DNA from: a bacterium
Lineage (GTDB): Bacteria; Vulcanimicrobiota; Vulcanimicrobiia; Vulcanimicrobiales; Vulcanimicrobiaceae
NCBI GenBank assembly: GCA_021805775.1
Contig: JAJZED010000006.1
Location: 62,001-126,000, forward strand
Reading direction: 5' to 3'
Length of the DNA: 64,000 nucleotides
In this document: one piece after another, positions 1 through 64,000 of the stretch
How the letters are laid out: each line of letters starts with the position of its first letter
How positions within the stretch are numbered: the stretch's first letter is position 1
Notes under the pieces: model-generated
What the model saw: the letters and a program-made list of their open reading frames with translations, nothing else
Database searches by the model: none
Told to the model about the DNA's origin: nothing
Program-made: the position numbers and the translations under genes

Positions 1-450
1 CTCATCGGGCTCCTGCGCCTTCTGCAACCAGTAGCAAAACACGCGCCAGAGCCCGAGGATCGCAAGCCCGGTCTGTCCGTCGCTTCGCAAATTGCGCACG
101 TTATCGAACCAGACGCCGAGATAGACGCACTGCTCTTCGGTGAAGAAGACGCCTTCCCACGCTTTGAAGAGGTCGAGGGCGTAGATTCGCCCCGGAATCA
201 TTTCGACGATCTCGGCAACTTCGTGATCGCGCAGAATCGTCAGATCGTTGACGACGATGCCTTCACCGACGCGCACGAACCATTCCAAGACGTCGCCGCC
301 GTGAACGGCGATGCCGTGTCGTTTGAGATAGTTGAGATGGGTCGGCAAACCCATGAACGGATCGACGAGACTTTTCGCGCCGTAACGCAGCAAAATTTCG
401 TGAATTCGCGTCGGCGAGATGCGCCGCGTCCGCTCGTGCAACTCGATCAT
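1..450 (-). CDS. DNA methyltransferase-like protein, N-terminal part only
   Basis: The reading frame is open from an ATG at 448-450 to the window edge (150 codons), so the C-terminal part is missing. Around residues 29-34 it reads DPFMGLPTHLNYLKRHG, then GGDVLEW. This resembles motif I of Rossmann-fold N6-adenine or D12-class DNA methyltransferases (DPFxGsGt, then an acidic residue that binds AdoMet). The usual Gly-rich turn is only partly kept (GLP), and the catalytic (D/N)PPY motif is not in the visible part. The ATG overlaps the stop of the upstream HD-GYP-like gene (ATGA), so the two are translationally coupled. The methyltransferase assignment is inference from one motif; a relative without activity is possible. 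Confidence 0.55.
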   Translation of the reverse strand, partial: MIELHERTRRISPTRIHEILLRYGAKSLVDPFMGLPTHLNYLKRHGIAVHGGDVLEWFVRVGEGIVVNDLTILRDHEVAEIVEMIPGRIYALDLFKAWEGVFFTEEQCVYLGVWFDNVRNLRSDGQTGLAILGLWRVFCYWLQKAQEPDE

Positions 451-1625
451 GCGTGTGCCTTTGCTGCGCCGAGAACGGCGGTCACCACGCGCGGGTCGAA
501 ATGGGTGCCGGCGGCGCCGTCGAGGCGTTCACCGGCGGTGGCGCGACGGGCGGCTGGGCGAGCGCGAGTGTCGATGTCGATGGCGTCGTAGGCAATCGCG
601 GTAGCAAGAATGCGGGCACCGATTGGGATGGCGTCGCGTCCGAGTCCGGCGGGTTTCCCCGTTCCGTCGAACCATTCCGCGCGCGCGGCAACGAGCGGAG
701 CCGCGGCGGCGAGCGTCGGTGAATTCTCGAGCAGTCGCGCTCCTTCGCGCGCTTGTTCGGCGCGCCGTTCGAGGCCGAGACGGACCAGCGGGTCGAGCGT
801 ACTCTCGAAGCTATCGCCGAGTTCGCCTGCGCCGAATGCAAGAGTCGCGATGCGCAGCGCCTCGATCTCGGCGGCACTGCAGCCCAAGCTACGGGCGCTT
901 GCTTCCGCGAGGCGCAGCACGTTGCGCGATCGACCCGGAACGCCGAGGTGGCGATCGATGCGATCGGCGATCTCGAGAAGCAGATCGCCGGGGTCGCTCG
1001 ATTCCACGTTCAGCGCGCCGCGCGGAAAAGTAAATGGTGCTGCCTCGGCACCGGTTCTGTGGAACCACATCATGAATGCGCGGGCGTGCGCCGGGGCGAC
1101 GGTACGCCCCGCTTCCTCGGTGACGCTCGCCAGCGCTTCCTCCGGTTCGTTTGCGCGCGCCAGCCGGTCGGCGAGAGCGAGGGCGACCGAAGGAACCGGG
1201 ATGCCGTTCCACCGGAGTTGATCGGGGAATCCGGTTCCGTCCCAGGCCTCGCTCTGCCAGCGAACGATGTCGGCGGTCGCCTCGGGAATCGCCCCAATCG
1301 CCGCACAGATGCGCGCCCCGGTAGCGGGGATATCCCAGCGTTCCATCGCGGCGAGGCGCTCGGGAAGATCGTTTTCGCGGGTTAGGGCCGGGTTCCCGAG
1401 GGCGCCGACGGCGTGCATCAGCCCGGCGATCGAAACGGCATCGAGGAGCCGATCGTCGACATCGAGGGCGGTGGCAATGGAGCGCGCGAAGGCCGCCTTT
1501 CGAAACGAAAAGCCAAATGCCAGCCCGGCGGCCGCATCTCCGACTGCTCCGTAGTACGCAAGCACATCGGCGAGCCGATCGAGCGCGACCCGAGGATCGC
1601 CGTCTGCTTCCTGGAATAGCGCCAT
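447..1625 (-). CDS. tandem HD-GYP-like protein with both active sites degenerate
   Basis: A 392-residue protein with two successive halves that each follow the HD-GYP pattern but lack its metal ligands. In the first half the HDxGK site is replaced by LMHAVGAL and the HHExxDGxGYP site by WQSEAWDGTGFP. In the second half the HD is missing (ATLAFGAGEL), while RAEWFDGTGKP, the IPIGARILATAIAYDA segment and FDPRVV follow the GYP-side consensus. Functional HD-GYP domains hydrolyse c-di-GMP through an HD and HH metal centre, so this protein is probably a non-catalytic binder or partner. ATG at 1623-1625 was chosen; the divergent moaC starts only 12 bases away. It is coupled by ATGA to the methyltransferase-like gene. 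Confidence 0.7.
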   Translation of the reverse strand: MALFQEADGDPRVALDRLADVLAYYGAVGDAAAGLAFGFSFRKAAFARSIATALDVDDRLLDAVSIAGLMHAVGALGNPALTRENDLPERLAAMERWDIPATGARICAAIGAIPEATADIVRWQSEAWDGTGFPDQLRWNGIPVPSVALALADRLARANEPEEALASVTEEAGRTVAPAHARAFMMWFHRTGAEAAPFTFPRGALNVESSDPGDLLLEIADRIDRHLGVPGRSRNVLRLAEASARSLGCSAAEIEALRIATLAFGAGELGDSFESTLDPLVRLGLERRAEQAREGARLLENSPTLAAAAPLVAARAEWFDGTGKPAGLGRDAIPIGARILATAIAYDAIDIDTRARPAARRATAGERLDGAAGTHFDPRVVTAVLGAAKAHA

Positions 1626-1637
1626 TAGCGACCCTCT

Positions 1638-2126
1638 TTGACGATTGATGTGCCGAAACCCTCACATTTAAACACCGACGGAGCTATTTCGATGGTTGAC
1701 GTCGGCAAGAAAGCAACGACCGAACGCTTCGCCCGTGCCGAGGCGTTCGTTCGCCTCGCTCCCGACGCCGCGGAATCGCTCCGAACGGCGATGGGGCCAA
1801 AGGGGGACGCCTTCGTAACGGCTCAAATCGCGGGAATTATGGCCGCAAAACAAACCGCGAACCTGATACCGCTGGCGCACCCCGTCGCGTTGAGCCACAT
1901 TGCCGTTACCTTGGCCTGGGCGGAGCCCAGCCTGCTGCGCATCGAAAGCGAAGCCCGTACCTCCGGGCAGACCGGCGTCGAGATGGAAGCGTTGCTCGCC
2001 GCGAATCTCGCCGCGCTGACGATCTACGATATGTGCAAAGCGCTCGATCGCGCGATCGTCATAGAAGGTGTGCGGTTGCTGGAAAAGCGCGGAGGGAAGA
2101 GCGGTACGTGGATCGTCGGTCAGTGA
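1638..2126 (+). CDS. moaC: cyclic pyranopterin monophosphate synthase
   Basis: MoaC acts with MoaA to convert GTP to cyclic pyranopterin monophosphate, the first stage of molybdenum cofactor synthesis in the cytoplasm. At 162 residues the protein has the usual family length. It shows the expected motifs: HLN near the start, MVDVGKKATTERFARAEAFV, the LIPLAHP block, GVEMEALLA, LTIYDMCKALD, and a KSGTW C-terminal motif. The start may be TTG at 1638 or GTG at 1650; both give a plausible N-terminus. The gene opens a run of six overlapping genes, and its promoter must lie within 12 bases or inside the divergent HD-GYP-like gene. Confidence 0.95.
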   Translation: MTIDVPKPSHLNTDGAISMVDVGKKATTERFARAEAFVRLAPDAAESLRTAMGPKGDAFVTAQIAGIMAAKQTANLIPLAHPVALSHIAVTLAWAEPSLLRIESEARTSGQTGVEMEALLAANLAALTIYDMCKALDRAIVIEGVRLLEKRGGKSGTWIVGQ

Positions 2127-2608
2127 AGTATCGCGTTGCGTGCATCGTGCTCTCCGATCGAGCTGCCGCCGGCGAACGCGAGGATGGTTGTCTGCCGGTT
2201 TTCCGCGAGCGGCTCGAACCGATCTACGAGATCGTGCGCGCGATTGTCATTCCCGACGATCCGGCAGCGTTGCAGGCCGAACTCATCGAGCTCGCCGATT
2301 CGGAGAGAGCCGACTGCATTCTCACGAGCGGTGGGACCGGGATCGCGCCGCGCGACCGCACGCCTCAGGCGACGGCAGCTGTGCTCGACTATGAAGTTCC
2401 GGGTATCGCCGAGGCGATTCGTGCCGCTGCGTTGCCTCGCGTACGCACGGCGATGCTCTCGCGAGCGCTCGCCGGGGTGCGGCATCGCACGCTGATCGTC
2501 AATCTCCCCGGTAGCCCGCGCGCCGTTGCGGAGTCGCTCGATGTCTTTCTTTCGACGCTTCCGCACGCGATGGAGCTGCTCTCGGAACGCCCGACCGATC
2601 ACTCATGA
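2123..2608 (+). CDS. mog: molybdopterin adenylyltransferase (MogA/MoaB family)
   Basis: Adenylates molybdopterin before molybdate insertion. The 161-residue protein begins at a GTG that overlaps the moaC stop (GTGA), followed by a typical beta-strand start (YRVACIVLSDRAAAGER). The family signature TSGGTGIAPRDRTPQAT, which binds the pterin, is intact, and the late motif VNLPGSPRAV matches the family. A longer frame upstream exists but lies inside moaC and does not resemble the family. Whether it is the MogA or MoaB subtype cannot be told from the sequence alone. Its stop overlaps the folC start (ATGA). Confidence 0.93.
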   Translation: MKYRVACIVLSDRAAAGEREDGCLPVFRERLEPIYEIVRAIVIPDDPAALQAELIELADSERADCILTSGGTGIAPRDRTPQATAAVLDYEVPGIAEAIRAAALPRVRTAMLSRALAGVRHRTLIVNLPGSPRAVAESLDVFLSTLPHAMELLSERPTDHS

Positions 2609-3930
2609 GGTTTGAAGAGGCGGAGCGTTATCTGCTCGCAAGTATCGGCGAGAACCAATCGCCGCGAACCAATTTCGGCCTGGAGCGTATGACGGCGTTG
2701 CTGGATGCTCTCGGCGATCCGCACCTGCGGTATCCCGTGGTCCATGTCGCCGGAACGAGCGGCAAAGGTTCGACCGCCACGATGATCGAGCGCGCGTTGC
2801 GGCGGCGCTCGTTGCGCGTCGGCCTTCACGTAAAACCGCACCTGCAATCGATGACCGAGCGCGCGCGGATCGGCGGGGTGCCGATATCGCACGAGCGTTT
2901 CGCCGATCTGTTTACGGAGATGCTTCCCGCTATCGATCGGGTCGCGGGCCGGTACGGCGCTCCGAGTTATTATGAAATGCTTCTTGCGCTGACGTTTCTT
3001 TATTTCGCTCGCAGCGAGGTCGATATCGCCGTTATCGAAGTGGGTTTGGGGGGGCGTCTTGACGGAACCAACGTCGTCTCCCCGATCGTCTGTGCAATTA
3101 CGAGCATCGGCTACGACCATCAGGAGATTCTCGGCGATACGCTCGAGGCGATCGCCGCCGAAAAGGCGGGTATCGCCAAACCGGGCGTTCCTCTCGTCAG
3201 CGCTGTGGGCGAAGAACCCGCACGTGCGACGATCGCGAGAATCTGTGCGCGCGTAGGCGCGCCGCTTATCGAGAGTGCGACGCATGCCCGAGTCGATGAG
3301 ATCGAAGTCGAAGAATTCGCGCAGAGGTTCGCCTTGCGAACGACGGCGGAGCGCTATCGCATTCGCTTGCCGGTTTTAGGCGGTTTTCAGCGGACGAACG
3401 CCGTCACTGCCGTGCTTGCGTTAGAGGCTCTACCATCGGCATTGCGACCGAATCGCGAGGAGATCGAGGCGGGGCTCGCGGAGGTTCGCATTCCCGGTCG
3501 CATGGAATTGATTCCCGGCGCACCCTCGGTTCTTTTCGATATCGCCCATAACGAACAGAAGGCGCGCTCGCTCGCCGATGCGCTTCGCGAACGATTCGGC
3601 GAGCGCCCACAGACCCTCGTCATCGGAATCGGTGAAAGCAAAGATGCGCGTGCGATCCTCGCCGCATTCGCGCGGCCGCGAAACCATTTCGTTCTCACGT
3701 CCTTCGATGCCGACGGACGTCCGGCGCGCCCTCCGGAGTATTTGGCCCACATTGCAGAGGAGTTGGGAGTCGCGCACGAATGCTGCGCCGACCCCGGCGC
3801 CGCATTCGCGCGCGCGTGCGCGCGCGCCGGCCCCTCCGGCATCGTCGTCGTGACGGGATCGACCTTTGTTGTCGCCGCGCTTCGTCCGGAGCTTCTTGGG
3901 ACGCAGCCGATATTTACGTCGATCGGATGA
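2605..3930 (+). CDS. folC: folylpolyglutamate synthase / dihydrofolate synthase
   Basis: Ligates glutamate to dihydropteroate and/or extends the polyglutamate tail of folates, using ATP. The 441-residue protein belongs to the Mur ligase superfamily: the P-loop GTSGKGST lies at residues 50-57, followed by IEVGLGGRLDGTNV and, in the C-terminal domain, FDIAHNEQKARSL. The usual TSPHL motif reads VKPHLQ here. The start codon overlaps the mog stop and its stop overlaps the folP start (both ATGA). Its place between molybdopterin and folate genes fits a combined pterin operon. Confidence 0.95.
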   Translation: MRFEEAERYLLASIGENQSPRTNFGLERMTALLDALGDPHLRYPVVHVAGTSGKGSTATMIERALRRRSLRVGLHVKPHLQSMTERARIGGVPISHERFADLFTEMLPAIDRVAGRYGAPSYYEMLLALTFLYFARSEVDIAVIEVGLGGRLDGTNVVSPIVCAITSIGYDHQEILGDTLEAIAAEKAGIAKPGVPLVSAVGEEPARATIARICARVGAPLIESATHARVDEIEVEEFAQRFALRTTAERYRIRLPVLGGFQRTNAVTAVLALEALPSALRPNREEIEAGLAEVRIPGRMELIPGAPSVLFDIAHNEQKARSLADALRERFGERPQTLVIGIGESKDARAILAAFARPRNHFVLTSFDADGRPARPPEYLAHIAEELGVAHECCADPGAAFARACARAGPSGIVVVTGSTFVVAALRPELLGTQPIFTSIG

Positions 3931-4769
3931 GCGCCGACACGTTGACGTTTCGGGGCCGGAGCTTCGTGCGCGGCAATCGGACGCTGGTCATGGGGATACT
4001 CAACGTCACGCCCGATTCGTTCTCCGGCGATGGACGCCCCGAACTTTGCGACGCCGTGGAGCGAGCGGTGGCGCAGCACGAAGCCGGTGCCGACACGATC
4101 GATATCGGCGGTGAATCGACGCGTCCCGGGCACGTTCCCATCTCGGTAGCCGAGGAGATCGAACGGGTACTCCCGGTGATTCGAGCGGTGCGCGAGCGCT
4201 TTCCCGATTGGCCGATCTCGATCGATACCTACAAACCCGAAGTAGCGCGAGCCGCGCTCGCCGTCGGCGCGGATTGTGTGAACTCGATATGGGGAGCGAG
4301 CGACGAGACGATCGATCTCGCTCTCGAGTACGGTGCGACGCTCGCGATCATGCACAATCGCGAGCGACCCGATGACGGGAATGTCGTCGACGAAGTTCTT
4401 CGTGCGTTGCTCGCCGATGCCCACCGCGCGCAACGGCGCGGACTCCCCGTCGATCGCATCATCCTCGATCCTGGAATCGGCTTTGGAAAAACGCCGGATC
4501 AAAATATCGCGTTGCTTGCCAATCTCGACCGGCTCGTCGCGCTGGGGTTCCCCACGTTATTAGGTACTTCGCGAAAATCGACGCTGGGAATGCTCTCGGG
4601 GCGCAATCGACCCGACGAGCGTGTTTTCGCAACCGCGGCGACGACGGCGCTTGCCGTCTCCGCCGGGATCGATATCGTGCGCGTTCACGATGTCGCGGCG
4701 ACACGCGACGTCGTCGCAATCTCCGATGCTATCGTTCGCGGATGGAGGCCGAGGACATGGATCGCATAA
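3927..4769 (+). CDS. folP: dihydropteroate synthase
   Basis: Condenses 6-hydroxymethyl-dihydropterin pyrophosphate with p-aminobenzoate to dihydropteroate, the sulfonamide target step. The 280-residue protein starts at the ATG overlapping the folC stop. Signatures: GILNVTPDSFSGDG (residues 23-36), DIGGESTRPG (59-68), ILDPGIGFGKTPDQN, the LGTSRKS loop and a late RVHDV motif. All are characteristic of active DHPS in a TIM-barrel fold. The next gene, folB, begins inside its last codons. Confidence 0.96.
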   Translation: MSADTLTFRGRSFVRGNRTLVMGILNVTPDSFSGDGRPELCDAVERAVAQHEAGADTIDIGGESTRPGHVPISVAEEIERVLPVIRAVRERFPDWPISIDTYKPEVARAALAVGADCVNSIWGASDETIDLALEYGATLAIMHNRERPDDGNVVDEVLRALLADAHRAQRRGLPVDRIILDPGIGFGKTPDQNIALLANLDRLVALGFPTLLGTSRKSTLGMLSGRNRPDERVFATAATTALAVSAGIDIVRVHDVAATRDVVAISDAIVRGWRPRTWIA

Positions 4770-5104
4770 CGCTGCGCGGTATAAGAGCGTACGGTCGGCA
4801 CGGTGCGGCCCCCGGCGAGCGCAATCGCGCGCAGCGCTTCGATATCGAGGTGCGATGCGAACTCGATGCCGGAGGTGCCCGTGTAAACGACGACCTCGCT
4901 GCGACCGTGGATTACGCGGCTCTCCACCGGCGGATCGTCGCGCTCGTCGCCGAGGAGTCTCACGATCTTCTCGAACGCCTCGCACAGCGTTTGCTCGATA
5001 TTTGCTTCGAAGATGGGCGCGTTCGCGAAGCGACGGTGACGATTGAAAAACCCGGCTTGCTCGATGGGGCGACACCGGGCGTGACCTGTTCGCAGCGGCG
5101 CTGA
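4757..5104 (+). CDS. folB: dihydroneopterin aldolase
   Basis: Cleaves 7,8-dihydroneopterin to 6-hydroxymethyl-dihydropterin and glycolaldehyde. Recognised by MDRITLRGIRAYGRHGAAPGE at the start, a DYAALH segment, ERLAQRLLD, and the EATVTIEKP ending. ATG 4757 is preferred over ATG 4742 because a GGAGG ribosome-binding site ends 7 bases before it and because family members begin at this Met. It overlaps the end of folP by 13 bases and shares the TGATG junction with folK. Length about 115 residues, normal for the family. Confidence 0.93.
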   Translation: MDRITLRGIRAYGRHGAAPGERNRAQRFDIEVRCELDAGGARVNDDLAATVDYAALHRRIVALVAEESHDLLERLAQRLLDICFEDGRVREATVTIEKPGLLDGATPGVTCSQRR

Positions 5105-5574
5105 TGGCGGTAGCGACGATCGGCATTGGAGCGAACGTCGGCGACGCCGCCGCCAGCGTCGAGCGCGCGATCGAAGCGCTGCACGACCTCGGGCCGATAA
5201 TCGCGCGCTCCTCGCTTTATCGTTCCGACCCATGGGGGAAGAGAAATCAGCCCGATTTCACCAACGCCGTCGCGCGCATCGAGACGTCGTTGCCGCCGCG
5301 AGCCTTGCTCGTTGCACTCCAGGCGATTGAAAACCGTTTAGGGCGCGTTCCCGGCGAGCGCTGGGGGCCGCGCGCGATCGATCTCGATATCTTGCTCTAC
5401 GACGATCTCGGGTTCGAGGATGAACTCTTGCGTATTCCGCATCGCTTCCTATTCGAACGCGCATTCGTGCTGGTTCCGCTAGCCGAGATCGACGCGGATT
5501 TTGAAATATGGCGCGATGCGTTGCCGCCGACCGAACTCAATACGGTGGAGCGTATCGTTGCCCGTTCGGAATGA
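5104..5574 (+). CDS. folK: HPPK: 6-hydroxymethyl-dihydropterin pyrophosphokinase
   Basis: Transfers pyrophosphate from ATP to 6-hydroxymethyl-dihydropterin, making the substrate of FolP. The 156-residue protein shows the HPPK signature RWGPRAIDLDILLYD (near residues 86-100), with the catalytic Asp pair in DLDIL. It also has the N-terminal GIGANVGD and the SLYRSDPWG and DFTNAV substrate-site segments. It is the last gene of the moaC-mog-folC-folP-folB-folK run, and a repeat block starts directly after its stop. No folE or pabAB is in the window, so pterin and pABA supply is encoded elsewhere. Confidence 0.95.
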   Translation: MAVATIGIGANVGDAAASVERAIEALHDLGPIIARSSLYRSDPWGKRNQPDFTNAVARIETSLPPRALLVALQAIENRLGRVPGERWGPRAIDLDILLYDDLGFEDELLRIPHRFLFERAFVLVPLAEIDADFEIWRDALPPTELNTVERIVARSE

Positions 5575-5648
5575 GGGCGATTATCGAGTAGCGGTGCTTG
5601 TGTCGCGCCGCGTAGCCGGGCTTGTATCATGCCGAGTAGCCGGGCTTG

Positions 5649-5736
5649 TGTCACGCCGAGTAGCCGCTGCAAGCGGCGTATCGAGGCGCGCGTCCCTCCC
5701 TCGATACGGTGGCTTCGCCACCTACTCGGGATGACA
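5649..5736. repeat. 88-bp three-armed cruciform repeat, copy A
   Basis: The outer arms TGTCACGCCGAGTAG and CTACTCGGGATGACA pair over 13 of 15 positions. Inside are three perfect hairpins: CCGCT/AGCGG with loop GCA, CGTATCGAGG/CCTCGATACG with a 12-nt loop, and GTGGC/GCCAC with loop TTC. The result is a cloverleaf-like fold possible on either strand. Copies B and C are nearly identical. Confidence 0.88.
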
Positions 5737-5765
5737 AACGGTAGCTTCGCCGCATCGATAACCCC

Positions 5766-5853
5766 TGTCACGCCGAGTAGCCGCTGCAAGCGGCGTATCG
5801 AGGCGCGCGTCCCTCCCTCGATACGGTGGCTTCGCCACCTACTCGGGATGACA
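5766..5853. repeat. 88-bp three-armed cruciform repeat, copy B
   Basis: Same arms and loops as copy A, joined to it by the 29-bp linker at 5737-5765. It is followed directly by two 31-bp right-arm copies. Confidence 0.88.
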
Positions 5854-5914
5854 GCGGTTGCTGCGCAACCTACTCGGGATGACAGCGGTTGCTGCACAAC
5901 CTACTCGGGATGAC
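5853..5914. repeat. 31-bp right-arm tandem repeat, two copies
   Basis: Each 31-bp unit carries a small hairpin (GGTTGC/GCAACC, loop TGC) plus the CTACTCGGGATGACA outer arm of the cruciform. The second copy has GCACAACC in place of GCGCAACC, which shortens the stem by one pair. Confidence 0.9.
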
Positions 5915-5968
5915 AAACGGTAGCTTCGCCGCATCGATAACCCCTGTCACGCCGAGTAGCCGGGCTTG

Positions 5969-6056
5969 TGTCACGCCGAGTAGCCGCTGCAAGCGGCGTA
6001 TCGAGGCGCGCGTCCCTCCCTCGATACGGTGGCTTCGCCACCTACTCGGGATGACA
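5969..6056. repeat. 88-bp three-armed cruciform repeat, copy C
   Basis: Same sequence architecture as copies A and B. It is preceded by a lone left-arm half-unit (5945-5968) and followed by the longest 31-bp array. Confidence 0.88.
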
Positions 6057-6227
6057 GCGGTTGCTGCGCAACCTACTCGGGATGACAGCGGTTGCTGCGC
6101 AACCTACTCGGGATGACAGCGGTTGCTGCGCAACCTACTCGGGATGACAGCGGTTGCTGCACAACCTACTCGGGATGACAGCGGTTGCTGCGCAACCTAC
6201 TCGGGATGACAGCGGTTGCTGCGCAAC
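6056..6227. repeat. 31-bp right-arm tandem repeat, five full copies plus a partial one
   Basis: Units begin at 6056, 6087, 6118, 6149 and 6180, with a partial copy at 6211-6227. The fourth copy carries the GCACAACC variant. There are no unique spacers between units, so this is a tandem array and not CRISPR. Confidence 0.92.
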
Positions 6228-6273
6228 GTATGTCGTATCGCACGAAAATATTTTACGAGCGCTATTGCGCGCC

Positions 6274-8022
6274 TTACGCGAGCTTTGCTTCGTAGAGCTT
6301 TTGTTCGATAAAAAGATCGAGAAAGAGACGATCGATCTTTCCGCGTTCGGCAAATTCTTTCGTTAAAATATCGAGCGAGCGGTCGACCGTCATCGCTTTT
6401 TTGTAGGGACGATCCTTCGCCGTCAGCGCGTCGTAGACGTCGCTAATCGTCATCATGCGCACTTGCGGGGATATCGCATCACCGGATAGTTTTCGCGGAT
6501 AGCCCGTGCCGTCGAGATGTTCGTGATGCCCGTATGCATATTCGGCAACGTTGAACCAGGGCGTTTCACCCCAGGGGATTTCGCGAAGAAAAAGATAAGA
6601 TTGCGTAACGTGCTCTTGCATGCGGTCGCGTTCGGCATCGGAGAGCGAACCGCGCGGAATTCGCAGATAGGCGAGTTCGATGTCATCGAGGAGCGGACGT
6701 CGCTCGCCGCTATCGCGATAGGCATGACGCATAGCCCGTCCGATCGCGTCGTCCGCATCGGAAGCAACCACGTTTGGTTCGTTGGCGGCTTGAATCTTTT
6801 CCAATAATTCGCGCAGCTCTTCGCGCATCGTGTCGTCGCCGCATTGTTCGATAGCGAGAAGAAAGCGCAGGCGAACGGTATCGAGCCGCCCGTCAGGGAG
6901 TTTTTTCGCTTTTCCAAAAATGTATTCCGGAACGGCGACTTTGCCGAAGTCATGAAGCAGCGAAGCATATCGTACTTCGCGTAATTGGTCCGTGGTGAAG
7001 TACATGTCGGCAAGCGGCCCTGCATGGACGTGATTGACCGCTTCCGCTTGCGCCACAGTCAGAGCCGCAACGCGCTCTGAGTGGCCTTGCGTCGAGCGGT
7101 CGCGCACCTCGATTGCCTTAACGGAAGCTCGAACGAAACGCTCGAAAAGATTTTGAATCGACTCGACGAGTCGCGCGTTCTCGATGGCGATGGCAGCTTG
7201 CGATGCGAGCGCTTCGAGAACTCTTCGGTCGTGATGATCGAACGGTCGGACGATCGATTCGGTGTGGGTCGGTGTATCGAGGACGATCTCAAAAGCCGGC
7301 TTACGATTGATTAATTGAATTGCGCCGATGACGGTGCCGCGTAGATTACGCATTGGAACCGCGATCATCGACTTGGAGCGATAATTATTGCTTTCGTCGA
7401 AACTCCGATTGAAAGAATACGGGCGGTCCGAATCGAGTTGGTAGGCGTCATCGATGGTGATGCTCTCTCCCGTTACCGCGACATATCCGGCGATCGAGTT
7501 CGTATTGAGCGGCAACTCGCGGTTGAAGAGCGTCCCCTCATCGGTCGGGCCCGTCTGAGCTACGACGAAGCGAAGGTGTTTAATGCCGTCCACCTCTTCG
7601 ATGAGATAGAGGCTGCCGGCATCGGCGCCGGTGAGCTCGCGCGCGTTGTGGACGATCGAGCGTTCGAGGGTCGGAAGATCCCGCTCCGAAGAGAGCGAGC
7701 GACTGACGTTGAGAAGCGTCGTCGTCTGCGTGCGTTCGGCGGCGAGTTGGGTCGCCGCTCTGGTGGCGGCGACGAGCGAGATGCGCTCGATCGGTGGCGT
7801 GAGGACGGCGACGACGTGCGGATCCTCCGCGAGCGCCTCAAGGTCGGGGTCGTGAGGATTGCCGACGAGGATCGTCGGACCGGGCTCACCGAACGCGGCG
7901 AGCCCCCCTTCGTCGCGCAGTCGGTCGAACTCGACCTCATAGGTTTCAAAACCCGCGGTGTGGAGAAGGGACGGAATATCCCCGACCTCTGCCCCCCGAG
8001 CGTAGAGAAAGTACGAGAGCAC
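6274..8022 (-). CDS. GAF domain and HD-GYP c-di-GMP phosphodiesterase
   Basis: A 582-residue cytoplasmic signalling protein. The first ~100 residues look like a degenerate receiver domain (alternating hydrophobic strands, TILVGNPHDPDLEAL). A GAF domain follows (about 115-290, including GADAGSLYLIEE and PMRNLRGTVIGAIQLINRK), then an HD-GYP domain. The HD-GYP catalytic residues are present: HSERV, LLHDFGKVAVPEYIF, GHHEHLDGTGYP, and DVYDALTAKDRPYKK. The insert between HD and GYP is longer than usual. The start is GTG at 8020-8022. Expected role: lowering c-di-GMP in response to a ligand of the GAF domain. Its 3' end faces the repeat block. Confidence 0.9.
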   Translation of the reverse strand: MLSYFLYARGAEVGDIPSLLHTAGFETYEVEFDRLRDEGGLAAFGEPGPTILVGNPHDPDLEALAEDPHVVAVLTPPIERISLVAATRAATQLAAERTQTTTLLNVSRSLSSERDLPTLERSIVHNARELTGADAGSLYLIEEVDGIKHLRFVVAQTGPTDEGTLFNRELPLNTNSIAGYVAVTGESITIDDAYQLDSDRPYSFNRSFDESNNYRSKSMIAVPMRNLRGTVIGAIQLINRKPAFEIVLDTPTHTESIVRPFDHHDRRVLEALASQAAIAIENARLVESIQNLFERFVRASVKAIEVRDRSTQGHSERVAALTVAQAEAVNHVHAGPLADMYFTTDQLREVRYASLLHDFGKVAVPEYIFGKAKKLPDGRLDTVRLRFLLAIEQCGDDTMREELRELLEKIQAANEPNVVASDADDAIGRAMRHAYRDSGERRPLLDDIELAYLRIPRGSLSDAERDRMQEHVTQSYLFLREIPWGETPWFNVAEYAYGHHEHLDGTGYPRKLSGDAISPQVRMMTISDVYDALTAKDRPYKKAMTVDRSLDILTKEFAERGKIDRLFLDLFIEQKLYEAKLA

Positions 8023-8099
8023 GGGTTTTAGGTTCGGCTACCGTGTGGGGAACTCCCGGCGGAGGGGTGTTCGGGGTAGCTCCCCGAAAAGGCGGCGCG

Positions 8100-8522
8100 A
8101 TGACCTCCGAGTACTCCCCCGAGGAAGACGCATCGGCCCGCGCACAGCGTCTGGCCGAATTTTTCGTCGGTACGCCGCTCTTACGCCTGCGAATCGAGCG
8201 CGAGAATGAGGAGTTTGAGCTTGCGCGCTCCGCGTCGGTATCGCCCTCCAGCAGCTCCGAGGCGGCGCTCTCCCCCGATCCTCCGGTCGAGCTCCCCGTC
8301 GACGTTCTGAGAGCCGACGTCGTCGGCATCGTTCGTTTCGGACGTCACGCTCCGACGCTCGGCGAGGAGGTGCCTGAAGAGCGAGAACTCGCCGCGATTG
8401 AGGCGTTAGGGATCCGCACCTCGGTGCGAGCGCGTTCGTCGGGGCGGCTGCGGGCCATCCTCTGTGAGGACGGCGCTGCAGTTGACTACGGCCGGGCGCT
8501 CTTCGAGATCGAGCGAGGGTAG
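8100..8522 (+). CDS. biotin carboxyl carrier-like protein lacking the biotinylated lysine
   Basis: A 140-residue protein directly before accC, where accB is usually found. Residues 70-140 align without gaps to the C-terminal biotinyl domain of AccB: VVGIVRFG..., then EALGIRTSV in place of EAMKMMNQI, then SSGRLRAILCEDGAAVDYGRALFEI. The biotin-accepting Lys is Gly104, so the domain cannot carry biotin. The N-terminal part is charged and Ser-rich. ATG 8100 is preferred; an in-frame GTG at 8043 would add 19 residues. Its stop overlaps a possible GTG start of accC. It could be a structural or regulatory subunit of the carboxylase. The fold call is strong; the role is unknown. Confidence 0.75.
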   Translation: MTSEYSPEEDASARAQRLAEFFVGTPLLRLRIERENEEFELARSASVSPSSSSEAALSPDPPVELPVDVLRADVVGIVRFGRHAPTLGEEVPEERELAAIEALGIRTSVRARSSGRLRAILCEDGAAVDYGRALFEIERG

Positions 8523-8527
8523 TGGCG

Positions 8528-9877
8528 ATGCTGCGGAAAGTCCTCGTTGCGAATCGCGGCGAGATCGCCCTACGAATCGTGCGTGCGTGCCGAGAACTCG
8601 GCATCGGCAGCGTTGCGATTTTCTCCGAGGCAGATCGAGAATCGACGCACGTGCGGGTCGCCGACGAGGCGTTCTGCGTCGGGCCCGGCCCCGTACCGCG
8701 CTCGTATCTGAACGTTCCGAATATTATCTCGGCGGCATTGGTGTCGGGCTGCGACGCCATCCACCCCGGCTATGGTTTTCTCGCCGAGAATGCGCGCTTC
8801 GCGGAGATCTGTGCCGATCACGGCTTGAAATTTATCGGCCCTCGTCCCGAGATCATCACGGCTATGGGCGATAAGGCGACGGCGAAACGCGTGATGGCGG
8901 AGGCAGGCGTCGCAACGACGCCGGGAACCGATATTCTGCCATCGGTCGAACTGGCTCGCGAAGCCGCCGATAAAATCGGCTATCCAGTTCTCCTTAAGGC
9001 GACCGCGGGCGGCGGGGGTAAGGGGATGCGCGTCGTCGAGCGTCCGGCCGATTTAGAGCGCGCGTTTCTCGGTGCGACTGCGGAAGCCGAGGCCTCGTTC
9101 AAAGACGGCCGCGTCTATATGGAAAAATTGATCCGCGATCCTCGCCATATCGAAGTGCAGGTTCTTGCCGACGAACACGGCGAGGTCGTTCACCTCGGCG
9201 AGCGGGACTGTTCGATCCAAAAACCATCGCACCAGAAACTGATCGAAGAGGCCGGCGCGCCCAATCTTACCGAGCGCGCTCGCGCTCGTTTGCACGAAAT
9301 GGCCGTGCTCGCATGTCGCCACGTCGGCTACAGCAATGCCGGAACTCTGGAATTTCTTTCGAGTGGCGACGATGTGTTTTTCATGGAAATGAACACGCGC
9401 ATTCAGGTCGAGCATCCGGTGACCGAGATGGTCTATGGGATCGACCTGGTTAAAGAACAAATACGGATCGCTTCGGGCGAACATTTGGGCTATACGCAAG
9501 CCGATCTGGAACCGCGCGGGCACGCCATAGAATGTCGGATAAACGCCGAAGATGCGCGAAATAATTTTGCGCCGCAGGCCGGAAAATTAGGCGCCGTCAT
9601 CTTTCCCGGTGGGCCCGGCATTCGTATCGATACGCATATTTTTTCCGGGGCGAACGTACCGCCGTACTACGATTCGATGTTGGCAAAAGTTATCGCCTTT
9701 GCCAACACGCGCGACCAGGCAATCGCGCGTATGGAGCGCGCGCTCCGTGAAACGTTGGTTGAAGGTGTCGCGACAACCACGGAGATGTGTTTAGAGATCC
9801 TCGGGACCGAAGGTTTTCGTAATGGAATTTACGATATCGGTTTTCTTCCTCGCTTGCTCGCGCAGCGCGTCGGATAA
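8528..9877 (+). CDS. accC: acetyl-CoA carboxylase, biotin carboxylase subunit
   Basis: Carboxylates the biotin of AccB using ATP and bicarbonate, the first half-reaction of malonyl-CoA synthesis. Length about 449 residues, as usual. The N-terminal KVLVANRGEIALRI and HPGYGFLAEN are typical. The ATP-grasp glycine loop KATAGGGGKGM is present, as are the catalytic MEMNTRIQVEHPVTE and the RINAEDARNNFAP C-terminal motif. ATG 8528 is taken as start; GTG 8522 overlapping the upstream stop is an alternative that adds two residues. Coupled to the lysine-less carrier gene. No accA or accD is in the window. Confidence 0.95.
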   Translation: MLRKVLVANRGEIALRIVRACRELGIGSVAIFSEADRESTHVRVADEAFCVGPGPVPRSYLNVPNIISAALVSGCDAIHPGYGFLAENARFAEICADHGLKFIGPRPEIITAMGDKATAKRVMAEAGVATTPGTDILPSVELAREAADKIGYPVLLKATAGGGGKGMRVVERPADLERAFLGATAEAEASFKDGRVYMEKLIRDPRHIEVQVLADEHGEVVHLGERDCSIQKPSHQKLIEEAGAPNLTERARARLHEMAVLACRHVGYSNAGTLEFLSSGDDVFFMEMNTRIQVEHPVTEMVYGIDLVKEQIRIASGEHLGYTQADLEPRGHAIECRINAEDARNNFAPQAGKLGAVIFPGGPGIRIDTHIFSGANVPPYYDSMLAKVIAFANTRDQAIARMERALRETLVEGVATTTEMCLEILGTEGFRNGIYDIGFLPRLLAQRVG

Positions 9878-9880
9878 ACT

Positions 9881-10294
9881 ATGCCCTCACGGCGGATGCT
9901 GCGAGAGCGTGCTTTGCAGACGCTCTACGCAATCGAGGTCGGAGGCCGCGAGCCGGCCGATGCGATCGAAGAAATTCTCGGTAGCGGCGGGGCGAGCGAT
10001 GACCGCTCGTTCGTGCGCGAGCTCGTGCTCGGAACGCTCGCCGGTGCGGATGTGGCCGACGAGCGCATCGGGCCGGCATTGCAGGGCTGGACGCTCGATC
10101 GGCTCGCGATCGTCGACCGAACGATTCTTCGCTTAGCGGTCTGCGAGTCTGCACAAAATGAGGCTCCGCCGCGCGCGGTCATCATCAACGAGGCCGTAGA
10201 GCTGGCGAAGCGATACTCCACCCCGGAGGCAGCGCGTTTTGTGAACGGCGTTCTTTCGGGCATTCTTGGCGATGCGTCGAGCGCCGAGGCGTAA
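9881..10294 (+). CDS. nusB: transcription antitermination factor NusB
   Basis: All-helical RNA-binding protein that pairs with NusE (S10) on boxA RNA to support rRNA transcription. The 137-residue protein shows the family pattern: RRMLRERALQTLYAIEVGG at the start, LDRLAIVDRTILRLAVCES in the middle and the INEAVELAKRYSTPEAARFVNGVLSGI ending. It starts three bases after the accC stop. Its last codons overlap the PBP gene. Confidence 0.93.
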   Translation: MPSRRMLRERALQTLYAIEVGGREPADAIEEILGSGGASDDRSFVRELVLGTLAGADVADERIGPALQGWTLDRLAIVDRTILRLAVCESAQNEAPPRAVIINEAVELAKRYSTPEAARFVNGVLSGILGDASSAEA

Positions 10295-12413
10295 AGCCCG
10301 TCGTCCGCTGCGTTGGCGGAGCATCGGCTCGATCGCGCTCCTTCTCGTTATTTTCGGGGTGGGGACGTTCGCCGGCATGGTGCTGGTGATCTCGCGGAAC
10401 CTTCCCGACGTGCGCGAACTCTCCGATTATCAACCCGAGGGGGCGACGCGAATTTTCGCCGCCGATGGAAGCGTACTCGGCAGCGTGTATAAGCAGAACC
10501 GCGTTTACGTTCCGTTATCAAAAATTCCCCCGATCGTACGAGACGCCTTTATTGCCAACGAAGACCATACGTTTTATACGAACCCCGGTATCGACATTGT
10601 GGGCATCATTCGTGCCGCAATCGCCGACGCGCTCCACCAACCTCTCGAAGGCGCATCGACGATCACGCAGCAACTCGCCCGAGGTCTCTTTCTCAACGAT
10701 CGCATTACGATAACGCGAAAGGTTGAAGAAGCCTTGCTGGCGTTGAAGATCGAGCATTACTATACAAAAGATCAAATCCTCGAACGGTATCTCAACCTCA
10801 TCTATCTCGGATCGGGGGCCTACGGTATAGATGCCGCCGCGCGAACCTACTTTGGGCGCAGCGTTTCGCAGTTGACGCTCGGGCAAGCAGCGATCATCGC
10901 CGGCGTCGTCGCCGCTCCTTCCGATTACTCGCCGTTTGTCGATCTCAAGCTCGCGCGCGAGCGCCAACGTCACGTGCTCGGTCGCATGGTCGCTAGCGGA
11001 TATATTACGCGAGCGCAGGCGCGAGCTGCATTTGCAGCGCCGCTGCATCTGGTAAAAGAGCGTAGCGAAGGCCCGCTGGGCTATCGCGCCCCGTGGTTTA
11101 CCACCTATGTCATCGCGCGTTTGCGACGTCTTTTTGGGAATCGCGCCGTTCGCGAGGGTGGTCTGCAAGTCTATACGAGTCTCGATCCGCGTATGGAGAG
11201 CGCCGCGCAATCGGCGATCGACTGGGGACTGCGCGCGGCAAAGGCAGAAGGGATCGGCGCCCACCAAGCGGCGCTCGTCGCTATCCGCCCATCCACCGGC
11301 GAGATCGTTGCGATGATCGGCGGGAAAAAATTCTCTGCCGACGATCAGTTCAATCGCGCCTGGCAAGCGCTTCGGCAGCCCGGCTCGTCATTTAAGATAT
11401 ACCTTTACACCGCGGCGATGAACAGCGGCCTCTCGCCATCGACGATTATGGATGACACGCCGGTAACCTATCCCATGTATGACGGGAAGACGTGGTCGCC
11501 TCACGACGACGACAATCGTTTCATGGGACCGATTACGCTCCGGCGCGCACTCGCGCTATCGCGTAACGTCGTTGCCGTGAAACTCGCCGATCGCATTGGA
11601 CTCGATAAGTTTATCGCCTACGCTCATGCGATGGGCGTGCGCGCGCCTTTGGAGCCGAATCTCTCGTTGGCGCTGGGAACGTCGTCGGTGAGCGTGCTCG
11701 ATCAAGCGAGCGGATTTCAAACGTTAGCGAATCAAGGGCTACACATTACGCCGCGTGCGATCTTGATGGTCCGCGATGCGTACGGCAATGTCGTCCTCGA
11801 CGACCGGACGCCGCGCGAGCGTCGCGTCGTTTCGCCGGCGACGGCCTTTCTGATGACCTCGATGCTCGAAGATACCATCGCCTACGGAACGGGCGTAAAC
11901 GCCAATATCGGGCGACCCGCCGCGGGGAAGACGGGGACGACATCGGATTTTCGCGACGCCTGGTTTGTTGGATATACTCCCGATTTGGTGACCGCCGTTT
12001 GGATGGGAAACGATAACGATTCGCGGATGATCGAGTCGTATGGAGGCAATGTCCCGGCGCGAATCTGGGCGCGCTTCATGCGCGCCGCACTCGCGAAAAC
12101 TCCGCCGCACCCCTTCGTGGTTCCGAAAGGTGTCGTGCGTGAACCGACCTGCAGCGGCGGCGTAGATTATTTCTTGGCCGGAAATCAGGAGCGCGCAAAT
12201 TGCGGGCACGCGAAAACGCTGCCGACGGCGACGCCTTCAGCGAGTCCCAACCCTGATGCGACGCCGCCGCCGAATACCGCAGGCGACGGAACGACGTACA
12301 CCCCGCTCGGTTCGACGCCGCTTCCTTCCAGCGCGCCGACGAGTCCACCCGAGCCGGCGGCGAGCCCCGACACCGCACAGGGGCCGACGCCGCAGGCAAG
12401 CGCGACGCCGTGA
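10272..12413 (+). CDS. class A penicillin-binding protein (transglycosylase/transpeptidase)
   Basis: Polymerises and crosslinks peptidoglycan in the periplasm. One N-terminal membrane helix (about residues 18-40) is followed by a GT51 domain with EDHTFYTNPGID, GASTITQQLARG (near 125) and KIEHYYTKDQILERYLNLIYLG. The transpeptidase domain has SSFK (near 371), SRN and KTGTT (near 552). The last ~70 residues are a Pro/Ser/Thr/Ala-rich tail. ATG 10272 was chosen; a TTG at 10266 is also in frame. The start lies inside nusB, and the stop overlaps xseA (GTGA). It resembles PBP1A but the subclass is not certain. Confidence 0.93.
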   Translation: MRRAPRRKARRPLRWRSIGSIALLLVIFGVGTFAGMVLVISRNLPDVRELSDYQPEGATRIFAADGSVLGSVYKQNRVYVPLSKIPPIVRDAFIANEDHTFYTNPGIDIVGIIRAAIADALHQPLEGASTITQQLARGLFLNDRITITRKVEEALLALKIEHYYTKDQILERYLNLIYLGSGAYGIDAAARTYFGRSVSQLTLGQAAIIAGVVAAPSDYSPFVDLKLARERQRHVLGRMVASGYITRAQARAAFAAPLHLVKERSEGPLGYRAPWFTTYVIARLRRLFGNRAVREGGLQVYTSLDPRMESAAQSAIDWGLRAAKAEGIGAHQAALVAIRPSTGEIVAMIGGKKFSADDQFNRAWQALRQPGSSFKIYLYTAAMNSGLSPSTIMDDTPVTYPMYDGKTWSPHDDDNRFMGPITLRRALALSRNVVAVKLADRIGLDKFIAYAHAMGVRAPLEPNLSLALGTSSVSVLDQASGFQTLANQGLHITPRAILMVRDAYGNVVLDDRTPRERRVVSPATAFLMTSMLEDTIAYGTGVNANIGRPAAGKTGTTSDFRDAWFVGYTPDLVTAVWMGNDNDSRMIESYGGNVPARIWARFMRAALAKTPPHPFVVPKGVVREPTCSGGVDYFLAGNQERANCGHAKTLPTATPSASPNPDATPPPNTAGDGTTYTPLGSTPLPSSAPTSPPEPAASPDTAQGPTPQASATP

Positions 12414-13774
12414 GCGCGACGGAGGATCTCCGCGCGCCGATGACCGTTGCGGAGTTCTCGCAGCGAATGAGCGATCTTTTCGCGAAGGTACCGCGGTTTC
12501 GCGATATCGCCGTCAGCGGTGAGATCACCGGATTCCGGCCATCGACAAACGCGATCTATTTCGACCTCAAAGATCAGGGCGCGCAAGGGGGGGCTTTGCT
12601 CTCATGTTTTTTGCGGCTCGATCGTTTGCCGCAAGGTGTAGAGCTCGCCGACGGGCTCGCCGTGGTGGCGCGCGGAGAGATTATCAACTACGGTCCGCGC
12701 AGCCGTTACTCGTTAACGGTTCGGGAGATTGCAGCGACTGGGTTGGGATTGCTTTTCATCGAGTTTCAAGCGCTGAAGGAGCGTTTGCAGCGCGAGGGGC
12801 TCTTTAATGACGATCGCAAACGTGCGCTACCGCGCTTCCCGCGCGCCGTTGCCGTCGTTTCGACACGCGAAGGTAAAGGGATCGACGATTTCATGCGCGA
12901 GATCGAGAAGAGGGCGCCGTTCGTTCGCGTACGACTCTTCGACACGCGCGTGCAGGGGATGGGTGCCGAGCGGGATATCGCCGCTGCCATAAATCGTGCC
13001 GACGCCAGCGGCGCCGATCTCATCGTGCTCGGGCGCGGCGGCGGATCGTACGAAGATCTGTTCACGTTCAATCGAGAGGAGGTCGTGCGCGCGATCGTTG
13101 CCGCGCGTACTCCGGTGCTCACGGCGATCGGGCACAGCGCGGATATCCACCTCGCCGATTTCGCTGCGGACGAGCGGGCGAATACGCCCAGCCTCGCTGT
13201 CGAGCGCGTGCTCTCGGGGTGGCTCAAGGCAACGGAGTGGTTGCCGAAAATGAACGAACGGCTCGCCCATGCCGCGCAACGACGGCTCGACGTCGCAGCG
13301 CGCGACGTCGAGTCGCGTTCGCGAAACATCGATACGGCAATCGCCCGTCGCCTGAGCGGACTGCAGGGAAGCGTCGTCCAACGCGAGCGCGTGTTGGTCG
13401 CACTCGACCCTCGCGCGCGGCTCGCCGGGCGGGCGGCGGCGATCGCGGCCCGAAGCGAACAACTGCAGGCCTCGGTCGCCGCGCTCTTGCATCGGTTGCA
13501 GACGCAACTTTCGATGCGCGGCGAGCGGCTTCCGGAACGTATCGCGGGGCTCGCTTCACGAAAGCGCTCGCTGCTCGACCTGCGTACTGCGGCGTTGCGC
13601 GCGGGCGATCCACACGGCCCGTTGGAGCGTGGCTACGCAATGGTCCTACGCGAGGGCGTGGTCGTTCGTAACGCCACGCAACTGCGAGTCGGCGACGAAG
13701 TGCGCGCGCGTTTCGGACGCGGGGCTGCGCGCGCGCGTATCGAACGTATCGAACGAGAGGAGGGCGAAGTATGA
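12410..13774 (+). CDS. xseA: exodeoxyribonuclease VII large subunit
   Basis: Large subunit of ExoVII, which degrades single-stranded DNA to oligonucleotides. The 454-residue protein has an N-terminal OB-fold (FRDIAVSGEITGFRPSTN...YFDLKDQ). The catalytic region follows with VVSTREGKGIDDFM, VLGRGGGSYEDLFTFN and TAIGHSADIHLADFAADERANTPS. A long helical C-terminus (predicted coiled coil, about 270-400) binds XseB. GTG start overlaps the PBP stop; its stop overlaps xseB (ATGA). Confidence 0.95.
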   Translation: MSATEDLRAPMTVAEFSQRMSDLFAKVPRFRDIAVSGEITGFRPSTNAIYFDLKDQGAQGGALLSCFLRLDRLPQGVELADGLAVVARGEIINYGPRSRYSLTVREIAATGLGLLFIEFQALKERLQREGLFNDDRKRALPRFPRAVAVVSTREGKGIDDFMREIEKRAPFVRVRLFDTRVQGMGAERDIAAAINRADASGADLIVLGRGGGSYEDLFTFNREEVVRAIVAARTPVLTAIGHSADIHLADFAADERANTPSLAVERVLSGWLKATEWLPKMNERLAHAAQRRLDVAARDVESRSRNIDTAIARRLSGLQGSVVQRERVLVALDPRARLAGRAAAIAARSEQLQASVAALLHRLQTQLSMRGERLPERIAGLASRKRSLLDLRTAALRAGDPHGPLERGYAMVLREGVVVRNATQLRVGDEVRARFGRGAARARIERIEREEGEV

Positions 13775-13974
13775 GCGAACCCGGCGAAACCTTCGAGCAG
13801 AAGCTCGCACGCATCGATGCCATTGTTAAGGAGTTAGCGAACGAGCAAACGACGCTCGACCGCGGCGTCGCGCTCTTTCAAGAAGGGCGGGCGCTGATTA
13901 CGGCGTGCGAAGCGTTGCTCAAGGGCGCGCAAGAACAGGTCGAGGCGGCGACGCGCGCCGACGTCAAGCCGTGA
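13771..13974 (+). CDS. xseB: exodeoxyribonuclease VII small subunit
   Basis: A 67-residue helical protein that binds the XseA coiled coil. FEQKLARIDAIVKELANEQTTLDRGVALFQEG is the typical XseB pattern. Overlaps xseA by ATGA and the next small gene by GTGA, so XseA and XseB are made in a coupled way. Confidence 0.93.
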   Translation: MSEPGETFEQKLARIDAIVKELANEQTTLDRGVALFQEGRALITACEALLKGAQEQVEAATRADVKP

Positions 13975-14201
13975 GCGGCGCGTGTTGCGCGAGCTGCGGC
14001 GCGGCCTGTGCGGTCGCTGCGGCTTCGTGCGCCGCATGCGGTGCGGCGATCGGCGCAGTTGCTGCAGCGAGCGCAGAAGCGAGAAGCGGTGCCGGACCGC
14101 CGTTGCCGGCGCGATCCGCCGTCAGCGTTATCCTCATCGGTGTCGCTCTCGTTATTGTTATGGCGCTCGCCGTGTTCGCGAGCTCGTTCGCTCGACCCTA
14201 A
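13971..14201 (+). CDS. small zinc-ribbon membrane protein of unknown function
   Basis: A 76-residue protein starting at the GTG that overlaps the xseB stop. The N-terminus has two Cys pairs, CASC and CAAC, spaced like a zinc ribbon within an Ala-rich stretch. The C-terminus is a single hydrophobic helix (AVSVILIGVALVIVMALAVF) followed by a short polar end. This gives a tail-anchored topology with the zinc ribbon probably in the cytoplasm. Its stop overlaps the stop of the convergent MoaD-like gene. The function is not recognised; the coupling to xseAB suggests only co-expression. Confidence 0.65.
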   Translation: MSGACCASCGAACAVAAASCAACGAAIGAVAAASAEARSGAGPPLPARSAVSVILIGVALVIVMALAVFASSFARP

Positions 14202-14494
14202 CCGCCGGCGATCGCGCCGATAATCAACAGCGGTTCGCTACCGTCGATAACGGCGTCGGGGAGAGCGCTCTCCGGGTCGGCATGCGAGAGATCGATATTG
14301 CAAGCGTAAAAACGAACCATCGGTCGACGCCTCCGCGAACCGTGCTGGAGAATCGTCCCGCGTAAGGGTGGGAAGCGCGCTTCGAGGGCGTCGACGACCG
14401 ACGCAATCGTGGGGCCGCCCTCCGGCTCCACGTCGATCTCCCCGCTGATGTTCGCCAGCACTTTTAGCGAGGCGGGAAGAAGCACGCGAATCAT
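14198..14494 (-). CDS. MoaD/ThiS-like ubiquitin-fold protein
   Basis: A 98-residue protein of beta-grasp type: [19 protein letters not shown] at the start, a [20 protein letters not shown] helix, and an ending IIGAIAGG. The terminal Gly-Gly is the site that is adenylated or thiocarboxylated in MoaD and ThiS. Start is the ATG overlapping the stop of the upstream BNR-repeat gene (ATGA). The coupling to a propeller protein, and not to moaE or thi genes, argues against a standard MoaD role. It may be a sulfur carrier or a protein modifier; this is not settled by the sequence. Confidence 0.8.
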
Positions 14495-15606
14495 GCGAGC
14501 GTTTGAACCTCGACCGAAAGAACCGGGGGAAGATCGCGAGCGATGGCCGTCCAAGATTCTCCGCTATCCGAGGAAGCGTAAATCTGTCCGCCGGTCGTGC
14601 CGAAATAAATGCCGCAAGAATCCAGCCGATCGACCGCCATCGCGTCGCGTAGTACGTTAACGTAACAGTGCTCCTGCGGAAGGCCCTTCGTCATCGCCTC
14701 CCATTCGTTTCCGCCGGTTTTGCTCCGGTAGACGCGAAGCGCACCGTCGAGCGGGAAGTGCTCGCGGTCGCTTTTGATCGGGACGACATAGACCGTTTCG
14801 GGATCGTGAGCGTGAACGTCGATAGCGAATCCAAAATCGGTGGGAAGATTCCCGCTGATTTCGTACCAATTGTCGCCCCTGTCGTCACTGCGCATGACAT
14901 CCCAGTGTTTTTGCATGAAGAGAACCTCCGGTTTTGCCGGATGCATGGCGAGCCGATGGACGCAGTGCCCGACCTCCGCGTTCGGATCGGGAATATACTC
15001 CGAATGCAAGCCGCGATTGATCGGGCGCCACGTCGCCCCACCGTCCTCGGTGCGGAACGCGCCGGCGGCGGAGATGGCGACGTACATCCGCCGCGATTCG
15101 TTCGGGTCGATGAGAATCGTGTGGAGGCACATTCCGCCCGCTCCGGGGTGCCAGGTGCTTCCGGTACTATGATTGCGCAGCGCGGCGAGTTCGTGCCAAT
15201 GTTCGCCACCGTCATCGGAGTGGAAGAGCGCTGCATCTTCGATGCCGGCGTAAAGAATATCGGGGCTCAGAGGCGAGGGTTCGATGTGCCAGACGCGTTT
15301 GAACTCCCACGGGCGCTCGCTGCCGTCGTACCATTGGTGGGTGCCTGGAGTGCCGTCGTAGGTAAATTCGTTATTCATCGTTCGCCACGTTCGGCCGCCA
15401 TCGTCGGAGCGCTGAATAATTTGACCGAACCAGCCGCTGCTCTGCGAAGCATAGAGACGCTGCGGATCGGCAGGCGAGCCTTGTACGTGGTACATCTCCC
15501 AGCCGGCGAAGAATGGGCCCTCGATCTTCCATCGATCGCGCTTCCCGTCGGCTTCGAGAATGAAGGCGCCTTTTCGGGTTCCGGCGAGAACTCGGACTGC
15601 ACTCAT
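14491..15606 (-). CDS. BNR/sortilin-like beta-propeller protein
   Basis: About 371 residues from the ATG at 15604-15606 ([14 protein letters not shown]). It contains repeated Asp-box/BNR motifs: [59 protein letters not shown] and [12 protein letters not shown]. The fold is a VPS10/sialidase-type propeller. No signal peptide is evident, so it is probably cytoplasmic. The lack of a sialidase Arg triad cannot be judged by eye, and enzyme function is not claimed. Coupled by ATGA to the MoaD-like gene. The divergent tlyA begins 108 bases away, so both promoters lie in 15607-15714. Confidence 0.85.
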
Positions 15607-15714
15607 GACGTACGACCTCCGTCGCAGCAGCGTGCGGCATCCGCGATGTTCCCTCCTGCCGAACGCCGGGGAGCGCATGAAAGCATTGCGTCGCTATTCG
15701 CGAAGGAGTCGGGA

Positions 15715-16503
15715 ATGAAAGGCACGCGGTTGGACGATGCGGTTGCCGAGCAATTCGCGCTCTCGAGGTCGCGCGCACGCAGCCTGATTCTCGAAGGACG
15801 CGTGCGCGTTGACGGAGTTCCGGCCCAGAAAGCCGGGGCAAACGTTCGGCCGGGAGGCGTCATTGAAGTGCGACAGCCGCGCCGCTTCGTCAGCCGCGGC
15901 GGCGAGAAACTCGAAGCGGCACTCGATGCGTTCGCACTCGACGTCCACGGATTGCGCGCGCTCGACATCGGCGCTTCAACCGGCGGCTTCACCGACTGTT
16001 TGCTGCAGCGCGGTGCCGCGCACGTGACTGCACTCGACGTGGGATACGGGCAACTCGACTGGCGTCTGCGAAACGACTCGCGCGTCACGGTCATGGAACG
16101 GACACATGCGCGTAATCTTCCCGCCGATGCTTTTGCGCTACCATTCGATGTAATCGTGATCGACGTCTCGTTCATCTCGCTTCACACCATCCTCGCTTCG
16201 GCGATACGCTTTCTCGCGCTCGACGGCAGCGTCGTCGCGCTGGTCAAGCCGCAATTCGAGGCCGGCAGAGAGCGGCTCGGACGCGGCGGCGTGGTGCGCG
16301 ACCCGGCGGTCCATCGTGCCGTCTTACGCGAGGTTGTGGGCTCCTCGCTCGCCTTGGGGCTTCGTCCCGCGGCATTGATCGCCTCGCCGTTGAAGGGCCC
16401 CGCCGGCAACCGCGAGTTCTTGTTGGAGTTGCGGCGGTCGGGAGATTCGCTCGCGGAGGGACGAATCGACGAGGTCGTCGGCGAAGGACTCTCGGAACCA
16501 TGA
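15715..16503 (+). CDS. tlyA: TlyA family rRNA 2'-O-methyltransferase
   Basis: TlyA methylates 2'-hydroxyls of rRNA cytidines in related bacteria. The ~262-residue protein has an N-terminal S4 RNA-binding domain (TRLDDAVAEQF...RSRARSLILEGRVRVDG). It is followed by an FtsJ-like methyltransferase domain with DIGASTGGFTDCLLQRG, ALDVGYGQLDW, VIDVSFISL and LVKPQFEAGRE. The start is set by ATG 15715 with AAGGAG at 15703-15708. The tlyA-nadK-recN order is widely conserved in Gram-positive bacteria. Stop overlaps nadK (ATGA). Confidence 0.93.
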   Translation: MKGTRLDDAVAEQFALSRSRARSLILEGRVRVDGVPAQKAGANVRPGGVIEVRQPRRFVSRGGEKLEAALDAFALDVHGLRALDIGASTGGFTDCLLQRGAAHVTALDVGYGQLDWRLRNDSRVTVMERTHARNLPADAFALPFDVIVIDVSFISLHTILASAIRFLALDGSVVALVKPQFEAGRERLGRGGVVRDPAVHRAVLREVVGSSLALGLRPAALIASPLKGPAGNREFLLELRRSGDSLAEGRIDEVVGEGLSEP

Positions 16504-17351
16504 AAACGCTTTCGTTCGCGCGGCGTTCGGTCGCCGTCCATCTCTCGTCGCGCGAGTCTGCGCATGCGTACGCCGAACATTTTGTCGGTCTCCTGAAAAA
16601 GCGCGCGATCTCGTGCGTCGTTCTCGAGGAGGGGCACGCCGACCCCGAGCTCCTCGCGCGCGCCGATCTCCTCGTGAGCATCGGTGGGGACGGCACGCTG
16701 CTCCGGGCCGCGCGGCGCGTCGTCGATCTCGGGATTCCGATTCTCGGCATCAATACCGGACGCTTGGGTTTCCTCACCGAGTTCGACAGCAACGATCCTC
16801 GCATTGAAGATCTACCCGATCTTCTCGATCGTGGGCTCCTCATCGAAGAGCGCGCGGCTCTACAAGTAGAGGCGCGCGGGAAGAAACATTTTGCACTGAA
16901 CGACGTCGTCGTTCGCAAAGGAGATATAGCGCGCGTCGTTCCCTTTCGTTTGCACCTCGATGACGAGGAAGCCGTCGGGGTGCCCGCAGACGGCATCTGC
17001 GTCTGCACGCCGACGGGGTCCACTGCCTATTTCCTTTCGGCAGGCGGCTCGCTCATTTCGCCGCGAGTCGATGCATTTGGGGTCGTCCCGCTTCTGCCGC
17101 ATACGCTATTTTCGCGGCCGCTCATCGTCGCCGGGGACGCGCGCGTAACGATTCTCTGCGATGCCGATCTGGGTGGAGCGCATTTGGAGTGCGACGGCGA
17201 TGTCGTGACCGAGATCGCACCAAACGAGCCCGTTATCGTTTACCGCTATCCGCGTTTGGTCCGATTCGCCCGCGTCGAAGCGTTGCGCTTTTTCGAGCGC
17301 CTCGAAGCGAAACTGCGTTGGGGTGCATCGATCGTGGAAACGGTTCGGTAG
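16500..17351 (+). CDS. nadK: NAD kinase
   Basis: Phosphorylates NAD to NADP in the cytoplasm. The 283-residue protein has the GGDGTLLRAAR motif (residues 62-72), GINTGRLGFLTEF and the CTPTGSTAYFLSAGGSLISP block, all diagnostic. Start codon overlaps the tlyA stop. Length is normal. Confidence 0.95.
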   Translation: MKTLSFARRSVAVHLSSRESAHAYAEHFVGLLKKRAISCVVLEEGHADPELLARADLLVSIGGDGTLLRAARRVVDLGIPILGINTGRLGFLTEFDSNDPRIEDLPDLLDRGLLIEERAALQVEARGKKHFALNDVVVRKGDIARVVPFRLHLDDEEAVGVPADGICVCTPTGSTAYFLSAGGSLISPRVDAFGVVPLLPHTLFSRPLIVAGDARVTILCDADLGGAHLECDGDVVTEIAPNEPVIVYRYPRLVRFARVEALRFFERLEAKLRWGASIVETVR

Positions 17352-17360
17352 GCGCTACTC

Positions 17361-19097
17361 GTGCTTCTTTCGCTGCGCATCGAAAACTTCGCACTCATTC
17401 GGAGCGCCGAGGTGGAGTTCGGTGCGGGGCTCACGGCGTTTACCGGCGAGACCGGTTCCGGAAAATCGATGCTTCTCGGTGCGCTTGCCTTCGCCTGCGG
17501 TGCGCGCAACGATCTCGAAAGTATCGCTCGCCCCAACGAACGCACGCTCGTGACGCTGCGCGTCGATACCGACGCGGAACTGAAAGCATGGCTCGACGAT
17601 CGCGGCTACGAGCTCGACGACGATGAAGATATCGCGATCGAACGCGAGATATCGCGGAGCGGGAAAAGCACGGCGCGAATATGCGGGCGCAGTGCGAGCC
17701 TCGCGGTCTTGCGCGATTTCGGCCGCGAGATCGTCGATCTCGTCGGTCAACACGAAGCGCAGCGGCTTACCTCTGCAAGTTTCCAACGTACGCTGCTCGA
17801 TCGTTTCGGTGGCGCGCCGACGCTCGATGCGGCAGCCGCCCTCGCTGCGACGTATCGAGCGCTCGAAGAGGCGCGCGAACGATTGGCGGCGCTGGAGGCG
17901 GCGCGACGGAGGCAACGGGAGCGGGAAGCATTTGTCGGCGATGCCCTGCTCTCGCTGGAAGCGTTGCGCCCGGAGGCGGGGGAGTACGCGACGATGCGCG
18001 AGCGTCGCATGGCTCTCGCGCATGGCGCGCGTATCGCCGCCGCGCTTCGCGCGGCACATGAGGCGTTGCGCGGCGATGAAGGTTCCGCCGAGGCGGCGCT
18101 CGGCGGTGCCGACGCGGCCCTGCGGTCGATCTCGTCGCTCTTACCGGAGATCGCCGATGTGGGAACCCGCATCGCGGCGCTGCAGGGCGAACTCGGCGAC
18201 ATCGCGCTCGATATTTCGCGTGCGCTCGAACGCCTCGAATCTGCACCGGGCGAACTCGAGTCCCTCGAATCGCGCGCCGCAGAGTTCGAGCGTGTCGCGC
18301 GCGTTTATGGAAACGGAGATCCCGATGCACTCGCCGCGCTGTGGACGGAGATGCGTGCGGCCGCCGACTTTCTCGAGAACGGTGAGGGCCGGCTCGCCGC
18401 GGCGCGAGAAGAAGAACGCGCGGCGCGGGAGCGGCTCGCCGCCGACGATGCGCGCCAGCGCGCGGCGCGCCGTGAGGCGGCGCGGGCGCTTCGTTCGAGC
18501 GTCGATGCTGAGTTCGCGGCACTCTCGCTCGCCGAAGCGCGATTCGGCGTCAGCTTCGAAACGCACGATGAGATTGGTATCCATGGCAGCGAACGAGCGA
18601 TTTTTACGTTCGCACCGAACCCCGGCGAGCCGGAACGACCGCTTGTAAAGATCGCCTCGGGGGGCGAACGTTCGCGCGTTTTGCTCGCACTCGTTCTTGC
18701 GCTCGCGGCGGTGCGCCGCGGAGCGAGCTACGTCTTCGATGAGGTCGACGCCGGCATCGGCGGCGCGGTCGCAGCGACCGTCGGCGAAAGGTTGGCGCGT
18801 TTAGCGAACGACGCGCAGGTGATCTGCGTGACCCATCTCGCACAGATCGCCGTGCACGCGCACGCTCAAATCGTGTTGGAGAAAGCGGCGCTTGGCGACG
18901 GCACCTCGATTGCGCTCAAGCCGGTCGCGGATGCGGGCGAACGCGAGAGCGAGATCGCACGCATGCTTTCCGGCGAACCGCACCGACAGGCGCTCGACCA
19001 CGCACGCGAGATGATCGCGCGTGCGTCGGCAGCTACGGAATCTGGTGGATCTTCAGGACGTTCGTCCCGCCCGCGCCGACCGGCATCCCGGTCGTAA
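17361..19097 (+). CDS. recN: DNA repair protein RecN
   Basis: SMC-like ATPase acting early in double-strand break repair. The 578-residue protein has the Walker A GETGSGKS at 29-36. A long coiled-coil middle of about 160-430, rich in Ala, Glu and Arg, follows. The ABC signature is ASGGERSRVLLALVLAL, with Walker B YVFDEVDAGIGG and the CVTHLAQIA switch. GTG at 17361 is the start, nine bases after the nadK stop. The last ~22 residues are Ser/Arg/Pro-rich and run 65 bases into the convergent pyk gene, so this tail is probably not conserved. Confidence 0.95.
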   Translation: MLLSLRIENFALIRSAEVEFGAGLTAFTGETGSGKSMLLGALAFACGARNDLESIARPNERTLVTLRVDTDAELKAWLDDRGYELDDDEDIAIEREISRSGKSTARICGRSASLAVLRDFGREIVDLVGQHEAQRLTSASFQRTLLDRFGGAPTLDAAAALAATYRALEEARERLAALEAARRRQREREAFVGDALLSLEALRPEAGEYATMRERRMALAHGARIAAALRAAHEALRGDEGSAEAALGGADAALRSISSLLPEIADVGTRIAALQGELGDIALDISRALERLESAPGELESLESRAAEFERVARVYGNGDPDALAALWTEMRAAADFLENGEGRLAAAREEERAARERLAADDARQRAARREAARALRSSVDAEFAALSLAEARFGVSFETHDEIGIHGSERAIFTFAPNPGEPERPLVKIASGGERSRVLLALVLALAAVRRGASYVFDEVDAGIGGAVAATVGERLARLANDAQVICVTHLAQIAVHAHAQIVLEKAALGDGTSIALKPVADAGERESEIARMLSGEPHRQALDHAREMIARASAATESGGSSGRSSRPRRPASRS

Positions 19098-20454
19098 AGG
19101 CGATCAAATCGCCGCGCCGTACGAAGCCCTCTTCCTGCATGCGGCGTTCGGTAACGTAGAGGAGAACGTCGATCGACGCGTATTGGTCGATAAGCAGCGC
19201 TTCCACCCCCCACACTAATGCGAGACGTTGCGCGACCTTGCGATGCGGCGTTAATGCGACGATACGCGCGCTCGGGCGGAAGGCGGCGATATGGTGTGCG
19301 GTATTGCCGGTGGTCGTACCGGTGACGATATAGGGAATTCCGAGTTCGCTACTCGCTCTCGTCGCGGCCTCGGCGATGGAACTAGCGATCGTCGGTTCGC
19401 TCTTTTCCAAACGACGATCGCGTAGCGTCGCATGCGGGTAATGTTTTTCGATCTCGCGAGCGATCTCGGCCATCGTGCGAACCGCCTCGGTAGGGTAGGA
19501 TCCGCGGGCGGTCTCTCCGGAGAGCATGATCGCGTCGGTGCCGTCGAGGATGGCGTTGGCGACGTCGGCGACCTCGGCACGCGTCGGGCGGGAGTTCGAG
19601 GTCATCGATTCGAGCATCTGTGTCGCCGTGACGACCGGCTTGCTCGCTCGATTGCAACGCGCGATGAGATCTTTCTGCGCCAGCGGCACCTGTTCGAGCG
19701 GAATTTCGATGCCGAGATCGCCGCGCGCAACCATAATTCCGTCGGCGGCAGCGATGATGCGGTCGATATCTTCGAGCGCTTCGTGCTTTTCGATCTTTGC
19801 GAGCACCGGGACGCGTTTTCCGCGTTCGCTCATAAAGTTCTTCACGCGCTCGATATCGGCTACGCTGCGAACGAAAGAGACGGCGACATAATCGACGTGC
19901 TGTTCGAGCCCGAAAGCGAGAAATTCTAGGTCGCGATCGGTAACCGCGTCGATATCGAGCGAACCATCGGGATAGTTGATACCCTGACGTGCCCGAAGAT
20001 CGCCGCCGAATTCGACGGTCGTAACGACGCGCTCGGCGTTTTTTTCAACGATGCGCAACGCGATCGAACCGTCTTGAAGATAGATGCGTTTGCCGACTTC
20101 GACATCGTGCGGAAGAGCGGCGTAGGAAACGCTCACCCCCTCCGCTCCGCCGACCCGATCGTCGACGTAGAGCTCGAAACGGTCGCCGCGCTCGAGACGT
20201 ACGCTCTCCGTACCCGCGGCGAAACTGCCCGTGCGCACTTTGGGGCCGGGAAGATCTTGCAAGAGGGCGACGTGGATGCCGAGTTCGTCGGCGAGTTCGC
20301 GCGCCGTGCGGATGACGGCTGCGTGTTCCTCGGGCGTGCCGTGCGAAAAATTCAGGCGTAAGACGTTCGCTCCGGAGACCAATAACGATCGCATAACGCT
20401 TCGATCGCGCGAAGCAGGGCCGATCGTCGCAACGATCTTCGTCCGTTTTTGCAT
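19033..20454 (-). CDS. pyk: pyruvate kinase
   Basis: Makes pyruvate and ATP from phosphoenolpyruvate in glycolysis. About 473 residues from the ATG at 20452-20454 (QKRTKIVATIGPAS); ATG 20464-20466 would add four residues. Motifs include LRLNFSHGTPEEH, the catalytic VLAKIEKHEALEDID, MVARGDLGIEIPLEQVP, TATQMLESM, and the C-terminal GTNVLKIHQIP. Its 3' end overlaps recN in convergent orientation by 65 bases. The conserved ending shows that the pyk part of this overlap is genuine. Confidence 0.95.
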   Translation of the reverse strand: MQKRTKIVATIGPASRDRSVMRSLLVSGANVLRLNFSHGTPEEHAAVIRTARELADELGIHVALLQDLPGPKVRTGSFAAGTESVRLERGDRFELYVDDRVGGAEGVSVSYAALPHDVEVGKRIYLQDGSIALRIVEKNAERVVTTVEFGGDLRARQGINYPDGSLDIDAVTDRDLEFLAFGLEQHVDYVAVSFVRSVADIERVKNFMSERGKRVPVLAKIEKHEALEDIDRIIAAADGIMVARGDLGIEIPLEQVPLAQKDLIARCNRASKPVVTATQMLESMTSNSRPTRAEVADVANAILDGTDAIMLSGETARGSYPTEAVRTMAEIAREIEKHYPHATLRDRRLEKSEPTIASSIAEAATRASSELGIPYIVTGTTTGNTAHHIAAFRPSARIVALTPHRKVAQRLALVWGVEALLIDQYASIDVLLYVTERRMQEEGFVRRGDLIAFTTGMPVGAGGTNVLKIHQIP

Positions 20455-20534
20455 GATCGGTTCCATACGCTTCGCGATGCGCGCCCGAGATTGCAGGCTC
20501 CTGCGTGCCCCGGCGCGCAATAGGCGGCGGAGCG

Positions 20535-21701
20535 ATGAGCGAGCATGTGACCGGTAACGACGATCGACGCGAGCGACGAAGACGCGATGCCCTCAGCGCG
20601 TTCGGTTCGCTCCTTCTGCACGCGATGATGGCGGCGACGCTCTTCACGATTTCGGTCGCTCCCTCCGCGCAGCAACCCGAGGCGAACGCAAGCACGAGCA
20701 CCGTGCTCGTCGTCGAGCGACAGGTCGCCGCGCTGCGCGCCAACGAGCGCCCGCAGCCGGCCCGCCCGAAGATCGTTCCGCGCCCACCGCAGCCGCCACG
20801 CCCCCCGCAGCAGCCGCGCTTGCTCTCGGTGACTCGCCCGAAAGCCTCGCCGCAGCCGCCGCCGCAGCCGATTCGCACGCCGCAGCCGTCGCCCGCACCG
20901 CCGCAGGCGGCGCCGACGCAGCGCCCAAGCCCGGCACCGATGGTCGCGCGCGTCGCGCCCCGCCCGAGCCCGAAACCGACCCTCGCCCCGCGCCCCTCGC
21001 CGCAACCGACGCAGACGCCGCGTCCGGTCCCCTCGCCGCAGCCGACGCAGGTGCCCTCGCCGGCGCCGACGACCGCCCCCTCCCCGGCTCCCACGCACGT
21101 TCCCTCGCCGGCGCCGCACCAGGTGCCATCGCCCGCACCGCACCCGGTGCGTAGCGTCGCGACTCCGGGGCCGAAGCGCTCGGCGGCTCCGGGCCCGAAG
21201 GCGCCGGTCGCGCACGCCGTCGCCGCTCCGCCCCGCCCGGTCGCGGTCACGCCGACCCCGAGGCCGCACGGAAAGGGGCGTCCCAACCCCTACCAGCAGC
21301 GCCTCAACGCGCTCATCCCGCACGTGAAGTCGACCCCGAGCGGAATGACGCAGGTCCGCACGGTCTATCACCTCGGCAACAATCTCGGGCCGACGCCACC
21401 GAACCGGGTGCTCGCGGCGACAAAATTTCTCTATCGCCACAGCGGTAGCGACGGGCAGGTCGAGATGTGGGTAACGGGGATCTCGCACCGCGGACCGTTC
21501 ACGATCTGCCACGGTTGGTTGGTGCGCGTGCCGCCGCCGCGCTACGCAACTCCTCCGGGGCCGATCGGCGGGCTCTTCCTGCAGAACACGCGTCCGTTTC
21601 TCAACCCGATGCGCGGCGGCGAACGGCCGATCGTGCAGGCGAATGTTTCCTACACCTGCACCCCGAAGTTCCTCGAGCCGTTCGCGCCTCCCTCACCCTA
21701 A
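20535..21701 (+). CDS. TonB-like anchored proline-rich protein with an unrecognised C-terminal domain
   Basis: About 388 residues from ATG 20535, with AGCG/GGCGGAG upstream. A charged cytoplasmic N-terminus (DRRERRRRDAL) leads into one membrane helix (AFGSLLLHAMMAATLFTI), the topology of TonB. A Pro-rich spacer of about 170 residues follows, with PSPAPT/PQPTQ-type repeats that could span the periplasm. The C-terminal ~120 residues (from YQQRLNALIPHVKST) have two Cys but do not show the TonB YP...G.V...F signature. It may couple energy to the outer membrane like TonB or act as another envelope spanner. The TonB-dependent receptor at 60316 is a possible client, which is inference. Confidence 0.6.
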   Translation: MSEHVTGNDDRRERRRRDALSAFGSLLLHAMMAATLFTISVAPSAQQPEANASTSTVLVVERQVAALRANERPQPARPKIVPRPPQPPRPPQQPRLLSVTRPKASPQPPPQPIRTPQPSPAPPQAAPTQRPSPAPMVARVAPRPSPKPTLAPRPSPQPTQTPRPVPSPQPTQVPSPAPTTAPSPAPTHVPSPAPHQVPSPAPHPVRSVATPGPKRSAAPGPKAPVAHAVAAPPRPVAVTPTPRPHGKGRPNPYQQRLNALIPHVKSTPSGMTQVRTVYHLGNNLGPTPPNRVLAATKFLYRHSGSDGQVEMWVTGISHRGPFTICHGWLVRVPPPRYATPPGPIGGLFLQNTRPFLNPMRGGERPIVQANVSYTCTPKFLEPFAPPSP

Positions 21702-21774
21702 CGATGGAAGCAGCGGGCGTCTTTATGGAACTCATCACCTTCTCTTAAAAAGAAACTCGAGGATAGATTTCAGC

Positions 21775-22374
21775 ATGCGTTTATCTTGGCGCCTCGCGGC
21801 ATTTTTTTTCGGTATCGTTCTTCTCGGAGCGACCTCTCAACCGATCGCACCTCCGGCGCAGCGCGTGACGGTGCGGGGCGGCACATCCGTCGCCTATCGC
21901 GTCGTCGGCCAGGTCTCGTCGGCAACGGCGAAGGTCGGCGACACTTTTTCAATCCGGGCGGTTCATAACGTCGTCGTCGACGGGTGGATCGTTATTGCGC
22001 GCGGAGCGACGGGGCAGGGCGAGGTCGTCGCGGTCGACCGCGCCGGGCCGCACGGACACGCGGGGAGCTTGAAGATGCAAATGGATTGGATCTACGGCGC
22101 CGACGGCAACAAAATCCAACTCACCGATCAAGACCGCACGGCACACGGTCAAAGCGAGAAGGGGAAATCTTCAACGTTAACGGTCGTCTCGGCGGTCTTT
22201 CTCGGCATCCCGGGTCTCTTCGCGCATAATTTCGTGCGCGGCAAAGACGTGACGATCGACGACGCGCACACCTATCACGCCTTCGTCGACCAAAGCGTTT
22301 ATGTCGCGGCCACGCAGAAGCGAGCGACTGCAAGCGGGTTTGCCCCGGCGGCTAAGGCGACATCGGCCCCGTAA
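21775..22374 (+). CDS. secreted protein of unknown function
   Basis: A 199-residue protein with a signal peptide (MRLSWRLAAFFFGIVLLGATS) and a predicted mainly beta body. It has segments such as YRVVGQVSSATAKVGDTFSIRAV and VDGWIVIARGATGQGEVVAV, a pattern seen in envelope proteins that list tunable properties. One hydrophobic stretch (TVVSAVFLGIPGLF) lies near 140-155. ATG 21775 is preceded by a GAGGA-like site. It lies 73 bases after the TonB-like gene, possibly in the same unit. I do not recognise a function. Confidence 0.65.
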   Translation: MRLSWRLAAFFFGIVLLGATSQPIAPPAQRVTVRGGTSVAYRVVGQVSSATAKVGDTFSIRAVHNVVVDGWIVIARGATGQGEVVAVDRAGPHGHAGSLKMQMDWIYGADGNKIQLTDQDRTAHGQSEKGKSSTLTVVSAVFLGIPGLFAHNFVRGKDVTIDDAHTYHAFVDQSVYVAATQKRATASGFAPAAKATSAP

Positions 22375-22500
22375 CCCCTTGCAACCCATCGGCGATGGGA
22401 GTAGCATGAAAACGTACTGACGCGATTTAGTACAAGCACCACGCACGACGTGCGCGTAACGCAGAAGGAGGGCGGTTTGTCACCGCAAGATCCACCGGGT

Positions 22501-22646
22501 CACCATCTCAGCGAGTCGCGCCAAGCGTTGTAAGGCGTTCGCGTAGCGCCTAGGCCGGCCGGACCTTCCGGCACGAGCGCGACCGCAGAGCGGAGATGAT
22601 CCAAGCGAGGGGCGGCAGCCATAGGGTTGCGGCCCGTCGCTTTTTT
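22501..22646 (+). ncRNA. predicted structured leader RNA of the rimP-nusA-infB operon
   Basis: The 373-base gap between 22375 and 22747 contains nested complementarity. CATCTC (22504-22509) pairs with GAGATG (22593-22598), and GTCGCGC (22515-22521) pairs with GCGCGAC (22577-22583). Enclosed hairpins are AGGCG/CGCCT (22533-22551) and GCCGGA/TCCGGC (22558-22572). A terminator-like hairpin follows. This fits a multibranched leader with an attenuator before rimP. No known riboswitch consensus was recognised. A separate hairpin CCCATC/GATGGG (22385-22399) lies nearer the upstream gene; the rest of 22400-22500 shows nothing recognisable. Confidence 0.55.
22605..22646 (+). terminator. intrinsic terminator or attenuator upstream of rimP
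   Basis: A 16-position stem (22605-22620 with 22625-22640, two mismatches and one G-T pair) with loop ATAG is followed by six T residues (22641-22646). It ends the structured leader 101 bases before the rimP start, so read-through would control the operon. Confidence 0.65.
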
Positions 22647-22747
22647 GCGTAGAATAGGGGAGTCGTTTCAAGAAGGAGCGTGGGCATGTCCCGCGCTTCG
22701 TTGCTTCCGGGGCGGCAGCATCGCATGGAGGAAAGGAGGAGTCGGAG

Positions 22748-23248
22748 TTGTCGGAAGTCCAGCAATCTTTCGAGGCGGTCGTCACGCAACTCGAACGCGA
22801 CCCCTCGTTCGCCGACATCGAAGTCGTCACGCACAGCGTCGGCCGCCGGGGAGCCGGCCTCGCGCTCACCCTTACGATCGATCGGGTCGGCGGAGTCGAT
22901 ATCGGCTCGTGCGAGCGGGTAGCCGCCCGCGTGAACGAGGCCCTGGAGCATTGCCCGGAGCCGTACTCCTTGGAAGTGGAGTCGGCGGGGCTGGAACGGC
23001 CGCTGCTCCGCCCGGGCGACTACCAACGTTTTGCCGGGAAGAACGCTCGTATCGTCACGACGCTGTCGATCGGCGGGGCGAAGACGCACCGCGGCACCCT
23101 GCGCGGTGTCTTTGGGAGCAACGTCGAACTCCTCACGTCCTCGGGGCCGCTCCCGATTCCACTCGCTGCCATTCGCAGCGCCAACCTCGAATACGACCCT
23201 CGCGCCGACCTCGCCGCCAACAAGAGAGAACGCAAACGCCATGGCTGA
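22748..23248 (+). CDS. rimP: ribosome maturation factor RimP
   Basis: Assists late 30S subunit assembly. The 166-residue protein shows the RimP pattern: an N-terminal domain with LTLTIDRVGGVDIGSCERVAARVNEALE, the motif YSLEVESAGLERPL and a C-terminal SH3-like domain. The start is TTG 22748, supported by AAAGGAGGA at 22732-22740. It overlaps nusA by eight bases. First gene of the operon behind the structured leader. Confidence 0.92.
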   Translation: MSEVQQSFEAVVTQLERDPSFADIEVVTHSVGRRGAGLALTLTIDRVGGVDIGSCERVAARVNEALEHCPEPYSLEVESAGLERPLLRPGDYQRFAGKNARIVTTLSIGGAKTHRGTLRGVFGSNVELLTSSGPLPIPLAAIRSANLEYDPRADLAANKRERKRHG

Positions 23249-24491
23249 ACGCACGAATCGAAATACAAAAACGCAAGAAGAAGCGCCCGAAAGTCTCATC
23301 GACGTTCTACGCGCAGTCGCGAAGGAACGGAATATCGGTTTTGAGATGCTGCTGGAAGCGCTCGAAGCTGCGTTGCTCACCGCGTATAAGCGCCACTACG
23401 GTGCCGAAGCGAACGCCATCGTCAGTGTCGACCGGACGACCGGTGCCTATACGGTCTACCACCGGCGCGCCGTTGTCGCCGAGGTGGCCGACCCTAAAGC
23501 CGAGATCTCGCTTCAAGATGCCGGTACTCCGTACCAAATCGGCGATTTCTTCGATGAAGTGGTGCAGCCCAAAGATTTCGGACGGATTGCGGCGCAGACT
23601 GCAAAGCAAGTTATCGTGCAGCGTATCCGCGAAGCCGAGCGCGATACCGTCTTCCATAAGTACGCGCGACGGCTCAACGATTTGGTGACCGGGACGGTGC
23701 AACGCTACGAACAGCGCAACATGTACGTGTTGCTGGAAGGCCGCGATGAAGCGGTTTTACCGCAATCCGAGCAAGTTCCCGGCGAAATGTATCGCATTAA
23801 CGATTTCGTACGCGCGTACGTGCTCGACGTCAAAAAATCGGCGAAAGGGCCGCAAGTCATTCTCTCGCGTGCCGCCGAGGGGCTCGTGCAACGACTGCTC
23901 GAGGCCGAAGTTCCCGAAATCGCCGACGGGCTCGTTGAAATTATGGCGATTGCCCGCGAGGCCGGAAGCCGTTCGAAGGTCGCGGTGCGCAGCACGCGCG
24001 CCGAGATCGATCCGATCGGCGCATGCTTGGGGCCGAAATCGAGCCGCATCGCTAACGTCACCGACAACCTTCGCGGCGAAAAAGTGGACATCATCAAATG
24101 GGATGACGATGCGACGACGTTCATCATGAACGCCCTCGCACCGGCGAAGGTCGTTGCGGTAGAGATTTTCGAAGAGGACGGAGTCGCACTCGTCACCGTT
24201 CCCGATTACCAGCTCTCGCTTGCGATCGGACGGGACGGGCAGAACGTTCGCCTCGCCGCGCGCATGAGCGGCTATCGGCTCGATATTACCTCCGAGAGCG
24301 AGGCCGCCGAATCGCGCGCGAATTACATCGCGCAGCGTGAAAGCGGGGCGCTCGCCGTCGAAGAGGAGGTCGTCGCCGACGAGGAACTTCCCGGTGGCGA
24401 GGCGGTCGCTGAATCCCTCGATCTCGACGCCGACCTCATTCGCAAGCTCGAGGAGTTTCGTCGAGAGCGGCTCGCTGGAGGCGGCGCGTAG
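23241..24491 (+). CDS. nusA: transcription termination/antitermination factor NusA
   Basis: Modulates pausing, termination and antitermination of RNA polymerase. About 416 residues: an N-terminal polymerase-binding domain (ALEAALLTAYKRHY), then an S1 domain (near 135-200, VTGTVQRYEQRNMYVLL). Two KH domains follow (near 230-370, including PIGACLGPKSSRIANVTDNLRGEKVDIIKW and LAIGRDGQNVRLAARMSGY). The C-terminus is acidic. Start ATG 23241 overlaps rimP. Length is typical of the short form lacking the gamma-proteobacterial acidic repeats. Confidence 0.95.
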   Translation: MAERTNRNTKTQEEAPESLIDVLRAVAKERNIGFEMLLEALEAALLTAYKRHYGAEANAIVSVDRTTGAYTVYHRRAVVAEVADPKAEISLQDAGTPYQIGDFFDEVVQPKDFGRIAAQTAKQVIVQRIREAERDTVFHKYARRLNDLVTGTVQRYEQRNMYVLLEGRDEAVLPQSEQVPGEMYRINDFVRAYVLDVKKSAKGPQVILSRAAEGLVQRLLEAEVPEIADGLVEIMAIAREAGSRSKVAVRSTRAEIDPIGACLGPKSSRIANVTDNLRGEKVDIIKWDDDATTFIMNALAPAKVVAVEIFEEDGVALVTVPDYQLSLAIGRDGQNVRLAARMSGYRLDITSESEAAESRANYIAQRESGALAVEEEVVADEELPGGEAVAESLDLDADLIRKLEEFRRERLAGGGA

Positions 24492-24497
24492 CCGAAC

Positions 24498-24755
24498 TTG
24501 GAACCGCAACGGCAGTGCGTCGGCTGCCGACAGCGCTTCGACCAGCGCGCCCTCTACCGCTTCGTGCGGGAGGGAGCCGGCTGGAAGGGGAGTGTGCCGG
24601 GGGAGCGACGGCTCCCGGGGCGGGGGGCATATCTCTGCTCGGAGGCGTGTGCCCAGCGCGCCGAGCGGAATCGGCGCTACCCCGGTCTTGGGCAGAGTGC
24701 ACGAGAGTATGGTTTAATAGGGGGCTCCCGTTTGGGGAGCATTGAGAAAGGCTGA
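24498..24755 (+). CDS. ylxR: YlxR family RNA-binding protein
   Basis: An 85-residue protein usually encoded between nusA and infB. It has the family start QRQCVGCRQRFDQRALYRFV, then PGRGAYLC and CAQRA. TTG 24498 is the start, seven bases after the nusA stop. YlxR binds RNA and has been linked to RNase P and regulation in other bacteria. A GCTCCC/GGGAGC hairpin lies in its last codons, just before the infB start. Confidence 0.88.
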   Translation: MEPQRQCVGCRQRFDQRALYRFVREGAGWKGSVPGERRLPGRGAYLCSEACAQRAERNRRYPGLGQSAREYGLIGGSRLGSIEKG

Positions 24756-24757
24756 CG

Positions 24758-27499
24758 TTGGCAACTCGGAAAGTCAAGATTTTCGAACTAGCAAAAGAGG
24801 TGGGACTCTCTTCGAAGGAGCTCATCGTGCTCTTCAACGAGCGCCTCGAGGGCCTTTTCGAAGCGAAGAATGCACTGGCGGTCGTACCCGACCAGGTCGC
24901 CGACCTGGTTCGTAGCGTGCTGCTCAAACCGACGGCACAGGCAGCACCGAGCGCCCCCGCGGATGCTCCGGCGCCGCCGAGCGCCCCCACGCCCGCCGAG
25001 CCGGTCGCTAAAAAAACCGCTCCCGCAGCCGCGCCGAAGCCTGCCGCTCCCGAGCCGGAAGCTCCGCGCCTTCGTCCGGTAACGACGCCGGTGCGATCGG
25101 CCGCGCCCCGCAAAGTCACACCGCAGCCGGCCCCGCAGCCCGCCGCCGAGGCACCGAGCATAGCAGTGGAGCCGCCGTCGGAGCCGCCAGCGCAGCCGCC
25201 GACGCCGCCCGCCCCGAAGGCACCGCCTGCCGCCCCGAGCGCACCCGCGGTCCGGCCGCCCGTGCCGTCAGGCGCCCCGAGCGCCCCATTCCGCCCCACC
25301 CCGCGGCCGGTCGGCGAGCCTATTCCTCGCCTGCGTCCCGTTCCGCACGGACAGGCCTCGATCGTCCCGCCGCGTCGCCCAGCGCCGCCGCCGACGACCG
25401 CTGCCTCGGCCTCGCCGAGCGCGCAGCCGCCCGGGATGCAGCAACCCGGCAGCGCCGGCCGCCCCGGTGCGCCCGCCGCGCGCCGACCGATGGGCAACGG
25501 TCCCTTCCGCCCGCTCGCGCCGGGAGCGCGCCCCGCCGGAGCTGCTCCGGGAGCGCCCGCGCCTACCGGGCCGACCGACGCACCCGCTCCCTCATCGGGT
25601 GGCCGCCCCGGTGACAAGCGCAGCCACCAAGAGAAAGCGACCGCGAAAAAAGATCGCGAAAAAGATCTGCTGCTCGAAAAAGAACGGGCGCGGAAAAAGA
25701 AGAGCGAGAGTTCGCCGATCGATGCCGGGAAAAAACTTGAGACGATCGAGATTCCCGATCTTCTGACGGTGCAAGAACTCGCAACCTCGATGATCGTGCC
25801 CGCGAAAGACGTTATTACCGAACTCATCAAGATGGGTACGATGGCGACGATCAACCAGAATATTCCCGCTGACGTCGCCACTGCCGTCGCAAAGAAATTC
25901 GGGTTCAACGCGGTCGTTAAAGAAGCCGGCGAAGAAGTTACGGTCGAACAAGAAGAAGATCGCCCCGAAATGATGACGCCGCGCCCACCCGTCGTAACGG
26001 TGCTCGGCCACGTCGATCACGGCAAAACCTCCTTGCTCGATAAAATTCGGCGCGCCGACGTCGCCGCAGGCGAAGCCGGCGGCATCACCCAGAAGATCGG
26101 TGCGTACACCGTCGAGCATAACGACCGCAAAATCACCTTCATCGATACGCCGGGGCATGAAGCCTTTACCGCGATGCGCGCGCGCGGTGCGCGCGTTACC
26201 GATGTCGCTATTTTGGTCGTCGCCGCCGACGACGGCGTCATGCCGCAGACGCGCGAGGCGATTAACCACGCGAAAGCGGCGAGCGTGCCGATCGTCGTTG
26301 CCATCAATAAGATCGATAAGGGCGACGCTCAGCCCGACCGCGTCAAACAACAACTCTCCGAACTCGGTTTGCAACCCGTCGATTGGGGCGGCAAAACCGA
26401 GATGGTGCCGGTTTCGGCGCGAACGGGCGAAGGGATCGATCATCTCCTCGAAACCGTGTTGCTCGAAGCCGATATCCGGGATCTCAAGGCGAACAAGAAC
26501 CGCCGCGCCGGCGGTGTCGTCATCGAGTCCTCGCTCGATCGCGGCCGTGGTGCGGTCGCGACGGTGCTCGTGCAGACGGGAACGCTGCGCGTCGGCGATA
26601 TCGTCGTCGTCGGCGGGACCTTCGGTAAAGTTCGCGCGCTCATCGACGACAAGGGGCGTCAGGTAAAGAAGGCCGGGCCTTCGATTCCGGTCGAAGTGAT
26701 GGGCCTGCAAGATATCCCGGCTGCCGGCGATACGTTGGTAGTGGTTAGCGACGAACGTGTCGCGCGCGAAGCCGCCGATAAGCGCAAGTCGCGTCGACGC
26801 GACGTGCGCATTGCGGCGACAACGACGCAGAAAGTCTCGCTCGAGACCTTTATGTCGATGCCGACCGAGGGAAAGAAGACGCTCAATATCATCGTCAAGG
26901 CCGACGGCCAGGGTTCGGTGGAGGCGCTTCGTGCGCGCATGGAGTCGCTCTCCAACGACGACGTCGAGATTCGCGTCATTCACGGCGGCGTCGGTGCGAT
27001 TACGCCGAACGACGTCAACCTCGCGAGCGCCTCGAACGCCGTGTTGATCGGCTTTAACGTTCGTCCCGACGAAACGGCGAAACGTTTGGCCGATAACGAG
27101 AGCGTCGATCTTCGCTTCTACCAGGTAATCTACGATATCGAAGACGATCTCAAGAAGGCGATGCGCGGCATGCTCGCACCGGTCGTGCGTGAAGTGACGC
27201 TCGGCCACGCAGAGGTGCGGCAGATATTCAAGGTCAGCAAGGTCGGCACGATTGCCGGCTGCTACGTGCGCGACGGCAAGATTCTTCGTAATTCGAAGAT
27301 CCGCGTTCTTCGCGATGGTACGGTCGTCTTTACCGGCGAGATCGAGAGCCTCCGACGCGTTAAAGATGACGTTCGCGAAGTCGCCGAAGGCTTCGAGTGC
27401 GGCATTCAGGTCGCGCGTTTCAGCGATCTCAAAGACGGCGATATCATCGAATCCTTCACGACCGAGCAAGTCGCGGCCGAACTTGTCGGGGCCTCGTAA
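24758..27499 (+). CDS. infB: translation initiation factor IF-2
   Basis: GTPase that places initiator tRNA on the 30S subunit and promotes subunit joining. The 913-residue protein has an IF2_N helix domain (1-55), a long Pro/Ala-rich linker (about 55-330), and a second IF2_N-like domain ([24 protein letters not shown]). The G domain has GHVDHGKTS near 416, [14 protein letters not shown] and SARTGEG. C-terminal initiator-tRNA-binding domains follow. TTG is the start codon. The low-complexity linker is unusually long and Pro-rich. Confidence 0.97.
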
Positions 27500-27508
27500 G
27501 GCTGCTGC

Positions 27509-27910
27509 GTGAAGGCCCAACGCCTCGCTCGGATCGACCATGAAATCCAGCGCATCCTCGGCACGCTCATCGCGCAAGAGCTGAAGGATCCGCGCTTGGG
27601 CTTCACCACCGTTACCCGGGTTGAAGTAACCGACGATCTCCGCTTCTGTAAGGTGTACGTCTCGGTGATCGGCGATCGCCATGCGGCACGCCAAACGCTC
27701 GACGCACTTGAAAGTGCGAAGGGCTTTTTGCGCGGGGAGCTTGGCCACCGCATCGATCTTCGATATACGCCTGAGTTGCTTTTCGTCGAGGATCGTTCCG
27801 TGGAACGAGCGATCGAGCTCGCTCGCACGATGCGCGAAGATGCGCTGCGTCGAGCGCCGGCCCCGCCCGATGAGGAGAGCCAGGATGCAAGCACAAACGA
27901 AGACCGATGA
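27509..27910 (+). CDS. rbfA: ribosome-binding factor A
   Basis: Binds immature 30S subunits during 16S rRNA processing. The 133-residue KH-type protein shows RIDHEIQRILGTLIAQELKDPRLGFTTVTRVEV and a KVYVSVIG segment, then LRYTPELLFVEDRSVERA. GTG 27509 is the start, nine bases after infB. Its 3' end overlaps nrnA by 26 bases. Confidence 0.93.
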   Translation: MKAQRLARIDHEIQRILGTLIAQELKDPRLGFTTVTRVEVTDDLRFCKVYVSVIGDRHAARQTLDALESAKGFLRGELGHRIDLRYTPELLFVEDRSVERAIELARTMREDALRRAPAPPDEESQDASTNEDR

Positions 27911-28880
27911 TCTCGCGCTGGTCGTAGAGGAACTGCGCCGTCGCGACGCGTTCGTGATGGTAAGCCACGTCAAGCCCGACGGCGATACACTGGGGGCGGG
28001 GCTCGCGCTTGGATTAGCGCTTAAACACCTCGGTAAACGCGTCGCGTATTTCCAACAAGATCCGGTGCCGCGCAATCTTCGCTTTCTTCCCGATTCAGAG
28101 TTTGTCGCGCGCGCGTTGCCCACCGACCTACCGCCCGACGCGCTCTTCGTTTTTTGCGATATGAGCGACCCGGCACGAGCCGGAGAATTTCTTCCGCCGC
28201 TGCAACGCGAAAACATGCTCGATATCGATCATCACCTCGGCAACGCCCATTTCGGTGCATTCAATTTAGTCATCCCCGAAGAGACGTCGACGGGAACCGT
28301 CGTCGTGCGGATCTTGCACGAATTGGGAATTTCCATCGACGCGCGAATCGCCACCTGTATTCTAACCACGATTATGACCGACACCGGCGGTTTCATGCAC
28401 AGTAATACGACGCCGCAAACCTTGGAACTCTCGGCAGAACTCATGCGAGCGGGTGCCGATAAGGAGCGCATTACCGATGAAATATTCGGCAACAAGCGCA
28501 TTGCGGCGATACGCCTACTCGGCGAGGTGCTTGCGGCAATGCGCTTTTCTAGCGAAGGACGCTACTGCTATTCGTATATCGACGAACCGATGCTCGCGCG
28601 CACCGGCGCCGATGGTGAAGATAGCGAAGATCTCGTCAACGTGCTGCTGCGCGTCGAAGGCGTGCACGCGGCAGCGCTCTTTAAGGCGTTCGACGGCGAA
28701 ATCCGCGTGAGTTTGCGCTCCGACGGCACGGTCAACGTCCAGCAGGCCGCCGCGCAATTAGGCGGTGGCGGCCATTATCGAGCCTCGGGGCTCACGCACC
28801 CCGGTCCGCTTCCCGAAGCCTTTGCAGCGGTCGAAACGGCGTTGTTGCACGAGGGCCTCGCGACGACAGCGCTCGCCTAG
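27885..28880 (+). CDS. nrnA: DHH/DHHA1 nanoRNase/pAp phosphatase
   Basis: Degrades short oligoribonucleotides and dephosphorylates 3'-phosphoadenosine 5'-phosphate. About 331 residues. The DHH domain has HVKPDGDTLGAGLAL, FCDMSD, DIDHHLGN and TDTGGFMHSNT, which form the Mn site. The DHHA1 domain ends with GGGGHYRASG. The start ATG has GAGGAGAG upstream within rbfA. The rbfA-nrnA-truB order is common in Gram-positive bacteria. Confidence 0.93.
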   Translation: MQAQTKTDDLALVVEELRRRDAFVMVSHVKPDGDTLGAGLALGLALKHLGKRVAYFQQDPVPRNLRFLPDSEFVARALPTDLPPDALFVFCDMSDPARAGEFLPPLQRENMLDIDHHLGNAHFGAFNLVIPEETSTGTVVVRILHELGISIDARIATCILTTIMTDTGGFMHSNTTPQTLELSAELMRAGADKERITDEIFGNKRIAAIRLLGEVLAAMRFSSEGRYCYSYIDEPMLARTGADGEDSEDLVNVLLRVEGVHAAALFKAFDGEIRVSLRSDGTVNVQQAAAQLGGGGHYRASGLTHPGPLPEAFAAVETALLHEGLATTALA

Positions 28881-28904
28881 TCCGACGTACGACCGAACGC
28901 AACG

Positions 28905-29798
28905 ATGCTTCCCTCTTCCTCGATGATGGGTTTCGTCAACGTCTGTAAGCCCGCAGGGCCGACATCGACGCAGATCGTCACGCGCGTGCGGCGTATTTTC
29001 AGCGCGTATTCCGAACAACGCGATCTCGCCGCAGGGCATCTCGGAACGCTCGATCCGCAGGCCGCCGGCGTTCTTCCGATCGCCGTTGGGAAGGCGACGC
29101 GGTTGATTCCGCTGCTTGAAGACCGTAGGAAGTGTTACGCCCTCACGCTCGTACTGGGGCGTTCGACGACCACGCAGGATGCGCTCGGCGAGAACGTCGA
29201 GTGCGCGCCCGTCCCGGAGAATATTCTGCAGCGTCTCGAGGAAGCGTTGCCCGCATTTTTCGGTCGGGTCGAGCAGATTCCGCCGATGTTCTCGGCGCTG
29301 CATTACGGTGGGAAACGACTCTACGATCTCGCACGCGCGGGGATTACGGTGGAGCGCAAGGCGCGGACGATCTCGATCTACGATCTTTCGATTCTCGGCT
29401 TCGAGCGACCCGATACCGTGCGCATGCGTGTCGCCTGCAGCGAGGGTACCTACGTGCGCACGCTCTGCGCCGATCTCGGCGCAGCCGTCGGCGTCCCCGC
29501 GCATATGGGAGCGCTCGTTCGCGAAGCCTCGGGCCCGTTCTTACTCGCCGAGGCGCTGACGCTGGAAGAGATTGCGGAGTCGCCGGAGGCGGCACTGCTC
29601 GCGCCCGACCGCATCGTTCCGTTCCCTACCGTCGTACTCGATCTGCGCGCCTCGGCGGATTTTCGCGCGGGAAGAACGGTCGCGATGGCGGAGAGCGTCG
29701 GGGGAAAACACGTCTTCGTGCGCGATGCCGCGCGCACGCTCGTCGGCGTCGGCGAAGCACACGGCGTTATGCTCGCGCCGCGCAAGGTTTTCATATGA
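28905..29798 (+). CDS. truB: tRNA pseudouridine-55 synthase
   Basis: Converts U55 to pseudouridine in the T loop of tRNAs. The 297-residue protein has MGFVNVCKPAGPTSTQIVTRV, the catalytic GHLGTLDPQAAGVLPIAVGKATRL (Asp in TLDP), PPMFSALHYGGKRLYDLAR and GTYVRTLCADLG. Any of three nearby ATGs (28905, 28923, 28926) could be the start; 28905 is kept. The stop overlaps ribF (ATGA). Confidence 0.95.
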   Translation: MLPSSSMMGFVNVCKPAGPTSTQIVTRVRRIFSAYSEQRDLAAGHLGTLDPQAAGVLPIAVGKATRLIPLLEDRRKCYALTLVLGRSTTTQDALGENVECAPVPENILQRLEEALPAFFGRVEQIPPMFSALHYGGKRLYDLARAGITVERKARTISIYDLSILGFERPDTVRMRVACSEGTYVRTLCADLGAAVGVPAHMGALVREASGPFLLAEALTLEEIAESPEAALLAPDRIVPFPTVVLDLRASADFRAGRTVAMAESVGGKHVFVRDAARTLVGVGEAHGVMLAPRKVFI

Positions 29799-30712
29799 AG
29801 ATCTATCATACGTTCGAGCGCAGCGCGACGCGCCCGCTCGCCGTCGTAATCGGTTTCTTCGACGGCGTTCACCTCGGACACCGCGAATTGATTCGGCGCA
29901 CGCTTTTGGAACGGAAGCCGGGCTGGCGCGCCGGCGCGATTACCTTTGCGAACCATCCCGCCGCATATCTGCGCCCCGGCGAAGAACCACCGCTGCTCCA
30001 GAGTTGCGAGGAGCGAGTGAATACGCTTGCCGCGCTCGGAATCGAAGAATGTTTCCTCATTCCGTTCGACCGCTCCGTGGCGACGATGAGCGCGCAGCGC
30101 TTTATCGACGAAGTTTTACTGGCGCGCCTCGGAGCGCGGGCGGTCGTGACCGGCGAGAGCTTTCGTTTCGGCGAACGTCGCGGCGGCGATACGACGCTGC
30201 TGCGCGAACGGCTCGAGCCCCTCGGCGTGAGAGCGATCGCGGTTCCGGCGGTCTGCGATGAAGCGGGCGAGCGCATCTCATCGACCCGAATTCGCGGCCT
30301 CGTGCGGCGTGGGGATTGCGAGGCCGCCGACGCTCTGCTTGGAGGGAACTTTACGATTCGCGGCGTCGTCGAGCATGGTGCGGGGCGCGGGCACGACCTC
30401 GGTTTTCCAACGGCGAATCTCCGAGTAGCCGATGGAATGTTACCAAACGATGGCGTCTATGCGACGATCGCGCGACACGACGGGCGCGACTATATGGCTC
30501 TGCTCTCGATCGGCAGCAACCCGCAATTTGCCGGCGCGAGCCGCACGGTCGAGGTCTGGCTGCGCGACTTTTCACGCACGATCTACGGCGAGCAGCTCGC
30601 CCTGCGCGAGCTCCGCTTCGTGCGCGGCCAGAAAACCTTTTCCGACGTTTCGGCGTTGATAGAGCAGATGGAGCGCGATCGCGAGGCGGTCGCTTTCCCC
30701 AGTTACGGATGA
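29795..30712 (+). CDS. ribF: bifunctional riboflavin kinase / FAD synthetase
   Basis: Makes FMN and then FAD. About 305 residues. The N-terminal nucleotidyltransferase domain has VIGFFDGVHLGHRELI, FANHPAAY and RISSTRIRGLVRRGD. The C-terminal flavokinase domain has GHDLGFPTANL, NDGVYATIARHDG and the VEVWLRDFSRTIYGEQLALRELRFVR block. ATG overlaps the truB stop. It is the last gene of the operon starting at rimP. Confidence 0.95.
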   Translation: MKIYHTFERSATRPLAVVIGFFDGVHLGHRELIRRTLLERKPGWRAGAITFANHPAAYLRPGEEPPLLQSCEERVNTLAALGIEECFLIPFDRSVATMSAQRFIDEVLLARLGARAVVTGESFRFGERRGGDTTLLRERLEPLGVRAIAVPAVCDEAGERISSTRIRGLVRRGDCEAADALLGGNFTIRGVVEHGAGRGHDLGFPTANLRVADGMLPNDGVYATIARHDGRDYMALLSIGSNPQFAGASRTVEVWLRDFSRTIYGEQLALRELRFVRGQKTFSDVSALIEQMERDREAVAFPSYG

Positions 30713-30720
30713 GGAGACCG

Positions 30721-31242
30721 ATGAAAACACACCGCCCGCTGCTGCTCGCCGCCGCGTTCGCACTGCTCGCCGGATGCTCGCATGCCGCGACGACGACCGC
30801 CCCCGCGCACGCCGCCGTCGGGGCGATGGAACCCTCGTGGAGCGAACGCACCGACACGGGATCGATGCTTTCGTCGTCTTCGTTGCTCGGCAAACCGGTC
30901 TACGTTAATTTTTTTGCATCGTGGTGCCCGCCGTGTAACGACGAAGCCTCCGATATCGAGGCGATCTCGAAGAAGTATGCCCCGAGCGGCCTTCAGGTCG
31001 TCGGTGTCGACGTGATGGAGAATGCGGATAAGGCGGCGCTCTTCGGACGCGAACACCACCTCACCTATCCGCTCGTCGTCGATGACGGCACGTTGCGCAA
31101 CGCCTACCAGCTCGACGGATTACCGGTGCACGTCTTTATCGACGCCGACGGCACCGTGCATGCGATCCGCATCGGCGAGTTAACGAGAGCGGAGATGGTT
31201 CGGAACGTGCGCGCGATTCTTCCGAGCAAGGGCCCGGCGTAG
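30721..31242 (+). CDS. TlpA-like thioredoxin-fold lipoprotein
   Basis: A 173-residue protein with a lipoprotein signal (LLAGC, Cys19), so it is anchored facing the periplasm. The thioredoxin fold carries YVNFFASWCPPCND (active-site Cys69 and Cys72), then VVGVDVMENADKAA and GLPVHVFIDADGTV, typical of TlpA/ResA/CcmG reductases. It may reduce disulfides for cytochrome c maturation or other envelope proteins; no cytochrome gene is nearby. ATG lies eight bases after ribF with GGATGAGGAG upstream. It may end the operon. Confidence 0.9.
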   Translation: MKTHRPLLLAAAFALLAGCSHAATTTAPAHAAVGAMEPSWSERTDTGSMLSSSSLLGKPVYVNFFASWCPPCNDEASDIEAISKKYAPSGLQVVGVDVMENADKAALFGREHHLTYPLVVDDGTLRNAYQLDGLPVHVFIDADGTVHAIRIGELTRAEMVRNVRAILPSKGPA

Positions 31243-31296
31243 GCGGCGCACTATCTCGATTTGCCGCGGCTACTCGAGTGCTTGGATCGTCGCTGC

Positions 31297-33234
31297 CTAC
31301 GCCGCAGTGACGATGTAATCGCCTTCGCGCAGCGTGACCCTCGCGGTGCCGCCGGCGGAGATGCGACCCGCTAAGATCGCCCCGGCGAGCGGCGTACCGA
31401 GCCTGCTCTGCACCGTCCGCGCGACGTCGCGTGCACCGTTGCCCGTACGCATGGCTTCGGCGGCTAACTCGGCAAGCGCGATCTGCGCTACTTCGAGCCG
31501 CACTTCGCGTGCGCCCAAGCGCGACGCGAGCGCCTCGACATGAAGCGCGACGATCTTCTCGATCTCTGCGCCGCCCAGCGGTGCGAAGGCAACGATCTCG
31601 TCGACGCGATTGAGTAATTCGGGGCGCAGCAACATCGCGAGATCCTCGCGCTCGCCGTTGAGCGTGAGGATGACCAGCGCGTGGCGAAAATCGATCGTCC
31701 GCCCCTTCGCATCGGTGATCCGTCCCTCGCCGAGTAACTGCAGCAGCAGAGCGGCGACATCGGGGTGCGCTTTCTCGATCTCATCGAAGAGCACCACGCT
31801 GTAGGGACGGCGGCGGACCGGTTCGGTCAACTGCCCGGGCTCGTCGTGGCCGGCGTATCCCGGCGGTGCGCCGATCAGCCGCGCGATGCTATGCGCTTCA
31901 CCGAACTCCCCGCCGTCGATGCGCACGATCGCCTCTTCGCTGCCGAAGAGCTCGGCGGCCAAGCGTTTAGCGAGCTCGGTCTTGCCGACGCCGCTCGGCC
32001 CGTGGAAGAGAAAACTCCCGAGCGGGCGACGCGGATCGTGCAACCCCGCGCGCGCGCGGCGAAGCGCCTCGGCGATCTTGCGGGTTGCTTCGCTCTGCCC
32101 GATCACGCGCGCGTCGAGCCGCGCTTCGAGCGCGAGCAAGACGTTCGCGCCGTCGTCGGCGACGCTGTTCTGGGGGATTCCGGTCCACTTTGTCACGATC
32201 GCGGCGATCTCGTCGCGGGTGACGCGAGCGGTCGATCCGGGCGCTGCTGCCAGCGCCGCGGAGGCCGCGGCTTCATCGAGCAGATCGATCGCTTTATCGG
32301 GCAGAAAACGGTCGGCGATATAGCGCGCGGAGAGCGCGACCGCAGCATCGAGCGCATCGTCGGTGATGAGAACGTGATGGTGCTGCTCGTGCCGTTTGCG
32401 TAATCCGGCGAGGATTTCTCGGGTCGCTTCGGGGCTCGGTTCGGCGACCTGAACGGGCTGGAAACGCCGTTCGAGCGCCGCATCGGATTCGATATATTTT
32501 CGGTATTCGGCAAAGGTCGTCGCGCCGATGCATTGGAGCTCGCCGCGAGCGAGTTCTGGCTTAATCATCGAACTCACGTCGAGCGCGCCTTCGGCCGCAC
32601 CCGCCCCGACGAGCGCGTGGAGTTCGTCGATGAAGAGGATCACCTCGCCGCTGCTGCGTTTGAGTTCGTCGAGGATGCGTTTAACGCGCCCCTCGAGTTC
32701 GCCGCGATATTTCGTGCCGGCGACGAGCGGCCCGAGGGTGAGCGCGAGAACCCGTTTCCCGCGCAATGCCTGTGGCACGTTTCCGCTGTGAATGCGCTGG
32801 GCAAGCCCTTCGGCGATCGCCGTTTTCCCGACTCCGGGTTCGCCGACGAGAACCGGGTTATTCTTGCTACGGCGCGAGAGAATTGCGATGACGCGCTCGA
32901 TCTCGCGGTCGCGGCCGATTACCGGATCGAGCTTCCCGGCACGCGCCAATTCGGTGAGGTCGCGCGAAAAGCTCTCCAGCGTCGGTGTGCCGCCGCGCAA
33001 GCGCTTCGCAAGATCGCCGAACGGCTCTTTCCCGTCCCCGCGCTCGTTCGCGATCCGCTCGTAGAGCAGCGATCCGGCAATGACGAGCCCCGCGGCGGTC
33101 GCCGCGGCTCCGAGCCAGCCCATCGCCGAGCGAGCGGCCGCGGTCGAAGCGCGGCAAGTGGCGCAGATCGTGCGCCCCGTCTCATCGAAGGCGACGGCGG
33201 GGCGCGCCGCGCAACGGCGGCAGAGTTCGTTCAT
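31297..33234 (-). CDS. membrane-tethered zinc-finger Clp/Hsp100 ATPase lacking M-domain and ClpP loop
   Basis: A 645-residue Hsp100 protein. It lacks the Clp N-domain and instead has a CxxC...CxxC zinc finger (Cys 5, 8, 24, 27) and a hydrophobic helix (about 39-58). D1 has GEPGVGKT (131-138), the pore loop GTKYRG and FIDELH. D2 has GPSGVGKT (412-419), the pore loop PPGYAGHD and [11 protein letters not shown]. The coiled-coil middle domain is absent: the end of D1 (DEAAASA, 320-326) runs almost directly to WTGIP. In D2 the ~30 residues between the sensor-1 TLN (524-526) and RPELLNR, where ClpC/ClpA carry the VGF/IGF ClpP-docking loop, are missing. It looks like a ClpP-independent membrane-anchored unfoldase. 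Confidence 0.88.
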
Positions 33235-33268
33235 CGCTTCGCTCTACCGTCGTCGACGGGCGACGGTT

Positions 33269-33994
33269 TCATGGCAGCAGTTGGTAGGTGACCGTTACCC
33301 CTGCCTGAACGGCGATCGCGGAGGGCGCGATCTCGGTCGGGGGCGGCGACGGTGCCGGCATCATCGTCCCGAAGGCCCGCCCTGGCTGCGGGAAGTAGCG
33401 CGGCGTTGCGCCGTCGATCGTAACCGAGATGACGCGGCCGAGGCGCAGGTGCTCCGCGGCGGCGACTGCCTGGGCCTGTACGCGCGCATCGGCGGTCGCT
33501 TTCGCCAGTGCGCGCGCCCGCGCGTTGTGCTGATCGGCGATGCCGAAATTCACGCCGTAGATTCCCGTCGCGCCGTTGCCGATACTGGCATCGATCGCTT
33601 TGCCGACGAACGCGAGATTCTTCACGTGAATGGTGAAGCTCCGATAGAGCGAGTAGCCATAGCGAACGTACGGGTTCACCGTCTTCGGCAGCGGATTCGG
33701 CGGCGGATTGTAGTTAAGATTATATCCGGCGGTGCGCAGATCGTTCGCACCGATTCCAAGGCCCTTCAGGGCGGCGGCAATGCGCTCGTAGGCGGCATTG
33801 TTTTGCGAGGTGACATCGGTTGCTTTATTTCCGATCGTCGAAATCGTCACGGTAATATCGGCGACATCGGGCATCTGTGAGACGATGCCGGTGCCGTGGA
33901 CCGAAAGGACGGCGTGCGATGGGCGGGCACCACCGGCGAGCGCGGGGAGTGGTGCGAGCAGGAAGGCGCAGAGCGCGAGGGCGATGATTTTCAT
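33269..33994 (-). CDS. SIMPL domain (DUF541) periplasmic protein
   Basis: A 241-residue protein with a signal peptide (MKIIALALCAFLLAPLPALA) and the SIMPL pattern: VLSVHGTGIVSQMPDVADITVTIST, an AYERIAAALKGLGIGANDLRTAGYNLNY block, then ARARALAKATADARVQAQAVA. It ends in a beta-strand. Homologues in other bacteria are periplasmic or outer-membrane stress-related proteins (YggE/BP26) of unclear mechanism. The ATG at 33992-33994 is chosen; a longer upstream frame has no homology. It lies 34 bases before the Clp-like gene on the same strand and is probably co-transcribed with it. Confidence 0.88.
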   Translation of the reverse strand: MKIIALALCAFLLAPLPALAGGARPSHAVLSVHGTGIVSQMPDVADITVTISTIGNKATDVTSQNNAAYERIAAALKGLGIGANDLRTAGYNLNYNPPPNPLPKTVNPYVRYGYSLYRSFTIHVKNLAFVGKAIDASIGNGATGIYGVNFGIADQHNARARALAKATADARVQAQAVAAAEHLRLGRVISVTIDGATPRYFPQPGRAFGTMMPAPSPPPTEIAPSAIAVQAGVTVTYQLLP

Positions 33995-34071
33995 TCCGAC
34001 AACGTAGAGCGCCGGGTTGCTTTGCCCCTGCCGCCATGAAGGCGGGCGTCCGATGCCGAATGGGGAGTGCG

Positions 34072-34329
34072 ATGGCGATTCTCCTCTGGCTCGTGGTTGG
34101 GGCGCTGGTGGCTGCGTTTCTGACTCCCTATATCCCCGGCACACCGCGCTCGCGTCCGTTGGAGTTGCTCGTCGGCGCGCTCGGCGCCCTGCTCTTCGGA
34201 TGGATAGGGGAGCTCGTTGCTCGGGCGGGAATCGGAGCGCCGGGCATTCGCGATGCCGTCATGGCACTGCTCGGAGCGGTGCTCGCTCTCAATCTCTTGC
34301 GCCGTCTTGGAACGCATAAAGCGACGTAG
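34072..34329 (+). CDS. small GlsB/YeaQ/YmgE-type membrane protein
   Basis: About 85 residues from ATG 34072 (ATGs at 34036 and 34060 would lengthen it). Three hydrophobic helices separated by short Gly/Pro turns (LLWLVVGALVAAFL, LELLVGALGALLFGWIGELVA, DAVMALLGAVLALNLLRRL) fit the transglycosylase-associated small-protein family by pattern. That family name does not define a function. It diverges from the SIMPL gene. The 94 bases downstream hold no recognisable element. Confidence 0.65.
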   Translation: MAILLWLVVGALVAAFLTPYIPGTPRSRPLELLVGALGALLFGWIGELVARAGIGAPGIRDAVMALLGAVLALNLLRRLGTHKAT

Positions 34330-34423
34330 GTCGCTGCAACCAGCCTCCCACTCCCTGCATCCTGGAGGGACGGGATCGTACCCACCGTTTATCGCTCGCC
34401 CAAAGTGAGGTTTCTTCCGCTTC

Positions 34424-34666
34424 ATGGCTTATATCATCACCGAACCGTGTATCGGTACCAAAGACAAGTCGTGCGTCGATGTTTGCCCGGTAGATTGTAT
34501 CCACGGTGAGGAGAGCGACGAACAGCTCTATATCGATCCGGAAGTTTGCATCGACTGCGGCGCCTGCGTATCGGCCTGCCCGGTTGAGGCGATCTTCGCC
34601 GATTCCGACGTGCCCGAAAAATGGACGAACTTCACGGCAATCAACGCGGAGTACTTCAAGAAATAG
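34424..34666 (+). CDS. fdxA: 7Fe-type ferredoxin
   Basis: An 80-residue electron carrier. Cys residues fall at 9, 17, 21, 25 and at 42, 45, 48, 52. The first group has the C-x7-C-x3-CP spacing of ferredoxins that carry a [3Fe-4S] cluster plus a [4Fe-4S] cluster (CIGTKDKSCVDVCPVDC). The second group is a standard CxxCxxCxxxCP. It is acidic and ends in AEYFKK. Monocistronic by position; its redox partner is not indicated by context. Confidence 0.93.
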   Translation: MAYIITEPCIGTKDKSCVDVCPVDCIHGEESDEQLYIDPEVCIDCGACVSACPVEAIFADSDVPEKWTNFTAINAEYFKK

Positions 34667-34708
34667 GAGCCCGCAACCGTTCGTCGCGCGCGAGCGGTTG
34701 AGCGGGGC

Positions 34709-35374
34709 GTGCTCCCCGTTCGCGTTGCAAATGTCTCTAGAATCTACGAGGGAGGTGTCGTCGCGCTCGACGGCGTCTCCTTAACTATTGAGAGCGGCGA
34801 GATGCTCGCGCTGCTTGGCCCGAGCGGTTGCGGCAAGAGCACGCTGCTCAACCTTATCGGTTGCATCGATTTACCCGATCGCGGCGATATCGCGATCGAT
34901 GGAATATCCACGAGCGGTCTGAACGACGACGCGCTGACGCAACTGCGCCGCGATCGCGTCGGCACCATTTTTCAGTTTTTTAATCTCCTGCCGACGCTCG
35001 ACGTTTTCGAGAACGTCGCTTTGCCGCTGCGCCTGCAAGGGCGCCCGCGCGCGGAGATCGAGGCGCGGGTCGGTGAGGTGCTCGAAGCGGTCGGTATTCC
35101 CGAGAAAGCGCGGGCGATGCCGTCGCAGCTCTCGGGCGGGCAGACGCAGCGCGTCGCGATCGCACGTGCGTTAGCACACGAACCGGCGATCCTGCTCGCC
35201 GACGAACCCACCGGTAACCTCGATTCGCATAGCGGCGAACGCGTTCTCGAATTATTGCGATCGTTCGCGCAGCGGGGACAGACGATTCTGATGGTCACGC
35301 ATTCGACGGAGGCCGCAGCGGCGGCGGACCGCAGCCTGCACATGCGCGACGGGCGCATCGTCTCGGCAACGTAA
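34709..35374 (+). CDS. ABC transporter ATPase, LolD/MacB/AttE type
   Basis: A 221-residue ATPase with Walker [11 protein letters not shown]-loop FQFFNLLP, signature LSGGQTQRVAIARAL, Walker B LLADEPTGNLD and switch VTHS. The FNLLPTLDVFENVALPL segment is typical of the LolD/MacB (FtsE-like) group that powers FtsX-fold permeases. GTG 34709 is the start. Its stop is followed immediately by the permease ATG, so the two form one transporter. Confidence 0.92.
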   Translation: MLPVRVANVSRIYEGGVVALDGVSLTIESGEMLALLGPSGCGKSTLLNLIGCIDLPDRGDIAIDGISTSGLNDDALTQLRRDRVGTIFQFFNLLPTLDVFENVALPLRLQGRPRAEIEARVGEVLEAVGIPEKARAMPSQLSGGQTQRVAIARALAHEPAILLADEPTGNLDSHSGERVLELLRSFAQRGQTILMVTHSTEAAAAADRSLHMRDGRIVSAT

Positions 35375-37924
35375 ATGCCGCTCTTTCGCGCGTTGGTGCT
35401 GGGCTATGCGCGCAACGGAATGCTTCGCGCCATCGTCACCCTGGTCGCCGTTGCCGTCGGCGTCGCTTCGCTTTTTGCTATCGATCTTGCGAATGCGACC
35501 GCGGTCGATTCATTCGCGCGAAGCGTCAACGTCCTTTCACCGCATGTGAACCTGCAGGTCGTCGGCGCGGGGCGAGGGTTCGACGAACGGACGTTGCTTC
35601 GCGTACAGCGCATTCGGGGCATACGTACCGCAAATCCGACGGTTACCGGTGAATTGACGCTCGCGGGCTCCGGTCCGCGCGCGGAGGTCGTCGTCAACAC
35701 CGTGGGGCTCGATAGCACGCGCGCGGACCTGCCGCCCGGGGTCGGCCTCGCGACGTCGTCGCATTTCAATATCGGCGACTTCATCGACGAGAACGGTATC
35801 CTCATCAGCGATCGTCTGGCGAAGCGCGAACGGCTTCACGTCGGCAGCCGCATGAATGCACTCGCCGACGGCGCGCCGGTGCATCTGCGCGTTATGGGGC
35901 TCATCCCGGCGCGTCGCGTCGGAATCGATGCCTACGTCGCGTTCGTCGATATCGCCACCGCGCAAGATATCTTCCGCGAGGTCGGTCGCCTCGATCGGAT
36001 CGATCTCGCCGTCGACCCGACGAAGATGGCGCAAGTCCGCGCTCGCCTCGCGCAGATCTTGCCGCCGGGAACCGAAGCGGTCGCTCCGAAAACGCGGCAG
36101 GACCAAGTGCAACGGATGCTCGCAAGTTTCCAGATGAACCTCGCCGCGCTTGCCTATGTGGCACTCTTAGTTGGAGGGTTCCTCATCTACAATGCGGTGG
36201 CGATCGCGGTCGTCCAACGACGCAACGATGTCGGTACGCTTCGCGCGCTGGGAGCGCGCCGGCGACAAATCGTCGGCGTCTTTCTCGCCGAGGGTGCGCT
36301 CTACGGCGCGATCGGCTCGGCGTTCGGCCTGCTCTTTGGCGCGCTGCTCGCACGCTATGCAGTCGCGGCGGTGCAAACGACGGTCTCGACGCTCTACATC
36401 GGCTCGCACGCCGACGGCGTGCGTTTTTCGCTCGCTCTCGCATTGAAGGCCTATTTTGTCGGCGTCGGAATCGCGATGGCCAGTGCGGTGATTCCCGCCA
36501 TCGAAGCATCGCGAACGCCGCCGGCATCGACGATGCGCGAGCGCGGCGTTAGCGAGCGGGGGCTCGGGAAAGCGTTGCCGCTCTCGATTGCGGCAGCGCT
36601 GCTCTTTCTCGCCGCGGCGTGGGGCGTTGCGAAAATGCCGGCGGTGGGGAACGGGATTCCGCTCTTCGGCTACCTAGCCGGAGCGCTCTGCATCGCAGGC
36701 GTCTCCGCGCTCGCGCCGTCGGGCGTTCTTCTCGCGGCATCGCTCCTGCGCTCGCTCGCGGGCGAACGAGCGGTTGGAGGAATTGCGGTCGGTTTTTTGC
36801 GCGGCTCTCCGCGTCGATACGCCGTCGCGGTCGCGACGCTCGCCACCGCCGTCGGCATGATGCTCTCCATCGGCATTCTCGTCGCGTCATTTCGCACGAC
36901 CGTCGCGCAGTGGGCGTACTCGGCGTTGCCGGCGGATCTTTACGTGACGCCGGTGGGGCCGAGCGACGCCTCCTCGCGCGGCGGATTTCCGGGAAGCGTG
37001 GCGCAAAAAATTGCGGCGCTGCCCGGCGTTCGTGCCGTCGACGATATCCGCGGTTTTTCGGTGATCGTTCGCGGCGATATTGCCCAGCTCGAGGCGACGA
37101 ACCTGGCCTCGTTTACCAACCGTCGGAAATTGCCGTTCATCGATGCCCCATCGCCGCGTCGGCTCGGTGCGCTCATGCACGGACGCAATGCGGTTGCTAT
37201 CAGCGAACCGTTCTCCGTTCATTACGGCATGCATGTCGGCGATCGCTTCCACCTCAATACGCCGTCGGGACGGGTCGCGTTGCGCGTCGTCGCGTTATAT
37301 AACGACTACTCGACCGGCGGCGGAACGTTTCTCATGGATGCCGCAACGTTCCGGCGTCTTTATAAAGACGATAGGCTCGATTCGCTCGCCGTGTACGCGC
37401 GTCGAGGCGCCTCTCTCGATCTATTGCGGAACCGCATCTATCGGGCGCTCTTCCCGCTGCGCGCACAGGTCGAAAGCAATCGCGAACTTCGCGGTTTTGC
37501 GCTCGGCGTCTTCGACCGTACCTTTGCTATCACCGGAGCGCTCTACGCAATCGGTACGCTAATTGCAATTTTAGGAACCGTCGGAACGCTCGTCGCCCTG
37601 GTCATCGAACGTCGACGGGAGATCGCCCTCGCACGGTATCTTGGCCTGACGCGTCGAGGTGTCGTGCGAACCGTGCTGCTGCAAGCCTTGGCGATCGGCG
37701 CGATTGCGGCGCTTCTCGGAACGGCGCTTGGGGTTTTGCTTGGAGGCGATTTGATTTTCGTCATCAACCGACAGAGCTTCGGCTGGTCGATCGGTTGGAA
37801 CGCACCGGCGGAGCTCTTCCTGCAGTCGGGGCTCTTGGTTATTGCAACTGCATTCATGGCGGCGCTCTATCCGGCGAAACTTGCGGCCGAAATTCGTACC
37901 CTCGAGGCACTGCGCGTTGAATAA
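35375..37924 (+). CDS. FtsX/MacB-type ABC permease with two FtsX domains (AttFG-like)
   Basis: An 849-residue permease. One N-terminal helix (near 17-40) is followed by a periplasmic MacB_PCD domain. Three helices of a first FtsX domain (about 250-375) and further helices near 390-450 come next. A second periplasmic domain (about 500-700) and a second FtsX domain (about 715-845) complete it. This corresponds to a fused AttF-AttG permease. Such transporters do mechanical work on lipids, lipoproteins or peptides at the outer face of the inner membrane; the substrate is unknown here. Its last 8 bases overlap the AttH-like gene. Confidence 0.9.
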   Translation: MPLFRALVLGYARNGMLRAIVTLVAVAVGVASLFAIDLANATAVDSFARSVNVLSPHVNLQVVGAGRGFDERTLLRVQRIRGIRTANPTVTGELTLAGSGPRAEVVVNTVGLDSTRADLPPGVGLATSSHFNIGDFIDENGILISDRLAKRERLHVGSRMNALADGAPVHLRVMGLIPARRVGIDAYVAFVDIATAQDIFREVGRLDRIDLAVDPTKMAQVRARLAQILPPGTEAVAPKTRQDQVQRMLASFQMNLAALAYVALLVGGFLIYNAVAIAVVQRRNDVGTLRALGARRRQIVGVFLAEGALYGAIGSAFGLLFGALLARYAVAAVQTTVSTLYIGSHADGVRFSLALALKAYFVGVGIAMASAVIPAIEASRTPPASTMRERGVSERGLGKALPLSIAAALLFLAAAWGVAKMPAVGNGIPLFGYLAGALCIAGVSALAPSGVLLAASLLRSLAGERAVGGIAVGFLRGSPRRYAVAVATLATAVGMMLSIGILVASFRTTVAQWAYSALPADLYVTPVGPSDASSRGGFPGSVAQKIAALPGVRAVDDIRGFSVIVRGDIAQLEATNLASFTNRRKLPFIDAPSPRRLGALMHGRNAVAISEPFSVHYGMHVGDRFHLNTPSGRVALRVVALYNDYSTGGGTFLMDAATFRRLYKDDRLDSLAVYARRGASLDLLRNRIYRALFPLRAQVESNRELRGFALGVFDRTFAITGALYAIGTLIAILGTVGTLVALVIERRREIALARYLGLTRRGVVRTVLLQALAIGAIAALLGTALGVLLGGDLIFVINRQSFGWSIGWNAPAELFLQSGLLVIATAFMAALYPAKLAAEIRTLEALRVE

Positions 37925-39032
37925 GTTACGCTCGTTCGTTCGCTCGTTCGGGGCGGTGTTGGCGCTCGTCGCGCTCCAAGCGCTGCCCGCTTCGGGAACG
38001 CAAACGTGGCAGATCGCTCGTGCGCCCTATCGTTTCGCCTTTCCGCGCGATCACTTCGCGCACGATACCTATCGCACGGAGTGGTGGTATTTCACCGGCC
38101 ATCTGCGCGCGAGCGACGGAAGACGCTACGGATTCGAACTGACCTTTTTCCGGGTTGGGTTGCGCCCCCATCCGTATCGTGTCGTACCCGGTAGAAGCGC
38201 CTGGCACGCCGCCCAAGTCTATTCGGCGCATTTCGCGATTACCGATATCGATGGGAAACGCTTTCTCTACTCAGAGACATCGGCCCGCGATGCGCTTGGA
38301 GCGGGCTATGCTTCGCAGCGGCGCCTCCTGGTACGCGTGAACCGCTGGTCGCTGCGCGGCACGTCGGCCGTCGAACCGACGATGGATTTACGCGCGGTCG
38401 ATCGTGGTACTGCAATCGATCTTCGCGTCGTACCCCTGAAACCACCGGTCTCCGAAGGGCCGGGTGGAATCTCGCGTAAGGGCGGCTGCGCGAGTTGTGC
38501 ATCGCATTATTATTCGTTTACGCGCTTGCGTGCTTCTGGCACGCTCCGCATTGCCGACCGCACGGAGCGCGTCGACGGCATCGCATGGATGGATCACGAG
38601 TACGGATCCGACGAACTCTCTCCCGGCCAGATCGGATGGGATTGGTTTTCGATACAACTCAACGACGGTCGAGAGATCATGCTGTACCGGCTACGCGAAA
38701 AAGATGGAACGACAACGCCGCAGTCGTCGGGGACGCTCGTCGCGCGCGACGGGCGGCCGACCTATCTCAAGCTCCGTGACTTTCAGATCGCCGCGACCGG
38801 GCACTGGCGAAGTCCGAAAACGCACGCGCGCTACCCCTCGGGATGGATCGTTCGCGTCGCAGGGGTTGCCGAACCGCTACGCTTGGTTCCGGTCCTCGAC
38901 GATCAAGAACTCGTCGGTGCGGTGGCGACCTATTGGGAGGGGGCGGTGCGCGTCCTCGACGCGCGCACGGGGCGTCGGCTCGGGCAGGGCTACGTCGAAC
39001 TCACCGGCTATGCGGGAGCGATTTCGCTCTAG
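37917..39032 (+). CDS. AttH/CrtC lipocalin-like secreted protein
   Basis: About 371 residues from TTG 37917, which gives a good signal peptide (MNKLRSFVRSFGAVLALVALQALPASG). The double-lipocalin family motifs TEWWYFTGHL (N-terminal) and GIAWMDHEYGS with WDWFSIQLNDG (C-terminal) are present. In AttEFGH systems the AttH protein is encoded with an ATPase and FtsX-like permeases, exactly this arrangement. Carotenoid hydratase function (CrtC) is unlikely, as no carotenoid genes are near. A role as lipid or hydrophobic-ligand binder working with the transporter is inferred. Confidence 0.88.
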   Translation: MNKLRSFVRSFGAVLALVALQALPASGTQTWQIARAPYRFAFPRDHFAHDTYRTEWWYFTGHLRASDGRRYGFELTFFRVGLRPHPYRVVPGRSAWHAAQVYSAHFAITDIDGKRFLYSETSARDALGAGYASQRRLLVRVNRWSLRGTSAVEPTMDLRAVDRGTAIDLRVVPLKPPVSEGPGGISRKGGCASCASHYYSFTRLRASGTLRIADRTERVDGIAWMDHEYGSDELSPGQIGWDWFSIQLNDGREIMLYRLREKDGTTTPQSSGTLVARDGRPTYLKLRDFQIAATGHWRSPKTHARYPSGWIVRVAGVAEPLRLVPVLDDQELVGAVATYWEGAVRVLDARTGRRLGQGYVELTGYAGAISL

Positions 39033-39097
39033 GCAACGTACTATCGCTGCGTTCGGGGCGGAAATATCGTACCAACGTGCGAACGTGTGCGTCCGTT

Positions 39098-39364
39098 ATG
39101 ACGACAGCAGCTACGCTCTCCGGCGCGCATTTAGGGCTCTTTATGGCCCTCGCGCCGTTGACCCTCGGGTTGATTATCTATCTGGTCGCCTACGTGGCCA
39201 AACGCGGTGAAGGTTCGATCGTTCCGCCTTTGGGTCAGAGCTTTGCGTGCGCGAAATGCGGCAAGCGCAACGTGCGCGAACATATGGTGCCGACGAAATT
39301 TGAAGGCGCGGTCGCGTGGTACTGCGACCACTGTGCCGGAGATATTACCAGCCGCGCGTCCTAA
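39098..39364 (+). CDS. small membrane protein with C-terminal zinc ribbon
   Basis: An 88-residue protein: one hydrophobic helix (LGLFMALAPLTLGLIIYLVAYVA) followed by a soluble part with two Cys pairs, CAKC and CDHC, 26 residues apart, as in a zinc ribbon. ATG 39098 is chosen; the longer frame extends back into the AttH-like gene. Function is unknown. Its last 20 bases overlap the 3' end of the convergent gene. Confidence 0.6.
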   Translation: MTTAATLSGAHLGLFMALAPLTLGLIIYLVAYVAKRGEGSIVPPLGQSFACAKCGKRNVREHMVPTKFEGAVAWYCDHCAGDITSRAS

Positions 39365-39920
39365 TGCGGGAGATGGCGCCGAAAACGTAGGGAATCTCCC
39401 AGAGCCCAAAACGCTCTTGCGCGCCTATCGCCATCACGTAGCGCTGCGCCGATCCGGGGCCCTGCATCGCGATCTCGATGTGGTACCTGCCCGGCAAAAG
39501 ATGAAGACGTACCGGCGGAGACGAGAGATAATCGATTCCCGAGAAAGGTTCGTAGAACGCCTGCGCGCGCGCGAGCGTGGCGCGGGCGATGAGCCTTCCC
39601 GAAGCAGTGGTGAGCGTTGCCACGGGTCGCGCCGGATCTGTTGCATCGTGTTTTTCCACGAGTAGATTCCACGGAATGGTCGCGTCGCGCTGAAGATGAA
39701 AGCGATAACGGTCGTGCTGGCCCGGTGCGAGCCGTCCGTAGAAGGCCCAGGATTTTGTAGGATCGGCGATGCGAATCGCATGCGCGGAATCGCGCGGCGA
39801 GCAAGCAAAGCGTGGGTCGTGAGCGCACGCGCGCTGGGCTCCGATATAACCGGAGCCCAGCCACGCAAGCAGGAGGAGCAGCGCGAGCCCTGCGGCCCGT
39901 ACGATCCTCCGTCGCGTCAT
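39345..39920 (-). CDS. membrane-anchored periplasmic protein of unknown function
   Basis: A 191-residue protein with an N-terminal signal or anchor helix (AAGLALLLLLAWLGSGYIG) and two Cys soon after (CAHDPRFAC), then a predicted beta-rich body (WAFYGRLAPGQHDRYRFHL, RLHLLPGRYHIEIAMQGPG) that resembles carbohydrate-binding-like beta sandwiches. The start ATG directly abuts the stop of the upstream M61 peptidase gene, so the two are probably one operon. I do not recognise the family. Confidence 0.7.
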   Translation of the reverse strand: MTRRRIVRAAGLALLLLLAWLGSGYIGAQRACAHDPRFACSPRDSAHAIRIADPTKSWAFYGRLAPGQHDRYRFHLQRDATIPWNLLVEKHDATDPARPVATLTTASGRLIARATLARAQAFYEPFSGIDYLSSPPVRLHLLPGRYHIEIAMQGPGSAQRYVMAIGAQERFGLWEIPYVFGAISRIRTRGW

Positions 39921-41816
39921 CTATTTCTTGCGCGCCATGATTTTAGCGAGCATATTCGGCACGCCCTTGAGCCGCACGAGGTGCGGATAGCGCGGACCGC
40001 CGGTATAGTTGACGTTGACCGAATTAAAGTATCCGTCCGATTCCACCAGCAGCGAGATCGGCTGTTTGCTTTTCTCGGCCCGAACGAGCGCACGCGTGAG
40101 GACCTTGCCCGAGAAGGCTCGGCCGTCGACAGCGACGATTTTTTCGTGCGGCGATAACATCGCCGTCCACGAAGGAGAACCGCGACGAACGTCACCGATG
40201 CCGCCGTTCATTGCCAAACGTAAGCCCAACGAGTACCACGCGTCGACGTAGTGACGCAGGGTCTCATTCGCTTGGGTGAATTTGTTCGGCTTCGCCGTGT
40301 AGACCAGCTTGAAGCCGGTCCGCGCGAGGGCGTCGGGAGGTTGCGCTGCAACGGAGTAAACGTATTTCTGGAAGAATGCGTGCCAGTTATAGGGCACGAC
40401 TTTGTTAAGCAGCGCTTCGATTTGCTCGCGGTTGTAGAGCTTCGTGATCGGGCCGGTATTCGGAGGCCCGGCGTAGAGGTGCAGGAAGGTGTCGAGCGAT
40501 TTCGTTCCGTGCGATCTCTCGCGGATGATCGAATCGACGTCGAGCCAGAGCAACTCGCCCTCGGTGTAAAAATCGCCCGCTGTGCGGCGCAGCGACGTGT
40601 AGTCGCCGTACGATTGATAGAGATACGGAGCGGAGGTGGTGAGATCGATGATCGGGCGATAATCGCGGCCCGGTTCGTTGGCCATGCTCGCATAGATGCT
40701 GGCAAGATATTCGGGGTACTCCGACGTCTTGCGAATTCCCATACGGAACGAAAGCAGATCGCCGAGGTACTGGTTCATGCCCTCGTAGACCCAGAGCAGT
40801 TCGGTGCGCTCGGGGATCTGGAAGTTCGGCTGATAGAGATCGAAGGGGCGGCGATATTTGCCGTTCCAGGAGTGCGAGAACTCGTGTGTGAGCAGGTCGC
40901 CTGCGGCGAGCTGCTCCATGGGGTTGGTCATGAAGTCTTCGGGAGCGCGATCGTCGCTCGATTGATGGTGCTCGATCCCCTGGAAGCCGATTTTATTGCT
41001 GAGGGTGAGGAGCGAGTGGTAGACGTACCAATGGCGCGCGCCGTAGAGCGCGAGCGCTTGCGGCGTCATCCGCTTGTATTCTTTGATCAGCTTATTCGAA
41101 AAATCGAGATCTTCGGGGTGGTCGGCGAATGCGTCGAGCACCTGTTTGGCGGTGCCGTGCTGCCAGAGGACGATCTTGCGAACGTACTGCCCCATGTCCA
41201 GCGGCGTATCGACGATGAACGCCAGCGTCACCGGCTTGAAATTAATTTGCTGGCCCGCGCGCGATGCGACCGGCATCGAGCTTCCATAATGCCAGCCTTG
41301 CGGGAGAATAATTGATGATTTTACAATGACGTCGCGATTGAAAGTGTTGTTCTGATAGAGAATATCGCGATTCCAATTCACGATGGCGAGTTTGCTCGTG
41401 CCCATCACGTCGCCTGGAGAATTGAGTATCTCGCGGAAGGTGACGTCGACGGCATTTGCGCCGGTGGGAACGGCAATGTGGAACGCGTACATATTGACGA
41501 GGTCGCGGCGCCACGGAACTTTCTTACCGTTGACGCGAACCGAGAGCATGTCGAGATCGCCGATCGGTCCGGTGGGCCCGTGTTCGCCGGGAATCCACTT
41601 CGGATAGACGATCGTGAACGTACCTGGGCGGGCGGGGATATGAAGGTGGGCAATCATGATGCCGCGCGGTGCTTCGCGAGCATCGAGCAGCAATGTTTCC
41701 GGGTTACTCGCGGTAGCGAGAGAAGGAACCAAGTGCGGAGTCGCTGCGGCGCCGATATGCGGAGCTAGCGTTATAAACGCTGCTGCAGCGAGCGCCGTCA
41801 TCGTTCGACGGATCAT
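39921..41816 (-). CDS. M61 family metallopeptidase (glycyl aminopeptidase-like) with PDZ domain
   Basis: A 631-residue secreted peptidase. The signal peptide is MIRRTMTALAAAAFITLAPHIGA. A beta-rich N-terminal domain precedes the zinc motif HEFSHSWNGKYRRPFDL (HExxHxW). The distal Glu lies in the LLWVYEGMNQYLGDLL segment, typical of M61. The C-terminal ~110 residues form a PDZ-like domain (MNGGIGDVRRGSPSWTAMLSPHEKIVAVDG). M61 enzymes cleave N-terminal Gly or Ala. The flanking 41817-41884 is a short spacer without recognisable signals. Confidence 0.93.
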   Translation of the reverse strand: MIRRTMTALAAAAFITLAPHIGAAATPHLVPSLATASNPETLLLDAREAPRGIMIAHLHIPARPGTFTIVYPKWIPGEHGPTGPIGDLDMLSVRVNGKKVPWRRDLVNMYAFHIAVPTGANAVDVTFREILNSPGDVMGTSKLAIVNWNRDILYQNNTFNRDVIVKSSIILPQGWHYGSSMPVASRAGQQINFKPVTLAFIVDTPLDMGQYVRKIVLWQHGTAKQVLDAFADHPEDLDFSNKLIKEYKRMTPQALALYGARHWYVYHSLLTLSNKIGFQGIEHHQSSDDRAPEDFMTNPMEQLAAGDLLTHEFSHSWNGKYRRPFDLYQPNFQIPERTELLWVYEGMNQYLGDLLSFRMGIRKTSEYPEYLASIYASMANEPGRDYRPIIDLTTSAPYLYQSYGDYTSLRRTAGDFYTEGELLWLDVDSIIRERSHGTKSLDTFLHLYAGPPNTGPITKLYNREQIEALLNKVVPYNWHAFFQKYVYSVAAQPPDALARTGFKLVYTAKPNKFTQANETLRHYVDAWYSLGLRLAMNGGIGDVRRGSPSWTAMLSPHEKIVAVDGRAFSGKVLTRALVRAEKSKQPISLLVESDGYFNSVNVNYTGGPRYPHLVRLKGVPNMLAKIMARKK

Positions 41817-41884
41817 TCGTTCTCCTTCGTTATTTATGAGTGCGTGAGCGGGTTGGACGTAGCGGTAAAAAAAAGTCGCGCCGG

Positions 41885-42124
41885 TTAGACTTGCACGACT
41901 TCGGTGATCTCCGGGACCTCGGCGGTGACGATCGCTTCAATCGCACCTTTGAGCGTTAAGTGCGAGGCCGGGCAGCCGCCGCACGCTCCGAGCATTTGTA
42001 CGAACGCGACCGAGCCGTCGACGCGTACGAGCCAGACCTCGCCGCCGTCGGCGGCGATTCCCGGCCGTACCTTATCGAGGGCCGCGTTGACGCGCTCGGC
42101 CAGCTCGGTTGTCGTATCGTGCAT
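41885..42124 (-). CDS. NifU C-terminal-type Fe-S scaffold protein
   Basis: A 79-residue protein consisting only of a Nfu domain: ALDKVRPGIAADGGEVWLVRVDG, then GACGGCPASHLTLKGAIEAIV. The CxxC holds a bridging Fe-S cluster for delivery to clients. The full-length NifU or NfuA extra domains are absent, as in many small Nfu proteins. It stands alone between the M61 gene and the aldolase. Confidence 0.9.
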   Translation of the reverse strand: MHDTTTELAERVNAALDKVRPGIAADGGEVWLVRVDGSVAFVQMLGACGGCPASHLTLKGAIEAIVTAEVPEITEVVQV

Positions 42125-42179
42125 AATACTTCCTTTAAACCATTCGCGCTCGGCTGCAAGTTTCGCTAGCGAGCAAGCG

Positions 42180-43088
42180 CTACTGGGCGTAGCCTTTCAT
42201 GAGCTCGTGCATGCGCCCGGCCATAGAGAGCGCGCTCTCCCACGGCCGCTGCCACATATTACGGCCGAAAATCAGCCCGACGCAGCCCGCTTCCATCGCG
42301 ATTTGAGCTTTGTGGATCGTCGCCTCATCACCCATTTTGCTGCCGCCCGACACTAAAACCAGGGTACGCCCCGCCGAGCGAACCACGCGGCGGAGGCCTT
42401 CGAGATCGTCGAACGCCAAGGAATTGTATGGTTTCGGCGATTTCGAGGCAGCCTCAGGCTCCCATTTCGGCTCGTTGAGCTTGACGATATCCGCCCCGAC
42501 CTCGCAGGCAACGCGCGCGGCATAATCGATTGCGTAGAGCGAGTCGACGCCGCCCTTTGCCTTCACGGCGCTTCCACGCGGATAGGACCAGACGATGAGC
42601 GGCATGCCGTAGCGCTCGCATTCACGGCGTATTTCGTTGCATTGCGCGATATCGACATCTTGCGAGGGGCTGCCGACGTACAGGGTGTAGCCGACGGCGT
42701 CGGCTCCCAGGCGCACCGCATCCTCGACGCCGGAGGTCAGCGACGAGAATGCTTCGTCGTCGGGGGGGAGATTGGTCTTCCCGTTGACTTTCAGGACGAG
42801 CGGAACGCGGCCGGCATAGTGGCGGTGGTATTTTTCGGCAAGGCCGACGTGCAGCGCGATCCCCGAGAAACGCCCTTCGACGGCGAGGCGATAGATCCAA
42901 TCGGTATCGAGCGAATCGGGGTTGTCGAAGAAGTCGATCGGCCCATGCTCGAGGCCCTGATCGATCGGCAGGATCATCAGCGTGCCGTTCGCGGGGCCAT
43001 GCTCGTACATCAGCCGGTGGAGACGGGCGCGCTTGCCCGTGGAGAGGTTCATGTCGTCGAAAGTTGGACGACGAGTCGGTGTAGGCAT
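42180..43088 (-). CDS. class I fructose-bisphosphate aldolase, archaeal/DhnA type
   Basis: About 302 residues from ATG 43086-43088 (a second ATG at 43050-43052 is possible). RLMYEHGPANGTLMILPIDQGLEHGP is the family start, followed by SGIALHVGLAEKYHRHY, GADAVGYTLYVGS, and the Schiff-base segment ADIVKLNEPK. The phosphate-binding SGGSKMGDEATIHK and GLIFGRNMWQRP complete the barrel. It cleaves fructose 1,6-bisphosphate in glycolysis/gluconeogenesis. Divergent from the dehydrogenase gene, with 91 bases between. Confidence 0.92.
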   Translation of the reverse strand: MPTPTRRPTFDDMNLSTGKRARLHRLMYEHGPANGTLMILPIDQGLEHGPIDFFDNPDSLDTDWIYRLAVEGRFSGIALHVGLAEKYHRHYAGRVPLVLKVNGKTNLPPDDEAFSSLTSGVEDAVRLGADAVGYTLYVGSPSQDVDIAQCNEIRRECERYGMPLIVWSYPRGSAVKAKGGVDSLYAIDYAARVACEVGADIVKLNEPKWEPEAASKSPKPYNSLAFDDLEGLRRVVRSAGRTLVLVSGGSKMGDEATIHKAQIAMEAGCVGLIFGRNMWQRPWESALSMAGRMHELMKGYAQ

Positions 43089-43179
43089 GGGGCCGGGGCT
43101 TCGTCCGGTCGGAGGCCCGCCCCTATGCCCGAGCCTAGGACGAGGAAGGGCGCGCCGGAAGCGATAAACGCCCGGTGCG

Positions 43180-44061
43180 ATGTCATCCCCCACAACTGTA
43201 GGTTTTATCGGGCTCGGCGCTATGGGCGAGCCGATGGCGCACGCCTTGCTGCGTGCCGGTTTTCCCGTTGTCGCCGCCGCGCACCGCAACCGCACCCCGC
43301 TCGAACGGCTCGCTGCTAGCGGCGCGCGAGCGGTGGCGCACCCGGGGGCGGTCGCAGCCGAGAGCGATATCGTCGTGCTCTGCGTGCCCGATGCACCGCA
43401 GGTCGACGATGCGCTTTTCGCCGAGCATGGCGTCGCAGGTGGGCTGCACGAAGGAAGCATCGTCGTCGACATGTCGACGATCTCACCCGTCGCCTCGCGT
43501 CGTTTCGCCGAACGGCTCGCGCAGCGCGGCATCGGTTTTGTCGATGCGCCCGTCAGCGGCGGGCCGATGCGAGCGCAGAGCGGCACGCTGACCATCATGG
43601 TCGGTGCAAGCGACGAGCACTTTGCGCGCGTCCGCGCCGTGCTCGAAGCGATGGGGACGCCGCACCATCTCGGCCCGGTCGGCATGGGCGAAACGGTAAA
43701 GCTCGTGAATCAAATTGCGATCGGAAGCATCATGATCGCCAATGCCGAAGCCCTGATGTTCGCACGCAAAGCCGGAGCCGATCTCGATGCGGTGCGCGAG
43801 GTTCTGAAAAGCGCGACCGCTTCGAATTACGTACTCGAACAGTGGATTCCCAAGACGTGGTTGGGAGCCGGATTCGACGGAGGGTTCGCTATGGACTTAC
43901 TACGCAAAGATCTCGCAGCGGCGCTCGATGCGGCACGATCGTTAGGGCACCCCATGCCGCAAGCGGCGCTGGCACACCAACTCTACACGCTACAGGCCGA
44001 GACCGACGGTAAGCGCGATTATACGGCGATTGCGAAGCTCTACGGAGCGCAGGAGCATTGA
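43180..44061 (+). CDS. 3-hydroxyisobutyrate dehydrogenase family protein
   Basis: A 293-residue NAD(P)-dependent beta-hydroxyacid dehydrogenase. Rossmann GFIGLGAMGEPMAHAL at the start, substrate motif DAPVSGGPMRAQSGTLTIMVG, catalytic lysine region GETVKLVNQIAIG (Lys near 173), and FDGGFAMDLLRKDL. Substrate (3-hydroxyisobutyrate, tartronate semialdehyde, 2-hydroxy-3-oxopropionate and similar) cannot be chosen from the sequence. Its stop lies 2 bases before the response regulator ATG. Confidence 0.9.
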   Translation: MSSPTTVGFIGLGAMGEPMAHALLRAGFPVVAAAHRNRTPLERLAASGARAVAHPGAVAAESDIVVLCVPDAPQVDDALFAEHGVAGGLHEGSIVVDMSTISPVASRRFAERLAQRGIGFVDAPVSGGPMRAQSGTLTIMVGASDEHFARVRAVLEAMGTPHHLGPVGMGETVKLVNQIAIGSIMIANAEALMFARKAGADLDAVREVLKSATASNYVLEQWIPKTWLGAGFDGGFAMDLLRKDLAAALDAARSLGHPMPQAALAHQLYTLQAETDGKRDYTAIAKLYGAQEH

Positions 44062-44063
44062 TC

Positions 44064-44777
44064 ATGCAACGAACATTTACGAAACAAGCCGACTTCGATA
44101 AGAAAATCCTCGTCGTCGACGACGAATCGGCGATTTTGCAAACGCTGCGTTTTAATTTGGAACGGAGCGGCTATCGCGTCGTGACCGCAGGCGACGGGCG
44201 TACTGCCGTGTCGCTCGCGCAGCGAGAAGAGCCCGATTTGGTCGTGCTCGATATCATGCTTCCGGTGCTCGACGGCGTTGAGGCATGCAAGGAAATTCGT
44301 AAATTTTCGACGGTGCCGATCATCATGCTCACCGCAAAGGACCAGGAGATCGACAAGGTTCTCGCGCTCGAACTCGGTGCCGACGATTACGTTACCAAGC
44401 CCTTCGCCCTGCATGAATTTCTCGCTCGGGTAAAAGCGCGCTTGCGGCGCGGCGGCCCTTTGGTGGTCGGCCCCGACGAAACCCTGACGCTCGGCGAGAT
44501 TACGCTCGATCCGTCCCGGCAGCGTTTGGTCGTGCGGGGAGAAGAGGTTGCGCTCGCGCCGAAAGAATTCAGCCTGTTGCGCCTGTTGATGGAAAATCAC
44601 GGGCGGGTCGTTACGCGACAGACGCTATTGGATAAAGTGTGGGGATACGATTTCGACGGCGAGCACCAGACGATTAGCGTGCACGTGCGTTGGTTGCGCG
44701 AAAAGATCGAAGTCGATTCGCGTAATCCGCGCCATATCGTGACCGTTCGAAGCCGCGGCTACATGTTCCGGGGGTAA
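44064..44777 (+). CDS. PhoB/OmpR family response regulator
   Basis: About 237 residues. Receiver domain: acidic pair DD (19-20), phosphoryl acceptor Asp63 in VVLDIMLPVLDG, Thr90 in IMLT, Lys112 in VTKPF. C-terminal winged helix: LTLGEITLDPSRQRLVVRGEEVALAPKEFSLLRLL and HVRWLREKIE. ATG 44064 preferred over TTG 44058, which would overlap the upstream gene. Paired with the histidine kinase six bases downstream. The neighbouring pstB suggests phosphate control, which is inference. Confidence 0.92.
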   Translation: MQRTFTKQADFDKKILVVDDESAILQTLRFNLERSGYRVVTAGDGRTAVSLAQREEPDLVVLDIMLPVLDGVEACKEIRKFSTVPIIMLTAKDQEIDKVLALELGADDYVTKPFALHEFLARVKARLRRGGPLVVGPDETLTLGEITLDPSRQRLVVRGEEVALAPKEFSLLRLLMENHGRVVTRQTLLDKVWGYDFDGEHQTISVHVRWLREKIEVDSRNPRHIVTVRSRGYMFRG

Positions 44778-44783
44778 GGCGCG

Positions 44784-45962
44784 ATGTCGATTGCCGCGAT
44801 CGCTGCGGCGATCGCTCTGCTTGGAGGCTTTACGGCGGGATGGTGGCTTCGCGGCGCGCGTCGCTCGCCCGATGAGTCCGTCGTGCCTATCGCCGAGGGC
44901 CAAGAGGCCGAACGCACCCCGCTCCTGCGCGATCTTCGACGTATTCTCAATCGCTTGCCGCTAGGAGTGGTTCTCGTCGACGAGCACCTGCGAATCGCTT
45001 TTGCGAACCGTTCGTCGGCGAGAATATTTCGGTTCAATCGAAAGGGCGCAGTCGGCGAGCATATTTTACATGCGATACCCAATGTGGCTATCGAACGGCG
45101 CGCGCTCGATGCGCTGCAAGGCGAGGCATCGTTCGAGACACTGCAACTCGGCGAACCCGGGCGTCAGCGAACTTTTGCAATCTCGGCGACTCCGCTTCCG
45201 CCCGACGCGCGCGGGCCGCGCGGAGTCGTGCTCGTTGCAATCGATCGCACCGAAGTCGCGCGGCTGGAACGAGCGCGAACCGAATTTCTCAGCAACGTCT
45301 CACATGAACTACGGACGCCGCTTTCGTCGATTCGCCTGATGATCGAAACCGTACTTGACTCGGGAGATGCCGAGGCGAGTGCGCTTTTTCTCCCGCAGGC
45401 ACTCGCACAGGTCGATCGGCTTACGGAACTCGTAGCTCGCTTTCTCGAGCAGGCGAGTACCGAATCGGGGCATATTCGTCTGCGCTTACGCGAGGTCGAT
45501 ATCGAGGAACTCGCGCGATCGATCGCGGCAAGCTTCGAACCGGCGGCGCTCGGGAAAGGCGTGAACGTCGAGGTGAAGGTGGCGCGCCCGGTACGATTGG
45601 AGGGCGATCCCGATCGGCTCGCCCAAGTTTTCGTCAACCTTATCGATAACGCGTTGCGGCACACGCCGGTAGGCGGCGAGATTGCAATCGAGATCGATGC
45701 CGAGGGCTCCGAGGCGGTGCTTCGCGTCCGCGACAGCGGGGATGGCATTCCCTATCGCAGCCTCCCCCATATCTTCGAACGCTTCTACGTCGGCGACCCC
45801 TCCCGCGCGCGCGAGGGCGAGCACGGCGGTGCCGGGCTAGGGCTCGCCATCGTCAAGGGAATCGTCGAGGCGCATCGGGGGAGCATCGCCGCCGAATCGA
45901 TGTTGGGGCACGGCGCGACCTTTGTCGTGCGCCTGCCGATCCTGCGCATAGCCCGCGACTAG
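44784..45962 (+). CDS. PhoR-like sensor histidine kinase
   Basis: A 392-residue membrane kinase: one N-terminal helix (about 3-23), a PAS domain (about 50-155, LPLGVVLVDEHLRIAFANRSSARIF), and an H-box with His174 in SNVSHELRTPLSSI. The catalytic domain has an N-box NLIDNALRHTP, G1 DSGDGIP, FERFY and G2 GAGLGLAIVKGIVEAHRG. No periplasmic sensor domain is present, as in PhoR, which reads signals through the Pst/PhoU complex. Partner of the upstream response regulator. Confidence 0.93.
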   Translation: MSIAAIAAAIALLGGFTAGWWLRGARRSPDESVVPIAEGQEAERTPLLRDLRRILNRLPLGVVLVDEHLRIAFANRSSARIFRFNRKGAVGEHILHAIPNVAIERRALDALQGEASFETLQLGEPGRQRTFAISATPLPPDARGPRGVVLVAIDRTEVARLERARTEFLSNVSHELRTPLSSIRLMIETVLDSGDAEASALFLPQALAQVDRLTELVARFLEQASTESGHIRLRLREVDIEELARSIAASFEPAALGKGVNVEVKVARPVRLEGDPDRLAQVFVNLIDNALRHTPVGGEIAIEIDAEGSEAVLRVRDSGDGIPYRSLPHIFERFYVGDPSRAREGEHGGAGLGLAIVKGIVEAHRGSIAAESMLGHGATFVVRLPILRIARD

Positions 45963-46041
45963 GCAGAACCGCTCTTTAATAGAGCCATAACGCGGAATTT
46001 CGGCTCGCCGTGTCGCATAGAGGCGGGCAGCAGGAGAGTAT

Positions 46042-46836
46042 ATGATTCCGACGATGTCGCCGGTCGACATGCGCGAAGAGCGCGCAGAAAAGTTGATCGT
46101 TCAAAACGTAGATGTGTTTTACGGACAGTTTCACGCCATGAAAAAGGCCTCGCTCGGGGTCGCCGAGCATTGCGTTATGGCGCTTATCGGCCCGTCGGGT
46201 TGCGGGAAATCGACCTTTCTACGCGCGCTCAATCGCATGCACGATCTCACGCCGGGAGCCCGCGTCGAAGGCGAAGTGCTGCTCGACGGTGAGAATATCT
46301 ATGCTCCCGAGGTCGACCCGGTCTCGATTCGGCACCGCATCGGCATGGTTTTTCAGCGTCCGAACCCATTCCCGAAAACGGTCTTTGAGAACGTCGTCTA
46401 CGGGCCGCGCATCCACGGCGAGAAACGACGCGAGTACCTGCTCGAGGTCGCGGAGCGCTCGCTCCGCAGCGCCGCGCTCTGGGACGAAGTGAAGGATCGC
46501 CTCGACCGGCCGGCCCTCCAACTCTCCGGCGGGCAACAGCAGCGCCTCTGCATCGCCCGGTGCCTGGCCGTCGACCCCGAAGTTATTTTAATGGACGAAC
46601 CCGCATCGGCGCTCGATCCAATCGCGACGAGCAAAATCGAGGATCTCATCGAAGATCTCAAACGGGAATACACCGTCGTCATCGTCACCCATTCCATGCA
46701 ACAGGCCGCGCGCATCAGCGATCATACGACCTTCTTTCTCTCCGGGGAACTTATCGAGAGCGGCACCACCTCGGATATTTTTACGAAGCCGAAAGATAAG
46801 CGGACCGAGGACTACATTACCGGCCGTTACGGCTAG
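46042..46836 (+). CDS. pstB: phosphate ABC transporter ATPase
   Basis: A 264-residue ATPase with [43 protein letters not shown] (PstB-specific), [32 protein letters not shown] and [13 protein letters not shown]. The pattern is diagnostic for PstB. pstS, pstC, pstA and phoU are not next to it in this window. The 79-base gap upstream contains a GCTCT/AGAGC hairpin at 45971-45985 without a T-run. Confidence 0.93.
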
Positions 46837-46889
46837 TATTTCGGCAACCTTTTCCTCTGCACGGGTGTCCAAGCGGCCTAGAGGTAGGC

Positions 46890-46910
46890 ACGTTAAGCTG
46901 GGCTTAACGT
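46890..46910. promoter_or_regulatory. perfect inverted repeat upstream of the porin gene
   Basis: ACGTTAAGC (46890-46898) and GCTTAACGT (46902-46910) form a perfect 9-bp inverted repeat around TGG. It lies 57 bases before the porin ATG. There is no T-run after it, so an operator for a dimeric regulator is likelier than a terminator. TAGACT (46919-46924) could be a -10 element. A second small stem GGCT/AGCC follows at 46917-46932. Confidence 0.55.
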
Positions 46911-46966
46911 TGTCGGGCTAGACTCGGAGCCGGAACCTCAAATACACCAATCACAGGGGATTATTC

Positions 46967-48523
46967 ATGAAGATGATACAGCGCTTCGGCGCGGCCCTTG
47001 CGATGCTTCTCATGGTGGCACCTTCTTTCGCGTCGGCGGCAACGCAGGACACACCGGCACAGAAGAAGATCGTCGCCCAAGAGAGCGCATCCAAGAAGCC
47101 CGTCAGCCGCTTTTCGTACAAAGGCTACGTTCGTAGCTATTATTTCACGCGCCAGAACGCAAGTGCGACCCAGAAAGGGCCGAACCAAGCGGCCTGGAAC
47201 ACGGGAATAAGCTTGCATGGCGAGTACAACGCCGGCGGCGGTTTCACGTTGGGGGCGACGTATTTTTACGCCAACCCGCTCAACGGCAACTGTTCGCAGG
47301 CCGCGAACTACGAGCCCTCGGCAGGCAACGCGTGCCTCCCGGCACCGCCGGGAATCGCCGCCGATAACACGCTTCCCGATTTCCAGATGAGCACGCTGTA
47401 CGAAGCGTACGTCAAGTATCAGGGGCATGGATTCGGCGCGACGCTCGGTAACCAAGTCTTCAATTCGCCGTGGGCGAACAGCTCGGATTCGCGTCTGAAA
47501 CCGGTCGCGTTCCAGGGCGGCGACGTTACCTACAAACTCAATAAAAACTGGAACCTTGAGGGCGCGGTTTTCTCGAAGTTCGAGGGACGCGCGCAGTCGG
47601 CGTTCGATAACTCGACGCTCCTCACCGGCTACTACGTCGACGCTCCGTCGATGGGTTCCGAAGGAAATATCTTCAACCCGAACGGCAAGAACAACGCGAT
47701 GACCAACAGCGGCTTCGGTTACGCCAAGGTCGGTTATGCCGCCAAAGGTCTCGCGGCAGACCTCTACTACTACGGCTTCAACAACATCGCCACCCTGACG
47801 TGGTTCGATGCAAAATACAGCATCCCGGGCTTCATGGCGAAATACAAACCCTTCGTCGCGTTGCAGGCGGGTAGCGAACAAGACACCGGAAACGCCCTGA
47901 TCGGCAAAATTCGCGCGACGGGATACGGCCTCCAAGCCGGCCTCTCGTTAACCAAGAACGTCGATTTCACCGTCGGTTACAACAACGTCCCGGCGAAGAG
48001 CGATACCGTCGTTCTTCCGGCGGGCGTCAGCTGTAATGCGGCGCACGGGCTTGTCGGTGCCGGAACCTCGGCCGCGACAAACGTTCCGTATTTCTTGGCC
48101 GCAAACCCCTTCAGCTGCGTGAGCAACGGCGCGGCCGGCACGACGACGCTCTACTACGGTGGTTTCGCATCGCCGTACACCGATTCGTATGCTACCGATC
48201 CGTTCTTCACCACCTCGATGACGCAGGGTATGGTCGACCGCCGTACCTACGGGCAGGGCGTGAAATTCGCGCTGATGTTCAACTCGACGAACAAGCGTTT
48301 CCACGCGATCATTTCGCGTGCGCTCTACGCCGACGGTACTGCTGCAGTCGGAGTCACGCCGACGCAAGAGACCGACGTCGATGCGTTCTACTACGTCAGC
48401 AAGGTCGGCAAGGGTGCCTACCACGGCTGGCTCGTGCGCTATCGCTACGGCGAACGTACGGAGCAGTTCGGAGGCCTTCCGCTCTTCAAATACAACCGCG
48501 CGCAGGTCGAATACGACTTTTAG
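46967..48523 (+). CDS. outer-membrane porin-like beta-barrel
   Basis: A 518-residue protein with a signal peptide (MKMIQRFGAALAMLLMVAPSFASA). It then has many short amphipathic, aromatic-rich strands (for example SYKGYVRSYYFTRQ, FTLGATYFYANPL, YKLNKNWNLEGAVFSKF). It ends in VEYDF, the C-terminal Phe signature recognised by the BAM machinery. The pattern suggests the OprD/OprP group; specificity is unknown. RBS AGGGGATT lies just upstream. Proximity to phoBR-like genes and pstB suggests phosphate or anion uptake, by inference. It ends at a strong terminator. Confidence 0.82.
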   Translation: MKMIQRFGAALAMLLMVAPSFASAATQDTPAQKKIVAQESASKKPVSRFSYKGYVRSYYFTRQNASATQKGPNQAAWNTGISLHGEYNAGGGFTLGATYFYANPLNGNCSQAANYEPSAGNACLPAPPGIAADNTLPDFQMSTLYEAYVKYQGHGFGATLGNQVFNSPWANSSDSRLKPVAFQGGDVTYKLNKNWNLEGAVFSKFEGRAQSAFDNSTLLTGYYVDAPSMGSEGNIFNPNGKNNAMTNSGFGYAKVGYAAKGLAADLYYYGFNNIATLTWFDAKYSIPGFMAKYKPFVALQAGSEQDTGNALIGKIRATGYGLQAGLSLTKNVDFTVGYNNVPAKSDTVVLPAGVSCNAAHGLVGAGTSAATNVPYFLAANPFSCVSNGAAGTTTLYYGGFASPYTDSYATDPFFTTSMTQGMVDRRTYGQGVKFALMFNSTNKRFHAIISRALYADGTAAVGVTPTQETDVDAFYYVSKVGKGAYHGWLVRYRYGERTEQFGGLPLFKYNRAQVEYDF

Positions 48524-48547
48524 GCGTCGGCTTGTAAGAGCAAGAGG

Positions 48548-48580
48548 AAGGGGCTCGCGGCGACGCGGCCCCTTCTTTTT
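48548..48580 (+). terminator. intrinsic terminator after the porin gene
   Basis: AAGGGGC (48548-48554) pairs with GCCCCTT (48568-48574), continued inward by CGCG/CGCG (48556-48559 with 48564-48567). A T-rich run at 48575-48580 follows. It lies 25 bases after the porin stop. Confidence 0.9.
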
Positions 48581-48630
48581 GCATGCGTCGAGGTAGCCGA
48601 TAGATCGGAGCGAATACCAGGGCCCCAGAG

Positions 48631-49686
48631 ATGAAAAACAGCATGCATGCGCTCCGCAAAAGCGTCGCCAGCCCGGGCTTTACGCTCGAAGAACTTCCCA
48701 TTCCCTCGATCGGCCCGACCGAGGTCCTCATTCGCGTGGAGAAGGCGGGGGTCTGCGGCACCGACGCCCATATCTATCATTGGGATGCATGGGCGCAGCA
48801 TCGCATCGTGCCGCCGGTCACCGTCGGACACGAATTCATGGGCCGCGTCGCGGCGGTCGGGGCAGCGGTGCGCGCGGTCGCGGTCGGCGACCGCGTGAGC
48901 GCCGAGGGGCATATCGCCGACCTCACCTGCTTTCTTTGCCGAATCGGCGACGCACATATCTGCGAGCGCGTCAAAATCATCGGCGTCGATCGCGATGGCG
49001 CATTCGCCGAATATATCTCGATGCCCGAATATAACGTCTGGCCGCTCGACCCCGCGATACCCGATGAGTTCGCCGCCGTCTTCGATCCGCTGGGGAACGC
49101 CGTGCATACCGTGATGGCCGCCGACGTGAGTACCAAGAGCGTCGCCATTACCGGGGTCGGCTCGATCGGACTGATGGCGATTCCCGTCGCGCGCGCGGCC
49201 GGCGCGGCGAGCGTTTACGCATTCGACGTCAATCCCGCGAAGCTCGAACTGGCCAAGCGCCTTGGGGCCGATGCGGTCTTCGATTCGCGGAGCGCTGGTT
49301 TAGTTGATGAGATGAAGGCGCGTACCGGCGGAAACGGCGTCGACGTATTGCTCGAAATGTCGGGGAGCGGGGCGGCAATCGATATGGGTTTACAAATGGT
49401 GCGCAACGGCGGACGAGCCGCGCTCCTCGGTATTCCTTCCGACAGCATCAGCATCAATCTTGCCGAACGCATTATTTTTAAAGGGCTGACCGTGCTCGGG
49501 ATCAACGGGAGGCGCATGTTCGAGACGTGGTATCAAACGCAAGCGCTGGTAAAAAGCGGGCGCGTCGATCTTCGCCCGATCATCACCCACGTTTTGCCGT
49601 TCGAAGAATACGATCGCGCCTTCGAACTCATGCATAGCGGAGAAGCTGCAAAAATCGTTCTCGATCTTACCGGAGAGAAAAAATGA
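48631..49686 (+). CDS. tdh: L-threonine 3-dehydrogenase
   Basis: Oxidises threonine to 2-amino-3-ketobutyrate. The 351-residue medium-chain dehydrogenase has the catalytic zinc site CGTDAHIYHWDAWAQ and GHEFMGRV, and a Rossmann motif GVGSIGLMAIPVA. NGGRAALLGIPSD also matches Tdh. In the structural zinc lobe the first of four Cys is Asp (GHIADLTCFLC...C), while the other three remain. The following gene is kbl, overlapping by ATGA, which confirms the pathway. Confidence 0.93.
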   Translation: MKNSMHALRKSVASPGFTLEELPIPSIGPTEVLIRVEKAGVCGTDAHIYHWDAWAQHRIVPPVTVGHEFMGRVAAVGAAVRAVAVGDRVSAEGHIADLTCFLCRIGDAHICERVKIIGVDRDGAFAEYISMPEYNVWPLDPAIPDEFAAVFDPLGNAVHTVMAADVSTKSVAITGVGSIGLMAIPVARAAGAASVYAFDVNPAKLELAKRLGADAVFDSRSAGLVDEMKARTGGNGVDVLLEMSGSGAAIDMGLQMVRNGGRAALLGIPSDSISINLAERIIFKGLTVLGINGRRMFETWYQTQALVKSGRVDLRPIITHVLPFEEYDRAFELMHSGEAAKIVLDLTGEKK

Positions 49687-50879
49687 ACGCCGCCTTCAAC
49701 GCCGCGCTACAAAGAGAACTCGACGCCCTAAAAGCGGCGGGCACCTACAAACACCTGCGTCATATAACCTCACCGATGGCCCCGATCGTACACATGGAAG
49801 AAGCCGGCGACGTCATCGTGCTGTCGTCGAATAATTATCTCGGCCTCTCCGACGAACCGGCGGTCGTCGCCGCCGGGAAAGAGGGCCTGGATCGCTACGG
49901 AGCCGGCACGGCATCGGTACGTTTTATTTGCGGTACCTTCGACGTACACCGGCGTCTCGAAGAGCGCATCGCGCAATTTCTCGGCACCGAGGCCTCGCTC
50001 ACCTACGTCTCGTGCTGGAGCGCAAACACGGGCCTTTTTGCGACGATCTGCGGCGATGGCTCGGCGATTATCTCCGACGAGTTGAACCACGCCTCGATCA
50101 TCGACGGCGTGCGCCTGGCGAATAAGGCGAAACGCAGCGTGTACAAACACGGCGATATGGCCGACCTCGAAGCGAAGTTGCGGGCCGCGGAGGGCTGCGC
50201 GCCGATTCTCGTCGTCACCGACGGCGTTTTTTCGATGGAGGGTTCGGTTGCGAACCTTCCGGCGATCGTTGCGCTCTGTAAAAAATATGGAGCGGTCAGC
50301 GTCGTCGACGATTCACACGGTACCGGCGTGATGGGTGCGACGGGCCGGGGAACGATCGAACACTTCGGTTTGACCGGCGAGATCGACATCGTCACCGGAA
50401 CGCTGGGCAAAGCGCTCGGCGGGGCGGCCGGCGGTTTCGTCGCCGGAAGCCAGGCGTTGATCGACACGCTCGTCCAGCGCTCGCGCCCGCAGCTGTTTTC
50501 GAACGCGTTGCCGGCGACGGTCGCCTGCAGTGCGCTCGCCGCGATCGATTTTCTCGAGGCGCGCCCCGAACGCGTGCGCGACCTTCGGGAGAATGTCGCC
50601 TATTTCCGCGCCGGGCTCGAACGGATCGGGCTGAAACCGTTGCCGGGGCCGAGCGCGATCGTGCCGATCGTCGTCGGCGAAACGGCGTTCGCGATTAAGA
50701 TGAGCGACATGCTCCTCAAACGCGGCGTCTTCGTTACCGGGTTCGGCTTCCCCGTCGTTCCCGAAGGTACCGCGCGAATACGAACGCAACTCTGCGCGAC
50801 GTTAACGCGCGAGGAGATGGATCGCGCCCTCGATGCATTCGCTGCGGTAGCAAAAGAACTCGGCCTGGCGACCGCGTGA
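49683..50879 (+). CDS. kbl: 2-amino-3-ketobutyrate CoA ligase (glycine C-acetyltransferase)
   Basis: Splits 2-amino-3-ketobutyrate with CoA to glycine and acetyl-CoA. The 398-residue alpha-oxoamine synthase has SSNNYLGLSDEP, GTGTAS-like RYGAGTASVRFICGT, DELNHASIIDG, VVDDSHGTGVMG and the PLP lysine in GTLGKALGG (near 242). Coupled to tdh, giving the two-step threonine to glycine route. Stop overlaps the next gene (GTGA). Confidence 0.95.
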   Translation: MNAAFNAALQRELDALKAAGTYKHLRHITSPMAPIVHMEEAGDVIVLSSNNYLGLSDEPAVVAAGKEGLDRYGAGTASVRFICGTFDVHRRLEERIAQFLGTEASLTYVSCWSANTGLFATICGDGSAIISDELNHASIIDGVRLANKAKRSVYKHGDMADLEAKLRAAEGCAPILVVTDGVFSMEGSVANLPAIVALCKKYGAVSVVDDSHGTGVMGATGRGTIEHFGLTGEIDIVTGTLGKALGGAAGGFVAGSQALIDTLVQRSRPQLFSNALPATVACSALAAIDFLEARPERVRDLRENVAYFRAGLERIGLKPLPGPSAIVPIVVGETAFAIKMSDMLLKRGVFVTGFGFPVVPEGTARIRTQLCATLTREEMDRALDAFAAVAKELGLATA

Positions 50880-52441
50880 TTCGCGCGGTCTTGCTCGCGG
50901 CTGCGCTTGCGAGCCCGGCACCGGCACCGACGCCGAGCGTGCCCCCCGCAATTCAATTGCCGATCGGATGGACGCGATTAAGTGCAGCGGCGTTTCGAGA
51001 TCCAAACGTCAAAGTTAAATTGGTGGCGTTGGCTCCCCAAGTAGGAGCGTCCCATCGCGAAACAGTGGTGTTCCTCGCGAGAGTGTCGCGTTCGGAAAGC
51101 GCGCAAATTCCAAAACTACGAGGGCCGTTCATCGAAGGATTTTTCCAAAAATTTCCCGGCACGCCGACATCGACTGTGAAATCGGCAATACCTTGTAGTA
51201 CGAAAGTGCGCGCTGATGTTGTTGACTTTAACGCTCATCTCCGCAACCAGAACGGCAGCGGGACGGCGTATTTCGTAAGAAAATCGGGAGGGCCGATTTT
51301 CTTTGCAATAGCATACGGGTATTCCGCTCGCCCGCCGGTATCGGACATAACGCAAATGTTGACGTGGTTTTGCCCGGTTCTCGACGCGAGAAATGTTTCG
51401 CCGGTTCGACTGCCGTCACCGGCCCCGGCCTCGTCGCCGACTGCGGTGGCCACGCCCGTTGCGGCAACTTTGCCTCAGGCGACGATGCAGCCGATTTCGG
51501 CGTTCATGCGCGTGCCGAAGGGATGGAAACTCGATCGTCGCGTGCGCGTCCTCTCGGCGCTGACGGAGATCCGCTTTCAAGCGATGAAACCGGACGCCGG
51601 CGGTGTGGAATCGATTAACGTAACGGAGTCCAATGCGCCTCATGCCGGAACGTTCTCCGAAAACGTGAAGCAGGCGATCGGACTGCTGGGGCATTTAGGG
51701 ACGAATTTTCATTTAATATCGAGTCGCTCGAGTTTCGTCTGCGCCGGCACGCGCGCGGCCTGGCGGTTGCACTACCGACTCGATATCGGTCCGATGCACC
51801 TTTTTGCGCTTCAGTATATCGCGGAGTCGCCGCACGGATCGTTCGATGCCGCAACCTACATGCAGACCGGCATAGACGCTTCCGACCCCGCGGCGTTGGC
51901 CGCTCTGGGCACGTTCTGTCCGCAGGATTTCGTCGCGCTTCCCGCCGCGACGGCGACGAGCGTTATCCCGGGCCTGCGCGCTCCGCTGCCCGTCGGCTGG
52001 GCGCAAGCCGGGTCGGGGAATGGTATGATGTCGGGATCGCGCGTGCTTGCATCGGCCTCGAAAAAACTCGCGGGCGGCACGGCGGAATTGTATCAGGTCA
52101 TCACTTTCCCGATGCGAAACTTCGGCTATGTAGCCGGCAAACCGGTATCGTTGGACGTCGTAGCGGAGTACGCCACGAAAGCTCTGCTCGCGCTATACCA
52201 TGGATCTACGGTGCTCGCGTCGGCGAAGGTGGCTGGTTGTGGCGGGAGCGAACCGCAGTGGCAGTTCGAAGTTCGGAGCCCGACGTCGTTTCTTATCGAA
52301 CGAATCGCTCAGCGAAATGGTCGAGCCGTTGCGGACGTCTACCTACGTCCCATTGCAATGCTCCAGCCCGGCCCGGCCGCGCTGAGCGCGCTCGACGCCC
52401 TCTGTCTCACTTCGTCGGTCGCGTCGATCCAAAAAACGTAG
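50876..52441 (+). CDS. secreted protein with three homologous Cys-paired domains
   Basis: A 521-residue protein with a short N-terminal hydrophobic segment (IRAVLLAAALASPAPAPTP) that may be a signal peptide. It contains three internal repeats, each starting with a Pro-x-Gly-Trp motif (LPIGW 28-32, VPKGW 213-217, LPVGW 371-375). Each carries a Cys about 76-84 residues later (107, 289, 455) and a second Cys 55-59 residues after that (166, 348, 510). Pro/Ser/Ala-rich linkers separate the repeats. The spacing suggests one disulfide per domain. Function and family not recognised. It follows kbl with a GTGA overlap. Confidence 0.72.
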   Translation: MIRAVLLAAALASPAPAPTPSVPPAIQLPIGWTRLSAAAFRDPNVKVKLVALAPQVGASHRETVVFLARVSRSESAQIPKLRGPFIEGFFQKFPGTPTSTVKSAIPCSTKVRADVVDFNAHLRNQNGSGTAYFVRKSGGPIFFAIAYGYSARPPVSDITQMLTWFCPVLDARNVSPVRLPSPAPASSPTAVATPVAATLPQATMQPISAFMRVPKGWKLDRRVRVLSALTEIRFQAMKPDAGGVESINVTESNAPHAGTFSENVKQAIGLLGHLGTNFHLISSRSSFVCAGTRAAWRLHYRLDIGPMHLFALQYIAESPHGSFDAATYMQTGIDASDPAALAALGTFCPQDFVALPAATATSVIPGLRAPLPVGWAQAGSGNGMMSGSRVLASASKKLAGGTAELYQVITFPMRNFGYVAGKPVSLDVVAEYATKALLALYHGSTVLASAKVAGCGGSEPQWQFEVRSPTSFLIERIAQRNGRAVADVYLRPIAMLQPGPAALSALDALCLTSSVASIQKT

Positions 52442-52564
52442 TGTTGCGCGGCATGCGATCGTTCGTCACCGATGCATAGCGTGCGCGATCGATTCCTTCG
52501 ATAAGGTAATCATAACGCATCGCTAATCATGCTCTGGTAGTACTGATTGTGAAATGGGAATTTC

Positions 52565-54592
52565 ATGATCGGTCGCGATTCGATGACGTTTCGCATCATA
52601 CTCCCGACGGTGATCTCTTTTGTCGTTGGGATTCTTCTCGCCACGGTCGGCCTGACGTTTTCGGCACAACGCGTGGAGTACGGTTTTCTCTCCCGGCAGG
52701 GCGAGGCGGCCGAAAAAGCTTTGCTCGCGCTCGCTACCAATAGCGGCACGGCAACGCTCTCCGGCGGGCAACTCGCCTTTCCCGGGTTTCCGGGTTGGAG
52801 TAACGGAGGAAACGAGGCGCTCATCCAGCAGGCGCACTCGCTCTCCGGTGCGGATGTATCGATATTTGCCCAGCAAAAAGCCGGCGATTGGATTCTCGAT
52901 GCGTCGTCGATGAAAAAGGACGGTTCGTTTATCGTCACGGCGAGCATCCCGCCAAAGGTTGAAAAAGCGGTCATCGCCGGAAAGACCTATCAGGGAAATT
53001 CGTGGGTCGCGGGAACCCCGAGCTTCGTTGCTGCCGCGCCCGTTTACGACGCGAACGGTGCGGTGATCGGCGCCTTTGTCGTCGGTTATCCGCTCGCGGT
53101 CGTCAACCGTATTATTTTACTGGTGGTCGGCGGCGTCGTCGGGGCGATGTTCCTCATTTTCGTGGCGACGTTTTTCGTCTTTGCACTTAATATTCGGCGC
53201 CTTCGCGCCTCTGCGGCGATGCTTCGCAGGGCTGCGGCGACGCTTTCGCGCGGCGAGCTCGAACTTGGCGATCTACGTGCGATCGACGGCGAGTTGCGCC
53301 CGGTCGCCAATGCATTCGAGGAGATGATCGATTACCAGCGCTCCATCGTCACTGCTTCGGAGGCAATGGCTCGGGGCGAGATCGAGGCGAGTATCGCGCC
53401 GCAAAGCGAGCGCGACCGCCTCGGCACCTCGCTCGATTCGATGATGGGCAGCATTCGCGCAATTTTGGAAGGAGTGAAGGCCGCCGTCCACACGTTGGCT
53501 CCCTCGGCGAGCCTGCTTCAGGAGAATGTCGGGCTCGTGCGCGAGCAAGCGACGGAATCGGTCGCCGCGGTGGGCGCGCTCGTTAGGGCGCTGCGGAATC
53601 GGGCCACCGAGGCAGCGGGTTCGCGAGCGATCGTCGGCGAGTTTGCCTCCGGGGTTGAAGGTATCGCGAGGGGCGCGGCCGACCAGGCGCTGCAAGTGCG
53701 AGCGGCGAGCGGTGAGATCGAGATGCTCGGTCGGCAGGCGCGCGTCGTGGTCGAACGGGCGACGCTCCTACTGCACTCCGCGCGCGAGAGTGCTCGCGCC
53801 GCCGAACACGGCGTCGGCGTGGTCGGTGCAACGCTCGGCATGCTCGCCGAGACGGACACGTCGACGCGCGACGCCGCCGCGGAGATGGGAGCGCTCTCGA
53901 ACCTTTCGTCGCAGATCGGAACGATTCTCGAAAGCGTGGAGTCGATCGCCGAGCAGACGAACCTCCTCGCGCTCAATGCGGCGATCGAGGCCGCACGCGC
54001 CGGCGACCAAGGGCGCGGTTTTGCCGTGGTTGCATCGGAGATTCGGAAGCTCGCCGAGCGAAGTGCAGACGAAAATCGACGGATCGGTGCGCTGATCACC
54101 GAGGTACGCGACCGAGTGAGCGCGGCCGGCTCCGCGGTAGCGGGAGCGCAGGTTCGTGTGGTGGAGGCATCCTCGCAGTCGGAAGCGATCTCGCGAGCCC
54201 TACAATCGATCGCCGAGAACGTGCGTCTCTCGACGATGGGTAGCGAGAGCATCGAGCGCTCGTCATTGGAGATGTTGGATTCGGCGACTCGTTCGGAGAG
54301 CGCCATGCAAGCGATCTCGGCCGTGGTCGAACAGAACGGTGCTTCAACCGAACAGATGGCGGAGCAAGCACGCGAGCTTTCGACCACGATTGCGGAGTTC
54401 GCCGATCGCTCGCGCGAAGATGCCGCGACTGCCGACGAAGTGGTCGCCTCCTCGTCCGCACTCGAAGCACAGTTCTCCGATCTGCTCGCGCTCGCGGCCG
54501 ACTTAGATCGAACGGCCGAAGGCCTGCGCAGCATTATGGACGCCTTCGTCTCCGGGAAACGCGCTTTCGCGCGGCAGGCCGCGTTGAATTAA
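52565..54592 (+). CDS. methyl-accepting chemotaxis protein
   Basis: A 675-residue receptor. Membrane helices near 9-30 and 180-205 enclose a single Cache-like sensor domain ([37 protein letters not shown]). A HAMP-like linker and a long helical signalling domain follow. The hairpin tip reads [43 protein letters not shown], matching the region that binds CheA and CheW. No che genes are in the window. The 123 bases before it hold no clear signals. Confidence 0.92.
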
Positions 54593-54654
54593 ACGAGGGC
54601 GGGTGTTTTACGGCGACGATGCTCGCCTTACGAAGAGCCGACGATCGGCAATAG

Positions 54655-54690
54655 AAAACGGGCCCGACGTTCTTTCGAATGTCGGGCCCG
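54655..54690 (-). terminator. intrinsic terminator after the initiator tRNA
   Basis: CGGGCCCGAC at 54659-54668 pairs perfectly with GTCGGGCCCG at 54681-54690, loop 54669-54680. On the minus strand it is followed by TTTT (54655-54658). It starts 5 bases after the tRNA 3' end. It also lies 63 bases after the chemoreceptor stop and could serve it from the other side, but without a T-run on that side. Confidence 0.9.
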
Positions 54691-54694
54691 TACG

Positions 54695-54771
<77 letters not shown>

Positions 54772-54785
54772 CCGGAACTCCATGG

Positions 54786-54794
54786 ATTCTAGCA
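54786..54794 (-). promoter_or_regulatory. extended -10 promoter of the initiator tRNA
   Basis: On the minus strand TGC-TAGAAT lies 15 bases before the tRNA 5' end, matching an extended -10 (TGnTAnAAT). No good -35 hexamer is seen. The site lies in the leader of the divergent deaminase gene. Confidence 0.45.
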
Positions 54795-54820
54795 CAACGC
54801 GGCGAACCCTGGTGCGACCG

Positions 54821-55876
54821 ATGTTGGAGTTCGAACCACAAGAATCGCTCGAAGCGCGCGTTGCGGCGCTCCCGAAGATCCACTTACACTGCCACCTCGA
54901 GGGAACGCTGCGCGAGAGCACCTTCCTCGAACTTACCGCACGCGATGGCCTGCCGACGCGCTACCGCCCCGGTGCCCCCGCGGATGTTCTCGATCGCTCG
55001 CCGCGCGAGCCGGGGCAGGTCTACGCCTTCGCCGACTTCCCCGAGTTCCTGCTGCTCTTTGCCGCCGTCTCGCGCGCGCTCTCGCGCCCCGAGGACTACG
55101 CGCGCCTCGCCGAGGAGTTCGCGACCGATGCGCTGCGGCGAGGTGTCGTCTACGGCGAGCTCTTTCTCTCGCCTTCGGTCTGGCGCTTCTTTCACCCCGA
55201 GCTCGACCTCCGAAGCTGCATGGAAGCGATCTACGAGGTCTTCGCTCGCGTCGAGCGCAGCCACGGGGTCGCGTTCCGCACGATCGTCGATCTCACGCGC
55301 AACTTCGGTGCGAGTAGCGCGCTGGAGAGCGCTCGCTTTGCCGCATCGACGACCGAACTCGGTACGATCGGTATTGGGCTCGGCGGCGACGAGTTGCGTT
55401 TCCCGCCGGAGCTCTTCGTCGATGCCTTTGCATTCGCGCGCGCCGAGGGGCTCCATACCGTCGCCCATGCCGGCGAGGCGGCCGGCGCGCAGAGCGTGCG
55501 CGCGGCGGTCGAGCACCTGCGAGCCGAGCGAATCGGGCATGGCATTCGCGCCGTCGACGACCCCGCACTCCTGACGTTGTTGCGCGAGCGGGAGATCGCG
55601 CTCGAGATCTGCCCGACCTCGAATCTCCGTACCGGGGTCGTGAGCGCGCCCGAGGCGCATCCGCTCCCCGCGCTTCTCGCGGCGGGGCTGCGCATCGTTA
55701 TCGACGACGACGATCCGGCGCTCTTCGGTGCCCATATCGACGAGGAGTATCTCGCCTTTGCCCGACAGGTCGGCGAGCCGGGCCTGCGCGCTTGCATCGC
55801 TACCGCGATCGAGGCGTCGTTCGCGCCGCCCTCGCTGAAACGTTCGCTCGAAGAACGGCTGCGCTCCACGGAGTAA
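54821..55876 (+). CDS. add: adenosine deaminase family protein
   Basis: Deaminates adenosine (or a related aminopurine) in purine salvage. About 351 residues. Zinc and catalytic motifs: KIHLHCHLEGTL, HAGEAAGAQS, RIGHGIRA, and IDDDDPALFGA, which carries the zinc Asp. ATG 54821 chosen because the homology starts here. ATG 54782 would add 13 residues, and frames further upstream run through the tRNA. Adenosine versus adenine as substrate cannot be settled by eye. Confidence 0.88.
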   Translation: MLEFEPQESLEARVAALPKIHLHCHLEGTLRESTFLELTARDGLPTRYRPGAPADVLDRSPREPGQVYAFADFPEFLLLFAAVSRALSRPEDYARLAEEFATDALRRGVVYGELFLSPSVWRFFHPELDLRSCMEAIYEVFARVERSHGVAFRTIVDLTRNFGASSALESARFAASTTELGTIGIGLGGDELRFPPELFVDAFAFARAEGLHTVAHAGEAAGAQSVRAAVEHLRAERIGHGIRAVDDPALLTLLREREIALEICPTSNLRTGVVSAPEAHPLPALLAAGLRIVIDDDDPALFGAHIDEEYLAFARQVGEPGLRACIATAIEASFAPPSLKRSLEERLRSTE

Positions 55877-55903
55877 TGCGGGCGGCGTCGAAGGCTAGCC
55901 GCT

Positions 55904-56584
55904 ATGTCAGGGCATAGTCACTTCGCTGAATCGGTCGAGGAGTATCTCGAAGCGGTCTACCGGCTTGAACGGGAGGGGGACGGTGTTAGCACCGGAGCCC
56001 TCGCTTCGTCGTTGGGGGTCGCTCCGGCCTCGGTCTCCGGAATGCTCAAGAAACTCGCAAAAGATGGGCTGGTGGAACCGATCGCTCGCGGCACCGTCAA
56101 ACTCACCCGCGATGGACTCGCCGTCGCCGTTCGCGTGATCCGCCGCCATCGGATCGCGGAATGTTTTCTCGTCGACGTGTTGGGAATGGCGTGGGATGAG
56201 GTGCATGCCGATGCCTGCATGCTCGAACACGCAATCTCCGCCGAGGTCGAAGAGCATCTGCAACGATTACTGAAAAACCCGATGCGCTGTCCCCACGGCA
56301 TGCCGATTCCTCCGAGCGACTTGAGCGATCCGATCCCGCGCGGCGAACCGCTCGCGCGCGCCGAGACCGGTGCCGATCTCGCGATCGTCGGCGTCACCGA
56401 AGAGGTTCCGGAGATTCTGCGCTATCTCGCCGAACTCGAACTCAAGCCGGGGCGTCGCTTGCGCGTTCTCGCGCGCGCGCCGCTCGGCGGCCCGCTGACG
56501 ATTTCGGGTGAGAGCGGCGAACGCGCGATCTCGTTGGAACTTGCGCGGATGCTTCTCGTCGAACCGGTAGGCGCCGCAGGCTGA
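55904..56584 (+). CDS. DtxR/MntR family metal-dependent repressor
   Basis: A 226-residue regulator. The N-terminal winged helix (SVEEYLEAVYRLE...TGALASSLGVAPASVSGMLKKLAKDGLVE) is followed by a dimerisation/metal domain (RHRIAECFLVDVLGMAWDEVHADACMLEHAIS). The latter has the typical Cys/His/Glu ligands. The C-terminal FeoA/SH3-like domain (RRLRVLARAPLGGPLTI) completes the full-length form. It represses genes with Fe2+ or Mn2+ bound in relatives. Its TGATG junction couples it to the rhomboid gene. Target operators were not identified. Confidence 0.92.
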   Translation: MSGHSHFAESVEEYLEAVYRLEREGDGVSTGALASSLGVAPASVSGMLKKLAKDGLVEPIARGTVKLTRDGLAVAVRVIRRHRIAECFLVDVLGMAWDEVHADACMLEHAISAEVEEHLQRLLKNPMRCPHGMPIPPSDLSDPIPRGEPLARAETGADLAIVGVTEEVPEILRYLAELELKPGRRLRVLARAPLGGPLTISGESGERAISLELARMLLVEPVGAAG

Positions 56585-57255
56585 TGCCGCCCCGCCCCCG
56601 CTTTACGCACGCAATCGTCGTGGTGTGCGTGCTCGTGTTTCTATGGGAGATCGCCACGATGGGTGCCGGAATCCTTACCGGCAACGTAACGATCGGGCAG
56701 ATCGATAATGCCGGAGCGTTGGTCCCGGCCTTGGCGCAGCAGGGGCAATGGTGGCGCATCGTTACGAGCGCGTTTCTCCATGCATCGGTCCTCCATATCG
56801 GGTTAAACATGTATTCGCTCTGGGTGCTCGGTCGCTTTATCGAACCGATTCTCGGGACGCCGCGGACTGCGTTCGTGTACACGCTCTCGTTGATCGCATC
56901 GGGGCTCGGCGTTACTTATCTCAGTTTCGGTAATCTGCAAGACCCGACGCTCGGCGCAAGCGGTGCCATTTTCGGCATCTTCGGCGCGCTCTTCGCAATC
57001 GGCCTACGGAACGGCCCGGCGGGGCTGCAACTCGTCCGTGCAAATCTCGGCATCCTCTTGCTTAACCTCGTTTTTACCTTTGCGTTCCCGGGAATATCGA
57101 AGCAAGCGCACGTCGCGGGCTTACTCACGGGTTTTCTTGCGACGCTGGCGATCTATCGCCCGCTGCGCCCCGTCCGCGCGCAAGTAACCGATGCGTTGAC
57201 CGGTGAGGCGCTCGAATCGACGCTCGAAGAAGCCGAACCACAACCTCGCCGGTGA
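56584..57255 (+). CDS. rhomboid family intramembrane serine protease
   Basis: A 223-residue protein with six hydrophobic helices. The catalytic Ser lies in GASGAIFGIFGAL and the catalytic His in KQAHVAGLLTGFL. The upstream WWRIVTSAFLHASVLHIGLNMYSLWVLGRFIEP block (HxxxN) is also typical. It would cleave membrane proteins within the bilayer; substrate unknown. Overlaps both neighbours (TGATG and GTGA). Confidence 0.93.
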   Translation: MPPRPRFTHAIVVVCVLVFLWEIATMGAGILTGNVTIGQIDNAGALVPALAQQGQWWRIVTSAFLHASVLHIGLNMYSLWVLGRFIEPILGTPRTAFVYTLSLIASGLGVTYLSFGNLQDPTLGASGAIFGIFGALFAIGLRNGPAGLQLVRANLGILLLNLVFTFAFPGISKQAHVAGLLTGFLATLAIYRPLRPVRAQVTDALTGEALESTLEEAEPQPRR

Positions 57256-59153
57256 ATCGATCCCCGGGAATCGATGAGATTTTCGCCGTCGGCGGATCGC
57301 TCGCGCGCGAACTTCCCGGTTTCGAACCGCGTCCGGGGCAGCTTGAGATGGCGCGCGCCGTCGAGGCAGGCTTCGCAAACGGCTCGCATGTTTTAGTCGA
57401 GGCCGGCACCGGCGTCGGCAAATCTTTCGCCTATCTCGTCCCGGCGTTACGGAGTGGGAAGCGCGTGGTCATATCGACCTCGACGATCACGCTCCAGCAG
57501 CAACTCTTCGGCAAGGATATCCCGATGGTGGCCCGCGCTTTGGGGGTCGAGCCGCGCGTCGTGCTGTTGAAAGGTCGCTCGAACTACCTCTGCCGCGAGA
57601 AGTGGGAGCGCGCGCGCGGCGATCTCGCACTCTTCGAACGCCCCGAGATGTCGAAGCTGGGGCGCTGGGCGAACGAAACGACGACCGGAGATCGTTCCGA
57701 CGTGCCGTTTCGCCTCGATTCGTTGCTCTGGGAGCGCTTCGATGCCGACGGTGACGATTGCATCGGCGAAGCCTGCGCGCATTTCGACGATTGTTTCTAC
57801 TATCGCCGCCGTCGCGACGCCGAAGCGGCCGACATTATCGTCGTCAACCACGCGATTTTCTTTATCGATGCCTTTGTTGGGGGGCTGCTGCCGGCCTACG
57901 ATTATGCGATTCTCGACGAGGCGCACACCTGTGAAGATATCGCGATGAATGTTTTAACGGCATCGCTTTCACGCCGAAGCATCGAGCGTACCTTCCGCCG
58001 GTTGCGGCGCTACTTCACGCTGCCCGCTTCGTTGACGAAACCGATCGAAGAACGCTACCGCGAGCTCAGCGAATGCGTCGCCGGTACCGGAAACGAACTG
58101 CTGCGGCTCGACGAACGCCCCGAGATCGCCGTCGAGCTCGAGCGACTGCGCGATGCGCTCTATCACCTCGAAAATTGGATCGCCGATAACGGCGCCTCGG
58201 CGCTGACGCGCCCGCCCCGCGGCGATCTCGAGCGCGAAACGCGAATTGCCGGGGCGGTGAAGGCGCTCGCCGCGCAGGCGACAGTCGTCGACCGTTTGCT
58301 CGCCCTCGACACCGAGTCGATTCGATGGGCGCAGTCGTCGCCGCAAGGGAGCGATCTGCACTGTACGCCGTTCGACGCCGCACCGATTTTGCGCGAGCTG
58401 TTGTTCTCGCGCACTCCTTGCCTACTCACCAGCGCGACGCTTGCGCTGGGCGGCGATTTTAGCTACGTGCGCGCTCGCCTCGGCATCGATCTTGCAGAAG
58501 AGTTGGTGGCGGATTCTCCATTCGATTATCGCGAGCAAGCACGGCTCTTCGTCGCGCCGGCCGATCTCGAACCCGACGATCCCGATTTTGTCATTCGCGC
58601 CTATGCGTTGTTGGAAGAGGCGCTGTCGTATTCGCGCGGTCGCGCGTTCGTACTCTGCACGTCGTTTCGCCGGGCAATCGAGTTCGGCGAGCGCCTGAGC
58701 GCGAGCGGCCTGCATCCCGTGGAGATCCAGCGGCCGCGGGGCGGGATCGACCGCGACGGATTGCTCCGCTGGTTTGTCGATACGCCTGGCGCGGTGCTCG
58801 TGGGAACGCGAACCTTCTGGGAGGGCATCGATATGCCGGGCGAGCGCTTGAGTTGCGTCGTCATCGACCGCATACCGTTCGCGCAGCCCGACCACCCGGT
58901 ACTCGACGCGCGCGTCCAGGCGCTTCGCGAGCGCGGTGATGATCCGTTCGCGCGGTTACAGATTCCGGCGGCAACGATGTTGCTCAAACAGGGTTTCGGT
59001 CGGCTGATTCGCACGCGCAGCGATCGCGGCGCGGTCCTCGTTCTCGACGGGCGCTTGCAGGGAAAAGGATACGGTAAGCGCATGATCGCAGCGTTGCCGC
59101 CGGCGACGCGCATCGCACACCTCGATGAATTACGGGAGTTTTTCCAAACGTGA
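57252..59153 (+). CDS. dinG: DinG family ATP-dependent DNA helicase with Fe-S cluster
   Basis: A 633-residue XPD/DinG-type 5'-3' helicase. Walker A GTGVGKS (52-58), four cluster Cys (114, 170, 175, 181), and DEAH box at 222-225. Motifs V/VI are GTRTFWEGIDMPGERLSCVVIDR and LLKQGFGRLIRTRSDRG. The full Cys set predicts an intact [4Fe-4S]. It unwinds R-loops, D-loops and G-quadruplexes in relatives. GTG start overlaps the rhomboid stop; its stop overlaps the nuclease gene. Confidence 0.93.
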   Translation: MNRSPGIDEIFAVGGSLARELPGFEPRPGQLEMARAVEAGFANGSHVLVEAGTGVGKSFAYLVPALRSGKRVVISTSTITLQQQLFGKDIPMVARALGVEPRVVLLKGRSNYLCREKWERARGDLALFERPEMSKLGRWANETTTGDRSDVPFRLDSLLWERFDADGDDCIGEACAHFDDCFYYRRRRDAEAADIIVVNHAIFFIDAFVGGLLPAYDYAILDEAHTCEDIAMNVLTASLSRRSIERTFRRLRRYFTLPASLTKPIEERYRELSECVAGTGNELLRLDERPEIAVELERLRDALYHLENWIADNGASALTRPPRGDLERETRIAGAVKALAAQATVVDRLLALDTESIRWAQSSPQGSDLHCTPFDAAPILRELLFSRTPCLLTSATLALGGDFSYVRARLGIDLAEELVADSPFDYREQARLFVAPADLEPDDPDFVIRAYALLEEALSYSRGRAFVLCTSFRRAIEFGERLSASGLHPVEIQRPRGGIDRDGLLRWFVDTPGAVLVGTRTFWEGIDMPGERLSCVVIDRIPFAQPDHPVLDARVQALRERGDDPFARLQIPAATMLLKQGFGRLIRTRSDRGAVLVLDGRLQGKGYGKRMIAALPPATRIAHLDELREFFQT

Positions 59154-60181
59154 TACGACCGACGATACTCCGCCGCGGCCTCGCGCTGCTCGCGCTCGCC
59201 GTTTTTGCATTCGTGCCGCTTCGTGTCGGTGCGTGGGGAGAGAAGGGGCACGAGATCGTCAACGATCTCGCGGCGGCGAATCTTCCCGCCGAGTTGCCGG
59301 CGTTTACGCGCACGCAGGCGGCGCGCCGCGAGTTACGTTATCTCGGCCCCGAGATGGATCGTTTGAAGGGTTCGGGGAGATCGTGGGATGCAGATCGCGA
59401 CCCCGGGCATTATCTCGATATTGCCGATAATGGAAAAATTGCCGGCGTCGTCTCGCTTTCGCATCTTCCGGCGAGTATGCCGGCCTACGAAACGGCCTTG
59501 CTTGCGGCGCGGACGACGCCCTATCGCGTCGGGTTTCTTCCCTATACCATCGCCGATGGTTGGGAGCAGCTTCGGACCGATTTCGCACTTTGGCGCGTCG
59601 ATCGCTACGAAGAACAACACGCAACGACGAAGGCCGCACGCGCGCGTGCCGCCGCGCATGCCCGTTTGCGCGCGACGTTAACCTTACGCGATATCGGAGT
59701 GTGGGGGCATTTTGTTGCCGACGGTTCGCAGCCGCTCCACGTCACCACCCATTTTAACGGCTGGGGGAGCGGCCCCAATCCGCAGCATTTCCCGCAGCTC
59801 CGCGGCATTCACTCGCAGTTCGAGAGCGCTTTCGTCGACCGCTACGAAAATGACAGCTTGGTGCAGCGCGATATTCCTGCGTACGTCGCCCTCAATCCAC
59901 GGCATCGAATTTCGCAAGCGAGAATCCTCGCAATGGTCGGTCGCTATCTTCGCGGTACGAATGCCGCCGTGGTGCCGCTCTATCGCATCGCCGCCGCAGG
60001 CGGTTTCGCGAGCGGCAGCGCGCAGGCGCGCGCTTTTACCGCCGCACAGCTCGCGCGCGGTGCGACGATGCTGCGGAATCTTATCGCCTATGCGTGGGAA
60101 GATAGCCTGAATGAAAAAGTCGGCTATCCGGCCGTCTCGGTTCGCGCCGTTCTCGCCGGTCGCGCGCGTATGTCGCAGTAG
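59150..60181 (+). CDS. secreted S1/P1 nuclease-like zinc hydrolase
   Basis: A 343-residue protein with a signal peptide that would leave Trp29 at the mature N-terminus (RVGA|WGEKGHEIV), the feature by which S1/P1 nucleases and phospholipase C ligate zinc. Further zinc and active-site segments: DPGHYLDI and LRDIGVWGHFVADGSQPLHVTTHF. It would degrade single-stranded nucleic acids or phosphoesters in the envelope. GTG start overlaps dinG. The family (nuclease or phospholipase) is not resolved. Confidence 0.85.
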   Translation: MIRPTILRRGLALLALAVFAFVPLRVGAWGEKGHEIVNDLAAANLPAELPAFTRTQAARRELRYLGPEMDRLKGSGRSWDADRDPGHYLDIADNGKIAGVVSLSHLPASMPAYETALLAARTTPYRVGFLPYTIADGWEQLRTDFALWRVDRYEEQHATTKAARARAAAHARLRATLTLRDIGVWGHFVADGSQPLHVTTHFNGWGSGPNPQHFPQLRGIHSQFESAFVDRYENDSLVQRDIPAYVALNPRHRISQARILAMVGRYLRGTNAAVVPLYRIAAAGGFASGSAQARAFTAAQLARGATMLRNLIAYAWEDSLNEKVGYPAVSVRAVLAGRARMSQ

Positions 60182-60256
60182 CGTTCCTTAAGAGAGTCAT
60201 CACGTTCGTTAAAAATTGAATCACCGGCCCTTAAGACCGACGCGATAGCGTGAAGC

Positions 60257-60279
60257 GGGGGATGCAGATCGCATCTCCC
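60257..60279 (+). promoter_or_regulatory. leader hairpin before the TonB-dependent receptor gene
   Basis: GATGC (60261-60265) pairs with GCATC (60271-60275), flanked by GGG and CCC, in the 134-base gap before the receptor start. Two copies of CTTAAGA (near 60187 and 60231) also lie there. No consensus operator or riboswitch was recognised. Confidence 0.35.
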
Positions 60280-60315
60280 TCCACGCCATATTGTCGTTTA
60301 TAGGGGATACCGTTT

Positions 60316-62970
60316 GTGAAGAAACTACTCGTCCTCGCGTTTGCCTGCGTTGGGTTCGTTCTCAACGGCGGTGCGCTGAGTGCCGCTCCATTAGGGGGTA
60401 TTCACGGTCATATCGTCGCGTCGCGCGCCGACCGCGACCTTGCCGGAGCGATTGTTAAGGCGCGTTTGCGGGGATCGGCTTCCGCCATCATGACGACGAC
60501 CGGAAAAAACGGGTCGTTTCATCTGCAACGCCTTCGTCCGGGAACCTACGTGTTAACGGTCGACGGTCGCTTTCAGGAACTCGCACCGTACACCGTCGCC
60601 GTCCTTAGCGGCGTGACGAAAAACGTGCGCCTGAAGGTGCTGGCGGTCGTCTCGCACATCGTCATTAAGGGACACTCAGTGCGGCCGCTTCCGACGTACT
60701 CGAAAGTCTTTCGCAGCGGGCAGACCCAAGTGCTTCTCAGCAAAGCGCAGATCGCATCGCAGGGAGCGCTTGCCGGATCGGCACAATTGCTGCAGACCGC
60801 ACCCGGCGTTTTGGTTTCGAGTTACGGCTCGACGGGAGCCGCGAAATCGATGATTACGGTTCGCGGTTTCAAGCAAGGTTGGGCGAATCAGGCCGGTATC
60901 GTCGATAACGGCATGATCGGCGTCCGTCTCAACGGCGTCTTTCTGAATAACCCGCAGACCGGGCAATGGCAGGCCGACGAGATTCCGGATCTCTCGATTC
61001 TCGACGGTATGGCGGTGGAGTATGGCCCCGGTAGCCCGGTGACCCGTACCTTCGACAGCATCGGCGGTACGCTAAATTTCTACACCCAGCTTCCCGAAAA
61101 CGCGCCGCACCTGCATCTCTCCGGTTCGAGCGGGAATTATGGCGGAAGCGCATTTCACGTCGACTATAGTGCCCCGCTCTCCAAACACCTCGGATTCATC
61201 ATCTCGCACGGGCGAACGTTCACGCAGGGATATCGCAACATCATCGGCAGCGGCACCACCGCGCCGGGTTCGACCTATGCGACGTTCGGTGAAGTCGTCG
61301 ACAAGTTCGAGCACGGCTCGCTCGACGTTTTCGGCTACAGCGCTTCGGGCACCGAGATGCGACCGAACCTTATCCCGCTCTCCCCGTTGCAGAACTACGA
61401 CGGTAACGGAAACCCGATCTCCGGCTCGTACGTCACGGCGAACGGCTTCGATCTCAACGGCAACCCGATCCCGGGTGCAACCTATAGCCAGCAGACCTCC
61501 GGATTCTATTCGGCGCTGCCGCTCGGCGTTTGGCAGAAGACCGATTCCAACAGCACGCGCTTGGTCGCGGCCGATTTAGAATACGGTTTGAAGAACGGCT
61601 GGTCGCTCTCCAACATTCTCGCCTATCGGCACGGCGATCGACTTCACGTGAAAAATTTCAACTTCGACCAGGCAAATAATACCGGACGCTTCGAGTACAA
61701 CAATCCGTTCTCGAACGCGCTCTCGGAAAAACTGACGTTCCATCACGTCAACGAACGCAATGGCGATGCGCTCGATATCGGCAGCGAGATCTTCGGTTCG
61801 CTCTACAACACGCGAAACGCGTTCTATAACTCGGATCCGGTTCAGTCTGCACCGAGCGCTCCGTCGACCATTGCACAGCCGTCGATCTATCGCAACAACA
61901 ATTTCCAGCAAAAGAATTTCACGTTCTTCGGCCAGTATCTCATGCGTCTTGGCAATCGCTGGAAATTTACGCCGGGGTTCCGTTACGTATCGCTTGCAAC
62001 GAATTTCTTAAACTCCGGCCTTGAAGGTTTTCCGCAATGCCAGGGAGTCCCGTCCTCAACCGGTATTTGCACGAACAAGACGAAGCTCGGCAGTTCGGGA
62101 ACCGTCTTCGCGGGGATCGAGCCGTCGGCCGAGTTGCAGTTCCTCGCCAATCCCAACCTCGCGCTCTACGCGAACTTCGGGCGCGCGCTGCGCAGCCCGC
62201 AGACCTCGCCCGGCGGACCCTATCAGGGCATTCCGGTCGCCGGATTGTCGCCGGAGACGGGCACCAATCAAGAGGTCGGCGTGAAATACTTCCGCCGCTT
62301 CGCCGGGCGCATGCTTGACGGCTCGCCGCGCGAAGCCTTCCTGACGGCGAGCTTCTTCGACGAGCGGGTGCGCGACCAATATATTCCCATCGTCATCGGT
62401 GCGGGCGTCAAGGTCGCATCGGCGTCGGGAAGTTCGCGCTACTCCGGGCTGACGCTCGCCTTCGACCGTACCTTCGGGCGCAGCGTCGAGCTCTTCGGCG
62501 GCCTCTCGACCACGCACGCCTACTTCGATTCCTACGATTATCTGGGGACGAATTATAGCGGTCTTCCGGTGACGCAGGTGCCGAAATTTGCCTACAACAT
62601 CGGCGTCGCCGGCCAGGAACGCGCCGGTACCGGTATTCTGACCGGGCGCGTGTGGGATAACTTCACCGGGCCGCAGGCGATGTGGAACAATCTCCTCGGC
62701 CAGCCCGATCCCAACGGGCTCCAAATTCCGAGCTATGGCCTCGTGAATGCATCGATCGGATATACGACCTCAAGCGTCGGCAAACCGATCGGCTTCACGC
62801 TCTCGGTGAACAACCTCTTCGACAAGCAGTACAACTCGTTCGAATACATTACCAGCGGCGCGTATTTCGGCGGCGGCGTCGGGCAGAGCAATCTCGCCGG
62901 CCCCGGTGCGATTCTCGCCGAACCGGGTGCACCGCGCGAGGTGCAGTTCACGGTTAGCGTTCGCAGTTAA
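60316..62970 (+). CDS. TonB-dependent outer-membrane receptor with carboxypeptidase-like N-domain
   Basis: An 884-residue receptor. The signal peptide is followed by a small beta-sandwich of the CarboxypepD regulatory type (GIHGHIVASRADRDLAGAIVKARLRG). A plug domain (GSAQLLQTAPGVLVSSYGSTGAAKSMITVRGFKQGWANQ) and a long beta-barrel with many aromatic strands (GSSGNYGGSAFHVDYSAPLSKHLGF, LALYANFGRALRSP) complete it. The closing strand EVQFTVSVRS does not end in Phe. It imports a large ligand (siderophore, vitamin, glycan) through TonB; the substrate is not indicated. GTG 60316 has AGGGGAT upstream. The upstream DtxR gene is only a loose hint of metal control. Confidence 0.9.
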   Translation: MKKLLVLAFACVGFVLNGGALSAAPLGGIHGHIVASRADRDLAGAIVKARLRGSASAIMTTTGKNGSFHLQRLRPGTYVLTVDGRFQELAPYTVAVLSGVTKNVRLKVLAVVSHIVIKGHSVRPLPTYSKVFRSGQTQVLLSKAQIASQGALAGSAQLLQTAPGVLVSSYGSTGAAKSMITVRGFKQGWANQAGIVDNGMIGVRLNGVFLNNPQTGQWQADEIPDLSILDGMAVEYGPGSPVTRTFDSIGGTLNFYTQLPENAPHLHLSGSSGNYGGSAFHVDYSAPLSKHLGFIISHGRTFTQGYRNIIGSGTTAPGSTYATFGEVVDKFEHGSLDVFGYSASGTEMRPNLIPLSPLQNYDGNGNPISGSYVTANGFDLNGNPIPGATYSQQTSGFYSALPLGVWQKTDSNSTRLVAADLEYGLKNGWSLSNILAYRHGDRLHVKNFNFDQANNTGRFEYNNPFSNALSEKLTFHHVNERNGDALDIGSEIFGSLYNTRNAFYNSDPVQSAPSAPSTIAQPSIYRNNNFQQKNFTFFGQYLMRLGNRWKFTPGFRYVSLATNFLNSGLEGFPQCQGVPSSTGICTNKTKLGSSGTVFAGIEPSAELQFLANPNLALYANFGRALRSPQTSPGGPYQGIPVAGLSPETGTNQEVGVKYFRRFAGRMLDGSPREAFLTASFFDERVRDQYIPIVIGAGVKVASASGSSRYSGLTLAFDRTFGRSVELFGGLSTTHAYFDSYDYLGTNYSGLPVTQVPKFAYNIGVAGQERAGTGILTGRVWDNFTGPQAMWNNLLGQPDPNGLQIPSYGLVNASIGYTTSSVGKPIGFTLSVNNLFDKQYNSFEYITSGAYFGGGVGQSNLAGPGAILAEPGAPREVQFTVSVRS

Positions 62971-62995
62971 TCGCTGAAAATCGAACCGACAATCC

Positions 62996-63040
62996 AACGG
63001 CGCCGCGAAAACGTTCGCGGCGCCGTTCTCTCTTTTCTCG
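62996..63040 (+). terminator. intrinsic terminator after the receptor gene
   Basis: AACGGCGCCGCGAA (62996-63009) pairs perfectly with 63014-63027 around the loop AACG, followed by a pyrimidine-rich run with TTTT. The convergent acs gene could also use the stem. Confidence 0.92.
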
Positions 63041-63072
63041 CGGCTCGTCGCGACCTCCGGTAGCCTGCGACG

Positions 63073-64000
<928 letters not shown>

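Follow-up and report, generated by a model that had tools for sequence, protein, structure and literature searches.

The locus considered here raises the question of what a protein built like the biotin carrier AccB, without the Lys residue that accepts biotin, does next to the gene for biotin carboxylase. Acetyl-CoA carboxylase (ACC) starts fatty-acid synthesis, to which it commits carbon, and serves as a target for antibiotics; textbooks describe the bacterial enzyme as a set of four proteins. In the window (the whole stretch of 64,000 nucleotides that was analysed, from a genome of the phylum Vulcanimicrobiota, Candidatus Eremiobacterota), the gene for such a Lys-less protein ends with a stop codon at 8520–8522 and is directly followed by accC, starting at GTG 8522 or at ATG 8528, the latter being suggested by PDB alignment (Table 1). 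The Lys-less gene, accC, and nusB are adjacent in families f1, f3, f4, f5, f12, and f13, and xseA is close to them in the window. Since accB–accC–nusB–xseA is the gene order of many bacteria, the Lys-less gene occupies the place of accB and abuts accC there, as had been described preliminarily. Neither a sigma-70-like promoter nor a terminator was found around it. Elsewhere in the window, a folate cluster (2605–5574) encodes a FolC-like Mur ligase, folP, folB, and folK, and the intergenic region between folK and a divergent GAF/HD-domain gene (5585–6227) contains tandem arrays of 24- and 31-nucleotide, palindromic-looking units, with up to 6.5 copies at 97% identity.

Table 1. Coordinates of the Lys-less gene, its parts, and its neighbours in the window (aa, amino acid residues)
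Feature	Coordinates	Strand	Remarks
AccB paralogue lacking the Lys that accepts biotin, 140 aa	8100..8522	+	Alternative upstream start, GTG 8043
N-terminal helix–hairpin domain, aa ~10–46, homologue of the AccB N-terminal domain	8127..8237	+	Profile matches, AF2, dN/dS
Linker, aa ~47–66, disordered, fast-evolving	8238..8297	+	dN/dS 0.60; pLDDT <50 at aa 46–59
Biotinyl-like domain, aa 67–140	8298..8519	+	pLDDT, TM-scores, dN/dS 0.055
Thumb loop, shortened, aa 76–88, 13 residues vs. 18 in normal AccB	8325..8363	+	
Hairpin tip EALGIR	8400..8417	+	Codon 104 (8409–8411, GGG), Gly at the biotinyl-Lys site
VDYG with V-D-Y at aa 128–130, the V-E/D-Y/F motif	8481..8492	+	Kept in accC-linked copies, lost from standalone AccB
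accC, biotin carboxylase subunit	8528..9877	+	Alternative GTG start, 8522
nusB, conserved downstream neighbour	9881..10294	+	Ancestral accB–accC–nusB order
xseA, another member of the ancestral cluster	12410..13774	+	

Profiles, an AlphaFold2 (AF2) model, and a Foldseek search together assign to the protein the biotinyl fold and the N-terminal domain of AccB. Residues 88–137 match Pfam Biotin_lipoyl (24.8 bits; cut-off, 22.1), and the score against TIGR00531 (AccB/BCCP), 28.7 bits, lies far under the cut-off of 115.2; no match was found in PHROGs. Among PDB entries, the family profile fitted E. coli AccB from the AccC–AccB crystal structure best (4hr7_B; profile 14–144 over chain residues 24–176; E-value, 2.3e-18), the match taking in the N-terminal domain, and hhalign aligned the profile with that of the standalone AccB of the phylum over 135 columns (E-value, 1.3e-28). 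The AF2 model, predicted from 41 sequences, has a pLDDT of 83 overall and of 93–97 across the biotinyl-like domain (from residue 71), with an N-terminal domain composed of a helix (7–23) and two strands (29–34 and 37–42). Its best solved Foldseek match is the biotinyl domain of E. coli AccB (1bdo; target TM-score, 0.85), and Arabidopsis BCCP1 (9a87; TM-score, 0.82) is also close. The likeness to AccB, which the preliminary description placed in the last 70 residues, is thus borne out there and extends to the N-terminal domain, whereas the gap-free alignment claimed for those residues holds for about 50 of them, the thumb loop being five residues shorter. Its central observation stands: the hairpin tip reads EALGIRTSV, departing from the (A/S)MK(M/L) form of a biotin site, with Gly104 in the Lys column of the tip equivalent to EAMKMMNQI.

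The inventory of the genome agrees with the expectation that a real accB must exist elsewhere. On another contig (G000:C12:200479-200919; L007, L076), a gene for a 147-residue AccB with the tip EAMKLFNEI is located away from accC, flanked by hisS and a phosphosugar isomerase-like gene (neighbours named from a reading of their sequences); its TIGR00531 score, 108.1, is itself just under the cut-off. Three biotin carboxylases are encoded, two with a fused BCCP and the AccC of the window, which is the only stand-alone one. This AccC scores 636.7 bits (cut-off, 626.5), with the HQK and EMNTRIQVEHPVTE motifs visible, and its catalytic motifs are intact except for one inserted residue (QKPSHQK for QRRHQK). 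The accA and accD genes are grouped some 64 kb downstream of accC, and birA is present once. With accC, the separate accB, accA, and accD, the four classical subunits are complete without the Lys-less protein. The inserted residue of AccC (residues ~226–233) recurs in families f1–f3, where the near-universal ERDCS-Q-RRHQK motif becomes QKP(S/G/A)HQK, and is missing from the AccC proteins read from the other families of the phylum; it coincides with a class-wide shortening of the thumb loop in the Lys-less partner, and the two changes possibly reflect an altered interface.

A match to the Lys-less protein was found in 56 of 60 relatives and in all 39 near-complete ones, nearly always directly upstream of accC, and a Lys-bearing AccB is encoded elsewhere in 54 of the 60 and in 38 of the 39. 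Among 132 accC-adjacent copies read across the phylum, 122 are without Lys (having Gly, Asn, Arg, or Ser) and 10 retain it, so a predominance of Lys among homologues, which would have counted against the preliminary description, is not seen; every standalone AccB read in the phylum has Lys. By family, the tip residue is Gly in f1, the family of the window (91/91), Gly in f2 (4/4; a further copy, from a second accC operon, has Lys), Lys (8) or Arg (6) in f3, Lys in f4, Asn in f5–f8, f11, and f12, Arg in f10, Arg or Gly in f13, Gly or Ser in f14, Ser in f15, and Gly in f16. The ten Lys copies accordingly comprise eight of f3, one of f4, and that of the second accC operon in f2. Within one f3 genus, Lys and Arg interchange between species (EAL(K/R)LRNPV; Lys in L053, Arg in L049), which argues against biotinylation even in f3. 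A separate acyl-CoA carboxylase operon of another genome (G014; L073:94-2242) contains accC, a Lys-bearing accB (EVMKLFN), and an adjacent gene for a 124-residue Lys-less AccB-like protein (EAPQKS), and is followed by a thiolase-like gene.

In the genus of the source genome, Gly104 is kept in all nine species that have the gene, encoded by GGG, GGA, GGC, and GGT alike. Over these nine species, the gene has a median dN/dS of 0.135 (accC, 0.020). Its linker evolves fastest, at 0.60, the N-terminal and biotinyl-like domains have values of 0.094 and 0.055, respectively, and the tip hairpin is at about 0. The presumption that the gene is selected is therefore correct, purifying selection being strongest at the very tip that has lost Lys. 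Together with the varied Gly codons, these ratios exclude a decaying gene and a sequencing error: a pseudogene was rejected on the dN/dS, and an error on the Gly found in nine independent genomes.

From roughly 240 genomes sampled outside the phylum, we examined the top-scoring carriers, as well as the carriers of genomes with at least two matches. In at least eight families there, a linked copy without Lys is accompanied by an AccB with Lys at another locus (8/8 genomes), the tip residue of the linked copy being Gly (G152, G165, G170, G220, and G317), Asp (G216), Ser (G267), or Glu (G177). In four further genomes (G163, G204, G234, and G294), a second copy is linked and has retained Lys, and most of the others read have a linked, Lys-bearing copy. 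Two genomes (G271 and G290) do not enter the tally of linked pairs, because their Lys-less copy was without an accC match in the stretches read. In tree tests, a single clade of the Lys-less copies alone, without Lys-bearing relatives, was rejected (p-AU, 6e-8). A clade of all linked copies of two-copy genomes, Lys-bearing or not, was not rejected (p-AU, 0.93) and scored better than the free search. The tree would fit one old paralogue lineage that lost Lys repeatedly, which we regard as a lead only, because the grouping was in part made post hoc, many branches are long, and the alignment has about 150 columns.

The linked and standalone copies differ in complementary ways. The V-E/D-Y/F motif near the C-terminus is present in 120 of the 122 Lys-less and all 10 Lys-bearing linked copies of the phylum, in 7 of 7 Lys-less linked copies outside it, and in none of the 37 standalone Lys copies of the phylum. 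The thumb loop has 13 residues in most linked copies of the class and 18 in the standalone carriers, and the Met on either side that is typical of a biotin site is replaced in most linked copies. Linked, Lys-bearing AccB outside the phylum mostly has both features, the motif in 19 of 20 and an 18-residue thumb loop in 18 of 20. Hence, the linked copy keeps V-E/D-Y/F but no longer has Lys or, in most cases, the full thumb, and the standalone AccB shows the reverse; the simplest reading of these sequences is that the tasks of one ancestral carrier may have been divided between two genes. Glu147 of E. coli AccB, which matches the Glu of the motif, has been linked to biotin-ligase recognition. Retention of the motif by a protein without biotin would nevertheless point to AccC, and not to the biotin machinery, as its contact.

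Where a decoy, a stabiliser, or a regulator had been proposed, the evidence favours a stabiliser or assembly subunit. We consider it fairly probable, judging from sequence and anatomical likeness, that the Lys-less protein is a non-catalytic structural or assembly subunit of the AccC–AccB subcomplex that works like plant BADC, a Lys-less BCCP paralogue facilitating BC–BCCP assembly (PMC11926652). By its sequence, the protein is an AccB (BCCP) paralogue, encoded where accB originally stood, that has lost the biotinylation site and retained the remainder of the carrier. In the proposed mechanism, the N-terminal domain would take part in the AccB/AccC assembly, and the biotinyl-like domain would dock on AccC through the retained V-E/D-Y/F face, so that the genuine AccB, biotinylated and encoded elsewhere, is held or positioned. 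We infer a ‘glue’ role, with binding to both AccC and AccB. We count in favour of the assembly subunit the presence in all near-complete relatives, the linkage to accC, the Lys-bearing AccB encoded elsewhere, the purifying selection, the full-length AccB architecture, the complementary motif loss, the complete ACC set, the accC–nusB–xseA position, and the BADC precedent. Against it stand the ten linked copies with a retained Lys, most of which belong to a single family, the link of Glu147 to biotin-ligase recognition, and the disagreement in plant work on whether BADC assembles or inhibits ACC (PMC11926652).

The next reading in our ranking is an inhibitory decoy or regulator competing with biotinylated AccB for AccC and lowering ACC flux, perhaps tuned by a signal such as PII or by dosage. 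A kept carrier fold that cannot carry biotin would suit it, as would the inhibitory model of plant BADC (cited in PMC11926652). We nevertheless think it unlikely: the gene adjoins accC, so that in all genomes the protein is probably made together with its target, as would be expected of a stoichiometric subunit more than of a switch; purifying selection on the N-terminal domain would not be needed for a pure decoy; and V-E/D-Y/F is gone from the very AccB that would be displaced. More doubtful still is some other task on AccC without contact to AccB, for instance as a chaperone of AccC dimers, as a link between AccC and other proteins, or in place of the BT-type BC–CT adaptor. In nearly every Vulcanimicrobiota locus read, the linkage is indeed to accC and not to accB, but the N-terminal domain matches that of AccB, and in the second operon of G014 accC, a Lys-bearing accB, and the Lys-less copy lie side by side. 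Very improbable is a protein that is still a carrier, through another residue, a non-covalent cofactor, or biotinylation of its Lys-bearing members; the ten linked Lys copies would agree with it, but the tip accommodates Gly, Asn, Ser, Arg, Asp, and Glu, Lys gives way to Arg inside a single f3 genus, the flanking Met and part of the thumb loop are mostly gone, and an EAMK-type AccB is present in every Lys-less genome examined for it, except for a few incomplete ones. A functionless relic of the original accB, decaying after a copy elsewhere took over, can practically be dismissed, since for all its ancestral position and lost functional residue the gene has the low dN/dS given above, about 0 at the tip, and is kept in 39 of 39 near-complete relatives and most of the phylum. 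The assembly subunit is ranked as the most likely of these readings.

Compared with known systems, the Lys-less protein shares with E. coli-type AccB/BCCP (TIGR00531) the domain order, the fold, the adjacency to accC, and the V-E-Y/F motif, and differs in the replaced Lys, the shorter thumb loop, the low TIGR00531 score, and the carrier role residing on another protein. The actinobacterial AccE has, to our knowledge, no biotinyl fold, whereas a biotinyl-like β-fold is predicted for the Lys-less protein. AccE, the ε-subunit of acyl-CoA carboxylases, is a small, non-catalytic protein that assembles and activates the biotin carboxylase complex (PMC7835884); the Lys-less protein is likewise small and probably non-catalytic, with a proposed assembly role for such a complex, but AccE is not carrier-like and binds the CT subunit rather than the biotin carboxylase subunit. 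In the literature searched, which included few subscription papers, no report of a bacterial Lys-less AccB was found.

The closest counterparts are BADC1–3 of the Arabidopsis plastid heteromeric ACC, also BCCP paralogues without the biotinylation motif beside a true BCCP. Their anatomy, a biotinyl-like domain and an N-terminal region, with BC and BCCP as the expected partners, would be shared by the Lys-less protein, and the separate biotinylated BCCP would correspond, by its sequence, to the EAMKL gene and its counterparts in 38 of 39 near-complete relatives. Unlike BADC, the protein is bacterial, its gene adjoins accC at the ancestral accB site, and part of the thumb loop has been lost in most members of the class. 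BADC has been called unique to the plant enzyme, and other authors see in it an inhibitor (PMC11926652). The bacteria studied here probably have a non-catalytic extra ACC subunit of a kind for which only plant examples have been described to date. Should such a fifth subunit, carrier-like but not biotinylated, prove to be standard in this phylum and several other lineages, the quaternary model of bacterial ACC and its annotation would need revision, and the bacterial pair would offer a soluble system, with several Lys losses, for settling the dispute over assembly and inhibition by BADC in plants. More tentatively, ACC of many bacterial lineages may employ a pair of AccB paralogues that stem from a single ancient duplication, the accC-linked one, usually without Lys, serving in assembly and the standalone, biotinylated one acting as the carrier. 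The pair would have split the AccC docking and biotin carrying of one ancestral AccB, with BADC as the plant case of a wider design. Plant BADC was not among the PDB matches of the protein, and the likeness, drawn from anatomy by setting descriptions rather than sequences side by side, is likely to be convergence between the bacterial and the plant subunit.
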